Shown in pieces: positions 1 through 64,000 of a DNA stretch of 64,000 bases (positions are counted from its first letter, which is position 1; every line of letters starts with the position of its first letter). The DNA is taken from assembly GCA_009699575.1 (NCBI GenBank), contig WLNY01000004.1, positions 1 to 64,000 of the forward strand. Reading direction: 5' to 3'. The stretch comes from Actinomycetota bacterium. Its GTDB lineage: Bacteria; Actinomycetota; Actinomycetes; Nanopelagicales; Nanopelagicaceae. The notes under the pieces were generated by a model. The model saw only the letters and a program-made list of their open reading frames with translations. It made no database searches and was not told the origin of the DNA. A program made the position numbers and the translations under genes.

Positions 1-717
1 ATGCGACGTTTGATCACTGCCGGCGTCGCTCCAGCGCAAGCCGCTGAGGAGGCAAAGACAGCCACGGAATTCAAACCAATCACCTCGATACTGGAAAATT
101 TTCAAGTTAATGAGGATCTTGTGGATGCGATTTATCGCGCTGCATTGGTATTCGATAAATCATTTATTGAGAGTGCATTACGTATGGCAATTGCAGAAAA
201 TGGTGTCGTACAAACTTGGCAGGAGGTCATCGCTCCTCTACTTGCAAAGATGGGTGATATCTGGGCGACAACAGGTGATGGAATTGAAGTAGAGCATCTC
301 TTCTCGGAAATCCTCAAGCGAGTTATGCGCGAATCTATTGTGGAGGTAAGTAACCCAATTAATGCGCGCCCTGTTTTACTTGCAGCTGTTGGTGAAGAGT
401 TGCATTCACTTCCGATTCACGCCCTTGCTGCGGCTCTTTCCGAACGCAATATTGAGTGTCATTTTCTTGGAGCCCGAACTCCATTGGCAGCACTCGCCGG
501 AATGGTCTCCCGATGCGCGCCACCAGCTGTATTTCTCTGGGCGCAGGTATCCACAAATGCCAATCCGGATTTCTACACCGAACTTCCCTCGGTTCGACCA
601 GCACCCAGAGTGGTTCTTGGCGGCCCTGGATGGGATACCGAAAAATGCACCGAAGTGGTCCATGTCGCCTCACTCACGCTTGCCTGCGAGGAAATCGCGC
701 GGGCGGTGGGGGCGTAA
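1..717 (+). CDS. CarH/LitR-like MerR-family regulator with B12-binding domain, 5' truncated
   Basis: This is the C-terminal part of a cobalamin-binding transcriptional regulator. The window opens inside the gene: the first visible residues look like the end of a MerR winged helix, so the codon at base 1 need not be the real start. Residues about 35-110 form the four-helix B12-binding cap and contain the W-x9-EH motif (W88, E98, H99) typical of adenosylcobalamin photoreceptors of the CarH family. A Rossmann-type B12 domain follows, with E133-x-H135 supplying the expected lower axial histidine and GG at 207-208. Two motif positions deviate: the usual Gly of ExHxxG is Pro138, and the Ser of SxV is Ala. 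In known relatives the dark form represses carotenoid or photoprotection genes and light releases it. The targets here lie outside the window. Confidence 0.8.
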   Translation: MRRLITAGVAPAQAAEEAKTATEFKPITSILENFQVNEDLVDAIYRAALVFDKSFIESALRMAIAENGVVQTWQEVIAPLLAKMGDIWATTGDGIEVEHLFSEILKRVMRESIVEVSNPINARPVLLAAVGEELHSLPIHALAAALSERNIECHFLGARTPLAALAGMVSRCAPPAVFLWAQVSTNANPDFYTELPSVRPAPRVVLGGPGWDTEKCTEVVHVASLTLACEEIARAVGA

Positions 718-725
718 TCCACCGA

Positions 726-1895
<1,170 letters not shown>

Positions 1896-1915
1896 CTTAA
1901 AACAAAGGATTAAAC

Positions 1916-3028
1916 ATGAGCGACATTGAATTAGCACCCGGCAAGCGTGCACGCCAGGCATATTCCTTTGACGATATCGCAATTGTTCCAAGCCGCCGAA
2001 CTCGCGACCCTCATGAAGTCTCCACATCATGGCAAATTGATGCCTATAAATTTGATCTTCCAATGCTTGCAGCGCCAATGGATTCGGTTGTTTCACCAGA
2101 TACAGCTATAGCTATTGGAAAGTTGGGCGGTCTTGGAGTGCTCAATCTTGAAGGACTCTGGACTCGATATGAAGATCCACGTATTCCTCTCGGTGAAATT
2201 GCATCAATGCCGGATAAGCATGCGACGCGGCGAATGCAAGAAATTTATGCGGCTCCGATTCGTCCAGAACTTATTAAAGAAAGAATTAAAACAATTCGTG
2301 ATTCTGGTGTCACTGTCGCCGCATCACTTTCGCCGGCGCGCACTGCAGAATTACATAAAGCTGTCATTGACGCGGGTGTAGATATTTTCGTTATTCGCGG
2401 AACAACCGTCAGCGCAGAACATGTTGCTGCCGAATCTGAGGCATTAAATTTAAAGAAATTTATTTACGAACTCGATGTTCCTGTCATCGTTGGTGGAGTA
2501 GCAACAGCAACGGGTGCGCTTCACTTAATGCGCGCAGGTGCTGCTGGCGTACTAGTTGGTTTTGGTGGAGGCGCAGCCCATACAACTCGTAAAGTATTGG
2601 GAATTGAAGTACCGATGGCATCTGCAGTTGCAGAGGTTGCATCGGCTCGTCGCGAATACCTTGATGAATCAGGGGGCCGATACGTACATGTGATTGCAGA
2701 TGGTTCTGTTGGTCGAAGTGGAGATATTGCAAAAGCGATTGCATGCGGAGCCGATGCGGTCATGATGGGATCTCCACTTGCGAAAGCTGTTGAAGCTCCA
2801 GGACTTGGCTGGCACTGGGGCTCAGAGGCTCATCACCCAGAGTTGCCTCGTGGCGAAAGAGTCGCGGTGGGAACCTCGGGCACTCTGGAAGAAATTTTGC
2901 TTGGGCCATCTCACGCGGCAGATGGATCGATGAACTTATTCGGAGCACTTCGCCGTGCAATGGCAACGACTGGATATTCAGATGTGAAAGCCTTCCAGCG
3001 CGTAGAGGTACTTATTCACCATGTCTGA
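1916..3028 (+). CDS. guaB3: GuaB3-family IMP dehydrogenase/GMP reductase-like protein
   Basis: A TIM-barrel protein of the IMPDH/GMPR superfamily, 370 residues, with the GuaB3 arrangement and no CBS insertion. The phosphate-binding segment [10 protein letters not shown] and the [13 protein letters not shown] stretch are clear. The active-site loop reads GGAAHTTR, so the position of the catalytic cysteine of true IMPDH (SICTT) is histidine. As I recall the mycobacterial GuaB3, it also lacks this cysteine, whereas cyanobacterial GuaB3, reported as a GMP reductase, keeps it. Enzymatic activity is therefore uncertain. It starts 20 bases after guaB with an AAAGGA site and overlaps guaA by 8 bases, so co-transcription is very likely. 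Confidence 0.88.
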
Positions 3029-4571
3029 GCCGTATGGCGTACTAGTCGTTGATTTTGGCGCTCAGTATGCGCAACTTATTGCCAGGCGCGTACGCGAGGC
3101 CAATGTTTTTTCAGAAATAGTACCTTCTAGTATTTCTGCTGCCGAAGTAAAACTAAAAAATCCAGAAGCAATTATTTTATCTGGTGGACCATCGAGTGTG
3201 TATGCAGAGAATGCTCCAAAAATAGATACAGCTATTTTTGCATTAGATATTCCGATATTTGGAATTTGTTATGGCTTTCAAGCAATGGCTGCAGCTTTAG
3301 GTGGCACAGTTAGTCAAACAGGTAAGTCTGAATTTGGTCGGACAGAAGTAAATGTCAAGAGTGCGTCAAAAACTTTTATAAATCTACCAAGCAAACAGAG
3401 CGTCTGGATGTCACATGGAGATGCGGTCACCGAAGCGCCATGTGGATTTACAATCACCGCAGTAACTGATGACACCCCAATTGCAGCATTTGAAAGTGAG
3501 AATGGAAAACTTGCTGGGGTTCAATTTCACCCAGAAGTATTGCATTCAGAACATGGTCAAATAATTTTACATAATTGGCTTATTAACATCGCACAGTGCA
3601 AGCCTTCATGGACGACGTCAAACATTGCACAGACTGAGATTGAAAAAGCACAAAGAATTATCGGCGACAAGAGAGTTATCTGTGGGTTATCCGGTGGAGT
3701 GGACTCTGCTGTCGCTGCAGCAATTATTCAAAAAGCTGTCGGGCGCCAACTCACTTGTGTTTTCGTAGATCATGGCCTCCTTCGTAGCGGAGAATCCGAA
3801 CAAGTACAACGCGACTTTGTTGCAGCCACTGGAATCGACCTAGTTGTAGTTGACGCTGTTGATCAATTTCTAAGCGCACTTGCTGGAGTAACGGATCCCG
3901 AAACAAAACGTAAAATCATTGGCCGCGAATTCATTCGATCCTTCGAAAAAGCAGCGCGCGATATAGCTGCAGGCGGGGATGTCGAATTTCTTGTGCAGGG
4001 CACTTTGTACCCAGATGTGGTTGAGTCTGGTGGCGGAACCGGTACAGCAAATATAAAGTCTCATCACAATGTAGGTGGCCTACCTGATGATTTAAAGTTC
4101 ACTCTCATCGAACCTCTTCGCACGCTTTTTAAGGATGAAGTTCGCCAGGTAGGACTCGAATTAGGTCTGCCAGAAGAAATCGTATGGCGACAGCCTTTTC
4201 CTGGCCCCGGGCTTGGTATTCGAATCATCGGGGAAGTCACTCAGGATCGTTTAGATATTTTGCGTGAAGCCGATCTGATTGCTCGAACAGAATTAAAGGC
4301 TGCGGGCCTTGATCGTGATATTTGGCAATGCCCTGTTGTCCTCCTTGCTGATGTTCGAAGCGTTGGCGTTCAGGGGGATGGGCGCACTTATGGTCACCCA
4401 ATTGTTTTGAGGCCAGTATCGAGTGAGGATGCAATGACTGCGGATTGGTCTCGAGTTCCTTATGATGTACTTGAGAAAATATCTACACGCATCACCAATG
4501 AAGTTCGTGAAGTCAATAGAGTTGTTCTTGATGTAACGAGTAAACCACCAGGCACGATTGAATGGGAGTAA
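3021..4571 (+). CDS. guaA: GMP synthase (glutamine-hydrolysing)
   Basis: Converts XMP to GMP using ATP and glutamine. The N-terminal class I glutamine amidotransferase domain carries GICYGFQ with the nucleophilic Cys near residue 84, and QFHPEV supplies the His/Glu of the triad. The central ATP pyrophosphatase domain has the P-loop SGGVDSAV near residue 225. The C-terminal dimerisation domain ends in KPPGTIEWE, the standard end of bacterial GuaA. Length (516) is normal. The start codon overlaps guaB3 by 8 bases, making this the third gene of the guanine cluster. Confidence 0.97.
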
Positions 4572-5259
4572 GAAAATTTCAAAACGCACAGTCATAACTT
4601 TGGTTGCAAGTCTTTTTGTACTTTTGCTCACATCGCCAATTGCTCAAGCAGCAGATTCTTCCCAGCTAAAATGTAGTACTCCTACTGCAACTGTGCATAG
4701 TCCAATGAAAGTTGCTCAGCCTACTAAGAAGGCAAAAGCATTACCTAAGACGATGATCATCACAACAAACTGTGGAAAAATTGTTATTTCGCTCCTTGGT
4801 TCAAAAGCTCCGATAACAGTTACTTCATTATCAGCGCTAGCCCGGGCAAAGTATTTTGATAAGTCGTTTTGTCATCGATTGACAACTGCCGAAACTGGAA
4901 TTTCGGTTTTGCAGTGTGGAGATCCAACTGCAAAAGGAAGCGGAAGTCCGACCGGTTGGAAACCCTATAAGGATGAAAATCTTCCACCTGTTGGTCCAAA
5001 TAACTATCCAGCCGGCACGCTAGCTATGGCTAATTCAGGACCCAACACAAATGGGAGCCAGTTTTTCTTTGTGTACTCAGATACATCTTTTCCTCAACCA
5101 AATTACACAATTTGGGGAAAAGTCACCTCTGGCCTTGGAATTCTCACTGCTATTGCAGAAAAGAAAGCTTATGAAATTAAGTCTGACGGTAAAGCCTATT
5201 ACGTAGCTGATGGGCTTCCAGTACAGACAGTTTCCATTGAAAAGGTGAGCTTTAAATAA
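4558..5259 (+). CDS. Secreted cyclophilin-type peptidyl-prolyl isomerase
   Basis: A 233-residue protein with a basic N-terminus, a hydrophobic segment at about residues 12-27 and a likely signal-peptidase site after AQA, so it should be exported (or lipid-free anchored) and help fold envelope proteins. The cyclophilin fold runs from about residue 65 to 230. It contains the active-site region FCHRL, the [18 protein letters not shown] core and a GKVTSG segment. Two extra cysteine positions (TNCGK and VLQCGD) resemble actinobacterial secreted cyclophilins. The chosen start is TTG, overlapping guaA by 14 bases; no ATG gives the complete signal peptide. It is probably the last gene of the gua transcript. 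Confidence 0.85.
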
Positions 5260-5260
5260 A

Positions 5261-5986
5261 TTAGTTGGTATTTACAATCTTGAAGGCTTCAGCAATGCGA
5301 CCTTCAGGTAGACCGCCAATACCAGCATTTCGTTGGCCCCATTCTCGAACCATTTTTTCAAGATCAGGATTGTGGCTAGTTTGTGAAGCGTGAGAATGCA
5401 GTGCTTGCATTTTCAAATGAAAAGTATCGGTGATGTCAACGAAGTGGTCAGGTTGAGTGAATCCCATTAACCACACTTCTTTTACTCGCCACGGTTGGAG
5501 ATTTTCTTTTTCTAGCAAATCTGTGAATGCAAATGGATTACGCGCATCGGGATATACGGCTTGGATTGATGCTTCACCGGCTGCAAGATGATCTGGGTGA
5601 CTGGCGCCAATACGTTCCCAATTGCGTTCTGGACTTTGGCAGAGCATACGATCTGGCTTTGAACGACGAATCTCGCGAACAATATCTTTACGTAATGCCA
5701 GCGTCGCTTCCAGATGACCATCAACATAGTTAAGGAAAGTAATATCTGTAACACCAATGGCGGCTCCAGCGGCACGTTGCTCTCTCTGTCTCACCTTAGG
5801 CATTTCTTCTTTTGAGATTCCTGACTCCTCGCCACCTTGATCACCATTTGTGCAAAACACGTAAGAAATCTCGATGCCTGCCTTCACCCACTGGGCAATT
5901 GTTCCTGATGCTCCGAAATCTGAATCATCTGGGTGGGCATTAATGACGAGTACGCGCTTGATTTCACTATCTGCAATCGGCTCCAT
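5261..5986 (-). CDS. PIG-L family (LmbE-like) deacetylase
   Basis: A zinc-dependent N-deacetylase-type protein. The metal-binding motif NAHPDDSDFG lies near the N-terminus and the second metal site is GASHPDH near the middle. Members of this family remove acetyl groups from GlcNAc-containing small molecules; some act on mycothiol conjugates. It is clearly distinct from the MshB encoded at 51959-52825, and the substrate cannot be told from sequence. A longer reading frame runs upstream to 6076, but I choose the ATG at 5986 because a leaderless promoter sits just before it and the extension would run into pcrA. It is divergent from pcrA and convergent with the cyclophilin gene, 1 base apart. 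Confidence 0.85.
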   Translation of the reverse strand: MEPIADSEIKRVLVINAHPDDSDFGASGTIAQWVKAGIEISYVFCTNGDQGGEESGISKEEMPKVRQREQRAAGAAIGVTDITFLNYVDGHLEATLALRKDIVREIRRSKPDRMLCQSPERNWERIGASHPDHLAAGEASIQAVYPDARNPFAFTDLLEKENLQPWRVKEVWLMGFTQPDHFVDITDTFHLKMQALHSHASQTSHNPDLEKMVREWGQRNAGIGGLPEGRIAEAFKIVNTN

Positions 5987-5993
5987 GACGCTA

Positions 5994-5999
5994 ACCCTA
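5994..5999 (-). promoter_or_regulatory. -10 element, leaderless start of the PIG-L gene
   Basis: TAGGGT on the minus strand, followed by 7 bases (TAGCGTC) and the ATG. It lies back to back with the pcrA promoter. Confidence 0.6.
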
Positions 6000-6000
6000 A

Positions 6001-6006
6001 TAGACT
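6001..6006 (+). promoter_or_regulatory. -10 element, leaderless start of pcrA
   Basis: TAGACT, then 7 bases (CCGCGTC), then ATG at 6014. It supports this ATG over upstream in-frame codons. Confidence 0.65.
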
Positions 6007-6013
6007 CCGCGTC

Positions 6014-8260
6014 ATGACAAATCCGGACCCATTGCTCGAAGGGCTTAATCCTGCGCAACAGGCTGCGGTGAGTCATGCCGGTGGCCCTCTATTGGTAATT
6101 GCTGGGGCTGGATCTGGAAAAACTCGAGTTCTTACGCGTCGAATTGCTTATCTCATGGCTCGTCGCGGTGCTGCTGCCTATGAAATCTTGGCTATTACAT
6201 TTACTAATAAAGCCGCGGGTGAAATGAAAGAGCGCGTCACCGAACTTGTAGGACCTATTGCGAAATCTATGTGGGTCTCAACTTTTCACTCTGCTTGTGT
6301 TCGATTATTGCGTCAGGAAGCCTCGCGCCTCGGATACTCAAACTCTTTCAGTATTTATGACTCAGCGGATAGTTTGCGCCTCATCACAATTGTTGCAAAA
6401 GAACTCAATCTTGATTCCAAGAGATATCCGGCTAGACAATTTCAATCAATGATCTCTAATGCAAAGAATGAACTTCTAGGCCCACAAGATTATTTACTTG
6501 CAGCACAGAATCAGTTCGAACAAGTAGTAGCTGATGTCTATGTAATTTATCAGCGCCGATTGGTCCAAGCTAATGCAATGGACTTTGATGATTTAATTCT
6601 CAAGACCGTACAAGTGCTTCAACAATTTCCAGAAGCGAAAGCACGATTTCGTTCACGTTTTCGTCATGTACTCGTGGATGAATATCAAGACACTAATCAT
6701 GCTCAATACATATTAGTTCGCGAACTCGTTGGAACTGATTTGGACGGTATGCCTCCTGCAGAATTGTGTGTGGTCGGTGATGCCGATCAATCAATCTACG
6801 GCTTTAGAGGCGCTACGATTCGAAATATTTTGCAGTTTGAACTTGATTACCCAAATGCTTCCACGGTACTTCTCGAACAAAATTACCGATCAACTCAAAA
6901 CATTTTGTCTGCAGCAAATGCTGTCATCACGCGGAATGAAGGCCGAAAAGAAAAAAATCTATGGTCAGAAGAAGGACCAGGTGCTCCTCTCATTGGTTAT
7001 GTCGCAGAATCAGAACATGATGAAGCCGAGTTTGTAAAAGATGAAATTCGTTCACTTCAAAATAAAGGTGAATCAACACCTGGGAATACAGCAATTTTCT
7101 ATCGAACCAACGCTCAATCGCGTGTATTTGAGGAAGTCTTCATGCGCGCAGGTCTGCCATATAAAGTCGTGGGAGGCCTGCGATTCTACGAACGCAAAGA
7201 AGTCAAAGATTTATTGGCTTACCTTCGAGTACTTTCAAATCTCAGTGATGAAGTTTCACTGCGTCGAATTATCAATGTGCCCAAACGTGGCATAGGCGAT
7301 CGAGCAATCGAATGCGTAGATCTTTTTACTCAACACAATGAGATTTCATTCTGGAGTGGGCTCAACCGCTGCATGGAAGCACCGGGTATTCCTACACGTG
7401 CAGGCCAATCAATTGGAGATTTTGTATCGATGATGATTGCCCTACGGGTGCTTGTTGAAGCAAAAGTTCGTCCTTCAGTAATTATCGAAGCAGTCTTAGA
7501 GCAGTCTGGACTGATGTCTGAACTTGCATCAAGTTCTGATCCACAAGATGAAGTTCGCCTTGAAAACTTACAAGAACTATTGGCAGTATCTATGGAATAT
7601 GAAGAACGTCCAATTGAGGAGCTTGGTGAAGACGAAGAAATATCACTTGCTGGGTTTCTTGAAAAAGTTGCGCTTGTTGCTGATGCTGATGAAATTCCCG
7701 AAGGGGAAGAACACGAAGGTGTTGTAACAATGATGACTCTGCATACTGCAAAGGGTCTGGAGTTTCCGACAGTATTTCTTACCGGAATGGAAGATGGGAT
7801 ATTTCCTCACTCAAGAACTTTTGATTCAAAGGAAGACATTGAAGAGGAGAGACGTCTTGCCTACGTTGGTCTGACACGTGCACAAAAACGTCTCTACATC
7901 TCACGAGCGGAATATCGATCATCGTGGGGTGCGCCGAATTACAATCCGCCGTCGCGTTTCCTTGACGAAATTCCAGAAGGTGTCATTGAGTGGCGAAATC
8001 TTGGTGGAACTTCACCATCGCTCTCGCCCTCACTTGTTCGAAAATCGCGAGTTCTCAGTGCGCCACCTCCGAGGGCTACAGGCAAGAAGAGCAACGCCAT
8101 TGAGTTGGCCGTTGGTGAGCGTGTGTCACATGACACATTTGGACTTGGCACCGTGGTGGCAATTGCAGGCGTTGGCGATAAATCTGAGGCCACGATTAAT
8201 TTTGGCCAATACGGAGAGAAGCGATTACTTCTGCGTTATGCACCTGTTGAGAAGCTCTAG
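6014..8260 (+). CDS. pcrA: ATP-dependent DNA helicase PcrA/UvrD
   Basis: A superfamily 1A 3'-5' DNA helicase of 748 residues that acts in nucleotide excision repair and in removing stalled proteins from DNA. Visible motifs in order are the Q-motif LNPAQ, Walker A GAGSGKT (about residue 31), FTNKAA, the DEYQDTN Walker B near 215, GDADQSIYGFRGA, QNYRS, TMHTAKGLEF and YVGLTRA. The C-terminal tail carries a small Tudor-like domain (SHDTFGLGTVV to the end), which in PcrA contacts RNA polymerase. The start at 6014 is fixed by the leaderless promoter and by the position of the Q-motif; the frame stays open for 27 codons further upstream. Confidence 0.95.
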   Translation: MTNPDPLLEGLNPAQQAAVSHAGGPLLVIAGAGSGKTRVLTRRIAYLMARRGAAAYEILAITFTNKAAGEMKERVTELVGPIAKSMWVSTFHSACVRLLRQEASRLGYSNSFSIYDSADSLRLITIVAKELNLDSKRYPARQFQSMISNAKNELLGPQDYLLAAQNQFEQVVADVYVIYQRRLVQANAMDFDDLILKTVQVLQQFPEAKARFRSRFRHVLVDEYQDTNHAQYILVRELVGTDLDGMPPAELCVVGDADQSIYGFRGATIRNILQFELDYPNASTVLLEQNYRSTQNILSAANAVITRNEGRKEKNLWSEEGPGAPLIGYVAESEHDEAEFVKDEIRSLQNKGESTPGNTAIFYRTNAQSRVFEEVFMRAGLPYKVVGGLRFYERKEVKDLLAYLRVLSNLSDEVSLRRIINVPKRGIGDRAIECVDLFTQHNEISFWSGLNRCMEAPGIPTRAGQSIGDFVSMMIALRVLVEAKVRPSVIIEAVLEQSGLMSELASSSDPQDEVRLENLQELLAVSMEYEERPIEELGEDEEISLAGFLEKVALVADADEIPEGEEHEGVVTMMTLHTAKGLEFPTVFLTGMEDGIFPHSRTFDSKEDIEEERRLAYVGLTRAQKRLYISRAEYRSSWGAPNYNPPSRFLDEIPEGVIEWRNLGGTSPSLSPSLVRKSRVLSAPPPRATGKKSNAIELAVGERVSHDTFGLGTVVAIAGVGDKSEATINFGQYGEKRLLLRYAPVEKL

Positions 8261-8306
8261 GATTACCCTCGTAAACATTTGATACAAGCCATGACTGGAG
8301 TGATCC

Positions 8307-9470
8307 GTGGATCTCTATGAATATCAAGCACGTGATCTTTTTGAGAAGCATGGACTTCCAGTCCTTGCAGCTGCGATAGCAACAACTGCCGAGGAAGCTC
8401 ACGCCGCTGCAATAAAAATAGGTGGCAAAGTAGTTGTTAAAGCGCAGGTAAAAGTTGGCGGCCGTGGAAAAGCAGGGGGCGTAAAATTAGCTCTTGATGC
8501 CGATGACGCTCGTGAAAAAGCAGAAGCAATATTGGGAATGGTTATCAAAGGCCACATCGTTCGAACCGTCATGATTGCAGCAGCAGCGCCAATTGAGTCC
8601 GAGTACTACCTTTCAATTTTATTAGACCGATCCAATCGGACATTTCTCGTGATGGCATCAGTTGCTGGCGGAATGGAAATCGAAGAAGTTGCGCACACGG
8701 CTCCAGAGAAGCTTGCAAAAATTCCAGTGGATGCAAATGCAGGCATTGATTTGGCAAAGGCTCAGGAGATTGTTAAAGCAGCGCAGTTCCCAAGTGATGT
8801 TGCGGAACAAGTTGCTCACGTTCTCTTGAAAGTATGGGAGCTCTTCAAGTCAGAAGATGCAACTTTGGTTGAAATTAATCCACTTGTTAAAACAAGCGAT
8901 GGAAAAATTATTGCTCTCGATGGAAAAGTTACACTCGATGACAACGCAGGGTTTAGACATCCAGATCATGAGGCGCTCGTCGATCATGCTGCAACAAACG
9001 CTCTCGAGGCGCTTGCGAAAGAGAAAGACCTTAATTACGTAAAACTCGATGGACATGTCGGAATTATTGGAAACGGTGCGGGACTTGTGATGAGCACGCT
9101 CGATGTCGTTGCCTACGCGGGAGAAAAACATGGCGGAGTGCGTCCTGCGAACTTCCTTGATATCGGCGGAGGTGCCTCGGCTCAGGTAATGGCCGATGGT
9201 CTCTCCATTATTTTGGGTGATCCTGACGTTAAAAGCGTATTTGTCAATGTATTCGGAGGAATCACCGCCTGTGACGCGGTTGCTAATGGAATCGTTCAGG
9301 CGCTTGAACTCTTGGGGCCGAAGGCAACAAAACCAATTGTTGTGCGACTTGATGGAAATAACGTCATTGAGGGGCGCGCAATTCTTGCAAAGGCTGCGCA
9401 TCCGCTCATTGAGCAAGCCGAAACTATGGATGGTGCAGCAAATCGTGCTGCAGAATTGGCGGCCAAATAA
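8307..9470 (+). CDS. sucC: Succinyl-CoA synthetase beta subunit
   Basis: With SucD it interconverts succinyl-CoA and succinate with substrate-level phosphorylation of ADP or GDP in the TCA cycle. It is an ATP-grasp protein of 387 residues starting [12 protein letters not shown], with [16 protein letters not shown] in the nucleotide site. The C-terminal CoA-ligase domain holds NVFGGI, the power-helix contact that receives the phosphate from the SucD histidine. The start is GTG, with GGAG 8 bases upstream. A TACCCT hexamer at 8264-8269 may be its -10. It shares one base with the start of sucD (TAATG). Confidence 0.96.
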
Positions 9471-10351
9471 TGTCTATTTTCATTAATGAAAAGAGTCTTG
9501 TCATTGTTCAAGGAATGACGGGTGGAGAAGGCACCAAACACACACGTCGCATGCTGGCCGCTGGCACAAAAATTGTTGGTGGAGTGACGCCAGGCAAGGG
9601 TGGACAAGTAGTTGATATTGATGGCCATGCTTTACCTGTTTTTAATACAGTAGCCGAAGCGATGGCATCAACAGGTGCGAATACTTCTGTGGTTTTTGTT
9701 CCACCGAAATTTGCTAAGGCTGCCGTGGTGGATGCAATTGATGCACTGATGCCTTTAGTTGTAGTAATTACCGAAGGTATTCCAGTTCATGACTCAGCGA
9801 GTTTCTATGCACACGCAGTGAGCAAGGGAACCACCCAGATTATTGGCCCTAACTGTCCAGGACTTATCAGTCCCGGTAAATCTAATGTTGGAATTATCCC
9901 AGCAGATATCACGGCTTCTGGTCCAATCGGTCTCGTTTCTAAATCAGGAACACTCACCTATCAAATGATGTACGAACTTCGTGACATTGGATTTAGCACC
10001 GCAGTTGGTATCGGCGGAGATCCTGTCATTGGGACAACTCATATTGACTGCCTTCGTGCGTTTCAAGATGACCCAGACACAACAGCAATTGTCATGATTG
10101 GCGAAATTGGTGGAGATGCCGAAGAGCGTGCCGCAGCATTTATTAGTGAATATGTCACTAAGCCTGTTGTCGGCTACGTAGCAGGATTCACGGCGCCGGA
10201 AGGAAAGACGATGGGTCACGCAGGCGCAATCGTTTCGGGTTCCTCGGGAACTGCTCAAGGCAAGAAAGATGCCCTTGAAGCAGCGGGAGTCAAAGTGGGC
10301 CAAACACCAAGTGAAACAGCGCAGTTATTGCGCGACATCCTAGGTCGCTAA
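9470..10351 (+). CDS. sucD: Succinyl-CoA synthetase alpha subunit
   Basis: Partner of SucC, 293 residues. The N-terminal CoA-binding Rossmann domain starts near QGMTGGEGT and the catalytic histidine lies in MGHAGAIV (about residue 247). SKSGTLTYQ is the typical glutamate/phosphate site region. The ATG overlaps the sucC stop codon by one base, so the two are translated together. DUF6350 and the purine genes purN and purH follow in the same direction, an order conserved in many Actinobacteria. Confidence 0.96.
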
Positions 10352-10356
10352 AGCAG

Positions 10357-11466
10357 ATGTTTGCACGCACTCTGTGGGTTTCATTCACACAGGCGGTGCG
10401 TAGCGCGGTTGTTCTATTTCTGCCAATTGCCTTTATTACTTTGATTGCTTGGGCTATCGCTGGAAGTTCAAATGGAGACAGCTCTGATCCGGTGAGAGCC
10501 AGTGTCTGGATTTGGCTTGCGGCTCATCACATTCCATTTTCACTCTCATTTTCCAACTCTGGCCCATACGGATTGCTCTCGTATCTGCCAATCGGTGCAT
10601 TAGTTTTTCCGTTTTTCACAATTCGCAATGGCTTTGCTCGAACCATTGAACGTTTAGATGGGGACACATATTTAGTAAAGAATGCACGCTTCTTATTTGC
10701 ATTGGGATATGGACTTATATCTACTGGCTTGGCATTTGGAAGCGCATCAACATCGGTCACTCCGATCTGGTATTTTGCTCCAATCTTTTCAATTCCATTT
10801 GCATTCCTAACCTGCCTTACTGTTGGTCGTCGGATGATTTTGACGCAGGCGCTTAATCTGGCAACTCGAATTTTCGCTTTAATGCTTGGGGTGAGCTCGA
10901 TTGGGTTGGCAGGTGCGATATTCCTACATATTCAAACAATCGAAAATCTCACTCGCGTACTTCAACCTGGAATATTCGGGGGAATTTTATTACTCCTGCT
11001 CAATGTTTTATATCTTCCAAATGCAGCGATTGCGACGATGTCATATTTTTCAGGCGTTGGTTTTTCAATGGGAGATGCAACAATTATTTCCCCCTTGTCA
11101 TTTCAACTCCCAGGAATTCCAGGCTTACCAATTTTGGGTGCATTGCCAGCGACCACCCAACACTTCGCATTACTAGGCGCCGTAATATTTATTCTTGCAG
11201 GAGTTGTTCTAACTTCTTGGGCAAATTCACTTAGCTCGCGCGTTCTCTGGCAAGGATATTTTCTAGCCATTGTGTGCACAGCACTCATGGGCTTTCTTGC
11301 AAGTGGCCAATTAATTATAGATTCACTTGGAACTGTAGGAGTATCACTGTGGAAATTTCCGCTTGCCATTAGCGTTGAACTTCTTATTGGAATTCTAGGA
11401 GCGCTTATTATTCCAAAAATTACTTTACCGCGTAGATCAATCATGACGAGAGATTCTCGTGACTAA
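10357..11466 (+). CDS. DUF6350-family polytopic membrane protein
   Basis: A 369-residue integral membrane protein with about nine or ten hydrophobic segments spread over its whole length. The segment LPNAAIATMSYFSGVGFSMG matches the conserved core of the actinobacterial family DUF6350, which habitually sits between sucD and purN, as here. Function is unknown; no catalytic motif or transporter signature is visible. It starts 5 bases after sucD and its stop overlaps purN by 8 bases, so it is part of the same transcript. Family assignment rests on both gene order and the motif. Confidence 0.75.
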   Translation: MFARTLWVSFTQAVRSAVVLFLPIAFITLIAWAIAGSSNGDSSDPVRASVWIWLAAHHIPFSLSFSNSGPYGLLSYLPIGALVFPFFTIRNGFARTIERLDGDTYLVKNARFLFALGYGLISTGLAFGSASTSVTPIWYFAPIFSIPFAFLTCLTVGRRMILTQALNLATRIFALMLGVSSIGLAGAIFLHIQTIENLTRVLQPGIFGGILLLLLNVLYLPNAAIATMSYFSGVGFSMGDATIISPLSFQLPGIPGLPILGALPATTQHFALLGAVIFILAGVVLTSWANSLSSRVLWQGYFLAIVCTALMGFLASGQLIIDSLGTVGVSLWKFPLAISVELLIGILGALIIPKITLPRRSIMTRDSRD

Positions 11467-12034
11467 ATCTATTGCGATCCTCGCATCAGGAGCGGGTTCA
11501 CTTGCATCGGCAATTATCAACGCAGTACGAGATGGAGAACTAGAAGTAAATATCGTAGGAATCATTTGCGATCAGCCGAGTGCTCCCGTAGTTGATGTCG
11601 CTAATAAAGCTGGAATCAAAATCTATTTAGTTCCAATGCAAAGCGATCGGGCGCAATGGGATGACGAAATTCTCAGTGTTACAGAGAGACTCGTTCCTGA
11701 CTTAGTTGTCAGCGCTGGATTTATGCGAATTTTGAGTCCAGCCTATGTGGATCGTTTCAAGGTAATTAATACACATCCTGCTCTGCTGCCAAATTTTCCA
11801 GGTGCTCATGCAGTTCGAGATGCATTGGCAGCTGATGTGAAGCGTACGGGAGCCACAGTTCACTGGGTGGATGCCGGCGTTGACACTGGAAAAGTTATTT
11901 CTCAATGTGAAGTCGATGTCTTACCTAACGACACAGAAAATTCTTTGCACGAACGCATTAAGATGAGCGAACGCACTCTCATCGTTGAGACTATTTCACA
12001 ACTGGTACCCCTCTTGGAGAAAAACCATGAATGA
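11459..12034 (+). CDS. purN: Phosphoribosylglycinamide formyltransferase
   Basis: Transfers a formyl group from 10-formyl-THF to GAR, the third step of purine synthesis. At 191 residues it is of normal length. It starts at GTG with the SIAILASGAGS nucleotide-binding segment, has the catalytic N-x-HP in NTHPALLPNFPG (about residue 103) and the Asp-containing VDAGVDTG segment. It overlaps both neighbours by 8 bases (DUF6350 upstream, purH downstream), which implies translational coupling. Confidence 0.95.
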   Translation: MTKSIAILASGAGSLASAIINAVRDGELEVNIVGIICDQPSAPVVDVANKAGIKIYLVPMQSDRAQWDDEILSVTERLVPDLVVSAGFMRILSPAYVDRFKVINTHPALLPNFPGAHAVRDALAADVKRTGATVHWVDAGVDTGKVISQCEVDVLPNDTENSLHERIKMSERTLIVETISQLVPLLEKNHE

Positions 12035-13568
12035 GCGCAAGCTAATACGTCGAGCTCTTTTGAGCGTGTACGACAAGCATCGATTAGTGGAGATTGGAAC
12101 TGTCCTATCGCAGGCAGGAATCGAAATTCTTTCAACAGGATCAACAGCCAAAATGTTGGCTGAGGCGGGTATTTCAGTTACTGAAGTCAGCCAATACACA
12201 GGATTTCCTGAAATCATGGGTGGTCGAGTCAAGACTTTGCATCCACGAATCCATTCGGGAATATTGGCTGATCAAAGTAATGCGGAGCATCTTGCTGCTA
12301 TTGAAGAGCTAGATATTGAGCCATTTGATTTAGTGATTATCAACTTGTACCCCTTTGAAGAGACTATTCAATCCGGTGCTCACTTTGCCGAATGTATCGA
12401 GCAAATTGATATTGGTGGTCCATCAATGCTGCGAGGAGCTGCCAAAAATCATGGCTCTGTCGCTGTACTTTCAAGTACACACCAGTACGACCAATTGATT
12501 TCAGCAATTTCAGAAGGTGGTTTTACGTATGACCAGCGGAAGCAATTAGCTCTCGAAGTATTTCGAACAACTGCTGAATATGATTTGGCAATTGCAACCT
12601 GGTTAGGTGAACACAATGAAGGCAACCTACCTGAATGGTTTGGTCGAATTTGGTCGCATGAAAAATCTCTCCGCTATGGCGAGAATCCGCATCAAGGCGC
12701 GGCAATTTATAGCGGTGGCCCAGCAGGAATTGTTGGTTCACTTCAATTACATGGAAAAGAAATGTCTTTTAACAATTACACAGATGCTGATGCTGCATGG
12801 CGCGCCGCACTCGATCATTCGCAACCGTGTGTTGCAATTATTAAACATGCCAACCCTTGCGGAATCGCTATTGGTGACACGATTAGTCAGGCTTACAAAA
12901 AAGCCCACCTGTGCGATCCAATCTCGGCATTTGGCGGGGTTGTTGCATGTAACCGCACAGTGACTTTGGAGATGGCAATTCCGTTATCTGAAGTTTTCAC
13001 CGAAGTACTCATTGCTCCTGATTTTGAACCAGCAGCACTTGAATTACTATCTAAAAAGCCCTCGATTCGTATTTTAAAATGTTCCACAATGAATATTTCA
13101 ACTCGTGAATTGCGCCCAGTTAGTGGGGGATTACTTATTCAAGATACAGATCTCATAAACGATACTGGTGATTCACCATCGGGGTGGACCCAAGTGTCAG
13201 GTGAAATTCAAAGTCCGCAGATAATTGCAGAGCTTGAATTTGCTTGGCGTGCAGTGAGAGCGGTAAAAAGTAATGCGATTGTCTTGGCCAGCGATGGTTC
13301 TTCAGTGGGAGTCGGAATGGGGCAAGTCAATAGAGTTGATAGCGCAAAGCTCGCCGTCGATCGCGCGGGCGAACGTGCACACGGTTCGGTTGCAGCCAGC
13401 GATGCTTTTTTCCCTTTCGCAGACGGACTTCAGATTCTCATTGATGCGGGAGTGCTAGCAGTTATTCAACCAGGCGGAAGCGTTCGAGATGAAGAGGTTA
13501 TTGCAGCCGCGCAGAGTGCTGGAATCGCGATGTTTTTCACTGGCACTCGCCATTTCTCACATGCATAG
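12027..13568 (+). CDS. purH: Bifunctional AICAR transformylase/IMP cyclohydrolase
   Basis: Catalyses the last two steps of IMP synthesis. The N-terminal IMP cyclohydrolase (MGS-like) domain has STGSTAKML and GGRVKTLHP. The C-terminal AICAR transformylase domain holds the KHANPCG catalytic motif and ends FFTGTRHFSHA. Length is 513 residues. The frame is open to 11985, but the ATG at 12027 is chosen because it overlaps the purN stop (ATGAATGA), has GGAG 9 bases before it, and matches the family N-terminus. Confidence 0.95.
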   Translation: MNERKLIRRALLSVYDKHRLVEIGTVLSQAGIEILSTGSTAKMLAEAGISVTEVSQYTGFPEIMGGRVKTLHPRIHSGILADQSNAEHLAAIEELDIEPFDLVIINLYPFEETIQSGAHFAECIEQIDIGGPSMLRGAAKNHGSVAVLSSTHQYDQLISAISEGGFTYDQRKQLALEVFRTTAEYDLAIATWLGEHNEGNLPEWFGRIWSHEKSLRYGENPHQGAAIYSGGPAGIVGSLQLHGKEMSFNNYTDADAAWRAALDHSQPCVAIIKHANPCGIAIGDTISQAYKKAHLCDPISAFGGVVACNRTVTLEMAIPLSEVFTEVLIAPDFEPAALELLSKKPSIRILKCSTMNISTRELRPVSGGLLIQDTDLINDTGDSPSGWTQVSGEIQSPQIIAELEFAWRAVRAVKSNAIVLASDGSSVGVGMGQVNRVDSAKLAVDRAGERAHGSVAASDAFFPFADGLQILIDAGVLAVIQPGGSVRDEEVIAAAQSAGIAMFFTGTRHFSHA

Positions 13569-13576
13569 TTCCCTCG

Positions 13577-13582
13577 TAAGAT
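13577..13582 (+). promoter_or_regulatory. -10 element, leaderless start of folD
   Basis: TAAGAT followed by 6 bases and the ATG at 13589. It suggests folD has its own promoter in addition to read-through from purH. Confidence 0.55.
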
Positions 13583-13588
13583 GGAGCC

Positions 13589-14428
13589 ATGACCGCAACT
13601 ATTCTTGATGGCAAGGCACTAGCTTCTTCAATTAAGAAAGACCTTGCAACACGTGTAGTTGAACTCAAGAAGCGTGGTATCACACCTGGCTTGGGAACAG
13701 TGCTCGTCGGTGATGACCCGGGCTCGCATTCATATGTGGCTGGTAAGCATCGCGACTGCGAAGAAGTTGGTGTGACATCAATTCGTGTAGACCTTCCAGA
13801 AAATGCAACGCAAGCCGATGTGCTTGCAGCAATTAAAGATTTGAATTCTGCCAAAGAGTGCACTGGTTATATAGTCCAACTTCCATTACCTCGAGGAATT
13901 GACACCCAAGTAATTCTTGAAGCGATAGATCCAGCTAAAGATGCTGATGGACTTCATCCAATGAATTTAGGGCGACTAGTTGCTGGATATGACGCTCCGT
14001 TGCCTTGCACTCCTCGTGGAATTGTTGCACTCTTGCAACATTACGGCGTACAACTCAAGGGTGCCGAAGTAACCGTAATTGGTCGAGGACTAACTGTCGG
14101 CCGTCCGCTGGGACTGCTCCTGACACGTAAGCAAGAAAATGCCACTGTCACATTGACACATACCGGAACAAAAGATTTATCTCTGCACACACGAAATGCA
14201 GATATTGTTATTGCGGCAATTGGACAAGCTCATTTTCTTAACGCATCCATGATTAAGGAAGGTGCCGCGATAATTGATGTTGGTATTTCTCGAACAGAGG
14301 CTGGACTCTTAGGTGATGTGCATCCTGACGTGATGGAAAAAGCAGGATACGTTGCACCGATGCCTGGCGGAGTTGGTCCTATGACTCGCGCGATGCTTGT
14401 AACTAATGTGGTTGATGCATGCTCGTAA
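13589..14428 (+). CDS. folD: Methylenetetrahydrofolate dehydrogenase/cyclohydrolase
   Basis: Bifunctional enzyme interconverting 5,10-methylene-THF and 10-formyl-THF, supplying the formyl donor used by PurN and PurH just upstream. Seen in the 279 residues are the catalytic [10 protein letters not shown] (Tyr and Lys), QLPLPRG, the NADP-binding [16 protein letters not shown] and the C-terminal [13 protein letters not shown]. It overlaps DUF3017 by 10 bases. Its placement next to purH is a logical one-carbon/purine grouping. Confidence 0.96.
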
Positions 14429-14646
14429 AAGCTCGAAATTTTCATTTGCTTAGTTATTCCTTTGTAACCGTAGGCCTTGTTTTAGGCATTGCGGGATTTG
14501 TGCGTACAAGCGCCCTCCTCGTAGCCCTAGGCACCGCTGGAATTGCAAGTACGCATCGACAGAAACGAACCATTGAGTTTTATCTGCCCATGAGCATCGC
14601 GATAGCCCTTTTTACGCTGGCAATTGCCCTGCCACACGGGCGGTAG
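14419..14646 (+). CDS. DUF3017-family small membrane protein
   Basis: A 75-residue protein with two strongly hydrophobic stretches (about residues 12-45 and 55-70) separated by a short basic loop, so probably two or three membrane spans. Its position, overlapping the end of folD and preceding mdh, is where Actinobacteria carry DUF3017, and the size fits. Function is unknown. Confidence 0.65.
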
Positions 14647-14688
14647 AGTTATCTCGACGTCAAGACACTACTGAAAAAGGGAAAAGTT

Positions 14689-15639
14689 ATGGGAAGCAAG
14701 GTCACAGTTGTCGGAGCAGGTTTCTATGGTTCAACTACGGCGCTTCGATTAGCCGAATACGATATTTTTGAAACAGTGGTGCTGACAGATATTGTCGAAG
14801 GAAAGCCAGAAGGTTTAGCACTTGATATGAACCAATCTCGTTCCATTGAAGGTTTTGAAACCAAAGTTATTGGTGCAACAACCACTCCTGAAGGTGCCGG
14901 CTATGAAGCTACAGCGAATTCAGATGTTGTTGTGATCACCGCAGGTTTGCCGCGCAAACCTGGAATGAGTCGAATGGACCTCATTGGCGTTAATGCTGGA
15001 ATTGTAAGAAACGTAGCTGAAAATATTGCAAAGCACTCACCAAATGCAGTCATCATTGTTGTATCGAACCCACTTGATGAAATGACCGCGCTCGCGCAAC
15101 TTGCGACTTCATTTCCCCACAATCGCGTGATGGGGCAAGCAGGAATGTTGGATACAGCGCGCTTCACACACTTTGTAGCCGAAAAACTTGGAGTTCCAGT
15201 GAAGAGCGTTTCAACTCTTACCTTGGGTTCCCACGGCGATACTATGGTTCCAGTTCCAAGTCATTGCACTGTTGCGGGAGTTCCGCTCTCTGAAAAATTA
15301 TCTCAGGTTGAAATTGATGAGCTCGTCGATCGCACACGCAATGGTGGCGCAGAAGTTGTTGCTCTTCTCAAGACAGGCTCTGCATATTACGCACCATCTG
15401 CTGCCGCAGCTCGTATGGCAAAAGCGGTCATCGAAGATTCAGGTGCGATTATGCCTGTGTGCGCGTGGGTTGATGGAGAGTACGGAATTTCTGGAGTCTA
15501 TTTAGGAGTACAGGCACAAATTGGGCGATCTGGAGTTGTTAAGGTTGTTGAAACCAAACTAACAGAAACAGAACTTGCCGCACTCACAGTTGCTGCCGAG
15601 GCCGTGCGAGCAAAGCAAAGCGACGTTCAAGCCCTTTAA
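14689..15639 (+). CDS. mdh: Malate dehydrogenase, LDH-like type
   Basis: NAD-dependent oxidation of malate to oxaloacetate in the TCA cycle. The N-terminal dinucleotide fold is VVGAGFYGS. The substrate loop LPRKPGMSR has Arg, not the Gln of lactate dehydrogenases, where specificity is set, so malate is the likely substrate. The catalytic His lies in GSHGDTM (about residue 183). Length is 316. An AAAGGG ribosome site precedes the ATG, and TAGAGT at 14644-14649 over the DUF3017 stop codon could serve as a -10. icd follows after 49 bases. Confidence 0.94.
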   Translation: MGSKVTVVGAGFYGSTTALRLAEYDIFETVVLTDIVEGKPEGLALDMNQSRSIEGFETKVIGATTTPEGAGYEATANSDVVVITAGLPRKPGMSRMDLIGVNAGIVRNVAENIAKHSPNAVIIVVSNPLDEMTALAQLATSFPHNRVMGQAGMLDTARFTHFVAEKLGVPVKSVSTLTLGSHGDTMVPVPSHCTVAGVPLSEKLSQVEIDELVDRTRNGGAEVVALLKTGSAYYAPSAAAARMAKAVIEDSGAIMPVCAWVDGEYGISGVYLGVQAQIGRSGVVKVVETKLTETELAALTVAAEAVRAKQSDVQAL

Positions 15640-15688
15640 GATCAGTAAAAATCCCTTATAAATAAGTAGTTATCGATTGGAGCACAGC

Positions 15689-16903
15689 GTGAACAAAATC
15701 AAGGTAGAGGGAACTGTCGTCGAGCTTGATGGCGATGAAATGACTCGCATCATTTGGCAGTTCATTAAAGATTCTCTGATTCTTCCCTATTTAGATATCA
15801 ACCTTGAATATTACGACCTGGGTATTGAAAATCGTGATGCTACCGATGATCAAGTGACAATTGATTCGGCACATGCAATCCAAAAGCATGGCGTTGGTGT
15901 CAAGTGCGCAACAATCACTCCAGATGAAGCGCGCGTTAAAGAATTTGGCCTCAAGAAAATGTGGAAGTCGCCTAATGGCACAATTCGCAATATTCTCGGT
16001 GGAGTCATTTTCCGTGAGCCGATCATCATCAGTAACGTTCCACGCCTTGTGCCACATTGGTCCAAGCCAATAGTTATCGGTCGTCACGCTTTCGGAGATC
16101 AATATAAAGCGACTGATTTTCTTGTTCCGGGGGCTGGAAAACTCACTCTTTCATTTACTCCTGAAGATGGCTCAGCCCCAATGGAATTTGAAGTCTATGA
16201 CTTTAAAGGCAGTGGAGTCGCCATGGGTATGTATAACGTTGACGAATCAATACGTGATTTTGCCCGAGCATCATTGAACTACGGATTGCAACGTAAATAT
16301 CCTGTGTATCTTTCAACAAAAAATACAATCCTGAAGGCCTATGACGGGCGATTCAAAGATATTTTTGCAGAAATTTATGAAGCAGAGTTCAAAACACAGT
16401 TTGAAGCTATCGGTATCGAGTATGACCACCGCCTCATTGATGACATGGTTGCAACAGCGCTTCGCTGGGAGGGCGGCTATGTGTGGGCGTGCAAGAATTA
16501 CGATGGTGATGTTCAGTCCGACATCGTGGCCCAAGGCTTTGGTTCACTTGGTTTAATGACGTCAGTTCTGATGACACCAGATGGAAAGACTGTCGAATCT
16601 GAAGCTGCGCACGGCACAGTGACCCGTCACTATCGTGAGCATCAAGCAGGTCGGGCTACATCAACTAATCCAATCGCATCAATTTTCGCTTGGACGCAAG
16701 CCCTAGCTCATCGCGCCAAACTTGATAGCAATCCAGAACTCGCCTCCTTTGCCGCAACTGTAGAGAAGGTATGTATTCAAACTGTTGAAAGCGGGAAGAT
16801 GACTAAAGATCTTTCCGAGCTCATCAGCAAGGGAAGTCCATATCTCACGACACAAGAATTTCTTGATGCACTCGATGAGAATCTTCAAAAGGCCATGGCT
16901 TAA
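15689..16903 (+). CDS. icd: Isocitrate dehydrogenase (NADP), homodimeric eukaryote-like type
   Basis: Converts isocitrate to 2-oxoglutarate in the TCA cycle. The N-terminus [19 protein letters not shown] and the length of about 405 residues place it in the type II dimeric NADP-dependent subfamily rather than the E. coli type. Substrate residues are visible in KSPNGTIRN, and the nucleotide region includes [10 protein letters not shown] and [12 protein letters not shown] prefer the GTG at 15689, which has GGAG 8 bases upstream; an in-frame TTG at 15677 would add four residues. It is grouped with mdh. Confidence 0.93.
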
Positions 16904-16909
16904 TAAGAA

Positions 16910-17623
16910 ATGAAGGACCACGGCGCAATTGCTCTCGTTGGTTCGGGTGAATATTTACCGGTGATGCAGGAGCTCGAAACAGAGCTCCTGCATTTCGGCA
17001 TGTCACGAGGGAAATCAAATACCTTTGTGCAAATTCCAACAGGTGCCGGGCAAGAGGGAGCCGAACGTTTAGGTTTTTGGCGTGAAAGAGGCGCGCAACA
17101 AGCAAAGCGAATGGGTACAACCGCACAATTTCTTCCAGTGTTAACCCGTGAAGATGCGCACAATCCAGAATATATTTCTCAAGTTCTAAACGCTGGTTTA
17201 ATTTATTTTTCTGGAGGCGATCCTGGAAATATTACTGACGTTTTTAGTCAGACGCCGTTGTGGGAAGCCGTTCAAAGAGCTTGGCAGGATGGCTCCTCTC
17301 TTGCTGGATGCTCTGCTGGCGCGATGGCATTTGGGTCAAAAATTGTTGGAATTCGCCGTATGCATGTCACTGAAGGTCTTGGATTACTTCCCGATATTGA
17401 AGTAATTCCTCACTATGACAAATTTCTGGGATGGCTTCCAGATCGAGTTGCGGCAATTGCCTTGCGCACAGATGAAGGGAGCAAATTATTGGGAATTGAT
17501 GAAGACACAGCCGCAGTCCTGACTGATTCATGGCGAGTTGTTGGCAAGAAAAAGGTGCACATCCTTAAAGGCATAGATGGTGCACCAAAGAGCTTTGAAC
17601 ATGGTGAAGATTTAGCAATATAA
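16910..17623 (+). CDS. Peptidase S51-family (dipeptidase E/cyanophycinase-like) protein
   Basis: A 237-residue class I glutamine-amidotransferase-like fold. The nucleophile elbow GCSAGAM gives a catalytic Ser near residue 132, and a conserved His lies in VIPHYD. These are the hallmarks of the S51 family, which includes aspartyl dipeptidase PepE and cyanophycinase. The start ALVGSGEY and the FSGGDPGN stretch are typical of uncharacterised actinobacterial members. It begins 6 bases after icd and is followed by a strong terminator, so it probably ends the mdh-icd transcript. The substrate is unknown. Confidence 0.8.
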   Translation: MKDHGAIALVGSGEYLPVMQELETELLHFGMSRGKSNTFVQIPTGAGQEGAERLGFWRERGAQQAKRMGTTAQFLPVLTREDAHNPEYISQVLNAGLIYFSGGDPGNITDVFSQTPLWEAVQRAWQDGSSLAGCSAGAMAFGSKIVGIRRMHVTEGLGLLPDIEVIPHYDKFLGWLPDRVAAIALRTDEGSKLLGIDEDTAAVLTDSWRVVGKKKVHILKGIDGAPKSFEHGEDLAI

Positions 17624-17660
17624 AAATGCCCCAGCAGAAATCATCCGGCGGGGCATTTTT
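17622..17660. terminator. Bidirectional intrinsic terminator
   Basis: A perfect 11-base stem AAAAATGCCCC / GGGGCATTTTT with a 17-base loop lies between two convergent genes. The A/T tract on each side makes it work for both the S51 peptidase and the ABC ATPase transcripts. Confidence 0.9.
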
Positions 17661-17671
17661 AATTCCTCTCA

Positions 17672-18754
17672 CTACTTGATTCGTTCTCCTGTTGTGGAAT
17701 TAAATAAATGAACCACAGCAGCAGCGGCAGTAACAGAAATAGTTTCACCAGGTTTTGGTGGATTTTTTGGATCCCAGCGCACAATTACTTGCGCTCCTTC
17801 ATCTGTTGTCTGTGCGAAATCAACCGAACTGTCTGCAGGTTTTCCGTATACGAAAGAATCGGCACCAAGTTCTTCAACAACTTCAACAAGTACATGGAAG
17901 CCATCAGCACTTGGAGCAAAACCTTCAGGACGTATTCCAACTGTCACGGTATCTCCAGCGCTTGCAGGAACGCTAATGGCCAGGTTTCCTAGCATCGCTT
18001 TTCCATCTTTTACTGGCGCATTGAGTAAATTCATTGCAGGTGAACCAATGAATCCGGCTACAAATGCATTTGCAGGATTGTCGTAAAGGTTTCTTGGTGT
18101 ATCGACTTGCTGGAGGATGCCATCTTTGAGAACGGCAACTCGATCACCCATTGTCATTGCTTCAACTTGATCGTGTGTTACATAAACAGTTGTGATTCCT
18201 AATCGTCGTTGTAGTGCTGCGATCTGAGTACGTGTTGCCACTCGTAATTTGGCATCAAGATTTGAAAGTGGTTCATCCATAAGGAAGACCTGAGGTTCAC
18301 GTACGATCGCACGACCCATAGCTACACGTTGGCGTTGTCCGCCTGAGAGAGCCTTTGGTTTGCGATCAAGATATGGCTCAAGGTCAAGTAGTTTGGCAGC
18401 TTCAAGAACTCGGCGATCGCGCTCCTCTTTAGCTACCCCCGCAATCTTGAGTGCAAAGCCCATATTTTCAGCAACTGTCATATGGGGATAGAGTGCATAG
18501 GACTGGAAGACCATTGCAATATCGCGATCTTTTGGCGCAACATTGGTTACATCGCGATCTCCGATGAGGATACGTCCGCCGTCAATATCTTCAAGGCCCG
18601 CAAGCATGCGAAGAGATGTGGATTTTCCACACCCTGAAGGTCCTACAAGGACGAGGAATTCGCCATCATTGACGACGAGGTTTAACTTATCTACAGCAGG
18701 GGTAGTAGTCCCTGGGTAAATACGGGAAGCGTTTTCAAATACAACTGAAGCCAT
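17672..18754 (-). CDS. Sugar ABC transporter ATP-binding protein, UgpC/MsmK/MalK type
   Basis: A 360-residue ATPase that energises carbohydrate import. Visible are Walker A GPSGCGKST (about residue 38), the Q-loop FQSYALYPHM, the signature LSGGQRQR, Walker B FLMDEPLSNLD and the H-loop VTHDQ. A C-terminal OB-fold/TOBE regulatory domain runs from about residue 240. No permease or binding-protein gene is adjacent, so it is probably a shared ATPase serving several sugar permeases, as MsiK does in streptomycetes. That role is inference. The ATG at 18754 has an AGAAGGAGA site; the upstream extension is not needed. Confidence 0.92.
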   Translation of the reverse strand: MASVVFENASRIYPGTTTPAVDKLNLVVNDGEFLVLVGPSGCGKSTSLRMLAGLEDIDGGRILIGDRDVTNVAPKDRDIAMVFQSYALYPHMTVAENMGFALKIAGVAKEERDRRVLEAAKLLDLEPYLDRKPKALSGGQRQRVAMGRAIVREPQVFLMDEPLSNLDAKLRVATRTQIAALQRRLGITTVYVTHDQVEAMTMGDRVAVLKDGILQQVDTPRNLYDNPANAFVAGFIGSPAMNLLNAPVKDGKAMLGNLAISVPASAGDTVTVGIRPEGFAPSADGFHVLVEVVEELGADSFVYGKPADSSVDFAQTTDEGAQVIVRWDPKNPPKPGETISVTAAAAVVHLFNSTTGERIK

Positions 18755-18771
18755 GAAAAATTCTCCTTCTC

Positions 18772-18789
18772 CGGGCAGGTACGTGCCCG
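18772..18789 (-). promoter_or_regulatory. Hairpin/inverted repeat in the leader of the sugar ABC ATPase gene
   Basis: CGGGCA and TGCCCG form a 6-base inverted repeat with a 6-base centre, immediately upstream of the ribosome site of the ATPase gene. It could be an operator or an mRNA hairpin modulating translation. No regulator is identifiable. Confidence 0.35.
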
Positions 18790-18835
18790 ACGGTCCGTGG
18801 ATGAAGGTGACCAACCAAGTGGATGGTCAAGAGAA

Positions 18836-18841
18836 AGGCTA
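18836..18841 (-). promoter_or_regulatory. possible -10 of the sugar ABC ATPase gene
   Basis: TAGCCT on the minus strand, about 80 bases before the start codon. It would give a leader carrying the hairpin at 18772-18789. No clear -35. Confidence 0.3.
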
Positions 18842-18878
18842 CGGGAGTTGAGCGCGGGGCGCCACCTGCAGCCTGCGA

Positions 18879-18884
18879 TAGACT
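18879..18884 (+). promoter_or_regulatory. -10 element of the CNNM-type gene
   Basis: TAGACT ends 9 bases before the ATG at 18894, giving an mRNA with only one to three leader bases. Confidence 0.45.
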
Positions 18885-18893
18885 CCAATCCTT

Positions 18894-20189
18894 ATGGAGA
18901 CACACTCGCTGGGTTCTCTGCTGGGCGATATCGCCACTGTTGCGCTCCTCATCCTGATTGCATCGCTCTTTGTCGCTGCTGAAATTGCCCTCATATCCCT
19001 TCGGGAAAGCCAGATTCGCCAGTTAGCTACCACAGGCAAGCGAGGTCGCAAAGTAGCCGCTTTGGCGCAAAACCCAAACCGTTTCCTGGCCGCCGCTCAA
19101 GTCGGTGTCACAGTCTGTGGATTTTTATCGGCAGCCCTTGGTGCTGAAAAACTTGGATCTTATGTAATTCCGCGTATTGAAGAGATGGGCGTTTCTCATG
19201 CATGGAGTTCAACTATTTCACTCGTGGGAGTAACTCTTGTTATTGCATATTTCTCATTAGTTTTTGGAGAACTCGTTCCAAAACGATTGGCTCTTTTTCG
19301 CACCGAAGCCATCTCACTTGCATCTGCTGGAATTATTGATTGGATTGCAAAATTATTTCGTCCAATCATTTGGTTACTTTCAAAATCGACCGACATTGTG
19401 GTTCGAGCATTTGGAGTAGATCCAAAGGAACAACGTAGCGCTATGTCTGAAGAAGAGTTGCTTGACCTTGTTGCTGGTCATGCAGCGCTCACTGCAGAAG
19501 AGCGAGATATTGTTGAAGAAGTATTTAACGCTTCAGAGCGTCAAATTCACGAACTCATGGTGCCTCGAACAGAAGTTGATTTCATGGATGCATCGCTCAC
19601 CATCTCCAAAGCAATAGCGCTCGCCGTTGATAAGGCACATTCACGCTACCCCGTTGTTCGTGGTTCAACTGATGAAGTTATTGGCTTTATCCATGTTCGT
19701 GACTTATTGGATACTTCCCTTGTGAACTCAGGTGGAAAGATTCAAGAATTGGTAAGAAATATTATGTTCTTACCTGGAACGAAGGGTGTTTTGCCAGCGC
19801 TGACTCAAATGCGAAGCGAGCGTCAGCATTTAGCGATTGTCTTAGATGAGTATGGTGGGACTGATGGCATCATTACTATGGAAGACCTCGTCGAATGCCT
19901 AATTGGCGATATTCGCGATGAGTACGATTCGGATGAAAACGAAGTATCTAATGAGTCCATCACGGGCGATTTTGAAGTCGATGGACTGACTTCACTTGAC
20001 GATCTACGAGATAAAACTTCTTTTGATATTCCAGATGGTCCTTATGAAACAGCAGGTGGATTCGTAATGCACGTGCTGGGACGAATCCCAGTAATTAATG
20101 ATGTTGTTACCATCAACGGAGTCCGAATCACTGTCCTCACAATGGAAGGTAAGCGTGCCGGTCAATTATTGATCTCACGCAGCCTCTGA
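18894..20189 (+). CDS. CNNM/CorC-type membrane protein (DUF21, CBS pair, CorC/HlyC domain)
   Basis: A 431-residue membrane protein. Residues 1-200 form the DUF21 transmembrane domain with about four spans and the characteristic [15 protein letters not shown] start. A CBS pair (about 215-335) follows, containing [11 protein letters not shown] and [19 protein letters not shown]-terminal CorC/HlyC domain starts near FEVDGL. The family includes bacterial magnesium transporters or exporters; the older name haemolysin is misleading. It is followed by trpS after 20 bases. Confidence 0.9.
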
Positions 20190-20209
20190 TTCATGAAAGA
20201 ATATCTGCC

Positions 20210-21208
20210 ATGAGCCTTAAGCGAGTACTTTCTGGTATCCAGCCAACAAGTGATTCATTCCACCTCGGTAATTACGTAGGCGCTCTTCGGCAATGGGTAG
20301 CTTTGCAAGAAGGTCATGACGCGTATTACTGCATTGTGGATTTGCATGCTCTCACCATGGAAACCGATCCAGCCCTCATGCGCAAGCGCACCCTAGCTTC
20401 GGCCGCGCAGTTAATCGCTCTTGGAATCGACCCCAATCGTTCGACACTATTTGTCCAATCTCAAGTAGCGCAACATAATCAACTTGGTTGGATTATGGAA
20501 TGCATAACAGGATTTGGTGAAGCGAGTCGTATGACTCAATTCAAAGATAAGTCATCTAAAAATGGTTCTGACAGCACTAAGGTGGGGCTTTTTACTTACC
20601 CGATGTTGCAAGCTGCTGATATCTTGCTTTACCAGGCGGACCTGGTTCCTGTTGGTGAAGATCAAAGGCAACACATAGAACTCACTCGTGACTTAGCAAC
20701 ACGATTTAATTCTCGCTATGGTCAAACATTTCAAATTCCAGAAGGTTTCATTCTGAAAGCTGGTGCAAAAATAAATGATATTCAAGAGCCAACTGCAAAA
20801 ATGAGTAAATCGTCAGGAACTTCCAATGGTGTGATAGAACTGATGGACACTCCTGAATCCAATACAAAGAAGATAAAAAGCGCTGTGACGGATACAGGTA
20901 GAGAAGTCAGGTTCGATGAAAAGGAAAAACCTGGAATCAGCAATTTATTGACTATTCACAGCGCCCTTTCGGGTCAAACGATTTCCTCCATTGAGAAAGA
21001 TTTTGATGGAAAAGGATATGGCGACTTTAAATCAGCAGTAGCTGAAGTGGTTGTTGAGTATTTGCGCCCGATACGAACTCGTGCGCTTGAACTTCTAGAA
21101 GATGAGAGCCATCTCATCACATTATTATCGCAAGGCGCAGCAAAAGCGCGCGTAGTGGCCGCTCAAACCCTTGATGAAACCTATAAGAATTTAGGGCTTG
21201 TTCAGTAA
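20210..21208 (+). CDS. trpS: Tryptophanyl-tRNA synthetase
   Basis: Charges tRNA-Trp. Class I synthetase of 332 residues with [19 protein letters not shown] (HIGH-type motif) at the N-terminus and the KMSKS loop as AKMSKSSG near residue 200. The adenylate-binding GEDQRQHIE stretch is intact. The start ATG lies 20 bases after the CNNM gene; GAATAT 5 bases upstream is a poor -10 candidate. It converges with pmmB, one base apart, without a visible terminator. Confidence 0.96.
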
Positions 21209-21209
21209 A

Positions 21210-22826
21210 TTAGCTAAGTAAAGCTTTAAGTGGCATGCGTAATTGGTTTAACAGAACTTGTGAATCTTTACTATTGATTGTAATTACTTCTACGTAACAC
21301 TTTATTTTGGCTTCGGTGCCACTTGGCCTGATGATTATTCTGATATCGCCATCGAGCCATAGGCGAAGTCCGTCCGTTGGGGGCAAATCACCCGTTGGCT
21401 GGGCAAGATCTTCAATTTTCTTGACTAAATGTCCTGCAATATCTGAAGGGGGAGTTGTGCGAAGAGCGGCAAGAACTCGAGTCACCTGAGATAAATCATC
21501 CACACGCACGGAAATTTGCTCAGTTCCATGAAATCCATGCCTAGCCCAGACTTCATCCAGAAGATCTAAAAGTGTTTTACCCTGATGGTGCAGGTCCGTT
21601 GCAATTTGAGCAAGCAAGAGAGCCGCAGAGATACCATCTTTATCATTGACAGTGTGAGCATCGACTGCGTAGCCGAGTGCTTCCTCATATCCAAAAGTAA
21701 GATTCTCTATTTTCGCAAGATATTTAAAACCAGTCAAAGTTTCAAAAAACTGGAAACCGTAATGTTTAGATATCTTGCTCAGAATCGACGAAGAAACAAT
21801 TGAATTCGCGAATGTGCCTTGATTTCTTGTTCGAGCAATTGACTCACCGAAAATCACACCTAGTTCGTCACCGCGCAGCATTCTCCATCCAGATTCTGGA
21901 TCATTGACTGCAGCTGCACATCGATCTGCGTCTGGATCATTTGCAATAACGAGGTCTGCATCAAATGCTCGGGCCGTTTCAAGTGCAAGATCAATTGCGC
22001 CGGGTTCTTCAGGATTTGGAAAAGCAACTGTTGGAAAATCAGGATCTGGTTCGGCTTGAGCATCAACTAAAATGAGGGAAGCAAATCCAGCGCGATGAAA
22101 AACACGTTGGAGTGTTTTTGTTCCTACACCATGCATGGCTGTGTAAACAATTTTCAAATTTCCCGGTCTAGGTGCGAGCACCTTTGTTCGCATCACATAT
22201 TTCTCAACGATATCCTCGTCGAGGATTGCCCACTGTGAACCGCGAGGTTGCGATGCAAGGGAGGTAATCTTTTCTATTTCGTGCGCAATGGCTTGATCAG
22301 TTGGTGAAATAATTTGGGAACCTCTGTAGTGAATATCATCAACTGTTCCGCCAAGATAAACCTTGTACCCATTATCTTGCGGCGGGTTGTGGCTGGCAGT
22401 GACCATCACGCCAACGTCAACCGCTAATTCATTTGTTGCAAAAGCAAGCACAGGTGTGGGTAAAGGCCGTGGCAAGATGAATACGTTCATCCCAGCACCG
22501 CTGAAAATTTCCGCACTTTCAAATGTGAAGTCTTCGGATCCATGTCTGGCATCTCGTCCAATGACCACCGATGTAAGTCCACGATCTTTCATGTACCGCA
22601 CTATTCCTGCAGCCGTACGACCAACCACTGCTCGATTCATACAGGATGGGCCAGGACCTATAGGTCCACGTAAACCAGCGGTTCCAAATTGCAAAAATCC
22701 GGAGAAGTATTTTCGAAGTTGAGTCTCATTACCTTCGCGCACAAGTGCACGTAACTCGGCAGCCGTATTTTCATCGGGATCATCAGCAATCCAATTTTCA
22801 ACTTCGGCTAATAGGTGAGCGTCCAT
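21210..22826 (-). CDS. pmmB: Phosphomannomutase/phosphoglucomutase-family enzyme (PmmB-like)
   Basis: An alpha-D-phosphohexomutase superfamily protein of 538 residues. The phosphoserine loop is TASHNPPQDNGYKV, the metal site is DPDADRC, and the C-terminal phosphate-binding RPSGTEAK is present. The long form next to punA matches mycobacterial Rv3308-Rv3307, and some such enzymes act as phosphopentomutases in nucleoside salvage. That would fit the neighbour but is inference. The frame is open to 22928; the ATG at 22826 is chosen because it fits the family N-terminus and has a leaderless promoter. A second mutase, manB, begins at 63240. Confidence 0.88.
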   Translation of the reverse strand: MDAHLLAEVENWIADDPDENTAAELRALVREGNETQLRKYFSGFLQFGTAGLRGPIGPGPSCMNRAVVGRTAAGIVRYMKDRGLTSVVIGRDARHGSEDFTFESAEIFSGAGMNVFILPRPLPTPVLAFATNELAVDVGVMVTASHNPPQDNGYKVYLGGTVDDIHYRGSQIISPTDQAIAHEIEKITSLASQPRGSQWAILDEDIVEKYVMRTKVLAPRPGNLKIVYTAMHGVGTKTLQRVFHRAGFASLILVDAQAEPDPDFPTVAFPNPEEPGAIDLALETARAFDADLVIANDPDADRCAAAVNDPESGWRMLRGDELGVIFGESIARTRNQGTFANSIVSSSILSKISKHYGFQFFETLTGFKYLAKIENLTFGYEEALGYAVDAHTVNDKDGISAALLLAQIATDLHHQGKTLLDLLDEVWARHGFHGTEQISVRVDDLSQVTRVLAALRTTPPSDIAGHLVKKIEDLAQPTGDLPPTDGLRLWLDGDIRIIIRPSGTEAKIKCYVEVITINSKDSQVLLNQLRMPLKALLS

Positions 22827-22830
22827 ATGC

Positions 22831-23661
22831 CTAGAGTAACTTCGGAATGACGCCTTTGAGAAGTGCACCCATTCGGGCGGCGGCCGCTTTCCCAGCAGCA
22901 ATAACTTCCTCATGATTAAGTTTTTCACCTGTCACTCCAGCTGCCGCATTGGTGACAAGTGAGATACCAAGCACTTCTGCACCAAGTGCGTGAGCAGCAA
23001 TTGCTTCTGGAACTGTGGACATTCCTACGAGGTCAGCCCCGATAGTGCGCATCATGAGAATTTCTGCCGGAGTTTCATATGTTGGCCCACGCCAATGAAC
23101 GTAAACACCTTCTTCGAGAGTTGAATCTGCGCCTTTAACAATTTCGCGAATTCGTTTGCTGTAAAGATCAGTGAGATCTACAAAGTGTGCTCCGATGAGA
23201 GGAGAAGTCGCGGTGAGAGAAATATGATCTCGAATAATGACAGGCTGACCTACCGCGTAACTCTTATTTATTCCTCCGCAAGCATTAGTTAAAATAACAA
23301 TTTTGCAGCCAGCTTTAACTGCAGTTCGAACGCTATGAACTACAGGTTCGATACCCTTACCTTCATATAAGTGAGTACGTCCCAAGAAGACAAGCGCGCG
23401 AATAATTTTTCCGTCATCGTGAATTTCATAGGAGCGAATTTTTCCAGAGTGGCCCTCTACTGAGGGAGGCAGGAACCCAGTTATATCTTGTGCGTTACAT
23501 TCATATCGAGGCATTCCGAGTGCATCAACTGCTTCCACCCAACCAGAGCCCATAACCAGGGCTATGTCGTGGTTTTCAACACCCGTTCGCTGGGCAATTT
23601 CACGTGCTGCGAGATGGGCGGCTTGAAGGGGATCTGTATAAAGAATGTCGTGTGAACTCAT
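22831..23661 (-). CDS. punA: Purine nucleoside phosphorylase
   Basis: Splits purine nucleosides into base and ribose-1-phosphate (salvage). Trimeric class II PNP of 276 residues. It shows the phosphate site GSGW, the GRTHLYEG loop, TNACGGI and the substrate-binding LVTNAAAG region. Its start overlaps the accA stop by 4 bases (ATGA), so it is translated with accA although the pathways are unrelated; the same adjacency to pmmB occurs in mycobacteria. Confidence 0.95.
22833..22838 (-). promoter_or_regulatory. -10 element, leaderless start of pmmB
   Basis: TACTCT followed by 6 bases and the ATG. It overlaps the punA stop codon, so pmmB has an internal promoter of its own. Confidence 0.5.
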
Positions 23662-25376
23662 GCATCAATAATGTCACACAGAATGCTTCCACTGGAAACA
23701 CTTTCTCCAATGACAGCAGTGAGGTTGGTGATGACTCCAGCTTTGTGGGCAATAAGAGGTTGCTCCATTTTCATAGCCTCGAGAACGATTATTAATTCGC
23801 CAACCTCAACGCTTTGACCGACTTCAACAGCCACCTTTACAACAGTGCCCTGCATCGGACTTGCCAAGCCAGTTCCAGATGATGCTCCGCTAAAGCCCTT
23901 TTTAGCTCTATGTCGCTTATGAATTGGCTCGGGAGCATGAATAGATACTTCAAATCGCTTGCCATTGACTTCAGTAATCAGATGATCAGTTGGAAGCATC
24001 GACTCTTTTTCAATTGCAGTGATTGAATAGGCCGGTATCTCGTTTTTGAATTCATTTTCAATATAACTCGTGTAAACAGTGAAATTCTCCGCATACGCAG
24101 GGTCTTCCAAAATGGCACGATGAAATGGCAATGCAGTGGCAAGCCCTTCGATACTAAATTCTGACAATGCTCGCCTGGCACGTTCAATTGCTTGCTTTCG
24201 AGTTGAGCCAGTCACTATGAGCTTTGCTAAGAGTGAATCGAAGTTCCCACCGATCACATCTCCATTCCTAAATCCGGCATCTACGCGTACGCCCGGACCC
24301 GTAGGTATTTTCCACTCCGTAATTTTTCCTGGAGCAGGAAGAAATGATCTACCCGGATCTTCGCCATTAATGCGAAATTCAAGTGAGTGACCGCGAATAA
24401 TTGGATCTTCGAAACCAAGGTCTTCGCCCATGGCAATTCTAAATTGCTCCCTCACAAGATCGATGCCAGTGATTTCCTCGCTTACAGGATGTTCAACTTG
24501 GAGGCGAGTATTTACTTCAAGAAAAGAAATTGTTCCATCATTTCCAACGAGGAATTCACAAGTGCCGGCTCCTATGTAGCCCGCCTCTTTCATTATTGCC
24601 TTGCTTGATCGATACAGTTCAGCGTTTTGTTCATCGGTCAGGAATGGCGCAGGTGCTTCTTCCACTAACTTCTGATGACGTCGCTGGAGTGAACAATCTC
24701 GAGTACTGACAACAACTGCATGACCACTGGCATCAACAAGTACCTGAGTTTCAACATGGCGAGGCTTATTTAAATATCTTTCGACAAAACATTCTCCACG
24801 CCCAAAGCCAGCAATCGCTTCTCGAACAGCAGAAGCAAAAGCCTCAGGAATTTCCTCCATCGTAAAGGCAATCTTGAGGCCGCGACCTCCTCCACCGTGG
24901 GCGGCTTTAATTGCAACGGGTAAGCCATGCTCTTTAGCAAAAGCAATAATTTCTTCAGCGGTTTCCACGGGATCAGCAGTACCAGCAACAAGGGGCGCCC
25001 CAGCTTTAGCGGCAATCTTGCGAGCGGAAACTTTGTCACCCAAGGCGCGAATTGCAGCAGGTGGGGGACCGATCCAAATAAGTCCAGCATCAATGACGTG
25101 CTGGGCGAAATCAGCATTCTCGGAGAGGAAACCGTACCCAGGATGAACAGCATCGGCTCCTGACGCCTTTGCAACCTCAATGATTTTAGGAATATTTAAG
25201 TACGTCTGCGCAGCATTTAATCCATTCAGTGAATAGGCATGATCTGCCATTTGAACGTGTAATGCATTTCGGTCCTCATCTGAATAGATTGCAACACTTT
25301 CGAGTCCGTGATCGAAACACGCACGAATAACACGAACAGCAATTTCACCACGATTTGCTATGAGGACGCGTTTCAT
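23658..25376 (-). CDS. accA: Acyl-CoA carboxylase alpha subunit (biotin carboxylase + biotin carrier)
   Basis: ATP-dependent carboxylation of its own biotin, feeding malonyl-CoA and/or methylmalonyl-CoA synthesis. Residues 1-450 form the biotin carboxylase with [12 protein letters not shown], the HGGGGRGLK glycine-rich loop and [14 protein letters not shown] linker leads to the C-terminal biotinyl domain with EAMKMEQP, where the Lys is biotinylated. It is 572 residues long, like mycobacterial AccA3. It overlaps maf and punA by 4 bases each. The cognate beta and epsilon subunits lie upstream in the same operon and the biotin ligase is divergent. Confidence 0.94.
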
Positions 25377-25975
25377 TTCATAACCTTAACTTCTGGCCAG
25401 GAATATCCCAATGTTGACATGGCACTACGTAGAAATGGCATCGAAATTCCGACAACATTTGTGTAGTCACCTTCAATAACGGGAATAAATGGTGAGCTAA
25501 ATCCGTCAAGAGTGAATCCTCCTGCGACATGAAGTGGTTCACCTGAATCGACATAGTCATGGATTTCGTCATCACTCATGTCGGCAAAAGTTACCTTGGT
25601 TGTGACGCGGTCACTAATTTCCTTATTTTTTGTCGTATCGATGATGCAATGCCCCGTGTGAAGATATCCAGATTTTCCGCGTACTCTCTTAGCACGCTCA
25701 ATTGCGATTTCAGGAACTCCAGGTTTCCCAAGGGATACTCCTTCGAATTCGAAGGTCGAATCACATCCGATGATGATTGCAGGAAAATCAATGGTTTCGC
25801 GAACTGTATGTGCTTTAGTAATTGCTAGCGCAATGACCATGTCTGCAGGGGAGAGTTCATTGAAAAAATCGGTTTCTTCATCCACATGACTCACAATTAT
25901 CCGTGGTGAGAGACCGGCAGATTCCAGAAGTCGCTTTCGAGAGGCAGACTGAGATGCTAGAACAATTGTTGGCAT
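25373..25975 (-). CDS. maf: Maf-family nucleotide pyrophosphatase
   Basis: House-cleaning hydrolase of non-canonical or pyrimidine nucleoside triphosphates, 200 residues. It starts with [16 protein letters not shown] (the Maf signature SxSxRR/K) and has [10 protein letters not shown] carrying the catalytic Asp. Which subgroup (dTTP/UTP or m7GTP type) it belongs to is not certain. It lies between accE and accA, an arrangement shared with mycobacteria, and overlaps accA by 4 bases. Confidence 0.92.
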
Positions 25976-25977
25976 AT

Positions 25978-26175
25978 CTAGGATTCTCTCCGTGCGCCAA
26001 AAGTAATTTGGTGAGGAAGTGGTTGTCGAAGTTGAGGTAGTCCAAAAACACTTCGTTTCACGACTGGAGTTTTCCGAGTTCGTAGATGAATTGTTACTGC
26101 TTCTTCAATTGCAGCACATTCATCGCCTGTGGGATTTCCAGAAACAATTGAAAAGTTTATTTTTGATTGTGGCAT
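25978..26175 (-). CDS. accE: Acyl-CoA carboxylase epsilon subunit
   Basis: A 65-residue protein directly between accD and maf. The pattern FSIVSGNPTGDECAAIEEAV near the N-terminus and a C-terminal FGAR match the small epsilon subunits that stabilise actinobacterial acyl-CoA carboxylase complexes. The ATG follows the accD stop with no gap. Recognition rests on motif, size and position. Confidence 0.8.
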   Translation of the reverse strand: MPQSKINFSIVSGNPTGDECAAIEEAVTIHLRTRKTPVVKRSVFGLPQLRQPLPHQITFGARRES

Positions 26176-27747
26176 TTAAAGTGGAATATTTCCATGTTTA
26201 CGAGCAGGCAAAGTATCTCGTTTTGTCTTCAGTGTTCGAAACGCCTTTGTTATGTAGGCGCGCGACTGATTTGGCTCAATGACGGTATCAATAATTCCAC
26301 GTTCGGCCGCGAGATAAGGATTTGCCAACGTTTCTGTATATTCCTGAACAATTTCGGCACGAACCTTTTCGGGATCACTTGCCTGAGCTAATTCTTTTCT
26401 ATAAAGAATATTTACTGCTCCCTGTGCGCCCATAACAGCAATTTCCGCGGATGGCCAAGCGAAATTGATATCACTACCCAGGTATTTCGATCCCATGACA
26501 ATAAATGCTCCACCGTAGGCTTTGCGAGTAATCAGAGTTACTAGTGGCACTGATGCTTCTGCATATGCGTAGAGAAGTTTGGCTCCTCGGCGAATAATTC
26601 CGTTCCATTCTTGTTCTGTTCCAGGAAGGAATCCAGGAACATCAACAAGAGTGAGTATCGGAATATTAAAAGCATCACAAAAACGTAAGAAACGTGCGGC
26701 TTTTTCACTCGATGCGATATCTAAAGTGCCAGCGAGGGAGGATGGCTGATTTGCAATGACACCAATTGACTCACCTTCAATGCGTCCAAAGCCAACGATA
26801 ATATTTGGGGCATAAAGAGCATGCACTTCAAGAAATTCACCTTCATCAAGGAGAGCTTCGACAAGGACTTTCATGTCGTATGGCTGATTGGGACTATCTG
26901 GAATTAAGAGATCTAGTGCCAAGTCTGTATTTTTCTTCTCTAGATTTTCAGTTGCAGGAAGGCGTGGAACTCCATCCATGTTATTAGAGGGTAAATACGA
27001 CAAGAGCGCCTTCACATAATCAATCGCATCTTCTTCATTCTCTGCAAGATAATGAGAATTTCCCGTCTTGGTGTTGTGTGTGCGAGCGCCACCAAGTTCT
27101 TCCATGTCTACTTCTTCACCAGTAACTGTTTTAATAACATCAGGTCCCGTAATAAACATGTGCGAAGTTTCATTGACCATGACGGTGAAATCTGTGAGTG
27201 CCGGTGAATAGGCGGAACCACCGGCACACGGACCGAGAATGAGAGATATTTGCGGAATCACTCCTGAGGATCGAGTGTTAAGACGAAAGATTTTTCCATA
27301 CCCTCCAAGAGATGCAACCCCCTCTTGAATACGTGCTCCACCAGAATCATTAATGCCAATAAGCGGGATTCCACTCTTGAGAGCAAATTCAGCAATCTTT
27401 ACAATTTTTTCTGCATGGACTTCGCCGAGAGATCCACCCATAATTGTGAAGTCTTGTGAATAAAGAGCAATTGGTCGACCATCAACTGTTGCTGTTCCAA
27501 TCACGACACCATCACCATAAGGACGGTTTTTCTCCATGCCAAATTTTGTAGAACGGTGGCGAGCGAACTCATCTATTTCGGTAAAAGAATCTTCATCAAC
27601 AAGGAGCTCGATGCGTTCACGGGCAGTCTTTTTACCTTTTGCATGTTGCTTCTCAACGGCGCGGGCTGAGCCGGCATGTACCGCTTCCTCAACGCGTTCG
27701 CGGAGGTCTTCGATTTTTCCGGCAGTCGTGTGCAAATCTGGGCTCAT
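26176..27747 (-). CDS. accD: Acyl-CoA carboxylase beta subunit (carboxyltransferase)
   Basis: Transfers CO2 from biotin to acyl-CoA. 523 residues with two crotonase-like halves. Visible are [19 protein letters not shown], the oxyanion-hole glycines in [14 protein letters not shown] and [13 protein letters not shown], and the C-terminal [14 protein letters not shown] with its second oxyanion site. The overall form is PccB/AccD5-like, so propionyl-CoA or mixed acetyl/propionyl specificity is likely; sequence alone does not decide. It is the first gene of accD-accE-maf-accA-punA and is divergent from birA, with start codons 18 bases apart. Confidence 0.93.
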
Positions 27748-27752
27748 GCCCC

Positions 27753-27758
27753 TACGGT
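27753..27758 (+). promoter_or_regulatory. -10 element, leaderless start of birA
   Basis: TACGGT followed by 7 bases (ACTAGTC) and the GTG at 27766. It overlaps the accD -10 on the other strand. Confidence 0.6.
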
Positions 27759-27759
27759 A
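27754..27759 (-). promoter_or_regulatory. -10 element, leaderless start of accD
   Basis: TACCGT on the minus strand, then 6 bases (AGGGGC) and ATG at 27747. It shares five base pairs with the birA -10. Confidence 0.6.
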
Positions 27760-27765
27760 CTAGTC

Positions 27766-28530
27766 GTGGACGCTCAAATACATCGCAGACCTCTTGATGA
27801 GGCGGCTATCAACGCTTCTCTCTCCCCTTACTGGCGAGTAAGCGTGGTTGATCTCACTGGGTCTACTCAGAGCGATCTTGCAAAAATTCCAGAGTTACAT
27901 AGCGGTGAAGTTCTGGCGACCGAATACCAAAGTGCGGGTCGTGGAAGGTTAGATCGAAATTTCGAAGCAACACCTATGAGTGCGCTACTTTTTTCAATGT
28001 ACGTACACATTAATCGCCCGAAAGAAAGCTGGGGGTGGTTGCCACTCCTAGCAGCGCAGAGTCTTCGCGAAAGTTTAAGCGAGCTGGATTCGCGCGTCGA
28101 AATTTCCCTGAAGTGGCCAAATGATTTACTCATTCACGATAAAAAAGTTGCAGGACTTTTATGTGAAAGCCACGGCCAGGGAGTGATTATTGGAGTGGGG
28201 CTCAACGTCGCGATGGATACGGTAGAGCTGCCGGTTTCTACGGCAACATCTCTTATGCTTCAGGAATTTGGTGAACTTGATCGAAATAAGATTTTAGTTA
28301 ATTTTCTTCACAAGTTTAGAAAAGATCTAAATAAGTGGGATTCCGAGGGCTCTGAAAGTTTTATCGATAACTACCGTCAGCACTCTGCCACTCTTGGTTT
28401 AGAAGTTCGAGTGGAACTTCCAGATGGCCGAATCCTTCACTCCACCGCGGTTGACCTTTCCCTAACAGGAGAATTAAAGCTTGCTAGCGGTGAAAGTGTT
28501 ATGGCTGGCGATGTGATTCATCTACGATAA
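27766..28530 (+). CDS. birA: Biotin-protein ligase
   Basis: Attaches biotin to the carrier lysine of AccA. The 254-residue protein has the catalytic core only: GRGRLDR near residue 60, KWPNDLL, KVAGLLCE and GVGLNV, plus a small C-terminal SH3-like domain. There is no N-terminal helix-turn-helix, so it cannot repress in the way of E. coli BirA. The frame is open further upstream, but GTG at 27766 is chosen because it follows a leaderless -10 by 7 bases and upstream codons would overlap accD. Placed divergently from the carboxylase operon it serves. Confidence 0.9.
   Translation: MDAQIHRRPLDEAAINASLSPYWRVSVVDLTGSTQSDLAKIPELHSGEVLATEYQSAGRGRLDRNFEATPMSALLFSMYVHINRPKESWGWLPLLAAQSLRESLSELDSRVEISLKWPNDLLIHDKKVAGLLCESHGQGVIIGVGLNVAMDTVELPVSTATSLMLQEFGELDRNKILVNFLHKFRKDLNKWDSEGSESFIDNYRQHSATLGLEVRVELPDGRILHSTAVDLSLTGELKLASGESVMAGDVIHLR
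28523..28528 (+). promoter_or_regulatory. -10 element, leaderless start of purK
   Basis: TACGAT then 6 bases and GTG at 28535. The hexamer overlaps the last codons and the stop codon of birA. Confidence 0.5.
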
Positions 28531-28534
28531 GAGC

Positions 28535-29647
28535 GTGAAATCTCCTTTTCCAGTAGTTGGAGTTATTGGCGCTGGCCAACTGGCTCAAATGATGATCTCG
28601 CCAGCAACAGCACTTGGTATTGATCTGAAAATTCTTGCCGATAGTCCAACAGATAGTGCTGCTCAGGTAAGTCCCTGCACGGTCGGAGATTACAAAAATA
28701 TTGATGTGGTGAGAGAGTTTTCGCGTGGGTGTGATGTGCTCACTTTCGAACACGAACTCATTCCGCTTTCAATTATAAAAACACTTGAATCAGAAGGCGT
28801 GATTATTAGACCGAATTCATACGCTTTTCAATATTCGCAAGATAAAGCTCTCATGCGAGAAAAATTAGCAAAATTCCCAGGGCCCAAGTGGTCGATTGTT
28901 ATCGATTCCACCGAGGTAACTACATATCCTGTCATTGCCAAATCTATTTCGGGCGGCTATGACGGTCGTGGTGTGTGGAAAGTTGAAACTGATGATCAGT
29001 TACGAGAATTGCTCGCCGTTGGTAAAAAATTATTAATAGAAGAATTACTCGACTTTGACTACGAGATAGCTGTGATGGTTGCGCGCTCACCGCATGGTCA
29101 AGCCACAAGTTGGACTCCAACACAAACGGTCCAAGAAAATGGAATCTGCACCCTGACAATTTCACCAGTGCCTGAAATCTCAGATTCACTTTCGGAGAAG
29201 GCACAAAAGTTAGCACTTGATGTTGCTTCTGAAATTGGATTAATTGGAGTTATGGCAGTTGAAATGTTTGTAAAAGGCGAAGAGTTATTTATTAACGAAC
29301 TCGCTTTGAGGCCTCATAATTCAGGACATTGGACAATTGAAGGATCGATCACGAGTCAATTTGAGCAGCACCTTCGTGCAATCTTGGATTTACCTTTAGG
29401 AGATCCACAAATGGTCTCCGATTATGCGGTTATGGGAAATATATTGGGCGGCGAAAAAAAAGATATGTATCGCCCGTACTTGCACCTCATGGCTCGAAAT
29501 CCCGAACTAAAGTTTCATCAATATAGAAAAGAAGTCCGTCCTGGGCGTAAAATCGGCCACGTTACCGCAATAGGTCACAACCTCGTAGAATTACGCGAAT
29601 TGGTACAGCATGCAGTTGAATATATGAGCGGAGAAATAGATGAGTGA
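28535..29647 (+). CDS. purK: N5-carboxyaminoimidazole ribonucleotide synthase
   Basis: ATP-grasp enzyme that carboxylates AIR, feeding PurE in purine synthesis. 370 residues. Visible are the N-terminal [12 protein letters not shown], the TFEHE segment, the glycine loop SGGYDGRG, and the metal-binding [15 protein letters not shown]. It starts at GTG 4 bases after birA and overlaps purE by 8 bases. The birA-purK-purE order resembles mycobacteria. Confidence 0.95.
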
Positions 29648-30146
29648 TGTTGCAATCATCATGGGTTCGGACTCTGATTGGCCAGTGATGGAAGACGCTG
29701 CAAAGGTTTTAGATTCATTTGGAATCTCATATTCAACACAGGTTCTCTCAGCTCATCGCATGCCCCTTGAGATGGTTGCGTTTGCTCAAGGCGCGCTGGA
29801 TTCCGGAATCAAAGTCATTATTGCTGGTGCTGGAGGATCTGCCCACCTTCCAGGAATGGTTGCGGCTATGACTCCACTGCCAGTGATCGGTGTTCCAGTC
29901 CCACTGAAGAATTTAGATGGAATGGATTCACTCTTATCAATTGTGCAAATGCCTGCTGGAGTACCTGTGGCAACAGTTGGTATTGGAAATGCCAAGAATG
30001 CAGGAATATTGGCTGCGCGAATTCTTGGATTGGCTGATTCAAATATTTCAAAAAAAGTTATCCAAGCCTTAGGCGCTATTAATAAGGAAGCAAAAGAAAA
30101 AGGCGCGAGCCTTGAAGCACGACGATCTCAAAAAACTGGATTTTAG
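29640..30146 (+). CDS. purE: N5-carboxyaminoimidazole ribonucleotide mutase
   Basis: Rearranges N5-CAIR to CAIR. 168 residues with the class I PurE motifs [10 protein letters not shown], the catalytic His in SAHRMP (about residue 42), and [10 protein letters not shown]. Coupled to purK by an 8-base overlap. It converges with the CoA-binding protein gene, overlapping by 4 bases. Confidence 0.96.
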
Positions 30147-30150
30147 TTTT
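30130..30150. terminator. weak A/T hairpin at the purE / CoA-binding gene junction
   Basis: AAAAACT and AGTTTTT pair across a 7-base loop exactly where two genes converge. Both transcripts would end in a U-rich arm, but the stem has only one C-G pair, so termination would be weak. Confidence 0.3.
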
Positions 30151-30544
30151 TCTTTTTCTGGTATTCAATAGCAGGGCAACGATCCATAACTGCAAGTAAT
30201 CCTGCAGCTTCTGCGCGATCAACTGCTTCTTGGTCCTTGACTCCAAGTTGTAACCAAATCGCTTTCGCAGCAATTTCAATTGCACGGTCTACGTTTTTCG
30301 CGACAAGTTCGGAATTGATAAAGAAATCGACAACATCAACTGGAAATGGAATGTCGAGAAGGGTCGCAAAACCTTTCTCGCCATGCACCGTTTCCGCCTT
30401 TGGATGGACTGGAACAATGCGATGCCCCTTGGATTGCAATAATTGAGCAACAGAATAGGCAGCTCGATCAGGATTGTTACTCAATCCAAGAACCGCCCAA
30501 GTTTTTAGACCTAGGAGGCGATCAATATCTTCTTGAGTATTAAT
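30143..30544 (-). CDS. CoA-binding (CoA_binding_2) domain protein, apparent ATT start
   Basis: A small Rossmann-fold protein of about 133 residues. The nucleotide-binding first strand [15 protein letters not shown], the segment IVPVHPKA and the later [12 protein letters not shown] match the CoA_binding_2 (YccU-like) family. Its role is not well established. The first ATG/GTG/TTG in frame, TTG at 30484, would delete the first beta strand. The frame opens at an in-frame TAG at 30554-30556, and the only sensible initiator between is ATT at 30544, which overlaps the ugd stop codon (ATTAA). I therefore extend the gene to 30544. This start is inference. Confidence 0.7.
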
Positions 30545-31850
30545 TACTTCGACCTAACGCATGAAATTTCCACCCAGCGGTGCGCCACTTATCTCGATCA
30601 AGGGCGTTACGGCCATCAATGATGATCTTGCCTTTGACAAGGGCCTCTAGTGATGATGGATCAATCTCTCTGTACTCACGCCACTCGGTGAGGTGCAAAA
30701 TCAAGTCCGCGCCCTTAACCGCTTCATGCACGCTCTCAGCAAAACCTAGAGCTGGAAAACGCAGTCGCGCATTTTCGATTGCCTTTGGGTCGTGCACAAT
30801 AATTTTTGCTCCGGCAGCTTGTAGTTGGGCGGCAATATCGAGTGCTGGGGAGTCACGAACATCGTCACTATCTGGTTTAAATGCCGCGCCTAGAACTGCG
30901 ATTGTGTAGCTAGTTAAATTTTCTGAGAGTTCATCTCTGACTACATCAATGACTCTTTGCCGTGCACGTAAATTAATTGCATCAATTTCGCGTAAGAATT
31001 CAAGAGCCTGCTTCGCACCTAGTTCCTCAGCGCGTGCCATAAATGCTCGGATATCTTTTGGAAGACATCCTCCACCAAAACCAATTCCAGCTTGTAAGAA
31101 ACGATTTCCAATTCGAGGGTCATATCCAATTGCTTTGGCAAGAACCGTTACATCACCACCAGCGGCTTCGCATACTTCGGCCATTGCATTGATGAATGAT
31201 ATTTTCGTGGCAAGAAATGAATTAGCCGCAACTTTGACAAGTTCTGCTGTTGGCAAATCTGCACGGATCCATGGAGTTCCAAGATCAATTATCGGCTGGT
31301 AAACCTCTTTCAGAATATCCTCAGCGCGATCATTGACGACGCCAACAACTAGACGATTGGGTGTCAGAGTATCTTCTACTGCAAAACCTTCTCGCAAAAA
31401 TTCAGGATTCCATGCAAGGTCGGCATCTGGCGCACTCAGTGAAAGTTCGGCACGCAGTGCTTGCGCTGTTCCAACAGGAACAGTTGATTTACCAACCACA
31501 AGTGAACCTTTTTTTAAGTACGGAGCAATTGCAGCTACAGATGCTTTGACATAAGTAAGGTCAGCAGCAAGACCGTCTTTACTCTGCGGAGTACCTACAC
31601 AAATAAAGTGAACATCCGCATCGGCTACCGCTGAAAAATCTGTGGTGAATGAGAGGCGACCTGTCTTCATTTCTTGTTCAAGCAGTGTGTCTAGTCCAGG
31701 TTCGTAAAAAGGTAGTTCTCCGCGTGAGAGTAGTTCAACTTTTCTAGGATCTGTATCAACGCCAACCACTTCAAATCCAAGTGAGGACATGCATGCGGCG
31801 TGCGTTGCTCCGAGATATCCACAACCAACGACAGAGAGCTTAAGAGTCAT
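30540..31850 (-). CDS. ugd: UDP-glucose 6-dehydrogenase
   Basis: Makes UDP-glucuronate, a precursor for surface polysaccharide. 436 residues with the NAD fold LSVVGCGYLG at the N-terminus, the GTP(Q)S loop as CVGTPQSKDG, and the catalytic cysteine in GFGGGCLPKD (about residue 263). The C-terminal UDP-binding domain includes GAAFKPDSDDVRDSP. It heads a cell-surface locus (LCP protein, glycosyltransferase, ABC exporter) with its own leaderless promoter. Confidence 0.93.
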   Translation of the reverse strand: MTLKLSVVGCGYLGATHAACMSSLGFEVVGVDTDPRKVELLSRGELPFYEPGLDTLLEQEMKTGRLSFTTDFSAVADADVHFICVGTPQSKDGLAADLTYVKASVAAIAPYLKKGSLVVGKSTVPVGTAQALRAELSLSAPDADLAWNPEFLREGFAVEDTLTPNRLVVGVVNDRAEDILKEVYQPIIDLGTPWIRADLPTAELVKVAANSFLATKISFINAMAEVCEAAGGDVTVLAKAIGYDPRIGNRFLQAGIGFGGGCLPKDIRAFMARAEELGAKQALEFLREIDAINLRARQRVIDVVRDELSENLTSYTIAVLGAAFKPDSDDVRDSPALDIAAQLQAAGAKIIVHDPKAIENARLRFPALGFAESVHEAVKGADLILHLTEWREYREIDPSSLEALVKGKIIIDGRNALDRDKWRTAGWKFHALGRSN

Positions 31851-31857
31851 GTGGGGG

Positions 31858-31863
31858 AGTCTA
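31858..31863 (-). promoter_or_regulatory. -10 element, leaderless start of ugd
   Basis: TAGACT then 7 bases (CCCCCAC) and ATG at 31850, in the 36-base gap between ugd and the LCP gene. Confidence 0.6.
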
Positions 31864-31886
31864 TTAGAAAGCCTGACCTGGTTGGG

Positions 31887-33029
31887 TTATTTAATCTCTC
31901 CGCAAGGATTTTCATTGGCGGTGCGAGTCTTAAATTTATCAATCAAAGTGGGCTCAGGACTTGCCGAACTGCTTGGGGATGCACTTGCAGTGACGGAAGT
32001 ACTAGGTGTCGGTGAAGGTGTGACCAGGTCAACAATTGGTAGATCATCACGTAAGCGCTGCCATAAATCAGGTGCAAGAACTTCATCCCAAATAACAACT
32101 GATCCCAATCCTTCGGCGCGACCATTTGCATTAGAGAGCGGAACAGTCAAGGTGCGTACCTTGCTTGCCGAAAGATTTCGAAGTTGCTTTGCGAGAGTAA
32201 TCAAATCAGATTCATTAAGGGCTGAATCCGTTTTAACTGTTGAGATTGCAGCGTTGAAGAAATTTACTAATTTGATTGGATTAAGAAGTACGCCTGTACT
32301 TGTCGCTTTTCGAAGGACTGCACTCATGAATTGTTGCTGGCGCTGCATGCGTCCAATGTCACCCCGTCCATCAAAATCGCGAGTGCGAACATATTTTAGA
32401 GATTCAACGCCATCGAGTATGTGTACTCCAGCGGCAAGCACTAGGTGACTCTTTGGATCATCTATGTCTTGCTTCGTACAGACTTCGATTCCGCCAAGTG
32501 CATCAACAATTCCAGCGAATCCAGCAAAACTCACTTCAACATAGTGATCGATGTGAAGATTGGTTTCGCCCTCGATGGTGCGAATAAGAAGTGGTGCTCC
32601 ACCAAATGCATATGCTGCATTGAGTTTGTTGTGGCTCGCAGCGATAGTCCGTTTTCCGTCAGTACTAATATGTTCAGGCAGGGTGACAAGCGAATCTCGC
32701 GGCAACGAAATAATCATCGCATTATCACGCGATTTACTAATATGCACCAAGAGCATGGTGTCAGATCGTCCACCGGCAGCGGTCTTCAGTGTTCCTACGC
32801 GAAGAAGCTTCAATTGTTCTTTTGTTAGCCCGGCTCGAGTGTCAGAGCCAACAAGAAGATAGTTCAACGCTTTTGAAGTTTTCTCTGGCCGATTATCAAG
32901 TGTGCCGAAGACATCTTCGCGCTTAATCGCGCCACTGACATGACCTAGTCCAAGCCAAGAAAGTGCAGAAACAAGTACGACCGCCGTTGAGGCGATAGTT
33001 AGAGCCCGAATTCCGCGCGTGGTATTCAC
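31887..33029 (-). CDS. LytR-CpsA-Psr (LCP) family glycopolymer transferase
   Basis: Membrane-anchored enzyme that attaches polysaccharide or other glycopolymer to peptidoglycan. A single N-terminal transmembrane segment (about residues 8-30) is followed by the extracytoplasmic LCP domain with LLVGSDTRAG, RSDTMLLVHI, SLPRDSLV and RTRDFDGRGDIGRMQRQQQ, the Asp/Arg-rich pyrophosphate-binding residues. The C-terminal 40 residues are Ser/Pro-rich and low-complexity. It starts at GTG with a leaderless promoter and is divergent from the glycosyltransferase at 33066. Confidence 0.9.
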   Translation of the reverse strand: MNTTRGIRALTIASTAVVLVSALSWLGLGHVSGAIKREDVFGTLDNRPEKTSKALNYLLVGSDTRAGLTKEQLKLLRVGTLKTAAGGRSDTMLLVHISKSRDNAMIISLPRDSLVTLPEHISTDGKRTIAASHNKLNAAYAFGGAPLLIRTIEGETNLHIDHYVEVSFAGFAGIVDALGGIEVCTKQDIDDPKSHLVLAAGVHILDGVESLKYVRTRDFDGRGDIGRMQRQQQFMSAVLRKATSTGVLLNPIKLVNFFNAAISTVKTDSALNESDLITLAKQLRNLSASKVRTLTVPLSNANGRAEGLGSVVIWDEVLAPDLWQRLRDDLPIVDLVTPSPTPSTSVTASASPSSSASPEPTLIDKFKTRTANENPCGEIK

Positions 33030-33035
33030 TGGAAG

Positions 33036-33041
33036 AGCCTA
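33036..33041 (-). promoter_or_regulatory. -10 element, leaderless start of the LCP gene
   Basis: TAGGCT, 6 bases (CTTCCA), then GTG at 33029. Confidence 0.6.
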
Positions 33042-33050
33042 CTTGGACGA

Positions 33051-33056
33051 TAGCGT
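33051..33056 (+). promoter_or_regulatory. -10 element of the ExoA-like glycosyltransferase gene
   Basis: TAGCGT ends 9 bases before the ATG at 33066, divergent to the LCP promoter 10 bases away. Confidence 0.45.
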
Positions 33057-33065
33057 GTACGTGTT

Positions 33066-34076
33066 ATGCAAACATCAAAAAAAGGGTTAGATCTCTCACC
33101 CACCGCGAAATTTCCAGCAGTGTCAATTATTTTGCCTGTGCTCAACGAGGAAACTCACCTTGCCGATTGCGTGGTGGCAATTCTTTCTCAGGATTACCCA
33201 GGAAATTCTGAGGTAATTCTCGCTCTGGGTCCGTCGACAGATAAGACAGATGAGGTTGCCCAAAGCCTGAGTAGATCAGATAAACGTGTGCGACTTGTAG
33301 CAAATCCAACGGGGCGAACCGCCGCTGGCCTAAATCTCGCTATAGCAGCTTCAAATTCGCCGATCATTGTTCGCGTAGATGCACATGCAGAGATTCCAAG
33401 GAATTACATAAGTATCGCGGTTGCAACTTTGCAAGAAACTGGAGCAGTAAATGTCGGTGGAGTAATGGCTGCGCAAGGCAAATCACTTTTTGAAAAAGCT
33501 GTTGCACTGGCAATGCGAAGTCCTTTAGGAGTGGGCGCTTCAAGATTTCACACTGGCGGAACAGCGGGACCCTCAGACACCGTGTACTTGGGAGTTTTTT
33601 TGCGTGAAGCAATCGATGAGGTTGGTGGTTTTGATGAGCGTTTCACTCGAGCGCAGGATTGGGAACTTAATCACCGATTACGCGAAGCAGGAGGGTTGAT
33701 CTATTTTGACCCATCCCTTGAAGTGATCTACCGCCCACGTTCAGATTTTAAAGCGCTCGCAAAGCAGTATTTCGAATATGGCCGTTGGCGCCGAGTAGTA
33801 ACACGGCGCCACGAAGGCACTGTTAATTACCGATATCTGGCGCCACCCTTTGCAGTCCTTGCATCGCTATTCTCAATTATCTTAGGTGTGGTGATTTCAC
33901 CACTTCTGTACATTCCCGTGGCTATCTATCTTGTTTTTCTCATTGCCGCTTCCATTCGAATTGGAAAGTCTCTTGTGCAGGTTTTGATTTTGCCTTTCAT
34001 ACTTCTAACTATGCATATGTCGTGGGGTGTTGGATTCCTTACTTCACCGAGGACTCTCGTCCCAAACGCGGAGTAG
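33066..34076 (+). CDS. Family 2 glycosyltransferase, ExoA-like
   Basis: A 336-residue GT-A glycosyltransferase that adds a sugar to a lipid-linked polysaccharide on the cytoplasmic face. Residues 18-250 hold VSIILPVLNEETHLADC, the DAHAEIP motif in place of DxD, and GGFDERFTRAQDWELNHRLREAG. Two or three C-terminal hydrophobic segments (about 260-330) should anchor it. It resembles succinoglycan ExoA. The acceptor is unknown; neighbours suggest a surface polymer exported by the ABC pair just downstream. Confidence 0.85.
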   Translation: MQTSKKGLDLSPTAKFPAVSIILPVLNEETHLADCVVAILSQDYPGNSEVILALGPSTDKTDEVAQSLSRSDKRVRLVANPTGRTAAGLNLAIAASNSPIIVRVDAHAEIPRNYISIAVATLQETGAVNVGGVMAAQGKSLFEKAVALAMRSPLGVGASRFHTGGTAGPSDTVYLGVFLREAIDEVGGFDERFTRAQDWELNHRLREAGGLIYFDPSLEVIYRPRSDFKALAKQYFEYGRWRRVVTRRHEGTVNYRYLAPPFAVLASLFSIILGVVISPLLYIPVAIYLVFLIAASIRIGKSLVQVLILPFILLTMHMSWGVGFLTSPRTLVPNAE

Positions 34077-34093
34077 ATTCCATCTCGCTGGGG

Positions 34094-34099
34094 TAACCT
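34094..34099 (+). promoter_or_regulatory. -10 element, leaderless start of the polysaccharide exporter permease
   Basis: TAACCT, 7 bases (TGCATCT), ATG at 34107. Confidence 0.6.
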
Positions 34100-34106
34100 T
34101 GCATCT

Positions 34107-34946
34107 ATGAGTGCGCAACCCCGAGTACCGTTACAGGTATACGAGCCATTTCGAGCGGGGCTTCCACCACTTCGTAAATATTGGAAGTCATTGTGGTCTC
34201 GCAGAACCTTTATTGCTGAATACTCTCGCTCAGAATTACGTGAGCAACATTTTGATTCACTATTTGGCCAACTCTGGCTAGTCCTTAATCCATTAATGCT
34301 CTCCGCTGTTTACTTCTTACTCATTGTAATTATTGGTGGATCTGGTGGATCTCTGCGTTATGGCCATCTCACAGCCAGCCTTTTCCTCTTTTACTTGGTC
34401 AGCAATAGTTTGACTGGAGGAGTTAAGTCAGTCACTGCAGGTCAGCGTTTAATTCTTAATACAGCATTTCCGAGAATTATGCTCCCAGTATCAGCAACTG
34501 TGATTGCATTTATTAAATTCATTCCAACACTTTTGGTTTTCATAGTGATGAGAACCGTACTTGGCCTTCCATTTGGATGGGCGATGTTATGGGCATTTCC
34601 AGTGATTCTCATTGCTCTGATATTTTCACTGGGGGCAGCGATTCTCATATCAACCATTAACGTTTATTTCAGAGATATCGCAAGTTTTTTGCCATACATG
34701 ATTCGAACTCTTTTATATCTCTCTCCTATTCTTTATGAAGCAAGTGCGCTCAAGCCACAATTACGAACACTCGAACATTTCAATCCCTTATTTACAATTC
34801 TTGAGTCTTGGTCCTTAAGCATCGTGCATGCCCAACCGCCTCATCTTTCGAGCATGCTTCAAGGTCTAGCTTGGGCTCTTGGAATCTTTCTTGTCGGTAC
34901 ATATTTCTTTTTATCGAGGGAGCGTGAGTTCGCTGTCCGTCTCTAA
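34107..34946 (+). CDS. ABC-2 type polysaccharide export permease (Wzm-like)
   Basis: A 279-residue membrane protein with six predicted spans. The N-terminal amphipathic region is followed by SELREQHFDSLFGQLWLVLNPL, the usual gate-helix/first-span pattern of O-antigen and teichoic acid exporters (Wzm, TagG). It forms the channel with the ATPase encoded next, whose start overlaps by 23 bases. The substrate is probably the polymer made by ugd and the glycosyltransferase (inference from context). Confidence 0.88.
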   Translation: MSAQPRVPLQVYEPFRAGLPPLRKYWKSLWSRRTFIAEYSRSELREQHFDSLFGQLWLVLNPLMLSAVYFLLIVIIGGSGGSLRYGHLTASLFLFYLVSNSLTGGVKSVTAGQRLILNTAFPRIMLPVSATVIAFIKFIPTLLVFIVMRTVLGLPFGWAMLWAFPVILIALIFSLGAAILISTINVYFRDIASFLPYMIRTLLYLSPILYEASALKPQLRTLEHFNPLFTILESWSLSIVHAQPPHLSSMLQGLAWALGIFLVGTYFFLSREREFAVRL

Positions 34947-35730
34947 TTCACATTCGAAAAGCAATGAGGTAGCTGTTTCAGTTCAGCATCTCGGTCTGAC
35001 CTATACAACCGCAATTGATAGACGACCAACTTTAAAAGCTCGAGTAAAATCTCTTGGACGTGGAACAAAACAGACTCGAACTGTTCATGCTCTCAATGAC
35101 GTCAATCTTGATATCGCCTATGGACAAGTTCTTGGTGTCATTGGAACAAATGGCGCTGGAAAATCATCGCTCATGCGCGTGATCGCAGGAATTTTACCTC
35201 CAACTAAAGGCCGAGTAGAAGTTTTTGGAAGCGTGAGCACACTTTTAGCACTGGGGGTTGGTTTTAATCCGGCAATGTCTGGGCGTGCAAATGTTCACCT
35301 TGGCGGACTTGCTGCAGGAATGTCTCGAAAAGAAATCGAGTATCACTTTGACGAAATTGCTGAATTTGCCGAACTCGGGGATGCCATCGATGCCCCGATG
35401 CGTACGTATTCTTCTGGAATGTACGCACGTTTGGCGTTCTCAGTCGCGGCAACCGTGCAGCCTGACATTTTGATTGTGGATGAAGCGCTCAGCACGGGCG
35501 ACGCAGCATTTAAAGAGAAGAGTTTTAATAAAATTAAAGAATTACGTAGTGAAGATCGCGCTCTTATTCTTGTTAGTCACGCTATGGCAACTCTTAAAGA
35601 AATATGCAACGACGTGGCATGGCTTCATAAAGGCGCACTTGTACAAAGGGGAAATCCTTCTGTCGTGGTGGATGCGTATCAAGAGTTCTTGCATCTTGGA
35701 AAGAGTGCAGTGATCGATGAGGATCTTTAG
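34924..35730 (+). CDS. ABC polysaccharide export ATPase (Wzt-like)
   Basis: A 268-residue ATPase. Walker A is GTNGAGKSS (about residue 79), the signature region reads YSSGMYARLAFSVA, and Walker B is ILIVDEALSTGDAAFKEK. The features FGSVSTLLALGVGFNP and the Wzt/TagH-type signature show it belongs to polysaccharide exporters, not importers. No carbohydrate-binding C-terminal extension is present. I take GTG at 34924, preceded by GAGGGA and overlapping the permease. It also overlaps the SpoIID-like gene by 14 bases. Confidence 0.88.
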   Translation: MSSLSVSNSHSKSNEVAVSVQHLGLTYTTAIDRRPTLKARVKSLGRGTKQTRTVHALNDVNLDIAYGQVLGVIGTNGAGKSSLMRVIAGILPPTKGRVEVFGSVSTLLALGVGFNPAMSGRANVHLGGLAAGMSRKEIEYHFDEIAEFAELGDAIDAPMRTYSSGMYARLAFSVAATVQPDILIVDEALSTGDAAFKEKSFNKIKELRSEDRALILVSHAMATLKEICNDVAWLHKGALVQRGNPSVVVDAYQEFLHLGKSAVIDEDL

Positions 35731-36964
35731 AACTTTTCTGATTATCGTCACTATTTCAATTGTCGCACCTCTTGCATACGCCCAAAGCGCACCTCAAGAA
35801 TTCTCCTTTAGCGGTTCTGGTTATGGTCATGGTGTCGGCTTAAGCCAAATTGGTGCTAAAGCAATGGCTTTAGCAGGTGAAAGTTCGACATCAATTATCA
35901 ATTACTACTTCAAAGATGTTCAAGTAGTACCAGTTCCAGATACACAAACACTTCGGGTAAATGTTGGACATCTACTTACGGAGGCAACAATGAAGTCTGG
36001 AACTTTGGATTCGGTGGTACAAATTTTCGTGGGAGATATTAAAGATCAAATAGGAGTCCTACCGACAGCAACTCTCACGTCGAAATCTGGAATCACATTC
36101 TCTCAGCTTGGTTCACAAATTATTCCTTCAATAATTCGTGGCAAAACAGTTACGCCACTTCCACAAAATCGCGAGTGGACTGTTCGATGGTCTGGCACTC
36201 GTTATTTAGATGGCACTCCTTCAACTCTTTCATTAAAAATTGCAGGAAAGACTGTTGTCTACCGATATGGACAATTTCAAGTCAGATCAGTAAAGGCAGG
36301 ATTACTCGGTTACAAGATGGAGATCACTAATTCCGTACGGCTCCATGATGAATACCTTTTGGGCATAAGTGAGATGTCTTCATCATGGCCAAGCGCCGCA
36401 CTTGAAGCCCAAGTGATTGCCTCGAGAACATATGCGCTCAATAAAGCCGGTGATTATAAATATGCGTGCGATTGCGATTTGTATTCATCAATTAAGGATC
36501 AATCATTTGTCGGATACTCCAAGGAATCCGAATTAAATTATGGATTCCTTTGGAAATCGGCGGTACAGGCATCAGCACTCGATGACAATAATGGACTAGC
36601 AATTACCTATGCTGGAAATATAATTTCTGCCTATTTTTCTTCGTCTTCAGGCGGCCAATCTGAAACAAGTAAAAATGCGTGGGGAACAGACCAGCCTTAT
36701 TTAGTAAGCGTGAGCGATCCGTCAAGTTTAGATCCAAAAATCAATCCGCGTTTCTATACCTGGAAACGCACAGTGCCTCAAGTAATGATTGCAAAAGCAT
36801 TTGGGCTTTCAGATGTCGTGCGATTGGAGATTCTTAAGAAAAATGAGACAGGCACTGTTGCAAGAATTTCCGCAACGTCAGCCAGCGGAAAAACCATCGT
36901 TATTCGTGGTGAAACCTTTAGAAGTCGTACGCAACTTCCTTCAGCGTGGTTCTCTATTAATTAG
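35717..36964 (+). CDS. Secreted SpoIID/LytB-domain protein
   Basis: A 415-residue exported protein with a clean signal peptide (residues 1-23, cleavage after AYA). The mature start has the [13 protein letters not shown] motif, usually C-terminal in Bacillus SpoIID but N-terminal in many actinobacterial proteins. The SpoIID catalytic region follows with [20 protein letters not shown], carrying the presumed catalytic Glu, and SSSSGGQSE. SpoIID is a lytic transglycosylase acting on denuded peptidoglycan strands. There is no sign of sporulation here, so a role in wall remodelling or polymer attachment is likelier. It is coupled by overlap to the polysaccharide exporter. Confidence 0.82.
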
Positions 36965-37880
36965 AGTGGAGAATGGAGTTAAGTCCACCCCACGTCCCAG
37001 TTTTCATCACGACTTCAAGTGATCCATCTATTGAGTTGCGACGAAACAAGAGATTATTCGCACCAGAAAGTGTCGCAGCTTTTACAACATCTCCATCAGG
37101 CAGACGAACCTTTGCTGCAGCAGTTATGTAAGTCCCTGCCTCAATAACGCAGTTATCGCCTAGGGAAATTCCAAGTCCTGAATTTGCTCCAAGCAAAGTT
37201 CCCTTTCCGATAGAGATAATTTCTTTCCCGCCTCCAGAGAGAGTACCCATGATGGATGCGCCTCCTCCAATATCGCTACCGTCTCCCACAACGACGCCTG
37301 CAGAAATTCGACCCTCCACCATAGAAGTGCCAAGTGTTCCCGCATTGAAATTTACAAAACCTTCGTGCATGACTGTTGTACCTGCGGCCAGATGTGCACC
37401 TAATCGAACGCGATCTGCATCTGCAATGCGCACGCCAGAAGGGATAACGTAATCCACCATTCGCGGAAATTTATCTACTCCAAAAACTGTAATGTGGCCA
37501 TACGCTGCCCGCATCCGTGCTCGCGTTGTTTCAAAATTCTCGACTTCACATGGACCATGAGATGTCCATACCACATTATTTAATATTCCAAATATTCCAT
37601 CGAGTGATAATCCATGAGGCTTTACTAAACGGTGGGAGAGAAGATGTAATCGCAAGTAGGCATCACTCACTGATGCAGGTGGCGCTTCCAAATTGATTTC
37701 AAGTGAAACTAGTTTTTTTGTCACACCTCGCGCTTGATCAGTGCCAACAAGATTTAAGAGTTCCGCAGGCTGGGTCGTGGCAAGGCCTCCCAAAGTTGGT
37801 TCCGGAAACCATGCATCGAGTACCGCGCCACTTGAAGAAAGAGTTGCGATTGCGTGGCCAGAAGCTTGTGATTGCGTCAT
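36957..37880 (-). CDS. dapD: Tetrahydrodipicolinate N-succinyltransferase
   Basis: Lysine and meso-diaminopimelate synthesis: succinylates tetrahydrodipicolinate. 307 residues of actinobacterial type with a left-handed beta-helix built from hexapeptide repeats (about 145-260, for example [16 protein letters not shown] and [16 protein letters not shown]). The partner aminotransferase dapC lies at 55914 and a deacylase is not in the window. The 3' end overlaps the SpoIID gene by 8 bases. Leaderless promoter at 37887-37892. Confidence 0.93.
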
Positions 37881-37886
37881 GTGCCA

Positions 37887-37892
37887 AGCCTA
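37887..37892 (-). promoter_or_regulatory. -10 element, leaderless start of dapD
   Basis: TAGGCT, 6 bases (TGGCAC), ATG at 37880; back to back with the LOG gene promoter. Confidence 0.6.
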
Positions 37893-37897
37893 ACCCC

Positions 37898-37903
37898 TAT
37901 TGT
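37898..37903 (+). promoter_or_regulatory. -10 element, leaderless start of the LOG-family gene
   Basis: TATTGT, 7 bases (TTGCACT), ATG at 37911. It decides this start over an in-frame codon at 37872. Confidence 0.6.
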
Positions 37904-37910
37904 TTGCACT

Positions 37911-38444
37911 ATGCGTATAGCCGTTTATTGCTCATCCTCACCCACCATCGCCCAGAAATATCAGGACCTCGCTCGAGAACTTGGCGAAGCCATCGGTCGA
38001 CGAAACTGGGATCTCGTATCAGGTGGCGGTCATATCTCAATGATGGGAGCAGTTGCCAAGGGCGTGAGGAGTACGGGCGGCCATACAATCGGCGTGATTC
38101 CACAGTTACTCGTGGATATTGAATTTGCCGATAAAGAGAGCGATGAATTGCACGTTGTTGATTCCATGCGAGAGCGCAAAGGTAAAATTGAGGATCTCGC
38201 TGGAGCATTTATTGCATTACCGGGTGGACTTGGAACACTTGAGGAGCTTTTTGAAATATGGGTTGGAAGATTTCTCAATTTCCATCAAAAACCAGTCATC
38301 ATTCTTGATCCATTTGGTTTGTATGCTCCACTGAGAACTCTCATTGATCATCTTGAAGTTGAGGGGTTCGTTAAACCAGGTCAACGCGAACTTCTACATT
38401 GGTGCACATCAGTTGAAGAAGCACTGGAGAAATGTCATGGCTGA
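37911..38444 (+). CDS. LOG-family (TIGR00730) nucleotide 5'-monophosphate phosphoribohydrolase
   Basis: A 177-residue Rossmann-like protein with SGGGHISMMG and the PGGLGTLEELFE signature of LOG proteins, which release cytokinin-type bases or other adenine derivatives from nucleotides. In mycobacteria the homologue (Rv1205) sits in the same dapD neighbourhood. The ATG at 37911 matches the family N-terminus MRIAVYCSSS. It overlaps the SRPBCC gene by 8 bases. Confidence 0.88.
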   Translation: MRIAVYCSSSPTIAQKYQDLARELGEAIGRRNWDLVSGGGHISMMGAVAKGVRSTGGHTIGVIPQLLVDIEFADKESDELHVVDSMRERKGKIEDLAGAFIALPGGLGTLEELFEIWVGRFLNFHQKPVIILDPFGLYAPLRTLIDHLEVEGFVKPGQRELLHWCTSVEEALEKCHG

Positions 38445-38886
38445 TAATTCCATCGCTCTTTCGATCTCACTACCTTGTGAAATAAATAAGGCGTGGGAGG
38501 CCATTACAGATTGGCAGCAACAAAGTAATTGGATGTTGCAAACTCGCGTCACTGTGACATCTCAAATTGTGAATGGGCCCGGAACCGAGATAAGCGCTTT
38601 CTCTGGACCACTCCACCACTGGTATCCACGTTTTAGATTTTTTGGAATCGTAGACACAATGGTTGTTACTACCTGGACGCCTCCTTTTCTATGCGAGGTG
38701 CTTCATACTGGATCCATCATTCAAGGCACAGGACGTTTTGAGTTGGTGTCCGTCAGCCCCAATGAGACTCGATTTGATTGGTCTGAAGTTATTTATGCAC
38801 CAAGAGTGATTTTTACGCTTATCAAGCCTGCGATCTACCTCGGTGTGTTGATTTCACTGCAGCGATTCAGAAGAACTCTTAGGTAA
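38437..38886 (+). CDS. SRPBCC (START-like) family protein
   Basis: A 149-residue protein with the pattern of a lipid- or polyketide-cyclase-like START domain: ALSISLPCEINKAWEAITDW at the start, a middle beta sheet, and a C-terminal helix (LISLQRFRRTL). It would bind a hydrophobic ligand; the ligand is unknown. It is translationally coupled to the LOG gene by an 8-base overlap. The longer frame upstream is ignored because it would run through LOG. Confidence 0.7.
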   Translation: MADNSIALSISLPCEINKAWEAITDWQQQSNWMLQTRVTVTSQIVNGPGTEISAFSGPLHHWYPRFRFFGIVDTMVVTTWTPPFLCEVLHTGSIIQGTGRFELVSVSPNETRFDWSEVIYAPRVIFTLIKPAIYLGVLISLQRFRRTLR

Positions 38887-38927
38887 ATATCTGCAATCGC
38901 ATAGGCCTCGCTGGGCCGATAGCCGAG

Positions 38928-38933
38928 TAATCT
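38928..38933 (+). promoter_or_regulatory. -10 element, leaderless start of the sigma region 4 gene
   Basis: TAATCT, 6 bases (TGCCCC), GTG at 38940. Confidence 0.55.
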
Positions 38934-38939
38934 TGCCCC

Positions 38940-39143
38940 GTGAGCAATTCCGATGCGCAGCCTCAAACGCTCAATGACGTATTGGCCTCACTGCCTGAAG
39001 AGGAACGAATAATTCTGACCATGCATTATTTGAAATCAATGTCAGCGCTAGAGATTGCGCAACGTCTTGGCGTGCCTGAGCGTTCAATTCTTGTCATGAT
39101 CGCCCAAGGAAAGGCTCGCCTGAGCGCAATTGCAGGCCTGTAG
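38940..39143 (+). CDS. Lone sigma-70 region 4-like protein
   Basis: A 67-residue protein consisting almost only of a sigma-factor region 4: LPEEERIILTMHYLKSMSALEIAQRLGVPERSI corresponds to the promoter -35-binding helix-turn-helix of ECF sigma factors. Region 2, needed to open the -10, is absent, and no upstream frame supplies it. It may be a free-standing regulator, an adaptor for RNA polymerase, or the remnant of an ECF sigma factor. It has a plausible leaderless promoter, suggesting it is expressed. Its usual partners are unknown. Confidence 0.7.
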   Translation: MSNSDAQPQTLNDVLASLPEEERIILTMHYLKSMSALEIAQRLGVPERSILVMIAQGKARLSAIAGL

Positions 39144-39234
39144 CCCGATTTCATATTGTTCCCTTTCTGCGAGATACTTAGCCCTTAACCCCACCCCTTG
39201 CGGCTTTGGTCGTAAATTCTAAAGGAGTCTCCAG

Positions 39235-39414
39235 ATGGCAGCTATGAAACCTCGCACTGGTGATGGTCCTATGGAAGTTACCAAAGAGGCTCGCTCCCTA
39301 GTCATGCGAATTCCCTTGGAAGGTGGCGGTCGCCTTGTAGTTGAGATGAATGCCGAAGAGGCAAATAATCTCAGCGCAGCCCTGCATGCTGCAGTAGCTC
39401 TCGTTAAGAAATAA
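39235..39414 (+). CDS. DUF3117-family protein
   Basis: A 59-residue protein beginning MAAMKPRTGDGPME and containing RIPLEGGGRLVVEM, the highly conserved DUF3117 sequence of Actinobacteria (mycobacterial Rv1211). Function is unknown. A textbook AAAGGAG site lies 7 bases before the ATG. No terminator or clear -10 was identified in the 91-base gap upstream. Confidence 0.88.
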   Translation: MAAMKPRTGDGPMEVTKEARSLVMRIPLEGGGRLVVEMNAEEANNLSAALHAAVALVKK

Positions 39415-39437
39415 AGCGGATTTAGCACTTTCTTAGT

Positions 39438-39443
39438 TAGCCT
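39438..39443 (+). promoter_or_regulatory. -10 element, leaderless start of pepA
   Basis: TAGCCT, 7 bases (GAGCGCT), ATG at 39451. Confidence 0.6.
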
Positions 39444-39450
39444 GAGCGCT

Positions 39451-40932
39451 ATGCAATTTTCTCCAGTTATGGCCAGTGGGCCGCGTATCGAAAATATTTT
39501 AACGTGTGACGTAATCTCTATCGGATTTGCCAAAGAAAAAGATGGATCATGGGTTCTTACTGGCCCAACATCTCTTGTTGCCAATGTTGAAACCTTCTTT
39601 GGGTTAGATCTTCTGGACGAGTTGGCGTTCTTTACTCCATCGGGGAAAGCCGGCGAACTATTTGAAATTCCTGTCAGCGCGCAAGCAACCAAGGCAGGAA
39701 GAATATTTCTCACGTGCGTGGGGGACAAGACCACACCTGACTTGCGACTTGCAGGGGCTGCAATAGGAAGAAAAGTACGTGAAAAATCCATTGACGTTGT
39801 AAGTCTTTGTGCCAAAGATAAATTAGAGATTAAAGCCCACGCAATTTCAATGGTACTTGGTGCCTATACATGGAATCAAAAAAGTGATGCGAAGAAAGGA
39901 AAGCCCAAGTTCTTTGTCGTAACAAATGATTCTAGAAATATTGAAGAGGCGCAGATTATTGCCCACGCTGTTTGCATGGCTCGAAATTTAATTCATACTC
40001 CAGCAAACATTAAGAACCCTGCTTGGATGGCATCGCAAGCTCAAAAAATTGCGAGAGAGAAGAAACTTACAATCAATGTGTTGGCGGGAAAGGGGCTAGA
40101 TAAATTTGGTGGGCTCCGTGCAGTTGGAAATTCCTCACCAAATCCAGGTCCACGTTTCATTCAAATTGGTTACGTCCCTAAAGGTGTCAAGAAAAATAGA
40201 AAACATATTGTGCTTGTTGGTAAAGGGATTACATTTGATACAGGTGGCATTTCTCTCAAGCGGCCATACGACACGATGACTGCAATGAAGAGTGACATGG
40301 CGGGAGCCGCTGCAATATTAAGTGTGCTCAGCGCATTGGCAGATTTAAAGCCAGATGTTCAAGTCAGTGCATTACTTATGTGCGCAGAAAATGCACTCTC
40401 CGGAACATCGCAACGTCCAAGTGATGTTATTACCCATTTTGGCGGAACAACTGTCGAGGTTATTAATACGGACGCAGAAGGACGACTCGTCCTTGCCGAT
40501 GGTCTTGCTTTTGCGGATCTGACTTTAAACCCAGATTTCCTTGTAGACATTGCCACATTAACAGGCGCGGCAACGCTTGCTCTGGGTCGCCAATATGGTG
40601 CGATGTATACGCGAGATAAAGCGTTAGCACGTTCGCTTGTGGCCGTAGGCGAACGTTCTGGAGATCGCTTATGGCACATGCCACTTATAGATGATTATGA
40701 AGATGCACTTGAAAGCGATATTGCAGATTTTAATCACACCGCAGATAAAGGAGACTATTCTGCAGGTTCTGTGACTGCCGCACTCTTCTTAGAAAAATTT
40801 GTTGGAGATCGACGCTGGGTTCATCTAGATATCGCTGGGGCGGCGCGCAGCGAAAGTGATGCGGGAGAAAGTCCAAAGGGCGGTACAGGCTTTGGAGTGC
40901 GCCTACTTATAGATTGGATTACCAACCTATGA
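39451..40932 (+). CDS. pepA: Leucyl aminopeptidase (M17)
   Basis: Cytosolic hexameric metallo-aminopeptidase that removes N-terminal residues from peptides. 493 residues. The C-terminal catalytic domain has GKGITFDTGGISLK with the metal-binding Lys and Asp, and the M17 signature NTDAEGRLVLADGLAFA. The N-terminal domain is divergent, as usual. It is coupled to the O-methyltransferase gene by ATGA. Confidence 0.94.
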   Translation: MQFSPVMASGPRIENILTCDVISIGFAKEKDGSWVLTGPTSLVANVETFFGLDLLDELAFFTPSGKAGELFEIPVSAQATKAGRIFLTCVGDKTTPDLRLAGAAIGRKVREKSIDVVSLCAKDKLEIKAHAISMVLGAYTWNQKSDAKKGKPKFFVVTNDSRNIEEAQIIAHAVCMARNLIHTPANIKNPAWMASQAQKIAREKKLTINVLAGKGLDKFGGLRAVGNSSPNPGPRFIQIGYVPKGVKKNRKHIVLVGKGITFDTGGISLKRPYDTMTAMKSDMAGAAAILSVLSALADLKPDVQVSALLMCAENALSGTSQRPSDVITHFGGTTVEVINTDAEGRLVLADGLAFADLTLNPDFLVDIATLTGAATLALGRQYGAMYTRDKALARSLVAVGERSGDRLWHMPLIDDYEDALESDIADFNHTADKGDYSAGSVTAALFLEKFVGDRRWVHLDIAGAARSESDAGESPKGGTGFGVRLLIDWITNL

Positions 40933-41558
40933 TAAATACCGATCCGCACAATTACTCGGAACTCTTTATTGCCGAAGATGAGGTGAAACTACGAGCACGG
41001 GCACGCGGAGTTGAAGTAGGTGCACGAGATTGCTCGCCTGGTGTCGGTGCATTCTTGCGCCACCTCGCCCACCTTATTTATGCGCAAAGCGTTGTCGAAG
41101 TCGGGACTGGCTCTGGAGTCGGCAGCTTATGGGTTCTCGATGGAATGCTCGCAAGTGGCACACTCACAAGCATCGATGATGAAGTAGAACATTCACGCAT
41201 CGCTCGCATTGCCATGCAGGATGCCGATATTGCTCAAAGCCGATTTCGCTTAATTACAAATCCAGTTATGGATGTGATGACAAAATTAACTGATCGTGCC
41301 TATGACTTAGTAATTCTGCGTCACAATCCTGAAGACCTCGCATTTGCAATTGACGAAACTCATCGCATGCTTCGCAGCGGTGGAGTGATGGTCATTGATG
41401 ATTTTTTTGGTGGATCCAAAGTATCCGACCCTGCTCAGCGAGACCCTCGAACTGTTGCGCTACGTGAGGCTGGGAAAATGGTTAGAAATCAGCAGGAAAA
41501 GTGGGTGACCTCGCTTATTCCGCTCGCCGATGGTTTGTTGCTTGCTACTAAGTTATAG
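40929..41558 (+). CDS. SAM-dependent O-methyltransferase (class I, family 3-like)
   Basis: A 209-residue methyltransferase with the SAM-binding VVEVGTGSGVGSLWVLDGM near residue 60, the acidic loop TSIDDE, and VIDDFFGG near the end. It corresponds to the O-methyltransferase gene upstream of sigE-htrA in mycobacteria (Rv1220c). The substrate is unknown. ATG overlaps the pepA stop by 4 bases; a TTG five codons upstream is less likely. Confidence 0.85.
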   Translation: MINTDPHNYSELFIAEDEVKLRARARGVEVGARDCSPGVGAFLRHLAHLIYAQSVVEVGTGSGVGSLWVLDGMLASGTLTSIDDEVEHSRIARIAMQDADIAQSRFRLITNPVMDVMTKLTDRAYDLVILRHNPEDLAFAIDETHRMLRSGGVMVIDDFFGGSKVSDPAQRDPRTVALREAGKMVRNQQEKWVTSLIPLADGLLLATKL

Positions 41559-41570
41559 GAAGATATACCT

Positions 41571-42725
41571 ATGACGTTCTTCCAGCGAAACAAGAATAAA
41601 TTTTCCACAACGGTTGCTCAGCCATGGTGGGAAGCTTCACAAAAGAGGAACCTAAAGAAATCTAAATCAACATCCACCGGAGCTATAGCTATTGCAGTGA
41701 CAGCTGGGGTATTTGGCGGTATCGCTATTGTTAATTTTGATGGCGGCATTTTGGGTCATCGAGTCAATCTCGTATCTGTAAATAATTCAATCGAGCGAGC
41801 TCCAAATTCTGTAGCCGGAATTGCAGCTCGAGTTTTACCATCAGTCGTTTCTATCTCAACGGTTACTTCCACAGGTGGAGGAACCGGATCAGGATTTATC
41901 ATTGATGAAAATGGATACATTCTGACAAATAATCATGTAGTTCAAGATGCGGCCACGTCGGATGGAACGATAACAGTCACGCTAAATGATGGAACTGAAT
42001 TTAAAGGGAAAATAATTGGCCGAGATGCTGCGTATGATTTAGCTGTTCTAAAGATAAGCGCAACCAAATTACCGGCAATGCAATTTGGAGATAGCGACAA
42101 AGTTGCTGTCGGAGATGCGGTGCTTGCAGTTGGATCTCCTCTAGGTCTTTCTGGAACAGTCACTCTTGGGATAATTAGTGCAAAAGATAGAGCTGTAACA
42201 GCAGGAGAATCTGGCGGTACAAGTTCATTTATTAATGCACTTCAAACTGATGCAGCGGTGAATCCTGGAAATTCTGGAGGCCCACTCGTTGATTCAACGG
42301 GAGCGGTGATTGGTGTCAATAGCGCCATCGCCTCCCTTGGTATTTCACAGACAACTCAGTCAGGCTCGATTGGTTTGGGTTTTGCAATCCCAATAAATCA
42401 AGCACGCAAAACGGCTTCGCAATTAATTAAGACAGGCAAAGCCACATATCCAGTAATCGGCGTCAGTGTCGATATGGGATTCACTGGAGAAGGTGCCAAA
42501 ATTTCAAATGTTTCAGGGTCAATTATGAGTGGCGGACCTGCGCAAAAGGCTGGACTCAAAGCAGGTGATGTGATTGTTGGTCTTGATAACAAGACGATCT
42601 CTTCTGCTGAAGAGCTAATCGTCTATGTGCGTTCTAAGAGTGTGGGCGATCGCGTGAGCGTTAAGTATCTGCGCGGAACCACGACCACCATAGTCTCTCT
42701 GGTCTTGGTTGCTGGCAAGAACTAG
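41571..42725 (+). CDS. htrA: HtrA/DegP-type serine protease with PDZ domain
   Basis: Membrane-anchored envelope protease and chaperone, 384 residues. One N-terminal transmembrane segment (about 36-56) precedes the trypsin-like domain with the triad in TNNHVVQD, YDLAVLK and NPGNSGGP. A C-terminal PDZ domain runs from about residue 300 (SGGPAQKAGLKAGDVIVG). The ribosome site is AGGAAG. In mycobacteria sigE and rseA lie between the methyltransferase and htrA; here only 12 bases separate them. Confidence 0.93.
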   Translation: MTFFQRNKNKFSTTVAQPWWEASQKRNLKKSKSTSTGAIAIAVTAGVFGGIAIVNFDGGILGHRVNLVSVNNSIERAPNSVAGIAARVLPSVVSISTVTSTGGGTGSGFIIDENGYILTNNHVVQDAATSDGTITVTLNDGTEFKGKIIGRDAAYDLAVLKISATKLPAMQFGDSDKVAVGDAVLAVGSPLGLSGTVTLGIISAKDRAVTAGESGGTSSFINALQTDAAVNPGNSGGPLVDSTGAVIGVNSAIASLGISQTTQSGSIGLGFAIPINQARKTASQLIKTGKATYPVIGVSVDMGFTGEGAKISNVSGSIMSGGPAQKAGLKAGDVIVGLDNKTISSAEELIVYVRSKSVGDRVSVKYLRGTTTTIVSLVLVAGKN

Positions 42726-42739
42726 TACAGAGTTGCCTG

Positions 42740-42745
42740 TAGGCT
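42740..42745 (+). promoter_or_regulatory. -10 element, leaderless start of tatB
   Basis: TAGGCT, 6 bases (ATTAAT), ATG at 42752. Confidence 0.6.
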
Positions 42746-42751
42746 ATTAAT

Positions 42752-43063
42752 ATGTTTTTCGACATAGGCCCTGGGGAATTTATTGGCCTAGCCATTCTTG
42801 GACTTATTCTTGTTGGTCCCGAAAGAATGCCAAAACTAGCAGCAGAAGCGGCCAAGTTAGTTAAGAAAATTAGAGGACTTTCCCAGATTGCAACGACTGA
42901 ATTGCGTGAAACTCTTGGACCTGGTTTCGAAGATTTGAAACCAACAGACCTTAACCCGAAGACATTTATTAAAAAGCAATTAGCAGATGCGCTCGATGAA
43001 GGCGAAGTTGTTGAGAATAAGCCCCAAACGTTTGAAGCCAAGATAGATCCAGATCTTTTATGA
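42752..43063 (+). CDS. tatB: Sec-independent protein translocase TatB
   Basis: Twin-arginine translocation component, 103 residues. The N-terminal span MFFDIGPGEFIGLAILGLIL includes the Glu and Gly-Pro hinge at the membrane edge, followed by the amphipathic helix ERMPKLAAEAAKLVKKI and an acidic tail. Its position between htrA and mrp, as in mycobacteria, supports TatB rather than TatA. It overlaps mrp by 4 bases. Confidence 0.9.
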   Translation: MFFDIGPGEFIGLAILGLILVGPERMPKLAAEAAKLVKKIRGLSQIATTELRETLGPGFEDLKPTDLNPKTFIKKQLADALDEGEVVENKPQTFEAKIDPDLL

Positions 43064-44181
43064 CAATGATTGATCAGATCAATGCTGCTTTAGCAAAAGT
43101 TGAAGATCCTGAGATTCATCGCCCGCTCCCAGATTTGGGAATGGTTGACTCAGTAGCTTTTAATGAAGGCATAGCAACATTGAAAATACTTCTTACAATT
43201 TCTGGATGCCCAATGCAGGATCGCTTGCGAAGTGATATTACAAGCGCCTTGACTTCTATAGAAGGCGTTAATTCTGTAGTGCTGACTTTTGGGGTCATGT
43301 CTGAAGAGCAACGAGGAAACTTAAAATCAATTTTACGAAATGGTAGAGAGAAAATTATTCCATTCGCCCAACCCGAGTCTCTGACACGGGTCATTGGAAT
43401 TGCATCTGGCAAAGGGGGAGTAGGCAAATCATCAGTTACTGCCAATCTTGCAATCGCTGCAGCTAAAAAAGGGCTACGTGTGGGAATTTTAGATGCGGAT
43501 GTTTACGGACATTCAATTCCACGTTTGATGGGTCTCATTGGTCAACGTCCTACCGCAATTGACCAGATGTTTATTCCTCTGGAGTCATTCGGTGTGAAAA
43601 CAGTGTCAATGGAAATGTTCAAACCTGATCGTGCTGACCCCGTAGCGTATAGAGGACCTTTATTACATCGAGTGCTCGAACAATTGCTTTCGGATGCATA
43701 CTGGGGAGATCTTGATTTGCTTCTGATTGATTTGCCACCGGGAACAGGTGACCTTGCAATTTCACTAGGGCAATTGATTCCCGCTTCGGAAATTCTTGTT
43801 GTAACCACACCTCAAATTGCCGCGGCTGAGGTTGCTGAACGCGCGGGACGCATCGCGCATCAGATCAAACAGCACGTCATCGGCGTTATCGAAAATATGT
43901 CAGAGTTTCCATGTCCACATTGTGGGGACATCATTTCTCTATTTGGAACTGGCGGAGGCGAAGAGACGGCGCGCAGGCTTTCGGAATTAGTTGGAAATGA
44001 TGTTGCCCTACTTGGAAAAATTCCTTTTAGTCCAGATCTTCGTACTGGAGGAGATGAGGGCAATCCAGTGGTAATGCAATTCCCAGAGTCACCCGCGGCA
44101 ATTGCTATTGAATTAATTGTCGATCAAATAATTGTGCGGAAGAAATCCTTACTCGGTGTCAGACTTGGGCTTGCTACGTAA
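43060..44181 (+). CDS. mrp: Mrp/ApbC-type iron-sulfur cluster carrier ATPase
   Basis: A 373-residue P-loop protein that delivers Fe-S clusters. The N-terminal MIP18/DUF59 domain spans residues 1-90. The deviant Walker A GKGGVGKSS is near 122, DADVYGHSIPRLMG follows, and the cluster-bridging CPHC motif (FPCPHCGD) is near 285. Coupled to tatB by ATGA. Its 3' end overlaps the convergent DUF1003 gene by 33 bases. Confidence 0.93.
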   Translation: MTMIDQINAALAKVEDPEIHRPLPDLGMVDSVAFNEGIATLKILLTISGCPMQDRLRSDITSALTSIEGVNSVVLTFGVMSEEQRGNLKSILRNGREKIIPFAQPESLTRVIGIASGKGGVGKSSVTANLAIAAAKKGLRVGILDADVYGHSIPRLMGLIGQRPTAIDQMFIPLESFGVKTVSMEMFKPDRADPVAYRGPLLHRVLEQLLSDAYWGDLDLLLIDLPPGTGDLAISLGQLIPASEILVVTTPQIAAAEVAERAGRIAHQIKQHVIGVIENMSEFPCPHCGDIISLFGTGGGEETARRLSELVGNDVALLGKIPFSPDLRTGGDEGNPVVMQFPESPAAIAIELIVDQIIVRKKSLLGVRLGLAT

Positions 44182-44646
44182 ATCTTCTGCTAATTCTTTA
44201 CGTAAATCCGAGAGTTCGCTTCTCATGAAGTCGCGAGTGGCAACTTCGCCTAGCGAAATTCTTAGGCTGGCAAGTTCACGAGTAAGATATTCAGTATCAG
44301 CAATTGTGCGTTCATTTCGCGCACGGTCTTCATTGAATTGAATTCGATCACGATCAGCTTGACGATTTTGCGCAAGCAAAATTAGCGGCGCAGCATATGA
44401 GGCTTGCAACGAAAGAATCAAAGTTAAGAAAATAAAGGGATAATCATCAAATCTCAAATCACGTGGCGCAAGTGAATTCCACGTCACCCAAAATAAAACA
44501 AATACAGTCATGTAAACAAGGAAACGAGCGGTGCCAAGGAAACGAGCAAATCTTTCTGAGAGTCTGCCAAATGCCTCAGGATCATAGTTTGGGCGCAATG
44601 AGCGACGAGCCTCGCGAGGCGTATCTAGTCGATTATGACGAGCCAT
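44149..44646 (-). CDS. DUF1003 membrane protein
   Basis: A 165-residue protein with two transmembrane helices (about 42-60 and 70-92) connected by a loop containing DYPFIFLTLILSLQASYAAPLILL, the DUF1003 core. The C-terminal half is a charged coiled-coil-like cytoplasmic region. Function is unknown. The start codon follows GGGAGG located within the end of the MgtE-like gene upstream, so the two are co-translated. Confidence 0.85.
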   Translation of the reverse strand: MARHNRLDTPREARRSLRPNYDPEAFGRLSERFARFLGTARFLVYMTVFVLFWVTWNSLAPRDLRFDDYPFIFLTLILSLQASYAAPLILLAQNRQADRDRIQFNEDRARNERTIADTEYLTRELASLRISLGEVATRDFMRSELSDLRKELAEDLRSKPKSDTE

Positions 44647-44648
44647 TG

Positions 44649-45956
44649 TTAGACCTCCCTACTTAGATCATTACGTAGTTCCTCTGAATTTAATACTTCT
44701 GCAGTCAGTGACATATCGCGGTGGTCGTGGCGCCAATTATCTGGAAGTAGATGATCAAGTACGTCATCAACAGTCACAGCTCCAAGCAGCCGATCGTTTC
44801 CATCAATAACTGGAACAGAGAGCAAGTTATAACTCGCTAAATACGATGACACTTCGTTCAGTGAAGCTTCCGGCTTTAACCCTTGAGTGTCAGTGTCGAC
44901 CATTGAGCCGAGCAATGTTGCAGGTGGCTCGCGTAAGAGACGTTGATAGTGCGCAATTCCAATAAATCTTCCAGTTGGAGTTTCTAATGGCGAACGACAT
45001 ATAAATACTTGCGATGCAAGTGCGGGAGAAATTTCGCTTTGACGCACTGCAGCAAGCGCATCAGCAACTGTGTTATCTGCCGTCATCACAATTGGTTCTG
45101 TCGTCATCATGCCGCCTGCAGAATAATCTTCGTAATTCATCAGTCTTCGAACATCTTGAGCATCTTCTGGTTCCATCAACTCAAGTAGTGCTGCAGCGCG
45201 TTCTTGTCCTACTTCACGGAGTAGATCTGCGGCATCATCTGGATCCATTTCACCCAACACATCTGCAGCTCTTTCTCCTTCAAGTTGGGCAAGAAGTTCA
45301 ACTCGTGCAGCTTCATCCATCTCTTCAAGGACGTCAGCAAGGCGCTCATCATCGAGTGCGCGTGCAATTTCAACTCGACGCTTTGGGGCAAGGTCGTGCA
45401 AGACCGAAGCCAAATCTGCTGCACGTAATTTACTTAAGGTAGAAAGAAGATTTGTTACGCCTTGATTTAGTTCTGCAAATGCAAAACCTGTTACTTCTTC
45501 CCATGCCACAGTCGAGGTTGCGCCTTTACGACGCAGCCCATGACCTCGACGCATAATATGAACTTTGGTAATTAACCAATCTCCAGTTCGATTTTGATCC
45601 ATTCCCATATCTTCAACAATGACAGATTCATCACTGTCAATGAGAGTCACTGTTCGATCAAGCATTTCACCTAAAACTAATATTTCACCTGGTCGTGTAT
45701 CAAAACGGCGCATGTTGAGAAGCCCTGTTATGACTACCGTTCCACTTTCAATAGAAGTGACACGTGTAATGGGAACAAAAACACGTCGTCGAAGTGGTAC
45801 CTCAACTACGAGGCCAAGAATTCGAGGTGATTGATTATTTGCGCGAAGGGTCGCGACAGCATCTCTCACCTTTCCTACTGGATCGCCATTAGGGTCAAAA
45901 ACTGCGGTACCTGCAAGACGGGCGAGAAACACACGATTGTTGTGGTTTGCGCTCAT
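44649..45956 (-). CDS. MgtE N-terminal/CBS domain protein without membrane domain
   Basis: A 435-residue soluble protein. Residues about 5-160 contain PRC-barrel-like segments, the middle (about 190-290) is the helical MgtE N-terminal domain (LEEMDEAARVELLAQLEGERAADVLGEM), and two CBS domains follow (about 300-415). The membrane-embedded magnesium channel part of real MgtE is missing, as in other actinobacterial homologues of Rv1232c. It may be a magnesium- or nucleotide-sensing regulator. The start at 45956 is chosen by the leaderless promoter. Confidence 0.85.
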   Translation of the reverse strand: MSANHNNRVFLARLAGTAVFDPNGDPVGKVRDAVATLRANNQSPRILGLVVEVPLRRRVFVPITRVTSIESGTVVITGLLNMRRFDTRPGEILVLGEMLDRTVTLIDSDESVIVEDMGMDQNRTGDWLITKVHIMRRGHGLRRKGATSTVAWEEVTGFAFAELNQGVTNLLSTLSKLRAADLASVLHDLAPKRRVEIARALDDERLADVLEEMDEAARVELLAQLEGERAADVLGEMDPDDAADLLREVGQERAAALLELMEPEDAQDVRRLMNYEDYSAGGMMTTEPIVMTADNTVADALAAVRQSEISPALASQVFICRSPLETPTGRFIGIAHYQRLLREPPATLLGSMVDTDTQGLKPEASLNEVSSYLASYNLLSVPVIDGNDRLLGAVTVDDVLDHLLPDNWRHDHRDMSLTAEVLNSEELRNDLSREV

Positions 45957-45962
45957 GAGGTA

Positions 45963-45968
45963 AGGGTA
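45963..45968 (-). promoter_or_regulatory. -10 element, leaderless start of the MgtE-like gene
   Basis: TACCCT, 6 bases (TACCTC), ATG at 45956. Confidence 0.55.
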
Positions 45969-46013
45969 TCGGCTCACGAGCACTGCTCGCTTTCGCATTA
46001 GGGCACACAAGCA

Positions 46014-46019
46014 GATACT
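46014..46019 (+). promoter_or_regulatory. -10 element of the EamA transporter gene
   Basis: GATACT ends 8 bases before the ATG at 46028. A short or absent leader is likely. Confidence 0.4.
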
Positions 46020-46027
46020 TTTGCCTC

Positions 46028-46918
46028 ATGTCCCAAGAAATTGAAGTTCCGAGCAGGCCCGATCTCATTCGATTAGGCGTGGGAATTATTGGAATTGGTA
46101 CTTCTGGACCATTGATTGCTTTGAGCACTATGCCAATTCCCACGTTGATTTTCTGGCGCAATTTAGGTGGATCAATCGTAACTCTCCCTTTTGCACTTCG
46201 CCACAAAGCCGATCGCACGGGGTTACGATGGGCCGTTCTTGCCGGATTTATCCTGGCACTTCACTTCATCGGATTTTTCTTGGCAATGCGATTAACCACT
46301 GTTGCTGCAGGAACTGCGATGGTCGCTCTTCAACCAATATTTGCAGCCCTCTTTGTCAGAATGACAGGGGGCCACATTCCATCACGTGCATGGCTTGGAA
46401 TGGTTGTCAGTTTTTTTGGAGTGCTTCTAATCTCTGGGGTCGATCTACATATATCTGTGAGATCTTTCATGGGAGATGTTGCGGCGCTCGTTTCTGCAGC
46501 CCTCGCGGCGATTTATATGATGGCGGGATCGCGCGCGCGTCAAACTTTGGAAAATACTAGCTATACAACTGTCTGTTATTTTGTTTGCGCGATAACTGCA
46601 CTTCCTATGGCGATATTTGGTGGTTATCAAGTCCTCCATTTCTCGACTCGTCAGTGGTGGATCGTCATCGGACTCATCGTTGGAGCGCAAATCTTGGGGC
46701 ACTCAATGTTTAATGCTGCGCTCAAAAGAGTTTCCCCCGCTGTTGTTTCGCTCATTATTTTCTTCGAAGTTCCAGTGAGTTCCGTTCTTGCTATGTGGTG
46801 GTTGGATCAGAGTCCACCTGCCGGTGTAATCCCAGGAATCATTTTGATTTTAACTGGTTGCGTCTTGGTTGTCATGCGAACAAGACCACAAAAAATTGAG
46901 GCAGAATTAACCCCATGA
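46028..46918 (+). CDS. EamA/DMT-superfamily transporter
   Basis: A 296-residue integral membrane protein with about ten helices arranged as two EamA repeats (about 10-140 and 150-285). Repeat features include TTVAAGTAMVALQPIFAALF in the first half and RVSPAVVSLIIFFEVPVSSVLA in the second. The family exports or imports small metabolites; the substrate is not predictable. It is followed by PHP and MarC genes, each coupled by a 4-base overlap. Confidence 0.87.
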   Translation: MSQEIEVPSRPDLIRLGVGIIGIGTSGPLIALSTMPIPTLIFWRNLGGSIVTLPFALRHKADRTGLRWAVLAGFILALHFIGFFLAMRLTTVAAGTAMVALQPIFAALFVRMTGGHIPSRAWLGMVVSFFGVLLISGVDLHISVRSFMGDVAALVSAALAAIYMMAGSRARQTLENTSYTTVCYFVCAITALPMAIFGGYQVLHFSTRQWWIVIGLIVGAQILGHSMFNAALKRVSPAVVSLIIFFEVPVSSVLAMWWLDQSPPAGVIPGIILILTGCVLVVMRTRPQKIEAELTP

Positions 46919-47760
46919 TTGACTTGCATACTCACACTACCTGTAGTGATGGTACGGACACTCCCCATTACTTAATTAATAAGGCTCTCTCTGAGGGTAT
47001 TTCAGTTCTTGCACTCACCGATCACGACACAACGTCAGGCTGGCAAGCCGCTATAGATGCATTGCGCCCTGGTTTAGATCTAGTACTTGGTGCTGAAATC
47101 TCTTGCTTAACAAATGACGGTCTCAGCGTTCATATGCTCGGGCTTCTCTTTGATGGCACTAATCAGCCAATGCAAGAAGCGCTAGAAAATACACGAGATG
47201 GTCGTATTCCTCGAATGCATAAAATGATTGAGTTGCTTCGCGAAGCTGGTTACAAGATTACTTTTGCAGATGTTGAATCCGTAGTGCCTGAAGGTGCAAC
47301 TCTTGGGCGGCCACATCTTGCTGACGCACTTGTAAAAGCTGGAATTGTAAAAAGTCGGGATGAGGCATTTTTGGATCTGCTCAACAATAATTCTCCTTTT
47401 TATGTTTCACATCTCGCGCCTACTCCGGTTGAGGCAATTAAATTAATTAGAGCCGCCGGGGGAGTAGCAGTCATTGCCCATCCATTTGCCACTCACCGTG
47501 GAGAAATACTTGCTAGCGAAGATTTCTTACCGATGAAAGAGGCAGGACTCAATGGAATAGAGGTAGATCACCGTGATCAAACCATGCAAGAGCGAGATCA
47601 GTTGCGAAAGATAGCGGCCGAACTTAATCTCGTAATGACTGGCTCGAGTGATTATCACGGTACCGGCAAACTCAATGCACTAGGTGAAAACCTGACAGAT
47701 CCAGCACAATGGGCTCACTTGGAATCAATGGCAAATGAACGAAGGGTCGTTCGGAAATGA
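46915..47760 (+). CDS. PHP-domain phosphoesterase
   Basis: A 281-residue PHP-superfamily metallo-phosphatase with DLHTHTTCSDGT at the N-terminus, LTDHDTTSGW, a VIAHP segment near residue 184, and a C-terminal GSSDYHG. These metal ligands match the RNase AM / 3',5'-nucleoside bisphosphatase group (YciV-like), which degrades pAp and RNA ends. Exact substrate is inferred. The gene is coupled on both sides by ATGA overlaps. Confidence 0.87.
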   Translation: MIDLHTHTTCSDGTDTPHYLINKALSEGISVLALTDHDTTSGWQAAIDALRPGLDLVLGAEISCLTNDGLSVHMLGLLFDGTNQPMQEALENTRDGRIPRMHKMIELLREAGYKITFADVESVVPEGATLGRPHLADALVKAGIVKSRDEAFLDLLNNNSPFYVSHLAPTPVEAIKLIRAAGGVAVIAHPFATHRGEILASEDFLPMKEAGLNGIEVDHRDQTMQERDQLRKIAAELNLVMTGSSDYHGTGKLNALGENLTDPAQWAHLESMANERRVVRK

Positions 47761-48374
47761 ATCTCGCCCAAGCATCGGCAGTAACTTTTGCTGCACAGGC
47801 TTTTGTTACGCTCTTTGTCATTCTTGACCCGCCAGGTGCGACGCCACTTTTTCTTGGGCTAGCAAGTGGCAAGTCCCCCAAGATGATGCGCCGACTTGCT
47901 TGGCAGGGAGCTAGCGTTTCTTTTATTATTATTACAAGCTTTGCGCTTTTCGGAAGATTCGTTTTGAATTATATGAATATTTCACTTGAGTCGTTACAAG
48001 CTGCAGGTGGGCTATTACTTTTACTTGTTTCCTTACAGTTACTCACTGGTGAGGCTACCGATGAAAGTAAGAGCTCAAGTAAAAATATTGCGCTAGTTCC
48101 CCTTGGGACTCCACTTTTGGCTGGTCCTGGCGCAATTGTGGCCACAATGATTTTCGTTCAAAAAATAGAAAATGTTGGCCAGGGAGTTGGATTAGCAATT
48201 GCCGTAATTGCGGTACATGTTGCAATTGCTCTGACGTTGATGGCGTCGACGAGTATTTTGAAAGTCATAAAGGATGCTGGCGTGCAATTAGTCGCAAGTA
48301 TTGCCGGACTATTGCTCGCAGCTATCGCAGTACAGATGCTCGTTGATGCCATAAAAGCATTTATCCAAAATTAG
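47757..48374 (+). CDS. MarC-family integral membrane protein
   Basis: A 205-residue protein with six predicted membrane spans in two repeated halves. The segments LFVILDPPGATPLFLGL and VPLGTPLLAGPGAIVATMIF are typical of MarC/YchE. The function of the family is unresolved; the original link to antibiotic resistance was not upheld. It is the last gene of the EamA-PHP-MarC unit and converges with the DEAD helicase, 4 bases away, with no visible terminator. Confidence 0.87.
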   Translation: MNLAQASAVTFAAQAFVTLFVILDPPGATPLFLGLASGKSPKMMRRLAWQGASVSFIIITSFALFGRFVLNYMNISLESLQAAGGLLLLLVSLQLLTGEATDESKSSSKNIALVPLGTPLLAGPGAIVATMIFVQKIENVGQGVGLAIAVIAVHVAIALTLMASTSILKVIKDAGVQLVASIAGLLLAAIAVQMLVDAIKAFIQN

Positions 48375-48378
48375 AGCT

Positions 48379-49740
48379 TTACTCTGATTTGAATTTCTTT
48401 GTTCGTGTTCGTTCACGAGGGGTTCTTTGTGCTTGAGGTTTTTCAACAACTTTCGCAGTTCTTCGCTCCGGACGACTTGAGTTCTTTTCTGCACCAGCGC
48501 TCTCCTGGATTGCAGGTTTTGCCTTTACGAGACGACCTGTTGACCCTAGCGGAATGCGCATCACTTCAAAAAGGTGGTCTGAAGAAGAATACGTTTCCTC
48601 TGGTTCCGCTAAACCTAAACCGAGTGCCGTATCAATCATTTTCCATCGTGCGAGCTCATCCCAATCAACGAATGTCACAGCGATTCCAGCTGCTCCTGCG
48701 CGCGCAGTTCTACCGATGCGGTGAACATATGTTTTCTCATCTTCAGGACATTGGTAATTAATAACGTGCGTGATGCCATCTATATCGATACCTCGAGCAG
48801 CAACATCGGTAGCGACAAGTACGTCAGATTTACCAGCTTTGAAATCATTGAGCGCTTTCTCACGCGCCCCTTGACCTAAGTCACCATGAATTGTCGCTGA
48901 TCTAAATCCGCGTTCTGCTAGATCATCTGCAGTCTTTTGGCATGTTCGCTTAGTACGGCAAAAAACAATGGTTGGTCCGCGACCCTCGGCCTGCAAAATT
49001 CGGGCAAGCATTTCAATTTTATCCATTGCGTGAGCTCGATACACGTGCTGCTCAATTCGCGAAACTACGGCGCCCTCATCCTCATTATCTTGAGTGCGAA
49101 TATGAACTGGCTGGTTCATGAAACGGCGTGCCAAATTAACGATATCTCCAGGCATAGTCGCGGAAAACAACATCGTTTGTTTGCGATTAGGGGTCCCAGT
49201 AAATATTTTTTCGACATCAGGTAAGAAACCCAGATCAAGCATTTCATCAGCTTCATCAAGTACGAGTCGAGAAACTTCTTTTAGCTTTAATTGCCCTTGG
49301 CGATGTAAATCAAGTAGCCGTCCCGGAGTACCGACAACAATTTCAATTCCAGCTTGGAGTGCTTCAATTTGAGGTTCGAATGCGCGCCCACCATAGACAG
49401 CCACAGTTCTGATTCCACGATTGGTAGCCAGTTCATCAATATCCTTTGCCACCTGGACGCATAATTCGCGAGTTGGCACAACTACTAATACCTGCGGTAA
49501 CCCTTTGGCAACCAGTGATTCCCACTCGGCATCTTGCGGTGCTATCACTCGTTCAATAAGTGGAATTCCAAATGCAAGCGTTTTTCCAGTTCCGGTTTTA
49601 GCTTGTCCAATAACATCCCCATCGGCAAGTGCGATAGGTAAGACTGCTTCCTGAATGGGAAATGGTGAAGTGAAACCGTGCTCGTTGAGCGCGGCAATTG
49701 TTTCTGCGCGCAGGGGCAGATCAGAGAAAGAAAGCGTCAC
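48379..49740 (-). CDS. DEAD-box RNA helicase
   Basis: A 453-residue ATP-dependent RNA helicase (RhlE/DeaD-like). Motifs in order are PFPIQEAVLP (Q), GQAKTGTGKT (I), PTRELC (Ia), GTPGR, VLDEADEMLDLGF (II), FSATMP (III), and HRIGRTARAG (VI). The C-terminal 90 residues are basic and low-complexity, probably RNA-binding. It starts at GTG immediately after the DUF3107 gene, with no intergenic base, so the two are co-transcribed, as in other Actinobacteria. Confidence 0.93.
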   Translation of the reverse strand: MTLSFSDLPLRAETIAALNEHGFTSPFPIQEAVLPIALADGDVIGQAKTGTGKTLAFGIPLIERVIAPQDAEWESLVAKGLPQVLVVVPTRELCVQVAKDIDELATNRGIRTVAVYGGRAFEPQIEALQAGIEIVVGTPGRLLDLHRQGQLKLKEVSRLVLDEADEMLDLGFLPDVEKIFTGTPNRKQTMLFSATMPGDIVNLARRFMNQPVHIRTQDNEDEGAVVSRIEQHVYRAHAMDKIEMLARILQAEGRGPTIVFCRTKRTCQKTADDLAERGFRSATIHGDLGQGAREKALNDFKAGKSDVLVATDVAARGIDIDGITHVINYQCPEDEKTYVHRIGRTARAGAAGIAVTFVDWDELARWKMIDTALGLGLAEPEETYSSSDHLFEVMRIPLGSTGRLVKAKPAIQESAGAEKNSSRPERRTAKVVEKPQAQRTPRERTRTKKFKSE

Positions 49741-49998
49741 TTAGTTAGCGCCAAAACCGACACGACGATCGGTTTGCTCGCCAATTTCAACGAAGCCAAT
49801 TTTTCCTGCTGGAACAATAATTAGGTGCCCACGAATGTCTTCTAGCGTAAGCGCTTCACCACTGGAAAGTGCTGCACCGACTGCGCCTTGAATATCTGTG
49901 GCACTCAACGCAGATTCGAAGGAGAGGTCTCCCGATGCATGCGATATTGATATGCGAACCTGAACTTTGTGTGAAGGATCATTCTTCTTTGTACTCAT
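49741..49998 (-). CDS. DUF3107-family protein
   Basis: An 85-residue protein with VQVRISISHASGDLSFES, a LIIVPAGKIGFVEIG segment and the C-terminal RRVGFG, the hallmark of the ATP-binding-like DUF3107 family confined to Actinobacteria. Function is unknown. The pairing with a DEAD helicase and a TetR regulator is conserved in the phylum. It has its own leaderless promoter. Confidence 0.85.
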   Translation of the reverse strand: MSTKKNDPSHKVQVRISISHASGDLSFESALSATDIQGAVGAALSSGEALTLEDIRGHLIIVPAGKIGFVEIGEQTDRRVGFGAN

Positions 49999-50005
49999 AT
50001 CGCTA

Positions 50006-50011
50006 ATCCTA
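50006..50011 (-). promoter_or_regulatory. -10 element, leaderless start of DUF3107-helicase unit
   Basis: TAGGAT, 7 bases (TAGCGAT), ATG at 49998. Confidence 0.6.
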
Positions 50012-50040
50012 CAGAGTATTTAATGGGGGAGATTCCCAGA

Positions 50041-50658
50041 TTAGGTGCGGGGAAACCCTGAAATTCCTCGCCACATTAGATTTTCAACGAGATCTACCGC
50101 TTGTTGACGGGTTAGCTTGCTGTCCCGATCTAGCCAATGACGCGCTGTGACTTGTGCGCAACCAATCAATCCGACTCCAAGCAACATTGCGGCTTCTTGA
50201 GGAAGACCCGTATCCAAAGAAATAATTGCGCTGACCGCAGCTGCGCAGTCATACGTCATTCTGTTAAGTCTTTCGCGCACTGCAGGTTCGACACTCATAT
50301 CACTTTCAAAGAGCAGGCGGAAAGCTTCACCTTCGCTCTCAATAAAATTGAAATAAGCATCAACGGTTGCACGAACTCGATTGGCATTATCTGGAGTAGA
50401 CGCGATTGCTTTTTGAATTTCAAAAACGAGAGAATCAATATGCAAGTCAAGAACGGCAAGATAAAGCTCTAGTTTTGATGGGAAATGTTGATAAAGGACA
50501 GGCTTACTCACTCCTGCACGATCTGCAATTTCATCCATCGCTGCCGAGTGATAGCCAGCGACAGTGAATACTTCAAGCGCGGCAGAGAGCAATATGGCTC
50601 GACGTTCATCACGAGGGAGTCGTACCTTGTTATCACGGGCACCTTGGAAAGTAGTCAT
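50041..50658 (-). CDS. TetR-family transcriptional regulator
   Basis: A 205-residue repressor-type protein. The N-terminal helix-turn-helix is MDEIADRAGVSKPVLYQHFPSK (residues about 40-61), and the rest is an all-helical ligand-binding domain. Orthologues next to DUF3107 are found across Actinobacteria; the ligand is unknown. Possible targets are the DUF3107-helicase genes downstream or the divergent moeZ, but no operator palindrome stood out. Confidence 0.88.
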   Translation of the reverse strand: MTTFQGARDNKVRLPRDERRAILLSAALEVFTVAGYHSAAMDEIADRAGVSKPVLYQHFPSKLELYLAVLDLHIDSLVFEIQKAIASTPDNANRVRATVDAYFNFIESEGEAFRLLFESDMSVEPAVRERLNRMTYDCAAAVSAIISLDTGLPQEAAMLLGVGLIGCAQVTARHWLDRDSKLTRQQAVDLVENLMWRGISGFPRT

Positions 50659-50665
50659 TGGCGTA

Positions 50666-50671
50666 ATCGTA
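50666..50671 (-). promoter_or_regulatory. -10 element, leaderless start of the TetR gene
   Basis: TACGAT, 7 bases (TACGCCA), ATG at 50658. Confidence 0.55.
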
Positions 50672-50777
50672 AGCCAAATCCTTGCAATTACGCCAGTAGC
50701 ACCTGCACATCTATATCAAGTTGGCAGCACTGCGACCACTACGGCAGAATATGACTCTATTGATTACAGGATGGTCT

Positions 50778-51959
50778 ATGAAAATTCCAGCGCTCGTTTC
50801 ACCAGGTCCTGCGTTAACTGTTGATGAAGTTCGACGCTATAGCCGTCACCTGATAATTCCCGATCTTGCAATGGCTGGTCAACAACGCTTGATGAATGCC
50901 AAAGTCTTATGCGTTGGAGCCGGTGGATTGGGTTCTCCCGCATTGATGTATTTAGCAGCGGCAGGCGTGGGCACTTTGGGAATTGTTGAATTCGACACTG
51001 TTGATGAATCTAACCTGCAGCGCCAAATTATTCATGGGCAGAGCGATATTGGGAAAAGCAAAGCTCAAAGCGCAAAAGAGAAAATTGCAGAAATAAATCC
51101 ATTTGTAAAAGTCATCACCCATGAAATAAGACTTGATGTAGACAATGTTATGGATATATTTTCGCAATACGACATCATTGTTGACGGTACAGATAATTTC
51201 GCTACTCGCTACTTAGTAAATGATGCATGCGTTCTTCTCAAGAAGCCTTATGTCTGGGGTTCGATATATCGCTTTGATGGTCAGGCGAGTGTTTTTTGGG
51301 CAGAGTATGGCCCGTGTTACCGATGCCTTTACCCGGAGCCACCGCCACCTGGAATGGTGCCAAGCTGCGCTGAAGGAGGAGTACTCGGTGTTTTGTGTGC
51401 TTCCATTGGATCGATTCAAACAACAGAAGCAATTAAAGTTATTACCGGTATCGGTGATCCACTAGTTGGATCACTGATGATTTATGACGCGCTTGATATG
51501 AGTTATCGTAAAATAAAAGTTCGCAAGGATCCCAATTGTCCCTTGTGTAGCGAGAACGCAACTCAACGAGACTTGCTTCCTGACTACGAAGCCTTTTGCG
51601 GAGTTCTTTCTAATGAAGCCGAACTCGCAGTAAAGGACTCGACAATCTCAGTCAAAGAATTAAAAGAAAAAATGGACAAGAATGAGGATTTCCTTCTCAT
51701 TGACGTTCGCGAGCCAAGTGAATTCGAAATAGTTCGTATTCCTAATTCAATTTTGATTCCAAAGCAAGGCTTTCTTGACGGAAGCGCGCTTTCGCAATTG
51801 CCGCAAGATAAGCCCATAATTCTTCATTGCAAATCAGGTGTTCGATCTGCCGAGTGTCTAGCAATTCTTAAAAATGCTGGCTTTGCTGGTGCAACACACG
51901 TGAGCGGCGGAGTGGTGGCGTGGGTAAAACAAATTGATCCATCGTTACCGGTGTACTAA
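50778..51959 (+). CDS. moeZ: MoeZ-type adenylyltransferase/sulfurtransferase (ThiF-rhodanese fusion)
   Basis: E1-like enzyme that adenylates and thiolates the C-terminal glycine of sulfur-carrier proteins (for molybdopterin, thiamine or cysteine synthesis). 393 residues. The ThiF/MoeB domain shows VLCVGAGGLGSPALMYLAAAGVG, the R-Q-IIHG segment and two zinc-binding CxxC pairs (CYRC and CPLC). The C-terminal rhodanese domain (about 290-390) has the active loop CKSGVRS. Start ATG at 50778 has AGGATGG a few bases upstream; earlier in-frame codons do not fit the family. It shares one base with mshB. Confidence 0.92.
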   Translation: MKIPALVSPGPALTVDEVRRYSRHLIIPDLAMAGQQRLMNAKVLCVGAGGLGSPALMYLAAAGVGTLGIVEFDTVDESNLQRQIIHGQSDIGKSKAQSAKEKIAEINPFVKVITHEIRLDVDNVMDIFSQYDIIVDGTDNFATRYLVNDACVLLKKPYVWGSIYRFDGQASVFWAEYGPCYRCLYPEPPPPGMVPSCAEGGVLGVLCASIGSIQTTEAIKVITGIGDPLVGSLMIYDALDMSYRKIKVRKDPNCPLCSENATQRDLLPDYEAFCGVLSNEAELAVKDSTISVKELKEKMDKNEDFLLIDVREPSEFEIVRIPNSILIPKQGFLDGSALSQLPQDKPIILHCKSGVRSAECLAILKNAGFAGATHVSGGVVAWVKQIDPSLPVY

Positions 51960-52825
51960 TGACTAAGAACTACTCCGGCTATCGAATGCTTTTAGTACAT
52001 GCACATCCAGATGATGAAACTATTAACAACGGTGCGACCATGGCCATGTACGCAGCACTTGGGGCTGATGTCACACTCATGACGTGTACTCGAGGCGAAG
52101 AGGGTGAAGTTTTAGTCTCAGACCTCTCTCATTTAGCAAGTGCACACAACGATCTACTAGGGGCGCATCGAGAGCTCGAACTGGCAGAAGCAATGAAAAT
52201 GCTTGGTGTTACTGATCATCGTTTTCTTGGCCAAGGAAGTACCGTGTTTAGAGATAGCGGCATGATGGGTTCGCCTCAAAACGAGCGGCCCGATGTTTTT
52301 TGGCAAGCTGATGTCGATGCAGCAGCAACTCTGCTTGTTGACGTAATCGAGGAAATAAAGCCGCACGTCTTGATTACATATGATGAATTTGGTGGTTACG
52401 GACACCCTGACCATATTCAGGCTCATCGAGTTGCCATGAGAGCCGCAGAATTATCAGATTGGGCAATTCAGAAAATCTACTGGAACGCGATGCCGAAATC
52501 TGTTCTAGCTGCTGGGATGGAAAAGATGAAAGAAATTGGTTCAGATTTTTTTGGTGCTGAGAGCATTGATGACATTCCATTTGCCAAAGATGACGAACTC
52601 GTTACTTCAGTCATTGATGGAAACGAATATGTCCATGCAAAAATGGATGCAATGAAAGCACATGCAACCCAGATAGCTTTGGATGGACCCTTTTTCGCAC
52701 TCTCAAACAATCTTGGCCTGGAAATTTGGGGACACGAGTACTACAGCCTTGTTCGTGGGGTCAAGAGCGCACCATTTGATGACAATGGGCGAGAATTAGA
52801 TTTATTTGCAGGAATTCAGATCTAA
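51959..52825 (+). CDS. mshB: N-acetyl-glucosaminyl-inositol deacetylase (mycothiol synthesis)
   Basis: Deacetylates GlcNAc-Ins in the mycothiol pathway, the main low-molecular-weight thiol of Actinobacteria. 288 residues. The zinc site is HAHPDDE at the N-terminus with GYGHPDH near residue 146, and TCTRGEEGE and the C-terminal GHEYYSLVRG are typical of MshB rather than of Mca. It is followed immediately by a small membrane protein gene (as in mycobacteria) and faces the CysRS-like gene. Confidence 0.92.
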   Translation: MTKNYSGYRMLLVHAHPDDETINNGATMAMYAALGADVTLMTCTRGEEGEVLVSDLSHLASAHNDLLGAHRELELAEAMKMLGVTDHRFLGQGSTVFRDSGMMGSPQNERPDVFWQADVDAAATLLVDVIEEIKPHVLITYDEFGGYGHPDHIQAHRVAMRAAELSDWAIQKIYWNAMPKSVLAAGMEKMKEIGSDFFGAESIDDIPFAKDDELVTSVIDGNEYVHAKMDAMKAHATQIALDGPFFALSNNLGLEIWGHEYYSLVRGVKSAPFDDNGRELDLFAGIQI

Positions 52826-53137
52826 GTGAAATCAATTTATGCCCTCATTGCCGGAGCCTTTGCAGGAATTGCTGCAATTTTTTTACACCTTATTTTGCCT
52901 CCATTAGGAGTCATGTTCGCGATTATTGGCAGTGCGTTAACCGTGTGGGCCGTAGGAAGATTTTTCGGACTACGCCGCTATAAAGCAATTGCAGTTGCTG
53001 GATGGCTGCTTCCCATAATAAAGGGAGCATCTCTTGGAGTGGGCAACGAACTTCTCATTCAAGGTAACCCGCAAGGGGCAGCACTTGTATTTCTCGGAGT
53101 GTTTCTATTAGTAATTTTGATTTTCTTCCCAGCCTAG
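52826..53137 (+). CDS. Small membrane protein conserved after mshB (DUF6113-like)
   Basis: A 103-residue protein of four hydrophobic segments with short loops. GTG follows the mshB stop with no gap, so the two are co-translated. A small membrane protein at exactly this place is conserved in Actinobacteria (mycobacterial Rv1171; DUF6113 in streptomycetes). Function is unknown. The family name is assigned by position and topology. Confidence 0.65.
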   Translation: MKSIYALIAGAFAGIAAIFLHLILPPLGVMFAIIGSALTVWAVGRFFGLRRYKAIAVAGWLLPIIKGASLGVGNELLIQGNPQGAALVFLGVFLLVILIFFPA

Positions 53138-54507
53138 CGCCACTGCCACTCTTGAGACTGAGGCAAATCTTTTATCTCGAGTCCAAAGTTTTCGAGTTTT
53201 TCGCGAAGTTCATCACTGAGTTTCCAATTTTTCTCACTTCGTGCGATTTCACGGGCCGCAAGTAACTCATGTGCTTCCTGTGGCAATTCGGCGGCTATTT
53301 CACCTCGTAAAAGGTCAAGAGCAATTAATTGTTCGGCATATTTGAAAATTCCCACTTTTTCGATTGGAGAAATCTCACTATCTTTTTCAACGACTCGAAG
53401 ACGGGAAATTACTCGAGGCATATCTAAATCAGTCATTACTGCTTTCAATATTTCTTGGTCTTGCAAAATTGGCGCGTCAGGCCCCCATTCTTGCAATTTT
53501 TTGCGCCAGCGTTTTATTGTTACTTGAGCAGCTTTAATTGAATCCCAAGAAAGATCCATCTGCGATCGGTATCTATTCTCTAAAAAACATAACCTGAGTG
53601 AAAGTGGATCTATTCCGCGTTCTAAAAGATCGCTCACGAGTACAACATTTCCTGCACTTTTCGACATCTTTCGACCTTCAAAAAGTAGGTGTTCACCGTG
53701 GAGCCACAGGTCAACACTTTCACCGCCGGTTATTGAATTGGTCTGAGCCCTTTCGTTTTCATGATGTGGAAAGCGCAGGTCTATGCCTCCAATATGAACA
53801 TTTATTTTCGGTCCTAAGAAATGTAGCGACATCGCAGAACATTCAATGTGCCACCCTGGAAAACCTGGTCCCCAAGGTGAATCCCAAATCATTTTCGTAC
53901 GAGTACCAGCAAATTTCCATAGGGCCCAATCGGCATGAAAACGTTTCGCTCCACCCTCAGTAAATTCGTATCGATGGCCAGGTTTGAGTGCATCTAAGCG
54001 GTTACCGCTAATCGCGCCGTAACTTTCAAATGATTGAGCGCTAAAATAGACGCTCTTATCGTCGCCGACATAGGCATTGCCCTGTGAAATTAATTGAGAA
54101 ATCAGAGCGTGCATCAGTTCTATAGATTCACTTGCCCGAGGGTATGACTGTGCAGATTCAATATTGAGCAATGCCAAATCGCCATGAAATTTCTCTTCAT
54201 ATTTTCGTGCAACTGCAAATGGATCTATTGATTCCGCCTGAGACTGCAACAACATTTTATCTTCATTGAGATCTTCAGACATATGGCCGACATCTGTAAT
54301 GTTTTGAATTATTTTCACGTTCTTGCCGGTAGCACGAATTGCACGAGTGACAAGATCTCCCAGGAGAAAAGTTCGCATATTTCCAACGTGGGCGTCTCGA
54401 TAGACCGTAGGTCCGCAACAGTAGATTGCAACTGATCCATCAGATTGAGTAGTAACTTGGTCAACAGTGCGCGTTTGAGTGTTGTATAGAGAGAGCACTA
54501 GCAGCAT
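53134..54507 (-). CDS. Cysteinyl-tRNA synthetase-like ligase (divergent CysRS)
   Basis: A class I synthetase-like protein of 457 residues. HIGH appears as HVGN near residue 41 and the KMSKS loop as RKMSKSAGN near 266. The zinc ligands of CysRS are present: CGPT, WHIEC and FPHHENE. The post-KMSKS helices ([22 protein letters not shown]) and the [17 protein letters not shown] stretch differ from ordinary CysRS and match a separate actinobacterial subgroup. It could be the cell's only CysRS, a second one, or a cysteine ligase with another acceptor. It is longer than MshC. It overlaps the GNAT gene by 10 bases. Confidence 0.75.
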
Positions 54508-55481
54508 TCCTCTTCTAATATATCTAGCGAAGTGAGATGAGCACGAAAGATGTATTCATGATGAAATCGAAATCCTAAGGATTCATATAAAGCAATCGCC
54601 CCTTGGTTATTTGAATCAACTTGCAGAACAGCTTGCGTAGCACTGTGTGCAGCGGCTGAATTAAGCAATTCGGATACAATGGCTTTTCCCAGCCCCATAC
54701 CTCTCATCTCTGGTGCTACATAAATTCGAGCGAGGGATGTCCACTTTTCGCATTGTGCCGTTCGCCCCACAGCAACAATCGTGCCATTTTTTGAAATTGA
54801 TGAATAGAGCGCCGGATATGAACGCATAATTTCTGCCACTCCGTGGTCATCTTGCACTTCAAGCCACGATTCATCAAATTCGCTGGATGTGTTCATCTCA
54901 AAACCCGAAGGGAGATTTACGTGAAAATTCGTTATGTCTGCAACCATGACATGGGCGCGCACTCGTTCTTTCCAGCCAAGTTTTTCAAGTGCAGAGTCGA
55001 GAGCGCTATAGGTGGGTAAGGGTAAATGAAAAATAGGCGTCAGATTTTCTTTTTTGTAATGTTCGATGACTTTAATAATTGCTTGCTCGATATCGCACCC
55101 TGGTTGACCATACGGAGCGGCGCCTTGGGGCAAGACAGAGTTGGCACGCATTGTGAATTTGCCACTGGTCCGCATCTGCCATTTACCTAGTGACTCTATT
55201 TTCGTAGGAGGCCATGTGCGCATGCAGATATCTTCTATCTCATGAATACGATGGGAGAGTGGTGCGCCAGTTCCTGCACGAGTGGGAAGTTCTTTGATCA
55301 CTCGTGAGATGGCGATATCAGAAGGAGAAAATTCGATAATTTCATTGTGCTTATTACGAAGGGTGGTCTCAGATTCCAAGACACCAACGATGTCTCGAAA
55401 ACCGCCCGAGTCTTCATGGAGACGGATAGTGATGCGTTTGCCCACATGCGCACCCAGGCCTGACTCAGTGTGAGATCCCAT
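54498..55481 (-). CDS. GNAT-family N-acetyltransferase with N-terminal auxiliary domain
   Basis: A 327-residue protein. The last 130 residues are a GNAT fold with ARIYVAPEMRGMGLGKAIVSELL as the acetyl-CoA-binding motif A and ALYESLGFRF as motif B. The first 190 residues contain a small beta domain (RITIRLHEDSGGFRDIVGVL) and a weakly GNAT-like region, resembling mycobacterial Rv0428c-type proteins. Two GNAT-like halves are also a feature of mycothiol synthase MshD, but I cannot assign it. It is translationally coupled to the CysRS-like gene and has a leaderless promoter. Confidence 0.75.
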   Translation of the reverse strand: MGSHTESGLGAHVGKRITIRLHEDSGGFRDIVGVLESETTLRNKHNEIIEFSPSDIAISRVIKELPTRAGTGAPLSHRIHEIEDICMRTWPPTKIESLGKWQMRTSGKFTMRANSVLPQGAAPYGQPGCDIEQAIIKVIEHYKKENLTPIFHLPLPTYSALDSALEKLGWKERVRAHVMVADITNFHVNLPSGFEMNTSSEFDESWLEVQDDHGVAEIMRSYPALYSSISKNGTIVAVGRTAQCEKWTSLARIYVAPEMRGMGLGKAIVSELLNSAAAHSATQAVLQVDSNNQGAIALYESLGFRFHHEYIFRAHLTSLDILEEECC

Positions 55482-55487
55482 ACCCCA

Positions 55488-55493
55488 ACGATA
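55488..55493 (-). promoter_or_regulatory. -10 element, leaderless start of the GNAT-CysRS-like unit
   Basis: TATCGT, 6 bases (TGGGGT), ATG at 55481. Confidence 0.55.
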
Positions 55494-55535
55494 ATCGCCC
55501 CTACTAATATCGCGACACGAATGGCGGTGTGCTTA

Positions 55536-55541
55536 GAATGA
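55536..55541 (+). promoter_or_regulatory. -10 element of the ferredoxin gene
   Basis: TAGAAT, with the ferredoxin start 41 bases further on behind a GGAGG site; a conventional leader is expected here. Confidence 0.4.
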
Positions 55542-55582
55542 CACCTAGAATTGACCACCTACCGGCATCTGGAGGCTAGCTC

Positions 55583-55903
55583 GTGACTTATGTGATTGCA
55601 GAACCATGCATCGATGTAAAGGACAAATCCTGCATCGAAGAATGTCCAGTGGACTGTATTTACGAGGGCGATCGCATGCTGTACATACAGCCTGATGAAT
55701 GCGTGGATTGTGGAGCATGTGAACCTGTGTGCCCTGTCGAGGCAATTTATTACGAAGATGATATTCCACCGGTCTGGAAAGACTACAAAAAAGTTAACGA
55801 CGAATTTTTTGTTGAACTTGGTTCACCAGGTGGCGCTGCCAAGATTGGTCCAACACATCGTGACCATGAAGATGTAGTCGCAATTCCAACAAAGAGCGAG
55901 TAA
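55583..55903 (+). CDS. 7Fe-8S ferredoxin
   Basis: Electron carrier of 106 residues. The first cluster motif is C-x7-C-x3-CP ([14 protein letters not shown]) and the second C-x2-C-x2-C-x3-CP ([12 protein letters not shown]), giving one 3Fe-4S and one 4Fe-4S cluster, as in mycobacterial FdxC. The start is GTG with a GGAGG site 7 bases before. It is followed closely by dapC, a conserved pairing. Confidence 0.93.
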
Positions 55904-55913
55904 GGCTCATACC

Positions 55914-56981
55914 CTGAAGCTCCCTGATTTCCCATGGGATGCACTCGCCCCTTTTGGAGCGAAAGCTCGTAATCATCCAGATGGAATTATTGACCTCTCA
56001 CAAGGAACACCAGTAGATCCAACTCCAGAATTTATCCAAGATGCACTGAAGAACGCATCTAATTCACCTAGTTATCCACTTACTGCTGGAACCCCGCAAT
56101 TGCGCGAAAGTATTCATACTTGGGCAAAAAACACGTTGGGTGCGACGGGAGATTTTGATGTCTTGCCGCTCATCGGTTCCAAGGAATTCGTAGCGTGGTT
56201 ACCAACTTTTCTGGAATCAAGAAAAGTTTTATTTCCCGAAATTGCCTATCCAACGTATAACGTCGGAGCCATGATGGCGAAGGCTATAAGCATCCCAGTT
56301 GATTTTGATGCCTCACAGTGGCCAGTAGCTGATCTTGCCTGGGTCAACACTCCTTCAAATCCAACGGGAAGAGTTCACACACGCGCAGAACTGCTTGAAG
56401 CAATTTCGTATTCCCGCAAAAATAAGACAGTACTCGCGTGTGATGAGTGCTATCTCGAATTTGGGTATGACAAGACTCCATTTTCCATTCTCTCTCTAAC
56501 GGAAGGCAATAACCAAAATATATTGGCTGTTCATTCGCTTTCAAAGCGTTCCTCGTTGGCGGGATATCGAGCAGGATTTGTTATTGGCGATAGCGATCTC
56601 ATCGCGAAAATTCGTGAAGTTCGTAAACATGCCGGAATGATGGTTGCTCTTCCAATCCAACTTGCAATGATTGCCGCCCTTTCTGACAGCACTCATGTTC
56701 AAGAGCAGCGAGATCGATATAACGCACGGCGAGAAGCCCTTACCCCCGCCCTTATTCGCCATGGTTTTAGAATTGATGAGTCTCACGCAGGTCTATACAT
56801 CTGGTGTACGCGCGATGAAGATTCATGGGAATCAGTTGATTGGTTGGCAAACTTGGGCATATTGGCAACTCCTGGATCTTTTTATGGATCTTCTGGAGCC
56901 AAACACATTCGTGTGGCATTGACAGCAACCGATGCTCAAATAAATCAAGCGCTCGCTCGATTGAATCAGACGGCTTCTTAG
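55914..56981 (+). CDS. dapC: Succinyldiaminopimelate aminotransferase, apparent CTG start
   Basis: PLP-dependent aminotransferase of lysine/mDAP synthesis, partner of dapD. 355 residues. The N-terminal PDFPWDALAPFGAKARNHPDG and IDLSQGTPVDPTPEF match the DapC start. The Schiff-base Lys lies in HSLSKRSSLAGYRAGF. The homologous sequence begins upstream of the first ATG, GTG or TTG (TTG at 56100). The frame is closed by a TAG at 55875, and between the two the only near-standard codon is CTG at 55914, which gives exactly the expected N-terminus. The initiation codon is therefore probably CTG. Confidence 0.85.
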   Translation: MKLPDFPWDALAPFGAKARNHPDGIIDLSQGTPVDPTPEFIQDALKNASNSPSYPLTAGTPQLRESIHTWAKNTLGATGDFDVLPLIGSKEFVAWLPTFLESRKVLFPEIAYPTYNVGAMMAKAISIPVDFDASQWPVADLAWVNTPSNPTGRVHTRAELLEAISYSRKNKTVLACDECYLEFGYDKTPFSILSLTEGNNQNILAVHSLSKRSSLAGYRAGFVIGDSDLIAKIREVRKHAGMMVALPIQLAMIAALSDSTHVQEQRDRYNARREALTPALIRHGFRIDESHAGLYIWCTRDEDSWESVDWLANLGILATPGSFYGSSGAKHIRVALTATDAQINQALARLNQTAS

Positions 56982-56984
56982 TCC

Positions 56985-57941
56985 ATGACCGTTGGGATTT
57001 TATTGGTCGGAGGATTTGGAACGCGCCTAGCACCACTTACGCGTGATACTCCCAAACCTATGTTGCCTATTGCCGGCATTCCGGTGACAGAACATCAACT
57101 TGAAATGGCTAAAAAAGCTGGAATAAGCCGAGTTGTCCTAGCAACATCATATTTATCAGAAACATTCACACCATACTTTGGTGATGGCTCCCGATTCGGA
57201 ATGCAATTAAGTTATGCAGTCGAAGAGTCTCCTCTTGGAACTGGCGGGGCGATACGAAATGCGGCGCAACTCCTTGAAGGAGATGAAACGATTGTTGTTC
57301 TTAATGGTGATGTATTAAGTAGACATGACTTATCACAGCAAATTAGATTCCACATAAAAAATAAAGCTGATGTGACTTTACATCTAACTCATGTGGCTGA
57401 TGCACGTGCATATGGTTGTGTTCCGATTGACTCGAACGGCCGAGTCAAAGATTTTCTTGAGAAAATGGAAAATCCAATCACAAATACAATTAATGCCGGA
57501 TGTTATGTTTTTAATTCTCGAGTGATTGATGCAATTCAGAGCAATCAAGTTGTGAGTATCGAACGAGATGTTTTTCCAAAGCTCGTCAGCGAAGGTAAGA
57601 AAGTTTTTGGGTATGTTGAAGATTCCTATTGGTTAGACATTGGAACTCCTCGCGCTTTACTTCAAGGCTCAATTGATTATGTCAACGGCGATTTTAAAGC
57701 CATGAATAATGTTGAAATTGATTCAACTGCGCTTCTCACAGGTGGTACATGTATCGGATCTGATTCACTTATTGGTTCGCAGGTACGCATTGATTCCAGC
57801 ATCATCGGTGCGGCTGTCACTATCGAAAGTGGAGCGGTGCTTCAACAATGCTATGTAGCACCAGGGACGACCATCCCAAAAAATTCGCATTTCACGCGCA
57901 GTTATTGCGCAAATGACCTCATCGAGCCCCTCAACCTGTAA
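56985..57941 (+). CDS. manC: Mannose-1-phosphate guanylyltransferase-like nucleotidyltransferase
   Basis: Makes GDP-mannose (or a related NDP-sugar) from the hexose-1-phosphate. 318 residues with the nucleotidyltransferase signature GGFGTRLAPLTRDTPKPMLPI at the start, GTGGAIRNA, NGDVL, and a short left-handed beta-helix tail (about 235-300). It corresponds to mycobacterial Rv3264c near whiB2. It begins 3 bases after dapC and ends at a terminator. Substrate assignment follows synteny with manB at 63240. Confidence 0.85.
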   Translation: MTVGILLVGGFGTRLAPLTRDTPKPMLPIAGIPVTEHQLEMAKKAGISRVVLATSYLSETFTPYFGDGSRFGMQLSYAVEESPLGTGGAIRNAAQLLEGDETIVVLNGDVLSRHDLSQQIRFHIKNKADVTLHLTHVADARAYGCVPIDSNGRVKDFLEKMENPITNTINAGCYVFNSRVIDAIQSNQVVSIERDVFPKLVSEGKKVFGYVEDSYWLDIGTPRALLQGSIDYVNGDFKAMNNVEIDSTALLTGGTCIGSDSLIGSQVRIDSSIIGAAVTIESGAVLQQCYVAPGTTIPKNSHFTRSYCANDLIEPLNL

Positions 57942-57956
57942 TTGAGGCTCGTTTTT
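57924..57956 (+). terminator. Intrinsic terminator after manC
   Basis: GAGCC(CC)TCAA pairs with TTGAGGCTC around a short loop, with a two-base bulge, followed by GTTTTT. The stem starts inside the manC coding end. Confidence 0.75.
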
Positions 57957-58022
57957 ATGCGTGGAAAATGAGCATTTCGCCTCTTTAGGGCATTAGCCCC
58001 CCAATATTTTTCCCTCTAGGAC

Positions 58023-58051
58023 TTGACTTAAAGGGATTACAAGCGTGTAAT
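58023..58051 (+). promoter_or_regulatory. whiB2 promoter (-35 and -10)
   Basis: TTGACT, a 17-base spacer, then TGTAAT. This is the best conventional promoter in the window and gives a leader of about 50 bases. Confidence 0.6.
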
Positions 58052-58110
58052 TCACTCATAGACGTGTATTCCAATCGGGAATTAGCGCGATGTTTAAAGG
58101 AGAATCGGAT

Positions 58111-58428
58111 ATGCCGATCCGCCCACAAGAATCTAAGCCGGCCGCGTCCCAACACCCAGGTGGCATGGGAACAGGCCCAACCATTGTGCTTGCCTCCGGC
58201 GACACAGTTGAACTTTCATGGCAAGAACGAGCTCTGTGTGCACAAACAGACCCAGAAGCTTTCTTTCCAGAAAAAGGTGGCTCAACACGTGAAGCTAAGA
58301 GAGTCTGTCTTTCATGTGATGTTCGCTCACAGTGTTTGGAATACGCACTTGCACATGATGAAAGATTTGGAATTTGGGGCGGTCTTTCAGAACGAGAACG
58401 CCGTCGCTTAAAGCGTCGCCCAGCTTAA
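58111..58428 (+). CDS. whiB2: WhiB-family iron-sulfur regulator (WhiB2-like)
   Basis: A 105-residue 4Fe-4S regulatory protein that works with the sigma factor in control of division and differentiation. Four cluster cysteines are visible: ALC at the start, then RVCLSCDVRSQC. The GIWGG turn and the basic ERERRRLKRR DNA-binding tail follow. Synteny with manC and manB identifies WhiB2 (WhmD). ATG at 58111 is chosen because AAAGGAG (58096-58102) lies 8 bases upstream; the earlier ATG at 58090 would put this site inside the gene. Confidence 0.9.
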   Translation: MPIRPQESKPAASQHPGGMGTGPTIVLASGDTVELSWQERALCAQTDPEAFFPEKGGSTREAKRVCLSCDVRSQCLEYALAHDERFGIWGGLSERERRRLKRRPA

Positions 58429-58440
58429 GGTTTGACTTTG

Positions 58441-61400
58441 ATGGCTGAAAAAGCCACGAAGAGCGCACTGCATGTGAGTGCAATCTTGGTCGTGCATGAT
58501 GGTGCGCGCTGGCTTCCAGAAGTTGTTGCATCGCTGATGTCACAGAGTCGCCACTTCGACGATATTTTGGCAGTCGATACAGGTTCGACAGATTCTTCGA
58601 AAAAACTTCTCACAACTGCGCGCCTTTCGTGCCTTGAACTCGAGAGGGAAGTTGGTTTTGGTGATGCGGTTTGGATTGCAACGCAGTCACTGGAAGAGAA
58701 TGAAAATCGTGAGAACGAATGGTTATGGATTTTGCACGATGACTGCGTCATGGCCTCTGATGCTCTTGAGCAATTAATTAACGCTGTAGAAGATCGTCCT
58801 CAAGTAGTAATGGCCGGTCCTAAAATTTTAGGTTGGCATGATCGTTCGCATCTACTTGAAATCGGTATCAGTATCGCTTCTGATGGCGCTCGCTGGACGG
58901 GCCTTGAACAACACGAGTACGACCAAGGACAACGCGACGGTGTACATGAAGTTCTTGCCGTAAGTACAGCGGGAGCCCTTATTCGACGTGATGTTTTTGA
59001 GGATCTTGGGGGCTTTGATCACAACCTTTCACTTTTCCGAGATGATGTGGATTTTGGTTGGCGCGTAAGAGTTGCAGGACATTCCGTCATTGCAGTTTCT
59101 GAAGCGAAAGCTTTTCACGCGGAAGCATCTGCCTCGGAACGCCGACCAATTGATGTTGCTAATGCATTTTTGCACCGTCCGCTTTTGCTGGATCGACGCA
59201 ATGCTGCATACGTACTTCTAGCAAATTCAACCTGGTGGATGTTGCCGTGGTTATTTCTGCAGTTACTTGGTTCTTCAATTGCTCGTTCGATTGCGTATTT
59301 AGTCGCAAAATTGCCTGGTTATGCAAGCGATGAAATCCTTGCAATCATCACTTTAGTTATCCATCCTCGTGAACTTATTAGTGCTAGAAAATTTCGACGA
59401 AAACATAGGCTTATATCTGCCCGTGTGGTTAAAGAATTTATTCCACCTCGACGGAAACAAATTCGCCAAAGTATCGAGAGATTATTTGATTCAATTCGAT
59501 TGGCAGTTCTTCCAGTCGCTCGCGAGAAAGTCAGTGTTGATGAAGTTATAACAGATGATGAAGATCTTCTAAGCCCAGTGGATTCTCCTCGTTGGCGCTC
59601 AATTTTTAGGAAACCCAAAGTAATAGCTGGCTCAATAATGATGCTTGTGCTCCTCGCGTGGTCACGAAATAGATTTGGAAATCTAGTGGGTGGAAGTCTT
59701 CCTGCAACCCCTTCGGGTGCGCGAGATTTATGGAGTACTTATTTCGAATCGTGGCATCAAGTCGGTATGGGAAGCGAAAGCGCCGCCCCACCGTGGATTG
59801 CGGTACTTGCCTCCCTAGCGACAGTTCTCTTAGGAAAAGCCTCTTTATTGATCACCCTCGGAATATTTTTTGCTCCACTATTTTTTATGCTTTCGAGTTA
59901 CCGAGCTTTTTCTCGAATTACCCCTCACGAACCTCTGAGGGTCGGTGCGAGTTTTCTTTATGCCATTTCTCCCGTTTCGATTGCAAGTATTAATTCTGGT
60001 CGAATCGGAACTCTGGCTGTTTTGCTCCTGCTTCCATTTCTCGCGATTGCATCCAGCCAATGGTCGAGTATCGAGAGAGTTTCATGGAGAAAGTTATTTG
60101 CTTATTCCTTGCTGCTCTCAGTCCTATTTTCGTTCAGCACACTTTCTATGATTCTCCTGCTTAGTTTGACTACAGTGAAAGTCGCTTTGGACTATAGAGA
60201 ATTTTTGGTTGATGGCGAGCAAAGTATTTTTCGTATTCGTATAGTAAAACGATTAGTACTTTTACTCGTGCCATTCTTGGTACTCATTCCTTGGAGTTTT
60301 AAGATTCTTTCTCCACTATCGGGAATTCTTCTAGAGCCTGGCATCGCTACTTCTGGCGGTGGATTTCGTTTAGCAATGATCGCCAATCCTGGAGGAGCCG
60401 GTTCGGTGCCCTGGTGGATCGTTGCTCCGTTTACCGCCCTCATAATTATCGGACTGTTCTCACGCACTAGAGCTAAAGCCGTTGCTGAATTCGGATTTGG
60501 GGCACTCGGACTTTCCGTGATTCTTGGATCACTCACAATTACTGGCAACGGCTCATCAACGCCAACACGAGTGTGGGTTGGAAGTCTTATCGCTTGCGCA
60601 ACATTGGCCGCAATTATTACCGGTGTAATAATCTTGGATCGATTACGTGAAATTTTAGTAGTTACAAATTTCCATTTCCGACACATGCTGGCTTTAAGCC
60701 TCACCATCGCCACTGTTTTTTATTCGATAACTTCAATCTTTTGGGTTGTTACTGCAGGCTCAGATTCTCCTGTTCGTGCGACATCTCAAACAGTTTTACC
60801 CGCATTTCTGGGTGCAGAAGCTGGTTCAAAAACAGTAGTCTTGCGTGAAGTTAATTCCAACGGCCGGGTAAATTTGCAGTACTACATAACTCGTGGCCAC
60901 GATGCATTCCTAGGTGAACCGGACTTGGCTCCAGTCGAAACGGAGGAAATTACTAAAGCAGTGCGAGAATTGGTTGACGGAACTGGCATCAGCAGCTCAA
61001 AAACACTCGCACGTTTTGGAATCAAGTATTTATTTGTGAAAAATAGTGAGAATAGAGAACTGATTCAAACTATTGATGGTCTTGGAGGCTTCGCCCGAGC
61101 TTCTTCCACATCGGCAGGTGTTGTTTGGCGAGTCTCCGGGGCGCTCGGCCGTCTCATTTATATTTCACGGTCAGGGGACTCTTTCCCACTTGAGAGTAGT
61201 GATGTTGGGGCGAGAACTAATGTTCCAGGCCCTGGAACAATTTTATTAACAGATACCTACAGTCGCTCGTGGCAAATTTTTCAAAATGGTGTGCGCTTAG
61301 AACGTTCCCAAGATCGTAATGGCTTGACCACGTTCAGAGTTGAAGAAAAAGGAGAAATCTCATTAGTGCACGATGGGACTATTCGTCGCGGCTTTCTTTC

Positions 61401-61491
61401 GTTGCAACTTGTTCTCATCGTTCTCGTTCTCGTTTTGGCAGCACCTTCGGGTCGACGCAAGCGTGAAATTTCGGAAAAGGAATTGACATGA
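58441..61491 (+). CDS. Giant family 2 glycosyltransferase with multi-span membrane domain
   Basis: A 1019-residue membrane enzyme. Residues about 10-260 are a GT-A domain with SAILVVHDGARWLPEVV, the HDDC acidic motif in place of DxD, and GGFDHNLSLFRDDVDFGWRV. The rest has roughly a dozen membrane helices interrupted by loops, including a long basic cytoplasmic stretch (about 310-390), and ends in an extracytoplasmic domain plus one final helix. It probably transfers a sugar onto a lipid-linked envelope polymer. Large GT2 proteins with this layout recur beside whiB2 and DUF5719 in Actinobacteria. It starts 12 bases after whiB2 and is coupled to DUF5719. Confidence 0.82.
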   Translation: MAEKATKSALHVSAILVVHDGARWLPEVVASLMSQSRHFDDILAVDTGSTDSSKKLLTTARLSCLELEREVGFGDAVWIATQSLEENENRENEWLWILHDDCVMASDALEQLINAVEDRPQVVMAGPKILGWHDRSHLLEIGISIASDGARWTGLEQHEYDQGQRDGVHEVLAVSTAGALIRRDVFEDLGGFDHNLSLFRDDVDFGWRVRVAGHSVIAVSEAKAFHAEASASERRPIDVANAFLHRPLLLDRRNAAYVLLANSTWWMLPWLFLQLLGSSIARSIAYLVAKLPGYASDEILAIITLVIHPRELISARKFRRKHRLISARVVKEFIPPRRKQIRQSIERLFDSIRLAVLPVAREKVSVDEVITDDEDLLSPVDSPRWRSIFRKPKVIAGSIMMLVLLAWSRNRFGNLVGGSLPATPSGARDLWSTYFESWHQVGMGSESAAPPWIAVLASLATVLLGKASLLITLGIFFAPLFFMLSSYRAFSRITPHEPLRVGASFLYAISPVSIASINSGRIGTLAVLLLLPFLAIASSQWSSIERVSWRKLFAYSLLLSVLFSFSTLSMILLLSLTTVKVALDYREFLVDGEQSIFRIRIVKRLVLLLVPFLVLIPWSFKILSPLSGILLEPGIATSGGGFRLAMIANPGGAGSVPWWIVAPFTALIIIGLFSRTRAKAVAEFGFGALGLSVILGSLTITGNGSSTPTRVWVGSLIACATLAAIITGVIILDRLREILVVTNFHFRHMLALSLTIATVFYSITSIFWVVTAGSDSPVRATSQTVLPAFLGAEAGSKTVVLREVNSNGRVNLQYYITRGHDAFLGEPDLAPVETEEITKAVRELVDGTGISSSKTLARFGIKYLFVKNSENRELIQTIDGLGGFARASSTSAGVVWRVSGALGRLIYISRSGDSFPLESSDVGARTNVPGPGTILLTDTYSRSWQIFQNGVRLERSQDRNGLTTFRVEEKGEISLVHDGTIRRGFLSLQLVLIVLVLVLAAPSGRRKREISEKELT

Positions 61492-62777
61492 AGTTTCAAC
61501 GTTTCTTTTCAGTTGTAGCGCTGACTACAGTCACACTAATACTCGCAAACCTTCTCGCGGGAGTAGCTTCAAAAGAGCAATTCTCGGAAAATTTCCCAGC
61601 AGTGGTGTGCCCTCCAACCTTGCCCGGCCTTACATCTCAGATTTCAATTCAAAAGAGATCAGTGAAATTTCGAACTGTAGGGTCAAATTCCTCAAAGTTC
61701 ATTCCAATGCGCATGACGCGTTTTAAAGTTATAAAAAATCCAATTCTCGTGGATGCGCAAGGCATCTCTCCCGTTGTGTGGCAAAGCAAGGCCGGCAACT
61801 GGACGGGTGGAACAATTTGTACCGCACCAGTTTCGAATCAGTGGTTTGTTGGAGGCACTTCTGATGTAACTACTCGTGGCCATCTGGTACTTGTAAATAG
61901 CGGCCTGAGTGAATCGATTATTGATATTAATGTGTGGAGCGAAAATGGACCCGAACTCTCAAAAGTTTTCACCGTTTCTGATAATTCCTACATAACTCTT
62001 TCACTTGATGCACTTGCACCTGGTGCTACTCAGATTGTTATTCACGTTGCACCGCGATCAGGTCGAGTGAACTCTTTTCTAATTGACGAACGCGGCAAAG
62101 GTCTTCGCAGCCTGGGCGGTGAAATGGTGAATTCTTCTATCGAATCATCGAAAGACATATTTATTCCTGCTATTCCGCGTGCTGTGAAAATTGCATCCCG
62201 AATTCCTCAAGAATTGCGAGTTCTCGTTCCGGGAGACTCGGATGCGAATTTTAGTGTTGAAGTAGTTTCAGATGATGGAAAATTTACGCCCGTTGGACTG
62301 GATGAAGAAACTATTAAAAGTGGAGTAGTTAATACCATCTCAATCGATCCTGATATTTCATCAACTTTTTATGGTTTGGTAATTCATTCTGATCAACCGA
62401 TTGTTGCTGCGGTCTACTCACGCGGAGCGAAGGATTTCACATGGAGTACGGCAGCTCCCAAACTTTCGCCTTTCGCACTAAGCGTCACGGGACTGAATCC
62501 GACACTTATTTTTACGGGTGACTCCATAGACGTATCCATTACGGCAAAACTTTCCAGCGGAAAAACAATTAAGCGTAGAATTTTAGGCTCCGATATTGGA
62601 TTCTGGAGAGTTCCCGATTCAGTACTCTCGGTTTCTATGACGAAAGTCAGTAAAGATACTTATGGGGCAGCACTTCTGTCATCGCAAAGCGGCACTGGAT
62701 ATTTCCCGCTGATTCCTGGTAGTACCTTGACTCGATCGGAAGTTCCTAGTGCAAACATCCGCGTCCTAAATCCCTGA
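61488..62777 (+). CDS. DUF5719-family secreted or anchored protein
   Basis: A 429-residue protein with an N-terminal hydrophobic segment (about 7-27, signal anchor or signal peptide). The long extracytoplasmic part is rich in beta-strand patterns and Ser/Thr, and contains one early CPPTLPG and one IC-containing region (GGTICTAPVSNQW). No enzyme motif is seen. Size, position between the large glycosyltransferase and DUF3499, and the 4-base overlap with the glycosyltransferase match DUF5719. It may act as a partner of the glycosyltransferase (inference). Confidence 0.75.
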   Translation: MKFQRFFSVVALTTVTLILANLLAGVASKEQFSENFPAVVCPPTLPGLTSQISIQKRSVKFRTVGSNSSKFIPMRMTRFKVIKNPILVDAQGISPVVWQSKAGNWTGGTICTAPVSNQWFVGGTSDVTTRGHLVLVNSGLSESIIDINVWSENGPELSKVFTVSDNSYITLSLDALAPGATQIVIHVAPRSGRVNSFLIDERGKGLRSLGGEMVNSSIESSKDIFIPAIPRAVKIASRIPQELRVLVPGDSDANFSVEVVSDDGKFTPVGLDEETIKSGVVNTISIDPDISSTFYGLVIHSDQPIVAAVYSRGAKDFTWSTAAPKLSPFALSVTGLNPTLIFTGDSIDVSITAKLSSGKTIKRRILGSDIGFWRVPDSVLSVSMTKVSKDTYGAALLSSQSGTGYFPLIPGSTLTRSEVPSANIRVLNP

Positions 62778-62806
62778 CAATCCCAACTTTTGACGCCTCC
62801 AACCAC

Positions 62807-62812
62807 TAACCT
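62807..62812 (+). promoter_or_regulatory. -10 element, leaderless start of the DUF3499 gene
   Basis: TAACCT, 7 bases (CTCTAGT), ATG at 62820. It decides this start over an in-frame codon at 62790. Confidence 0.55.
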
Positions 62813-62819
62813 CTCTAGT

Positions 62820-63191
62820 ATGAATTCGCAATCAAAATATGGACGCGCATGTTCGCGTTCAAGTTGCCGACTTCTTGCCACAATGACTTTGACCTATAAC
62901 TATGCTGATTCATCGGCAGTGCTCGGCCCTTTAGCAACTCACTCAGAACCACATGCCTACGATCTATGTGAAACACACGGGCAACGAATGACTGTCCCGA
63001 ACGGCTGGAATGTCATTAGGCAATCCAACGAAGGGATCGAGCAGGAGCATTCTGATGATGATTTAATGGCCATCGCAGATGCTGTTCGAGAAGTGGTTGC
63101 CAATAGCTCTGATGGCGCAGGAATTTCTCACCCATCAATTCCTCAAGCCTCAGTAGGTCGCCGAGGCCATCTGCGCTCTGTACCTTCTTAA
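62820..63191 (+). CDS. DUF3499-family putative zinc protein
   Basis: A 123-residue protein. The N-terminal half has a C-x4-C pair (RACSRSSC) and a CETH motif further on, probably a zinc site, together with PHAYDLCETHGQRMTVPNGW, the DUF3499 core (mycobacterial Rv3258c). The C-terminal half is acidic then Ser-rich. Function is unknown. It sits between DUF5719 and manB as in other Actinobacteria. Confidence 0.82.
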   Translation: MNSQSKYGRACSRSSCRLLATMTLTYNYADSSAVLGPLATHSEPHAYDLCETHGQRMTVPNGWNVIRQSNEGIEQEHSDDDLMAIADAVREVVANSSDGAGISHPSIPQASVGRRGHLRSVPS

Positions 63192-63239
63192 ACTTCTTTG
63201 CTACATGGCCGTTTTTTCTAGAGAAATTAGTGAAATAAG

Positions 63240-64000
63240 ATGACTTTTCCAAATATTTTCAAGGCGTACGACATTCGAGGGCTTGTCGAAACTGAATTGA
63301 CGGCTGACTTTACTTTTGCCTTAGGTGTGGCTTATGCAAGATTTCTTCAAATTGAACGTGAGCCAGCAAGTGTTGTTGTTGGTGAAGATATGCGTCCGTC
63401 ATCTCCAGAACTTGCTGAGGCATTTTCTTCTGGGATTACTTCACAAGGTCTAGATGTTATCCGCATAGGATTAGCATCGACAGATATGCTTTATTTCGCT
63501 TCTGGAAAACTAAACCTACCGGGTGCAATGTTTACGGCGAGCCACAACCCAGCTGCATATAACGGAATAAAACTCTGCCTCAGTGGTGCCCGCCCAGTTG
63601 GAAAAGAAACTGGATTACAAGTTATTGAAAATTTCATGCGCGAAGGATCTCCAATGTCCTTCAGGTCTCTCGGATTAGAAAAGCACTCTGACATGCTGCA
63701 AGAATATGTATCGCATTTGCTTGGCCTTGTAGATGTCACTGGTATCAGAAGGCTAAAAATTGTTATTGATGCAGGTAATGGAATGGCTGGCTTTACGGCT
63801 CCAGCTATATTTGCCGGCATAAATGCAGAGGTCATACCAATGTATTTCGAATTAGATGGAACGTTTCCAAACCACGAAGCCAATCCAATTGATTCTGCGA
63901 ACCTTGTCGATTTACAGGCAAGTGTGATCAAAAATCAGGCGGATATAGGACTTGCATTTGACGGAGATGCAGATCGTTGCTTTCTCGTGGATGAGAAAGG
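63240..64000 (+). CDS. manB: Phosphomannomutase/phosphoglucomutase, 3' truncated by window end
   Basis: Interconverts mannose-6-phosphate and mannose-1-phosphate, supplying the substrate for the guanylyltransferase at 56985. About 253 residues are visible. The start is FPNIFKAYDIRG, the phosphoserine loop is FTASHNPAAYNGIK (about residue 100), and the metal-binding DGDADRC lies near the window edge. The gene continues beyond 64000. It matches mycobacterial ManB (Rv3257c) in position. The upstream gap 63192-63239 is AT-rich; no convincing -10 or ribosome site is seen. Confidence 0.93.
   Translation, partial: MTFPNIFKAYDIRGLVETELTADFTFALGVAYARFLQIEREPASVVVGEDMRPSSPELAEAFSSGITSQGLDVIRIGLASTDMLYFASGKLNLPGAMFTASHNPAAYNGIKLCLSGARPVGKETGLQVIENFMREGSPMSFRSLGLEKHSDMLQEYVSHLLGLVDVTGIRRLKIVIDAGNGMAGFTAPAIFAGINAEVIPMYFELDGTFPNHEANPIDSANLVDLQASVIKNQADIGLAFDGDADRCFLVDEK

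Follow-up and report, generated by a model that had tools for sequence, protein, structure and literature searches.

A class-wide branch of the LitR/CarH family, in which a MerR DNA-binding domain is combined with a C-terminal cobalamin domain, is on balance probably dedicated to the divergent gene whiB3/whiD, which it would repress in the dark with AdoCbl bound and release in the light. The new point is the whiB3 partner of the regulator. If the proposal is true, light and cobalamin would be linked to the Fe-S regulator WhiB3 in much of the class, abundant freshwater bacteria among them. The source was taken from the start for an aquatic-type actinobacterium, which agrees with its nearest named relative, Candidatus Planktophila limnetica.

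The window, that is the whole stretch of 64,000 nucleotides analysed (G000:C34:1-64000), opens within the regulator gene, whose ORF begins at the first base of the contig. The rest of the locus lies on a second contig of the same genome, C8 (locus L003). The features are:

1..717, + strand: 3′ part (238 codons plus stop) of the MerR-B12 (LitR/CarH-type) regulator, truncated at the contig start
121..330, + strand: four-helix cap (Pfam B12-binding_2)
373..648, + strand: Rossmann B12-binding domain, with the cobalt-ligand His of ELHSLP at 403-405 and GGPGW at 619-633
777..1895, + strand: guaB-type gene directly downstream of the regulator (named from sequence; conserved order)
1916..4571, + strand: guaB3 and guaA (named from sequence; conserved order)
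Contig C8, L003:308 down to 150, - strand, outside the window: first 53 codons of the regulator, with most of the MerR helix-turn-helix
Contig C8, L003:384-408, + strand, outside the window: conserved site TTGAACAACYTATGVMDCGGTTGTA between regulator and whiB3
Contig C8, L003:444-743, + strand, outside the window: whiB3

The other-strand end of C8 is identical to the start of the window over 149 bases. The join is accepted because this overlap is exact and because unbroken relatives, up to 62% identical, are of similar length. Read through the overlap, the regulator has a GTG start and comprises 291 amino acids; the ATG at window position 1 is an internal Met and the true start lies 53 codons further upstream on C8. 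The window ORF matches Pfam B12-binding_2 above the cut-off (E 5.8e-7), B12-binding slightly below it (E 2.7e-6) and the PDB chains of TtCarH at E 1e-9 to 1e-10. The MerR helix-turn-helix that the preliminary description proposed to look for upstream is present in the joined protein (Pfam MerR_1, E 2.3e-12, 47.3 bits, cut-off 21.6). B12-binding_2 reaches 29.7 bits (cut-off 23), and B12-binding reaches 27.7 bits, below the cut-off of 32.1, as does TtCarH itself at 25.4. With MerR HTH, B12-binding_2 and B12-binding, the joined protein has the domain set of the LitR/CarH family taken broadly. It scores 97.2 bits against the NCBIfam CarH equivalog NF052513, far from the cut-off of 400, and TtCarH scores 510. 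The original assignment as a CarH-type regulator holds in the wide LitR/CarH sense and fails in the narrow one, by the equivalog as well as by the CarH motif. A structure prediction for the regulator from five sequences was too poor for use (mean pLDDT 56).

Signature residues were read from an alignment of TtCarH (L106), 58 Nanopelagicaceae sequences including that of the window, and 41 further class sequences, among which L038 also belongs to Nanopelagicaceae. The counts exclude the paralogue loci L064 and L065, the cut copies L001-L004 and five loci that had been fetched twice, and the 99 sequences are not independent events, since about 35 of them come from the window's own genus. The W-x9-EH motif first noticed in the helical cap is there (W at 262-264, EH at 292-297), and is exact in 57/58 Nanopelagicaceae and 31/41 other sequences. 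Its origin by chance was considered and dropped, the domain profile matches being significant. Of the cap residues (TtCarH numbering), W131 and E141 are present in all 58 and H142 in 57; the 41 have the three in 33, 40 and 40. The cobalt ligand H177 is kept in 58/58 and 40/41. The position of His132 is Ala in the window protein (265-267) and His in none of the 99 aligned relatives. A substitute His was sought in both aligned groups, where only the cap His, the ligand His and one His of the DNA-binding wing are conserved. Arg176 of TtCarH is Leu in the window protein.

The cobalamin domain differs from TtCarH at further positions. The Pro noted earlier in place of the Gly of ExHxxG was read correctly (His 403-405, Pro 412-414); this position, Gly180, is Ala in 47 and Pro in 11 of the 58 and Pro in 36/41. 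Asp201 is Arg in the window protein, in 57/58 and in 28/41. The Ala reported for the Ser of SxV has to be corrected: aligned with TtCarH, Ser222 corresponds to Trp (538-540), found in 58/58 and 38/41, and the Ala is the next residue. Both groups also conserve Trp126, Trp233 and Trp264 (joined-protein numbering), where TtCarH has Leu, Ser and Ala. The published motif of CarH homologues consists of Wx9EH in the four-helix bundle and ExHx2Gx41SxV/Tx22-27GG (PMC8156234). The latter part fits TtCarH (1/1), none of the 58 Nanopelagicaceae and none of the 41 others. Judged from the aligned sequences, the unusual residues are marks of a class-wide family, common to Streptomyces LitR-type proteins, and not the peculiarity of this protein that they had seemed to be. 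Surveys based on the CarH motif would miss the whole actinobacterial branch.

Grouping the protein with CarH and LitR relatives, the check suggested at the outset, places it in this branch. In a tree of 63 proteins the 59 actinomycete rows, two paralogues excepted, form one branch (99/99) apart from four CarH-like rows. Members linked to whiB occur near its base and throughout it, and the Streptomyces LitR-type group (100/99) branches from within them. The root is unsure because long branches join the outgroup rows; we infer that the whiB linkage is ancestral in the branch. The two excepted paralogues, at L064 (G100:C8) and L065 (G133:C2), are a second, more CarH-like MerR-B12 gene that keeps Gly180 and Ser222 and has Asp/Asn at 201. 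Each lies in a Nanopelagicaceae genome, has no whiB and diverges from a gene whose secreted product carries fasciclin-like repeats (named from sequence).

In actinobacteria, proteins of the WhiB3/WhiD type control redox homeostasis and development, and WhiB3, an Fe-S protein, is a partner of the principal sigma factor. The whiB gene beside the regulator is WhiB3-like (E 3.9e-34 to WhiB3 versus 2.6e-13 to WhiB1; Pfam Whib, 84 bits). The regulator is adjacent and divergent to whiB at 63/63 Nanopelagicaceae loci of the orthologue, some of them fetched twice, and divergent from an adjacent whiB at 29/40 other class loci (L066-L105). Genes are mostly arranged as groES-groEL, whiB, regulator, guaB-guaB3-guaA; at L081, L084, L098, L099 and L102 whiB adjoins the regulator with no groEL or guaB within the stretch. 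At class loci without whiB, the divergent neighbour of the regulator is a sigma-factor-like gene (L085, L096, L103), a photolyase-like gene (L079) or a polyprenyl-synthase-like gene (L092), all named from translations. Carotenoid, photolyase or rhodopsin genes, anticipated nearby and considered as targets, were not seen at the window locus, where the neighbour is whiB3; the rhodopsin and photolyase that the genome encodes are on a contig other than that of the regulator. Titles and opening parts of abstracts yielded no paper linking a MerR-B12 regulator to whiB genes and nothing on WhiD with MerR and B12-binding, which is no claim of absence from print. Elsewhere on these contigs, a secreted-looking protein of 1593 amino acids with repeated SWNTSHVTDMSRMF-type units is encoded near the groEL end of the locus (L003 2974-7755, - strand), and an msiK RNA (Rfam RF01747, 62.9 bits; window 18757-18815, - strand) lies where an ABC-transporter ATPase gene (17672-18814) begins.

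The two genes also occur together across genomes. The regulator is matched in 80 and whiB3 in 85 of 98 near-complete family genomes. Counted by hand from the search rows, 78 have both, 2 the regulator only, 7 whiB3 only and 11 neither (p ~2e-8, rows taken as independent). The two 'regulator only' genomes are G100, which has just the paralogue, and G139, which has a damaged whiB. Ten genomes of genus g2 lack the regulator and show distant whiB matches only; three further g2 genomes (G129, G135, G153) do match whiB3. Against a functional link, regulator and site could have been lost together by a single deletion in a small number of lineages.

The intergenic region carries, on the whiB strand, a -35 box, a 17-bp spacer filled by the TTGAACAACYTATGVMDCGGTTGTA site, and a -10 TAnnnT box. 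Many spacer bases are conserved as strongly as the boxes. Matched with one degenerate 25-letter pattern, Nanopelagicaceae promoters with an adjacent regulator have the site at ≤5 mismatches in 62/63 rows, or 58/59 distinct loci, four loci being present twice; the sole exception is L037, where whiB is damaged. Family loci with whiB3 but no regulator have it in 0/12, with a best match of at least 7 mismatches (L113 offers only 51 upstream bases). L148, from the same genome as L037, in which the regulator is present, was kept out of this set. The best match in 480 shuffles has 7 mismatches. At ≤6 mismatches, 29/35 class promoters with an adjacent regulator have the site, on the opposite strand in L070 and L088, versus 1/14 without; it was not found beside the regulator at this threshold in L075, L078, L081, L098, L099 and L203. 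The single regulator-less match (4 mismatches) is L208 (G504), where an unrelated 308-aa neighbour occupies the regulator's place beside whiB3. The p-values of these associations are too small because rows were treated as independent and the family value was computed on all 63 rows.

Within the window's genus the site is unique. A scan at ≤3 mismatches gives one site each in 38/46 genomes, including 13/13 near-complete ones, and 0 for the reversed-pattern control; further genomic targets were sought at this threshold and none emerged. A weaker second copy lies 26-27 bp upstream in 32/62 rows (≤6 mismatches) versus 11/1240 shuffles. The whiB start is 10 bases past the site in 30/62 rows, as in a leaderless transcript. 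At its 5′ end, the site agrees with the operator repeat of TtCarH, nAnnTnnACAn, in 39/53 family sites but in 2/28 class sites, and the repeat was therefore not used. Ahead of the regulator start, which looks leaderless, there is a second conserved element near AAGTGGTGAGTT..GGCCACTT, for example in L005.

Control of whiB3 by the regulator through the site between them is strongly indicated by the computed domain make-up, pairing, site, link of site to regulator and single site per genome in the genus; binding of AdoCbl, repression rather than activation, and light sensing are presumed. In the dark, an AdoCbl-bound oligomer of the regulator would sit on the site in the -35/-10 spacer and exclude RNA polymerase, and in about half of the close relatives it would also occupy the second copy. 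Light would break the Co-C bond and release the regulator, and WhiB3 would be made. Repression is favoured from the position of the site, which fills a promoter close to consensus; in known CarH systems, too, operator and promoter overlap (PMC8156234). For LitR/CarH proteins as a whole, negative regulation is the mode described (PMC6739363). S. coelicolor LitR is described as a coenzyme-B12 photosensor and works as a light switch in vivo, which speaks for light sensing; against repression, it is reported to promote the transcription of litS in the light (PMC12705666). Because His132 is absent from all aligned relatives, the bis-His switch of TtCarH cannot serve as the light step, which must use another read-out. 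A light repressor of the CarH type is further disfavoured by the absence of the CarH motif from 99/99 relatives and by the equivalog score (97 versus 400 bits). The TtCarH variant H132A was largely tetrameric in light in one study, while an earlier study reported disassembly (PMC10442372); the natural absence of His132 is therefore the main doubt about light sensing. The regulator would also make it testable whether CarH-type sensing can work without His132.

The window's genome encodes a PduO-type adenosyltransferase; this AdoCbl-making enzyme, found in 55/61 family genomes, speaks for an AdoCbl-dependent repressor. Cobalamin riboswitch matches (E ≤ 0.001) occur in 58/61, with 31 above the gathering score, and B12 supply therefore matters to these bacteria. 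Apart from the regulator, the one B12-binding_2 protein found in this genome, which is incomplete, is a small corrinoid protein (L181 1072-1737, - strand) beside a methyltransferase-like gene, both named from sequence. WhiB and LitR are absent from the main text of a light/dark RNA-seq paper on freshwater actinobacteria (PMC8591293). The same regulator, with the same target, could respond to the AdoCbl level of the cell, or to AdoCbl oxidation, in place of light, as a protein counterpart of the B12 riboswitch. The riboswitch matches, the missing His132 in all 99 relatives and the tetrameric H132A variant speak for this, as without His132 the photoproduct may not release DNA. Streptomyces LitR-type proteins, however, also lack His132, yet the S. 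coelicolor protein acts as a light switch, and W-x9-EH, the cap over the light-labile adenosyl group, is kept in 57/58 close relatives, so that sensing of AdoCbl level alone seems rather unlikely. A regulator with a degenerate B12 domain that works free of cobalamin on some other signal would have a precedent in class II LitR with its LOV partner (PMC9758184). It would account for the replaced Gly and Ser of the motif and for the three extra conserved Trp residues, but the ligand His is kept in nearly all family and class sequences, and the cap Trp, Glu and His in nearly all of the family, and this reading is improbable. It is also improbable that the site is merely a well-kept sigma-A promoter of whiB3, or WhiB3's own site, with the MerR-B12 protein acting elsewhere. 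The boxes 17 bp apart and the retention of the site in L208 are as expected from such a promoter, but not the spacer bases conserved as much as the boxes, nor the absence of the site from regulator-less whiB3 promoters (12/12 in the family and 13/14 in the class).

Light- and AdoCbl-dependent repression of whiB3 can be extended, tentatively and with rather less confidence, to an ancient class-wide relay from light and AdoCbl to Fe-S chemistry. A His132-less B12 photoreceptor would have served the whiB3/whiD promoter alone, with a photochemical read-out other than bis-His and a cobalamin pocket rebuilt around the conserved tryptophans, and Streptomyces LitR, which targets litS and carotenoid genes, would be a later derivative.

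Three known systems resemble parts of this arrangement. TtCarH from Thermus thermophilus, about 28% identical to the window protein, shares the MerR HTH, four-helix cap and Rossmann B12 domain as well as W131, E141, H142 and H177. It differs in having His132 (the light-state ligand), Asp201 and Ser222, where the window protein lacks the first two and has Trp at the third, and in its carotenoid and photolyase gene neighbours. The WhiB3/WhiD locus of actinobacteria has the same groES-groEL, whiB3, guaB order, but in Streptomyces-type and other genomes whiB3 has no adjacent MerR-B12 gene in 14/20 loci. Streptomyces LitR (litR-litS) belongs to the same clade and is likewise divergent from a gene for a transcription initiation factor. 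The partner there, in contrast, is an ECF-type sigma factor with carotenoid genes and not whiB3; two named Streptomyces plasmids carry the regulator/sigma-factor arrangement, one of them also with a lycopene cyclase. The inferred LitR proteins L085, L096 and L103, so named from their gene arrangement (S. coelicolor LitR itself lies outside the comparison), share Ala at 132, Pro at 180 and Trp at 222 with the window protein and have W-x10-EH in place of its W-x9-EH.

Follow-up and report, generated by a model that had tools for sequence, protein, structure and literature searches.

A probable second cysteinyl-tRNA synthetase with a changing SH3-like neighbour in freshwater acI actinobacteria

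What does a gene resembling a cysteinyl-tRNA synthetase (CysRS) do beside an acetyltransferase gene and close to the mycothiol gene mshB? A sequence-only reading had suggested that synthetase-like ligase and acetyltransferase could belong to a previously unnoticed thiol or cysteine-conjugate pathway, and had left room for a true but divergent CysRS. We analysed the surrounding window of 64,000 nucleotides (G000:C34:1-64000), which comes from a genome of 1.39 Mb that is 85% complete. The host is a freshwater acI actinobacterium, whose nearest named relatives include Candidatus Planktophila and Nanopelagicaceae. Our answer is that the gene, here called cysS2, probably encodes a catalytically complete second CysRS (CysRS2), which is likely to charge ordinary tRNA-Cys(GCA) as a conditional or stress isoenzyme beside the housekeeping CysRS. 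The features of the locus are the following.

51959 to 52825, forward strand: mshB, convergent with cysS2 (TIGR03445, 352 bits)
52826 to 53137, forward strand: membrane-type open reading frame of 103 amino acids between mshB and cysS2; a DUF6113 homologue lies there in other families
53134 to 54507, reverse strand: cysS2, predicted second cysteinyl-tRNA synthetase (CysRS2) of 457 amino acids (TIGR00435, PF01406 and PF23493)
53146 to 53289, reverse strand: CysS_C, C-terminal anticodon-binding domain, CysRS2 residues 407-454 (PF23493, 6.6e-11; equivalents of R427, D436 and D451 invariant)
54265 to 54288, reverse strand: insert GHMSEDLN, CysRS2 residues 74-81, after NITDV (alignments against 6ujd, 3sp1 and 1li5)
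54498 to 55481, reverse strand: SH3-GNAT gene, 327 amino acids, 5' of cysS2, Rv0428c/cg3035 family (PF24553, NF049894)
54534 to 55259, reverse strand: tandem GNAT core, residues 75-316 (AlphaFold model; matches to tandem GNAT folds)
55290 to 55445, reverse strand: SH3-like N-terminal domain of the GNAT, residues 13-64 (strands at 16-61 in the model)
55583 to 55903, forward strand: fdxA ferredoxin gene, divergent from the SH3-GNAT-cysS2 unit (NF045480, 180 bits)

The two genes had been described as translationally coupled. Both reading frames are indeed there and share 10 bases; such an overlap fits coupling, which is thus a prediction. The two-part architecture claimed for the GNAT is borne out by an AlphaFold model (pLDDT 91), in which an SH3-like N-terminus precedes a tandem GNAT core. 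The pair does not lie directly against mshB, as had been stated. The 103-amino-acid reading frame, which overlaps the end of cysS2 by 4 bases, intervenes, and mshB is a convergent gene rather than an immediate neighbour. Since mshB and cysS2 stand tail to tail, they share neither a promoter nor an operon.

Were cysS2 the only cysS of the genome, the earlier reading noted, it would just be the housekeeping CysRS gene. It is not. The genome carries three genes of the CysRS superfamily, a housekeeping cysS (C49), mshC (C45) and cysS2 (C34), and a match to MshD over the cut-off lies on C20. Because canonical cysS, mshC and mshD are all found elsewhere, cysS2 is not the housekeeping gene and the pair in the window is separate. 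In several other acI genomes the MshD matches are confined to the C-terminal half of the model and score below its cut-off (G014:C1:116307-116807, G015:C1:1244535-1245029, and matches in G002, G216 and G275), which suggests a shortened MshD in these bacteria.

Several lines of evidence indicate that CysRS2 is a synthetase in the strict sense. It exceeds the cut-off of the cysS model TIGR00435 (372.3 bits against 340) and falls well short of that of the MshC model TIGR03447 (226.5 bits against 485.1). In an alignment of 113 CysRS2 proteins the class I motifs are kept as HVGN (HIGH-type) and KM(S/A)KS (KMSKS), and H37/G39 and K266/K269 (E. coli numbering throughout) are conserved at 99-100%. The synthetase zinc ligands, which the earlier reading had noticed in the window copy, prove to be general: C28, C209, H234 and E238 are present in all 113 sequences as well as in the window. 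So are the anticodon contacts R427, D436 and D451 (100%), whose role as tRNA contacts we take from the 1U0B complex. The structure search started from an AlphaFold model of L017, a relative with the fused form (pLDDT 89.8). The best match of this model is E. coli CysRS in the tRNA-Cys complex 1U0B, over the full length including the anticodon domain (Z 47.2, 438 residues), while the match to MshC (3C8Z, Z 43.5) stops before that domain. The gene is also under strong purifying selection (dN/dS 0.03-0.10). The suggestion of a true but divergent CysRS in the earlier reading is therefore supported: the cysS model, the conserved residues and the full-length fold all agree with it. CysRS2 would activate cysteine with ATP at the zinc site and transfer it to the ordinary tRNA-Cys(GCA) of the cell, as an isoenzyme used conditionally or under stress next to the housekeeping CysRS. 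Of the accounts of its function, a conditional isoenzyme is the simplest. Charging of tRNA in the cell and conditional use are the most likely reading of these sequence features; even with the contacts conserved, CysRS2 could have an acceptor different from tRNA-Cys.

How does CysRS2 compare with known enzymes? With E. coli CysRS (CysS, 1LI5/1U0B) it shares the fold, the zinc site, both class I motifs (HIGH-type and KMSKS) and the anticodon domain. Unlike that enzyme it is a second copy, carries a GH-x-x-x-D-L insert and often has an SH3-like domain upstream or fused to it. The CysRS of Elizabethkingia (6UJD, the best PDB sequence match) and Borrelia (3SP1) have the insert after NITD as well, whereas E. 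coli CysRS lacks it; both are annotated simply as CysRS, while in Actinomycetes CysRS2 comes as an extra gene. MshC shares the fold of the catalytic core but has neither the anticodon domain nor E238, the fourth zinc ligand. CysRS2 is only 32-34% identical to the CysRS native to the acI lineage. Duplicated synthetases with special roles have precedents (reviewed in PMC9437257). One of them, CysRS* of Desulfobacterales, serves cysteine insertion at opal codons and likewise accompanies a housekeeping CysRS (PMC9437257). It has no anticodon domain, and its partner is a SelC-like tRNA; CysRS2, in contrast, keeps the domain, and ARAGORN found no partner tRNA in G015, a near-complete relative (1.36 Mb, 99.7% covered).

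That genome has a single tRNA-Cys(GCA), and a single close copy is also present in nearly all of 61 genomes of the family, with or without CysRS2 (the exceptions are G384 with two copies and two genomes with no match). A dedicated second tRNA-Cys is thus found neither in G015 nor as a rule in the 61 genomes, although a very divergent one would escape these searches. There is no apparent link to sulfur assimilation either. PAPS reductase occurs in 4 of 13 genomes with CysRS2 versus 2 of 7 without it, and cysK/M is present in all of them.

The distribution of CysRS2 is uneven. With a threshold of E <= 1e-137, from which the remaining genomes are clearly set apart (E >= 1e-70), CysRS2 occurs in 67 of 394 genomes sampled from the class. 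The family of the window accounts for 35 of these (out of 42 sampled), and 12 further families for the other 32 (out of 352 sampled elsewhere; the counts were made by hand). Nonomuraea is among the carriers of the clade. Genomes of acI bacteria (about 1.3 Mb) have shed most duplicates, yet the 35 members of the window's family retain an extra CysRS at a constant position, although a single tRNA-Cys is the rule. Explaining why would inform us on how abundant lake bacteria load cysteine under stress. As far as a tree made with a quick method can tell, CysRS2 is a deep clade of its own (100% SH-aLRT) that stands apart from both actinobacterial CysRS and MshC, the latter also forming a clade with 100% SH-aLRT. 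The nearest lineages in this tree, on long branches, are CysRS of Andersenbacteria, Thaumarchaeota, Verrucomicrobia and Delongbacteria. Within one set of four genomes, identity is 75-85% for the housekeeping CysRS1, 60-70% for CysRS2 and 57-64% for MshC. CysRS1 thus evolves more slowly than CysRS2, the pattern expected for a housekeeper and an accessory enzyme. We found no report of two CysRS or of cysS2 in acI bacteria in the open-access literature.

Some copies have decayed or changed. The CysRS2 clade includes two degenerate copies (L263 and L264). In two genomes of family f17, CysRS2-derived genes (L280:5825-6991, reverse strand; L281:6483-7610, forward strand) have lost HIGH, KMSKS and the anticodon domain; they are probably pseudo-enzymes or repurposed proteins. 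In G001 a frameshift or stop interrupts cysS2 (L027:1501-2830), which makes it either a pseudogene or the product of an assembly error.

What stands upstream of cysS2 varies among relatives. Among 117 distinct loci we find SH3-GNAT in 29, a stand-alone SH3 gene of 60-66 residues in 34, an in-frame N-terminal fusion of SH3 to CysRS2 in 24 and no detectable SH3 in 30 (mostly from distant families; four are acI). The fusions have no stop between the two parts, and in 6 of the 24 neither the junction nor the first 12 core codons contain ATG, GTG or TTG. Fusions might be mere by-products of deletions that removed an intervening GNAT, with no functional meaning. We consider this possible but less likely than not: the ancestral order SH3-GNAT-cysS2 makes fusion likely upon deletion, and SH3 also persists alone in genomes without CysRS2. 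It fits less well that the starred branches of the tree require the fused state to have been gained or lost at least five times and that the fused SH3 is still recognisable in every fused lineage (HMM scores of 52-91 bits). A shared physical role of SH3 and CysRS2 is plausible on these grounds. Where SH3 is unfused beside CysRS2 its dN/dS is about 0.03-0.2, and in one genome pair without CysRS2 it is about 0.07 (dN 0.030, dS 0.461); hence SH3 is functional in its own right. Its persistence under selection where CysRS2 is absent means that the tie between the two may be loose. SH3 is also optional, since four acI loci do without it and it persists without CysRS2. It would be an accessory domain, probably helping to hold RNA or a partner. 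In the L017 model the linker from SH3 to CysRS2 has low confidence, so that domain packing is unreadable there. Occurring separate, coupled or fused beside one synthetase, the domain gives a ready-made set of cases in which to test how tRNA synthetases gain accessory domains.

Against SH3_Rv0428c (PF24551, gathering score 27) a stand-alone SH3 protein reaches 26.7 bits and the GNAT of L225 22.3 bits, both just below the threshold, and the copy in the window's GNAT does not appear among matches at E 0.001. Some acI genomes that lack CysRS2 have a stand-alone SH3 mini-gene of 66-72 amino acids between mshB and fdxA, conserved from one genome to another (L265:578-778, forward; L266:1413-1613, reverse; L267:631-849, forward; L268:603-821, forward).

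Could CysRS2 do something more special than charge tRNA-Cys in reserve? It might be a copy for zinc starvation or for resistance to an inhibitor, which would be particular forms of the isoenzyme reading. In proteobacteria, CysRS paralogues under Zur control that retain the zinc ligands have been predicted (PMC2770081). Between fdxA and the GNAT, however, there is no Zur-like box, and the window has no more matches than chance would give; conserved intergenic words look like promoter elements. Near-universal retention in small acI genomes is also unlike a sporadic resistance gene, and we regard this version as unlikely. It is rather improbable, too, that CysRS2 and the SH3 mini-protein make up a dedicated tRNA-Cys charging unit, apart from the CysRS of translation, which feeds some other process of streamlined aquatic actinobacteria and uses SH3 for specificity or docking. 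Paralogous synthetases are known to serve tRNA-dependent GNAT-fold ligases (PMC2922099), and with a GNAT coupled to cysS2 in the window, CysRS2 might in the same way supply Cys-tRNA to a non-ribosomal acceptor. This we think very unlikely, because the GNAT belongs to the Rv0428c/cg3035 acetyltransferases, is usually not beside CysRS2 in acI relatives and also occurs without it. The GNAT scores 81 bits against a gathering score of 27.2 for PF24553 (Rv0428c GNAT family) and aligns over its whole length with NF049894, the cg3035-type N-acetylglutamate synthase; as this score (121.2 bits) lies below the cut-off of 280, synthase activity is only a candidate. In the main reading the core is a separate acetyltransferase of the Rv0428c/cg3035 type that is at the locus by chance.

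The least probable reading is the one that the locus first invites, in which CysRS2 ligates cysteine in a pathway of its own for a thiol or cysteine conjugate and the GNAT performs an MshD-like acetylation there. CysRS2 does match the MshC model weakly (226 bits), the GNAT core is tandem as in MshD, and mshB is close by. Against the MshD model TIGR03448 the GNAT reaches 32.4 bits, with a cut-off of 163.1. The anticodon domain and tRNA contacts of CysRS2 are entirely conserved, the GNAT is not beside CysRS2 in any SH3-only or fused locus, and the genome has its mshC and mshD elsewhere. Gene order decides the rest. Conservation in relatives, which had been proposed as a check, is clear: dapC-fdxA-[SH3/GNAT]-cysS2-mshB is kept across acI, and also in several other families, where cysS2 and mshB are separated by a VanW-like gene and DUF6113. 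In acI genomes without CysRS2, mshB, the 103-amino-acid reading frame and fdxA are still together, with a stand-alone SH3 gene (G024, G354, G216 and G338) or SH3-GNAT (G275, G307, G331 and G405) at the locus. In G042, which has a Streptomyces-sized genome, the GNAT adjoins fdxA. Because genomes without CysRS2 keep the same order, the proximity to mshB predates CysRS2 or is independent of it and is ruled out as functional evidence. The neighbourhood is an old shared gene order that does not indicate a role in mycothiol synthesis.

Two further observations concern tRNAs and CysRS domains in relatives. In G015, tRNA-Leu(CAA) (778614-778687, L156) and tRNA-Leu(UAA) (1166905-1166980, L176) have apparently short variable arms, which is unusual for leucine tRNAs. 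In G014, a protein of about 300 amino acids (L190:1104-1994, forward strand) begins with some 45 residues like the CysRS anticodon-binding domain and continues with what resembles, by eye, a family-2 glycosyltransferase; tRNA genes lie nearby, and other acI genomes contain a similar match to the C-terminal domain of CysRS.
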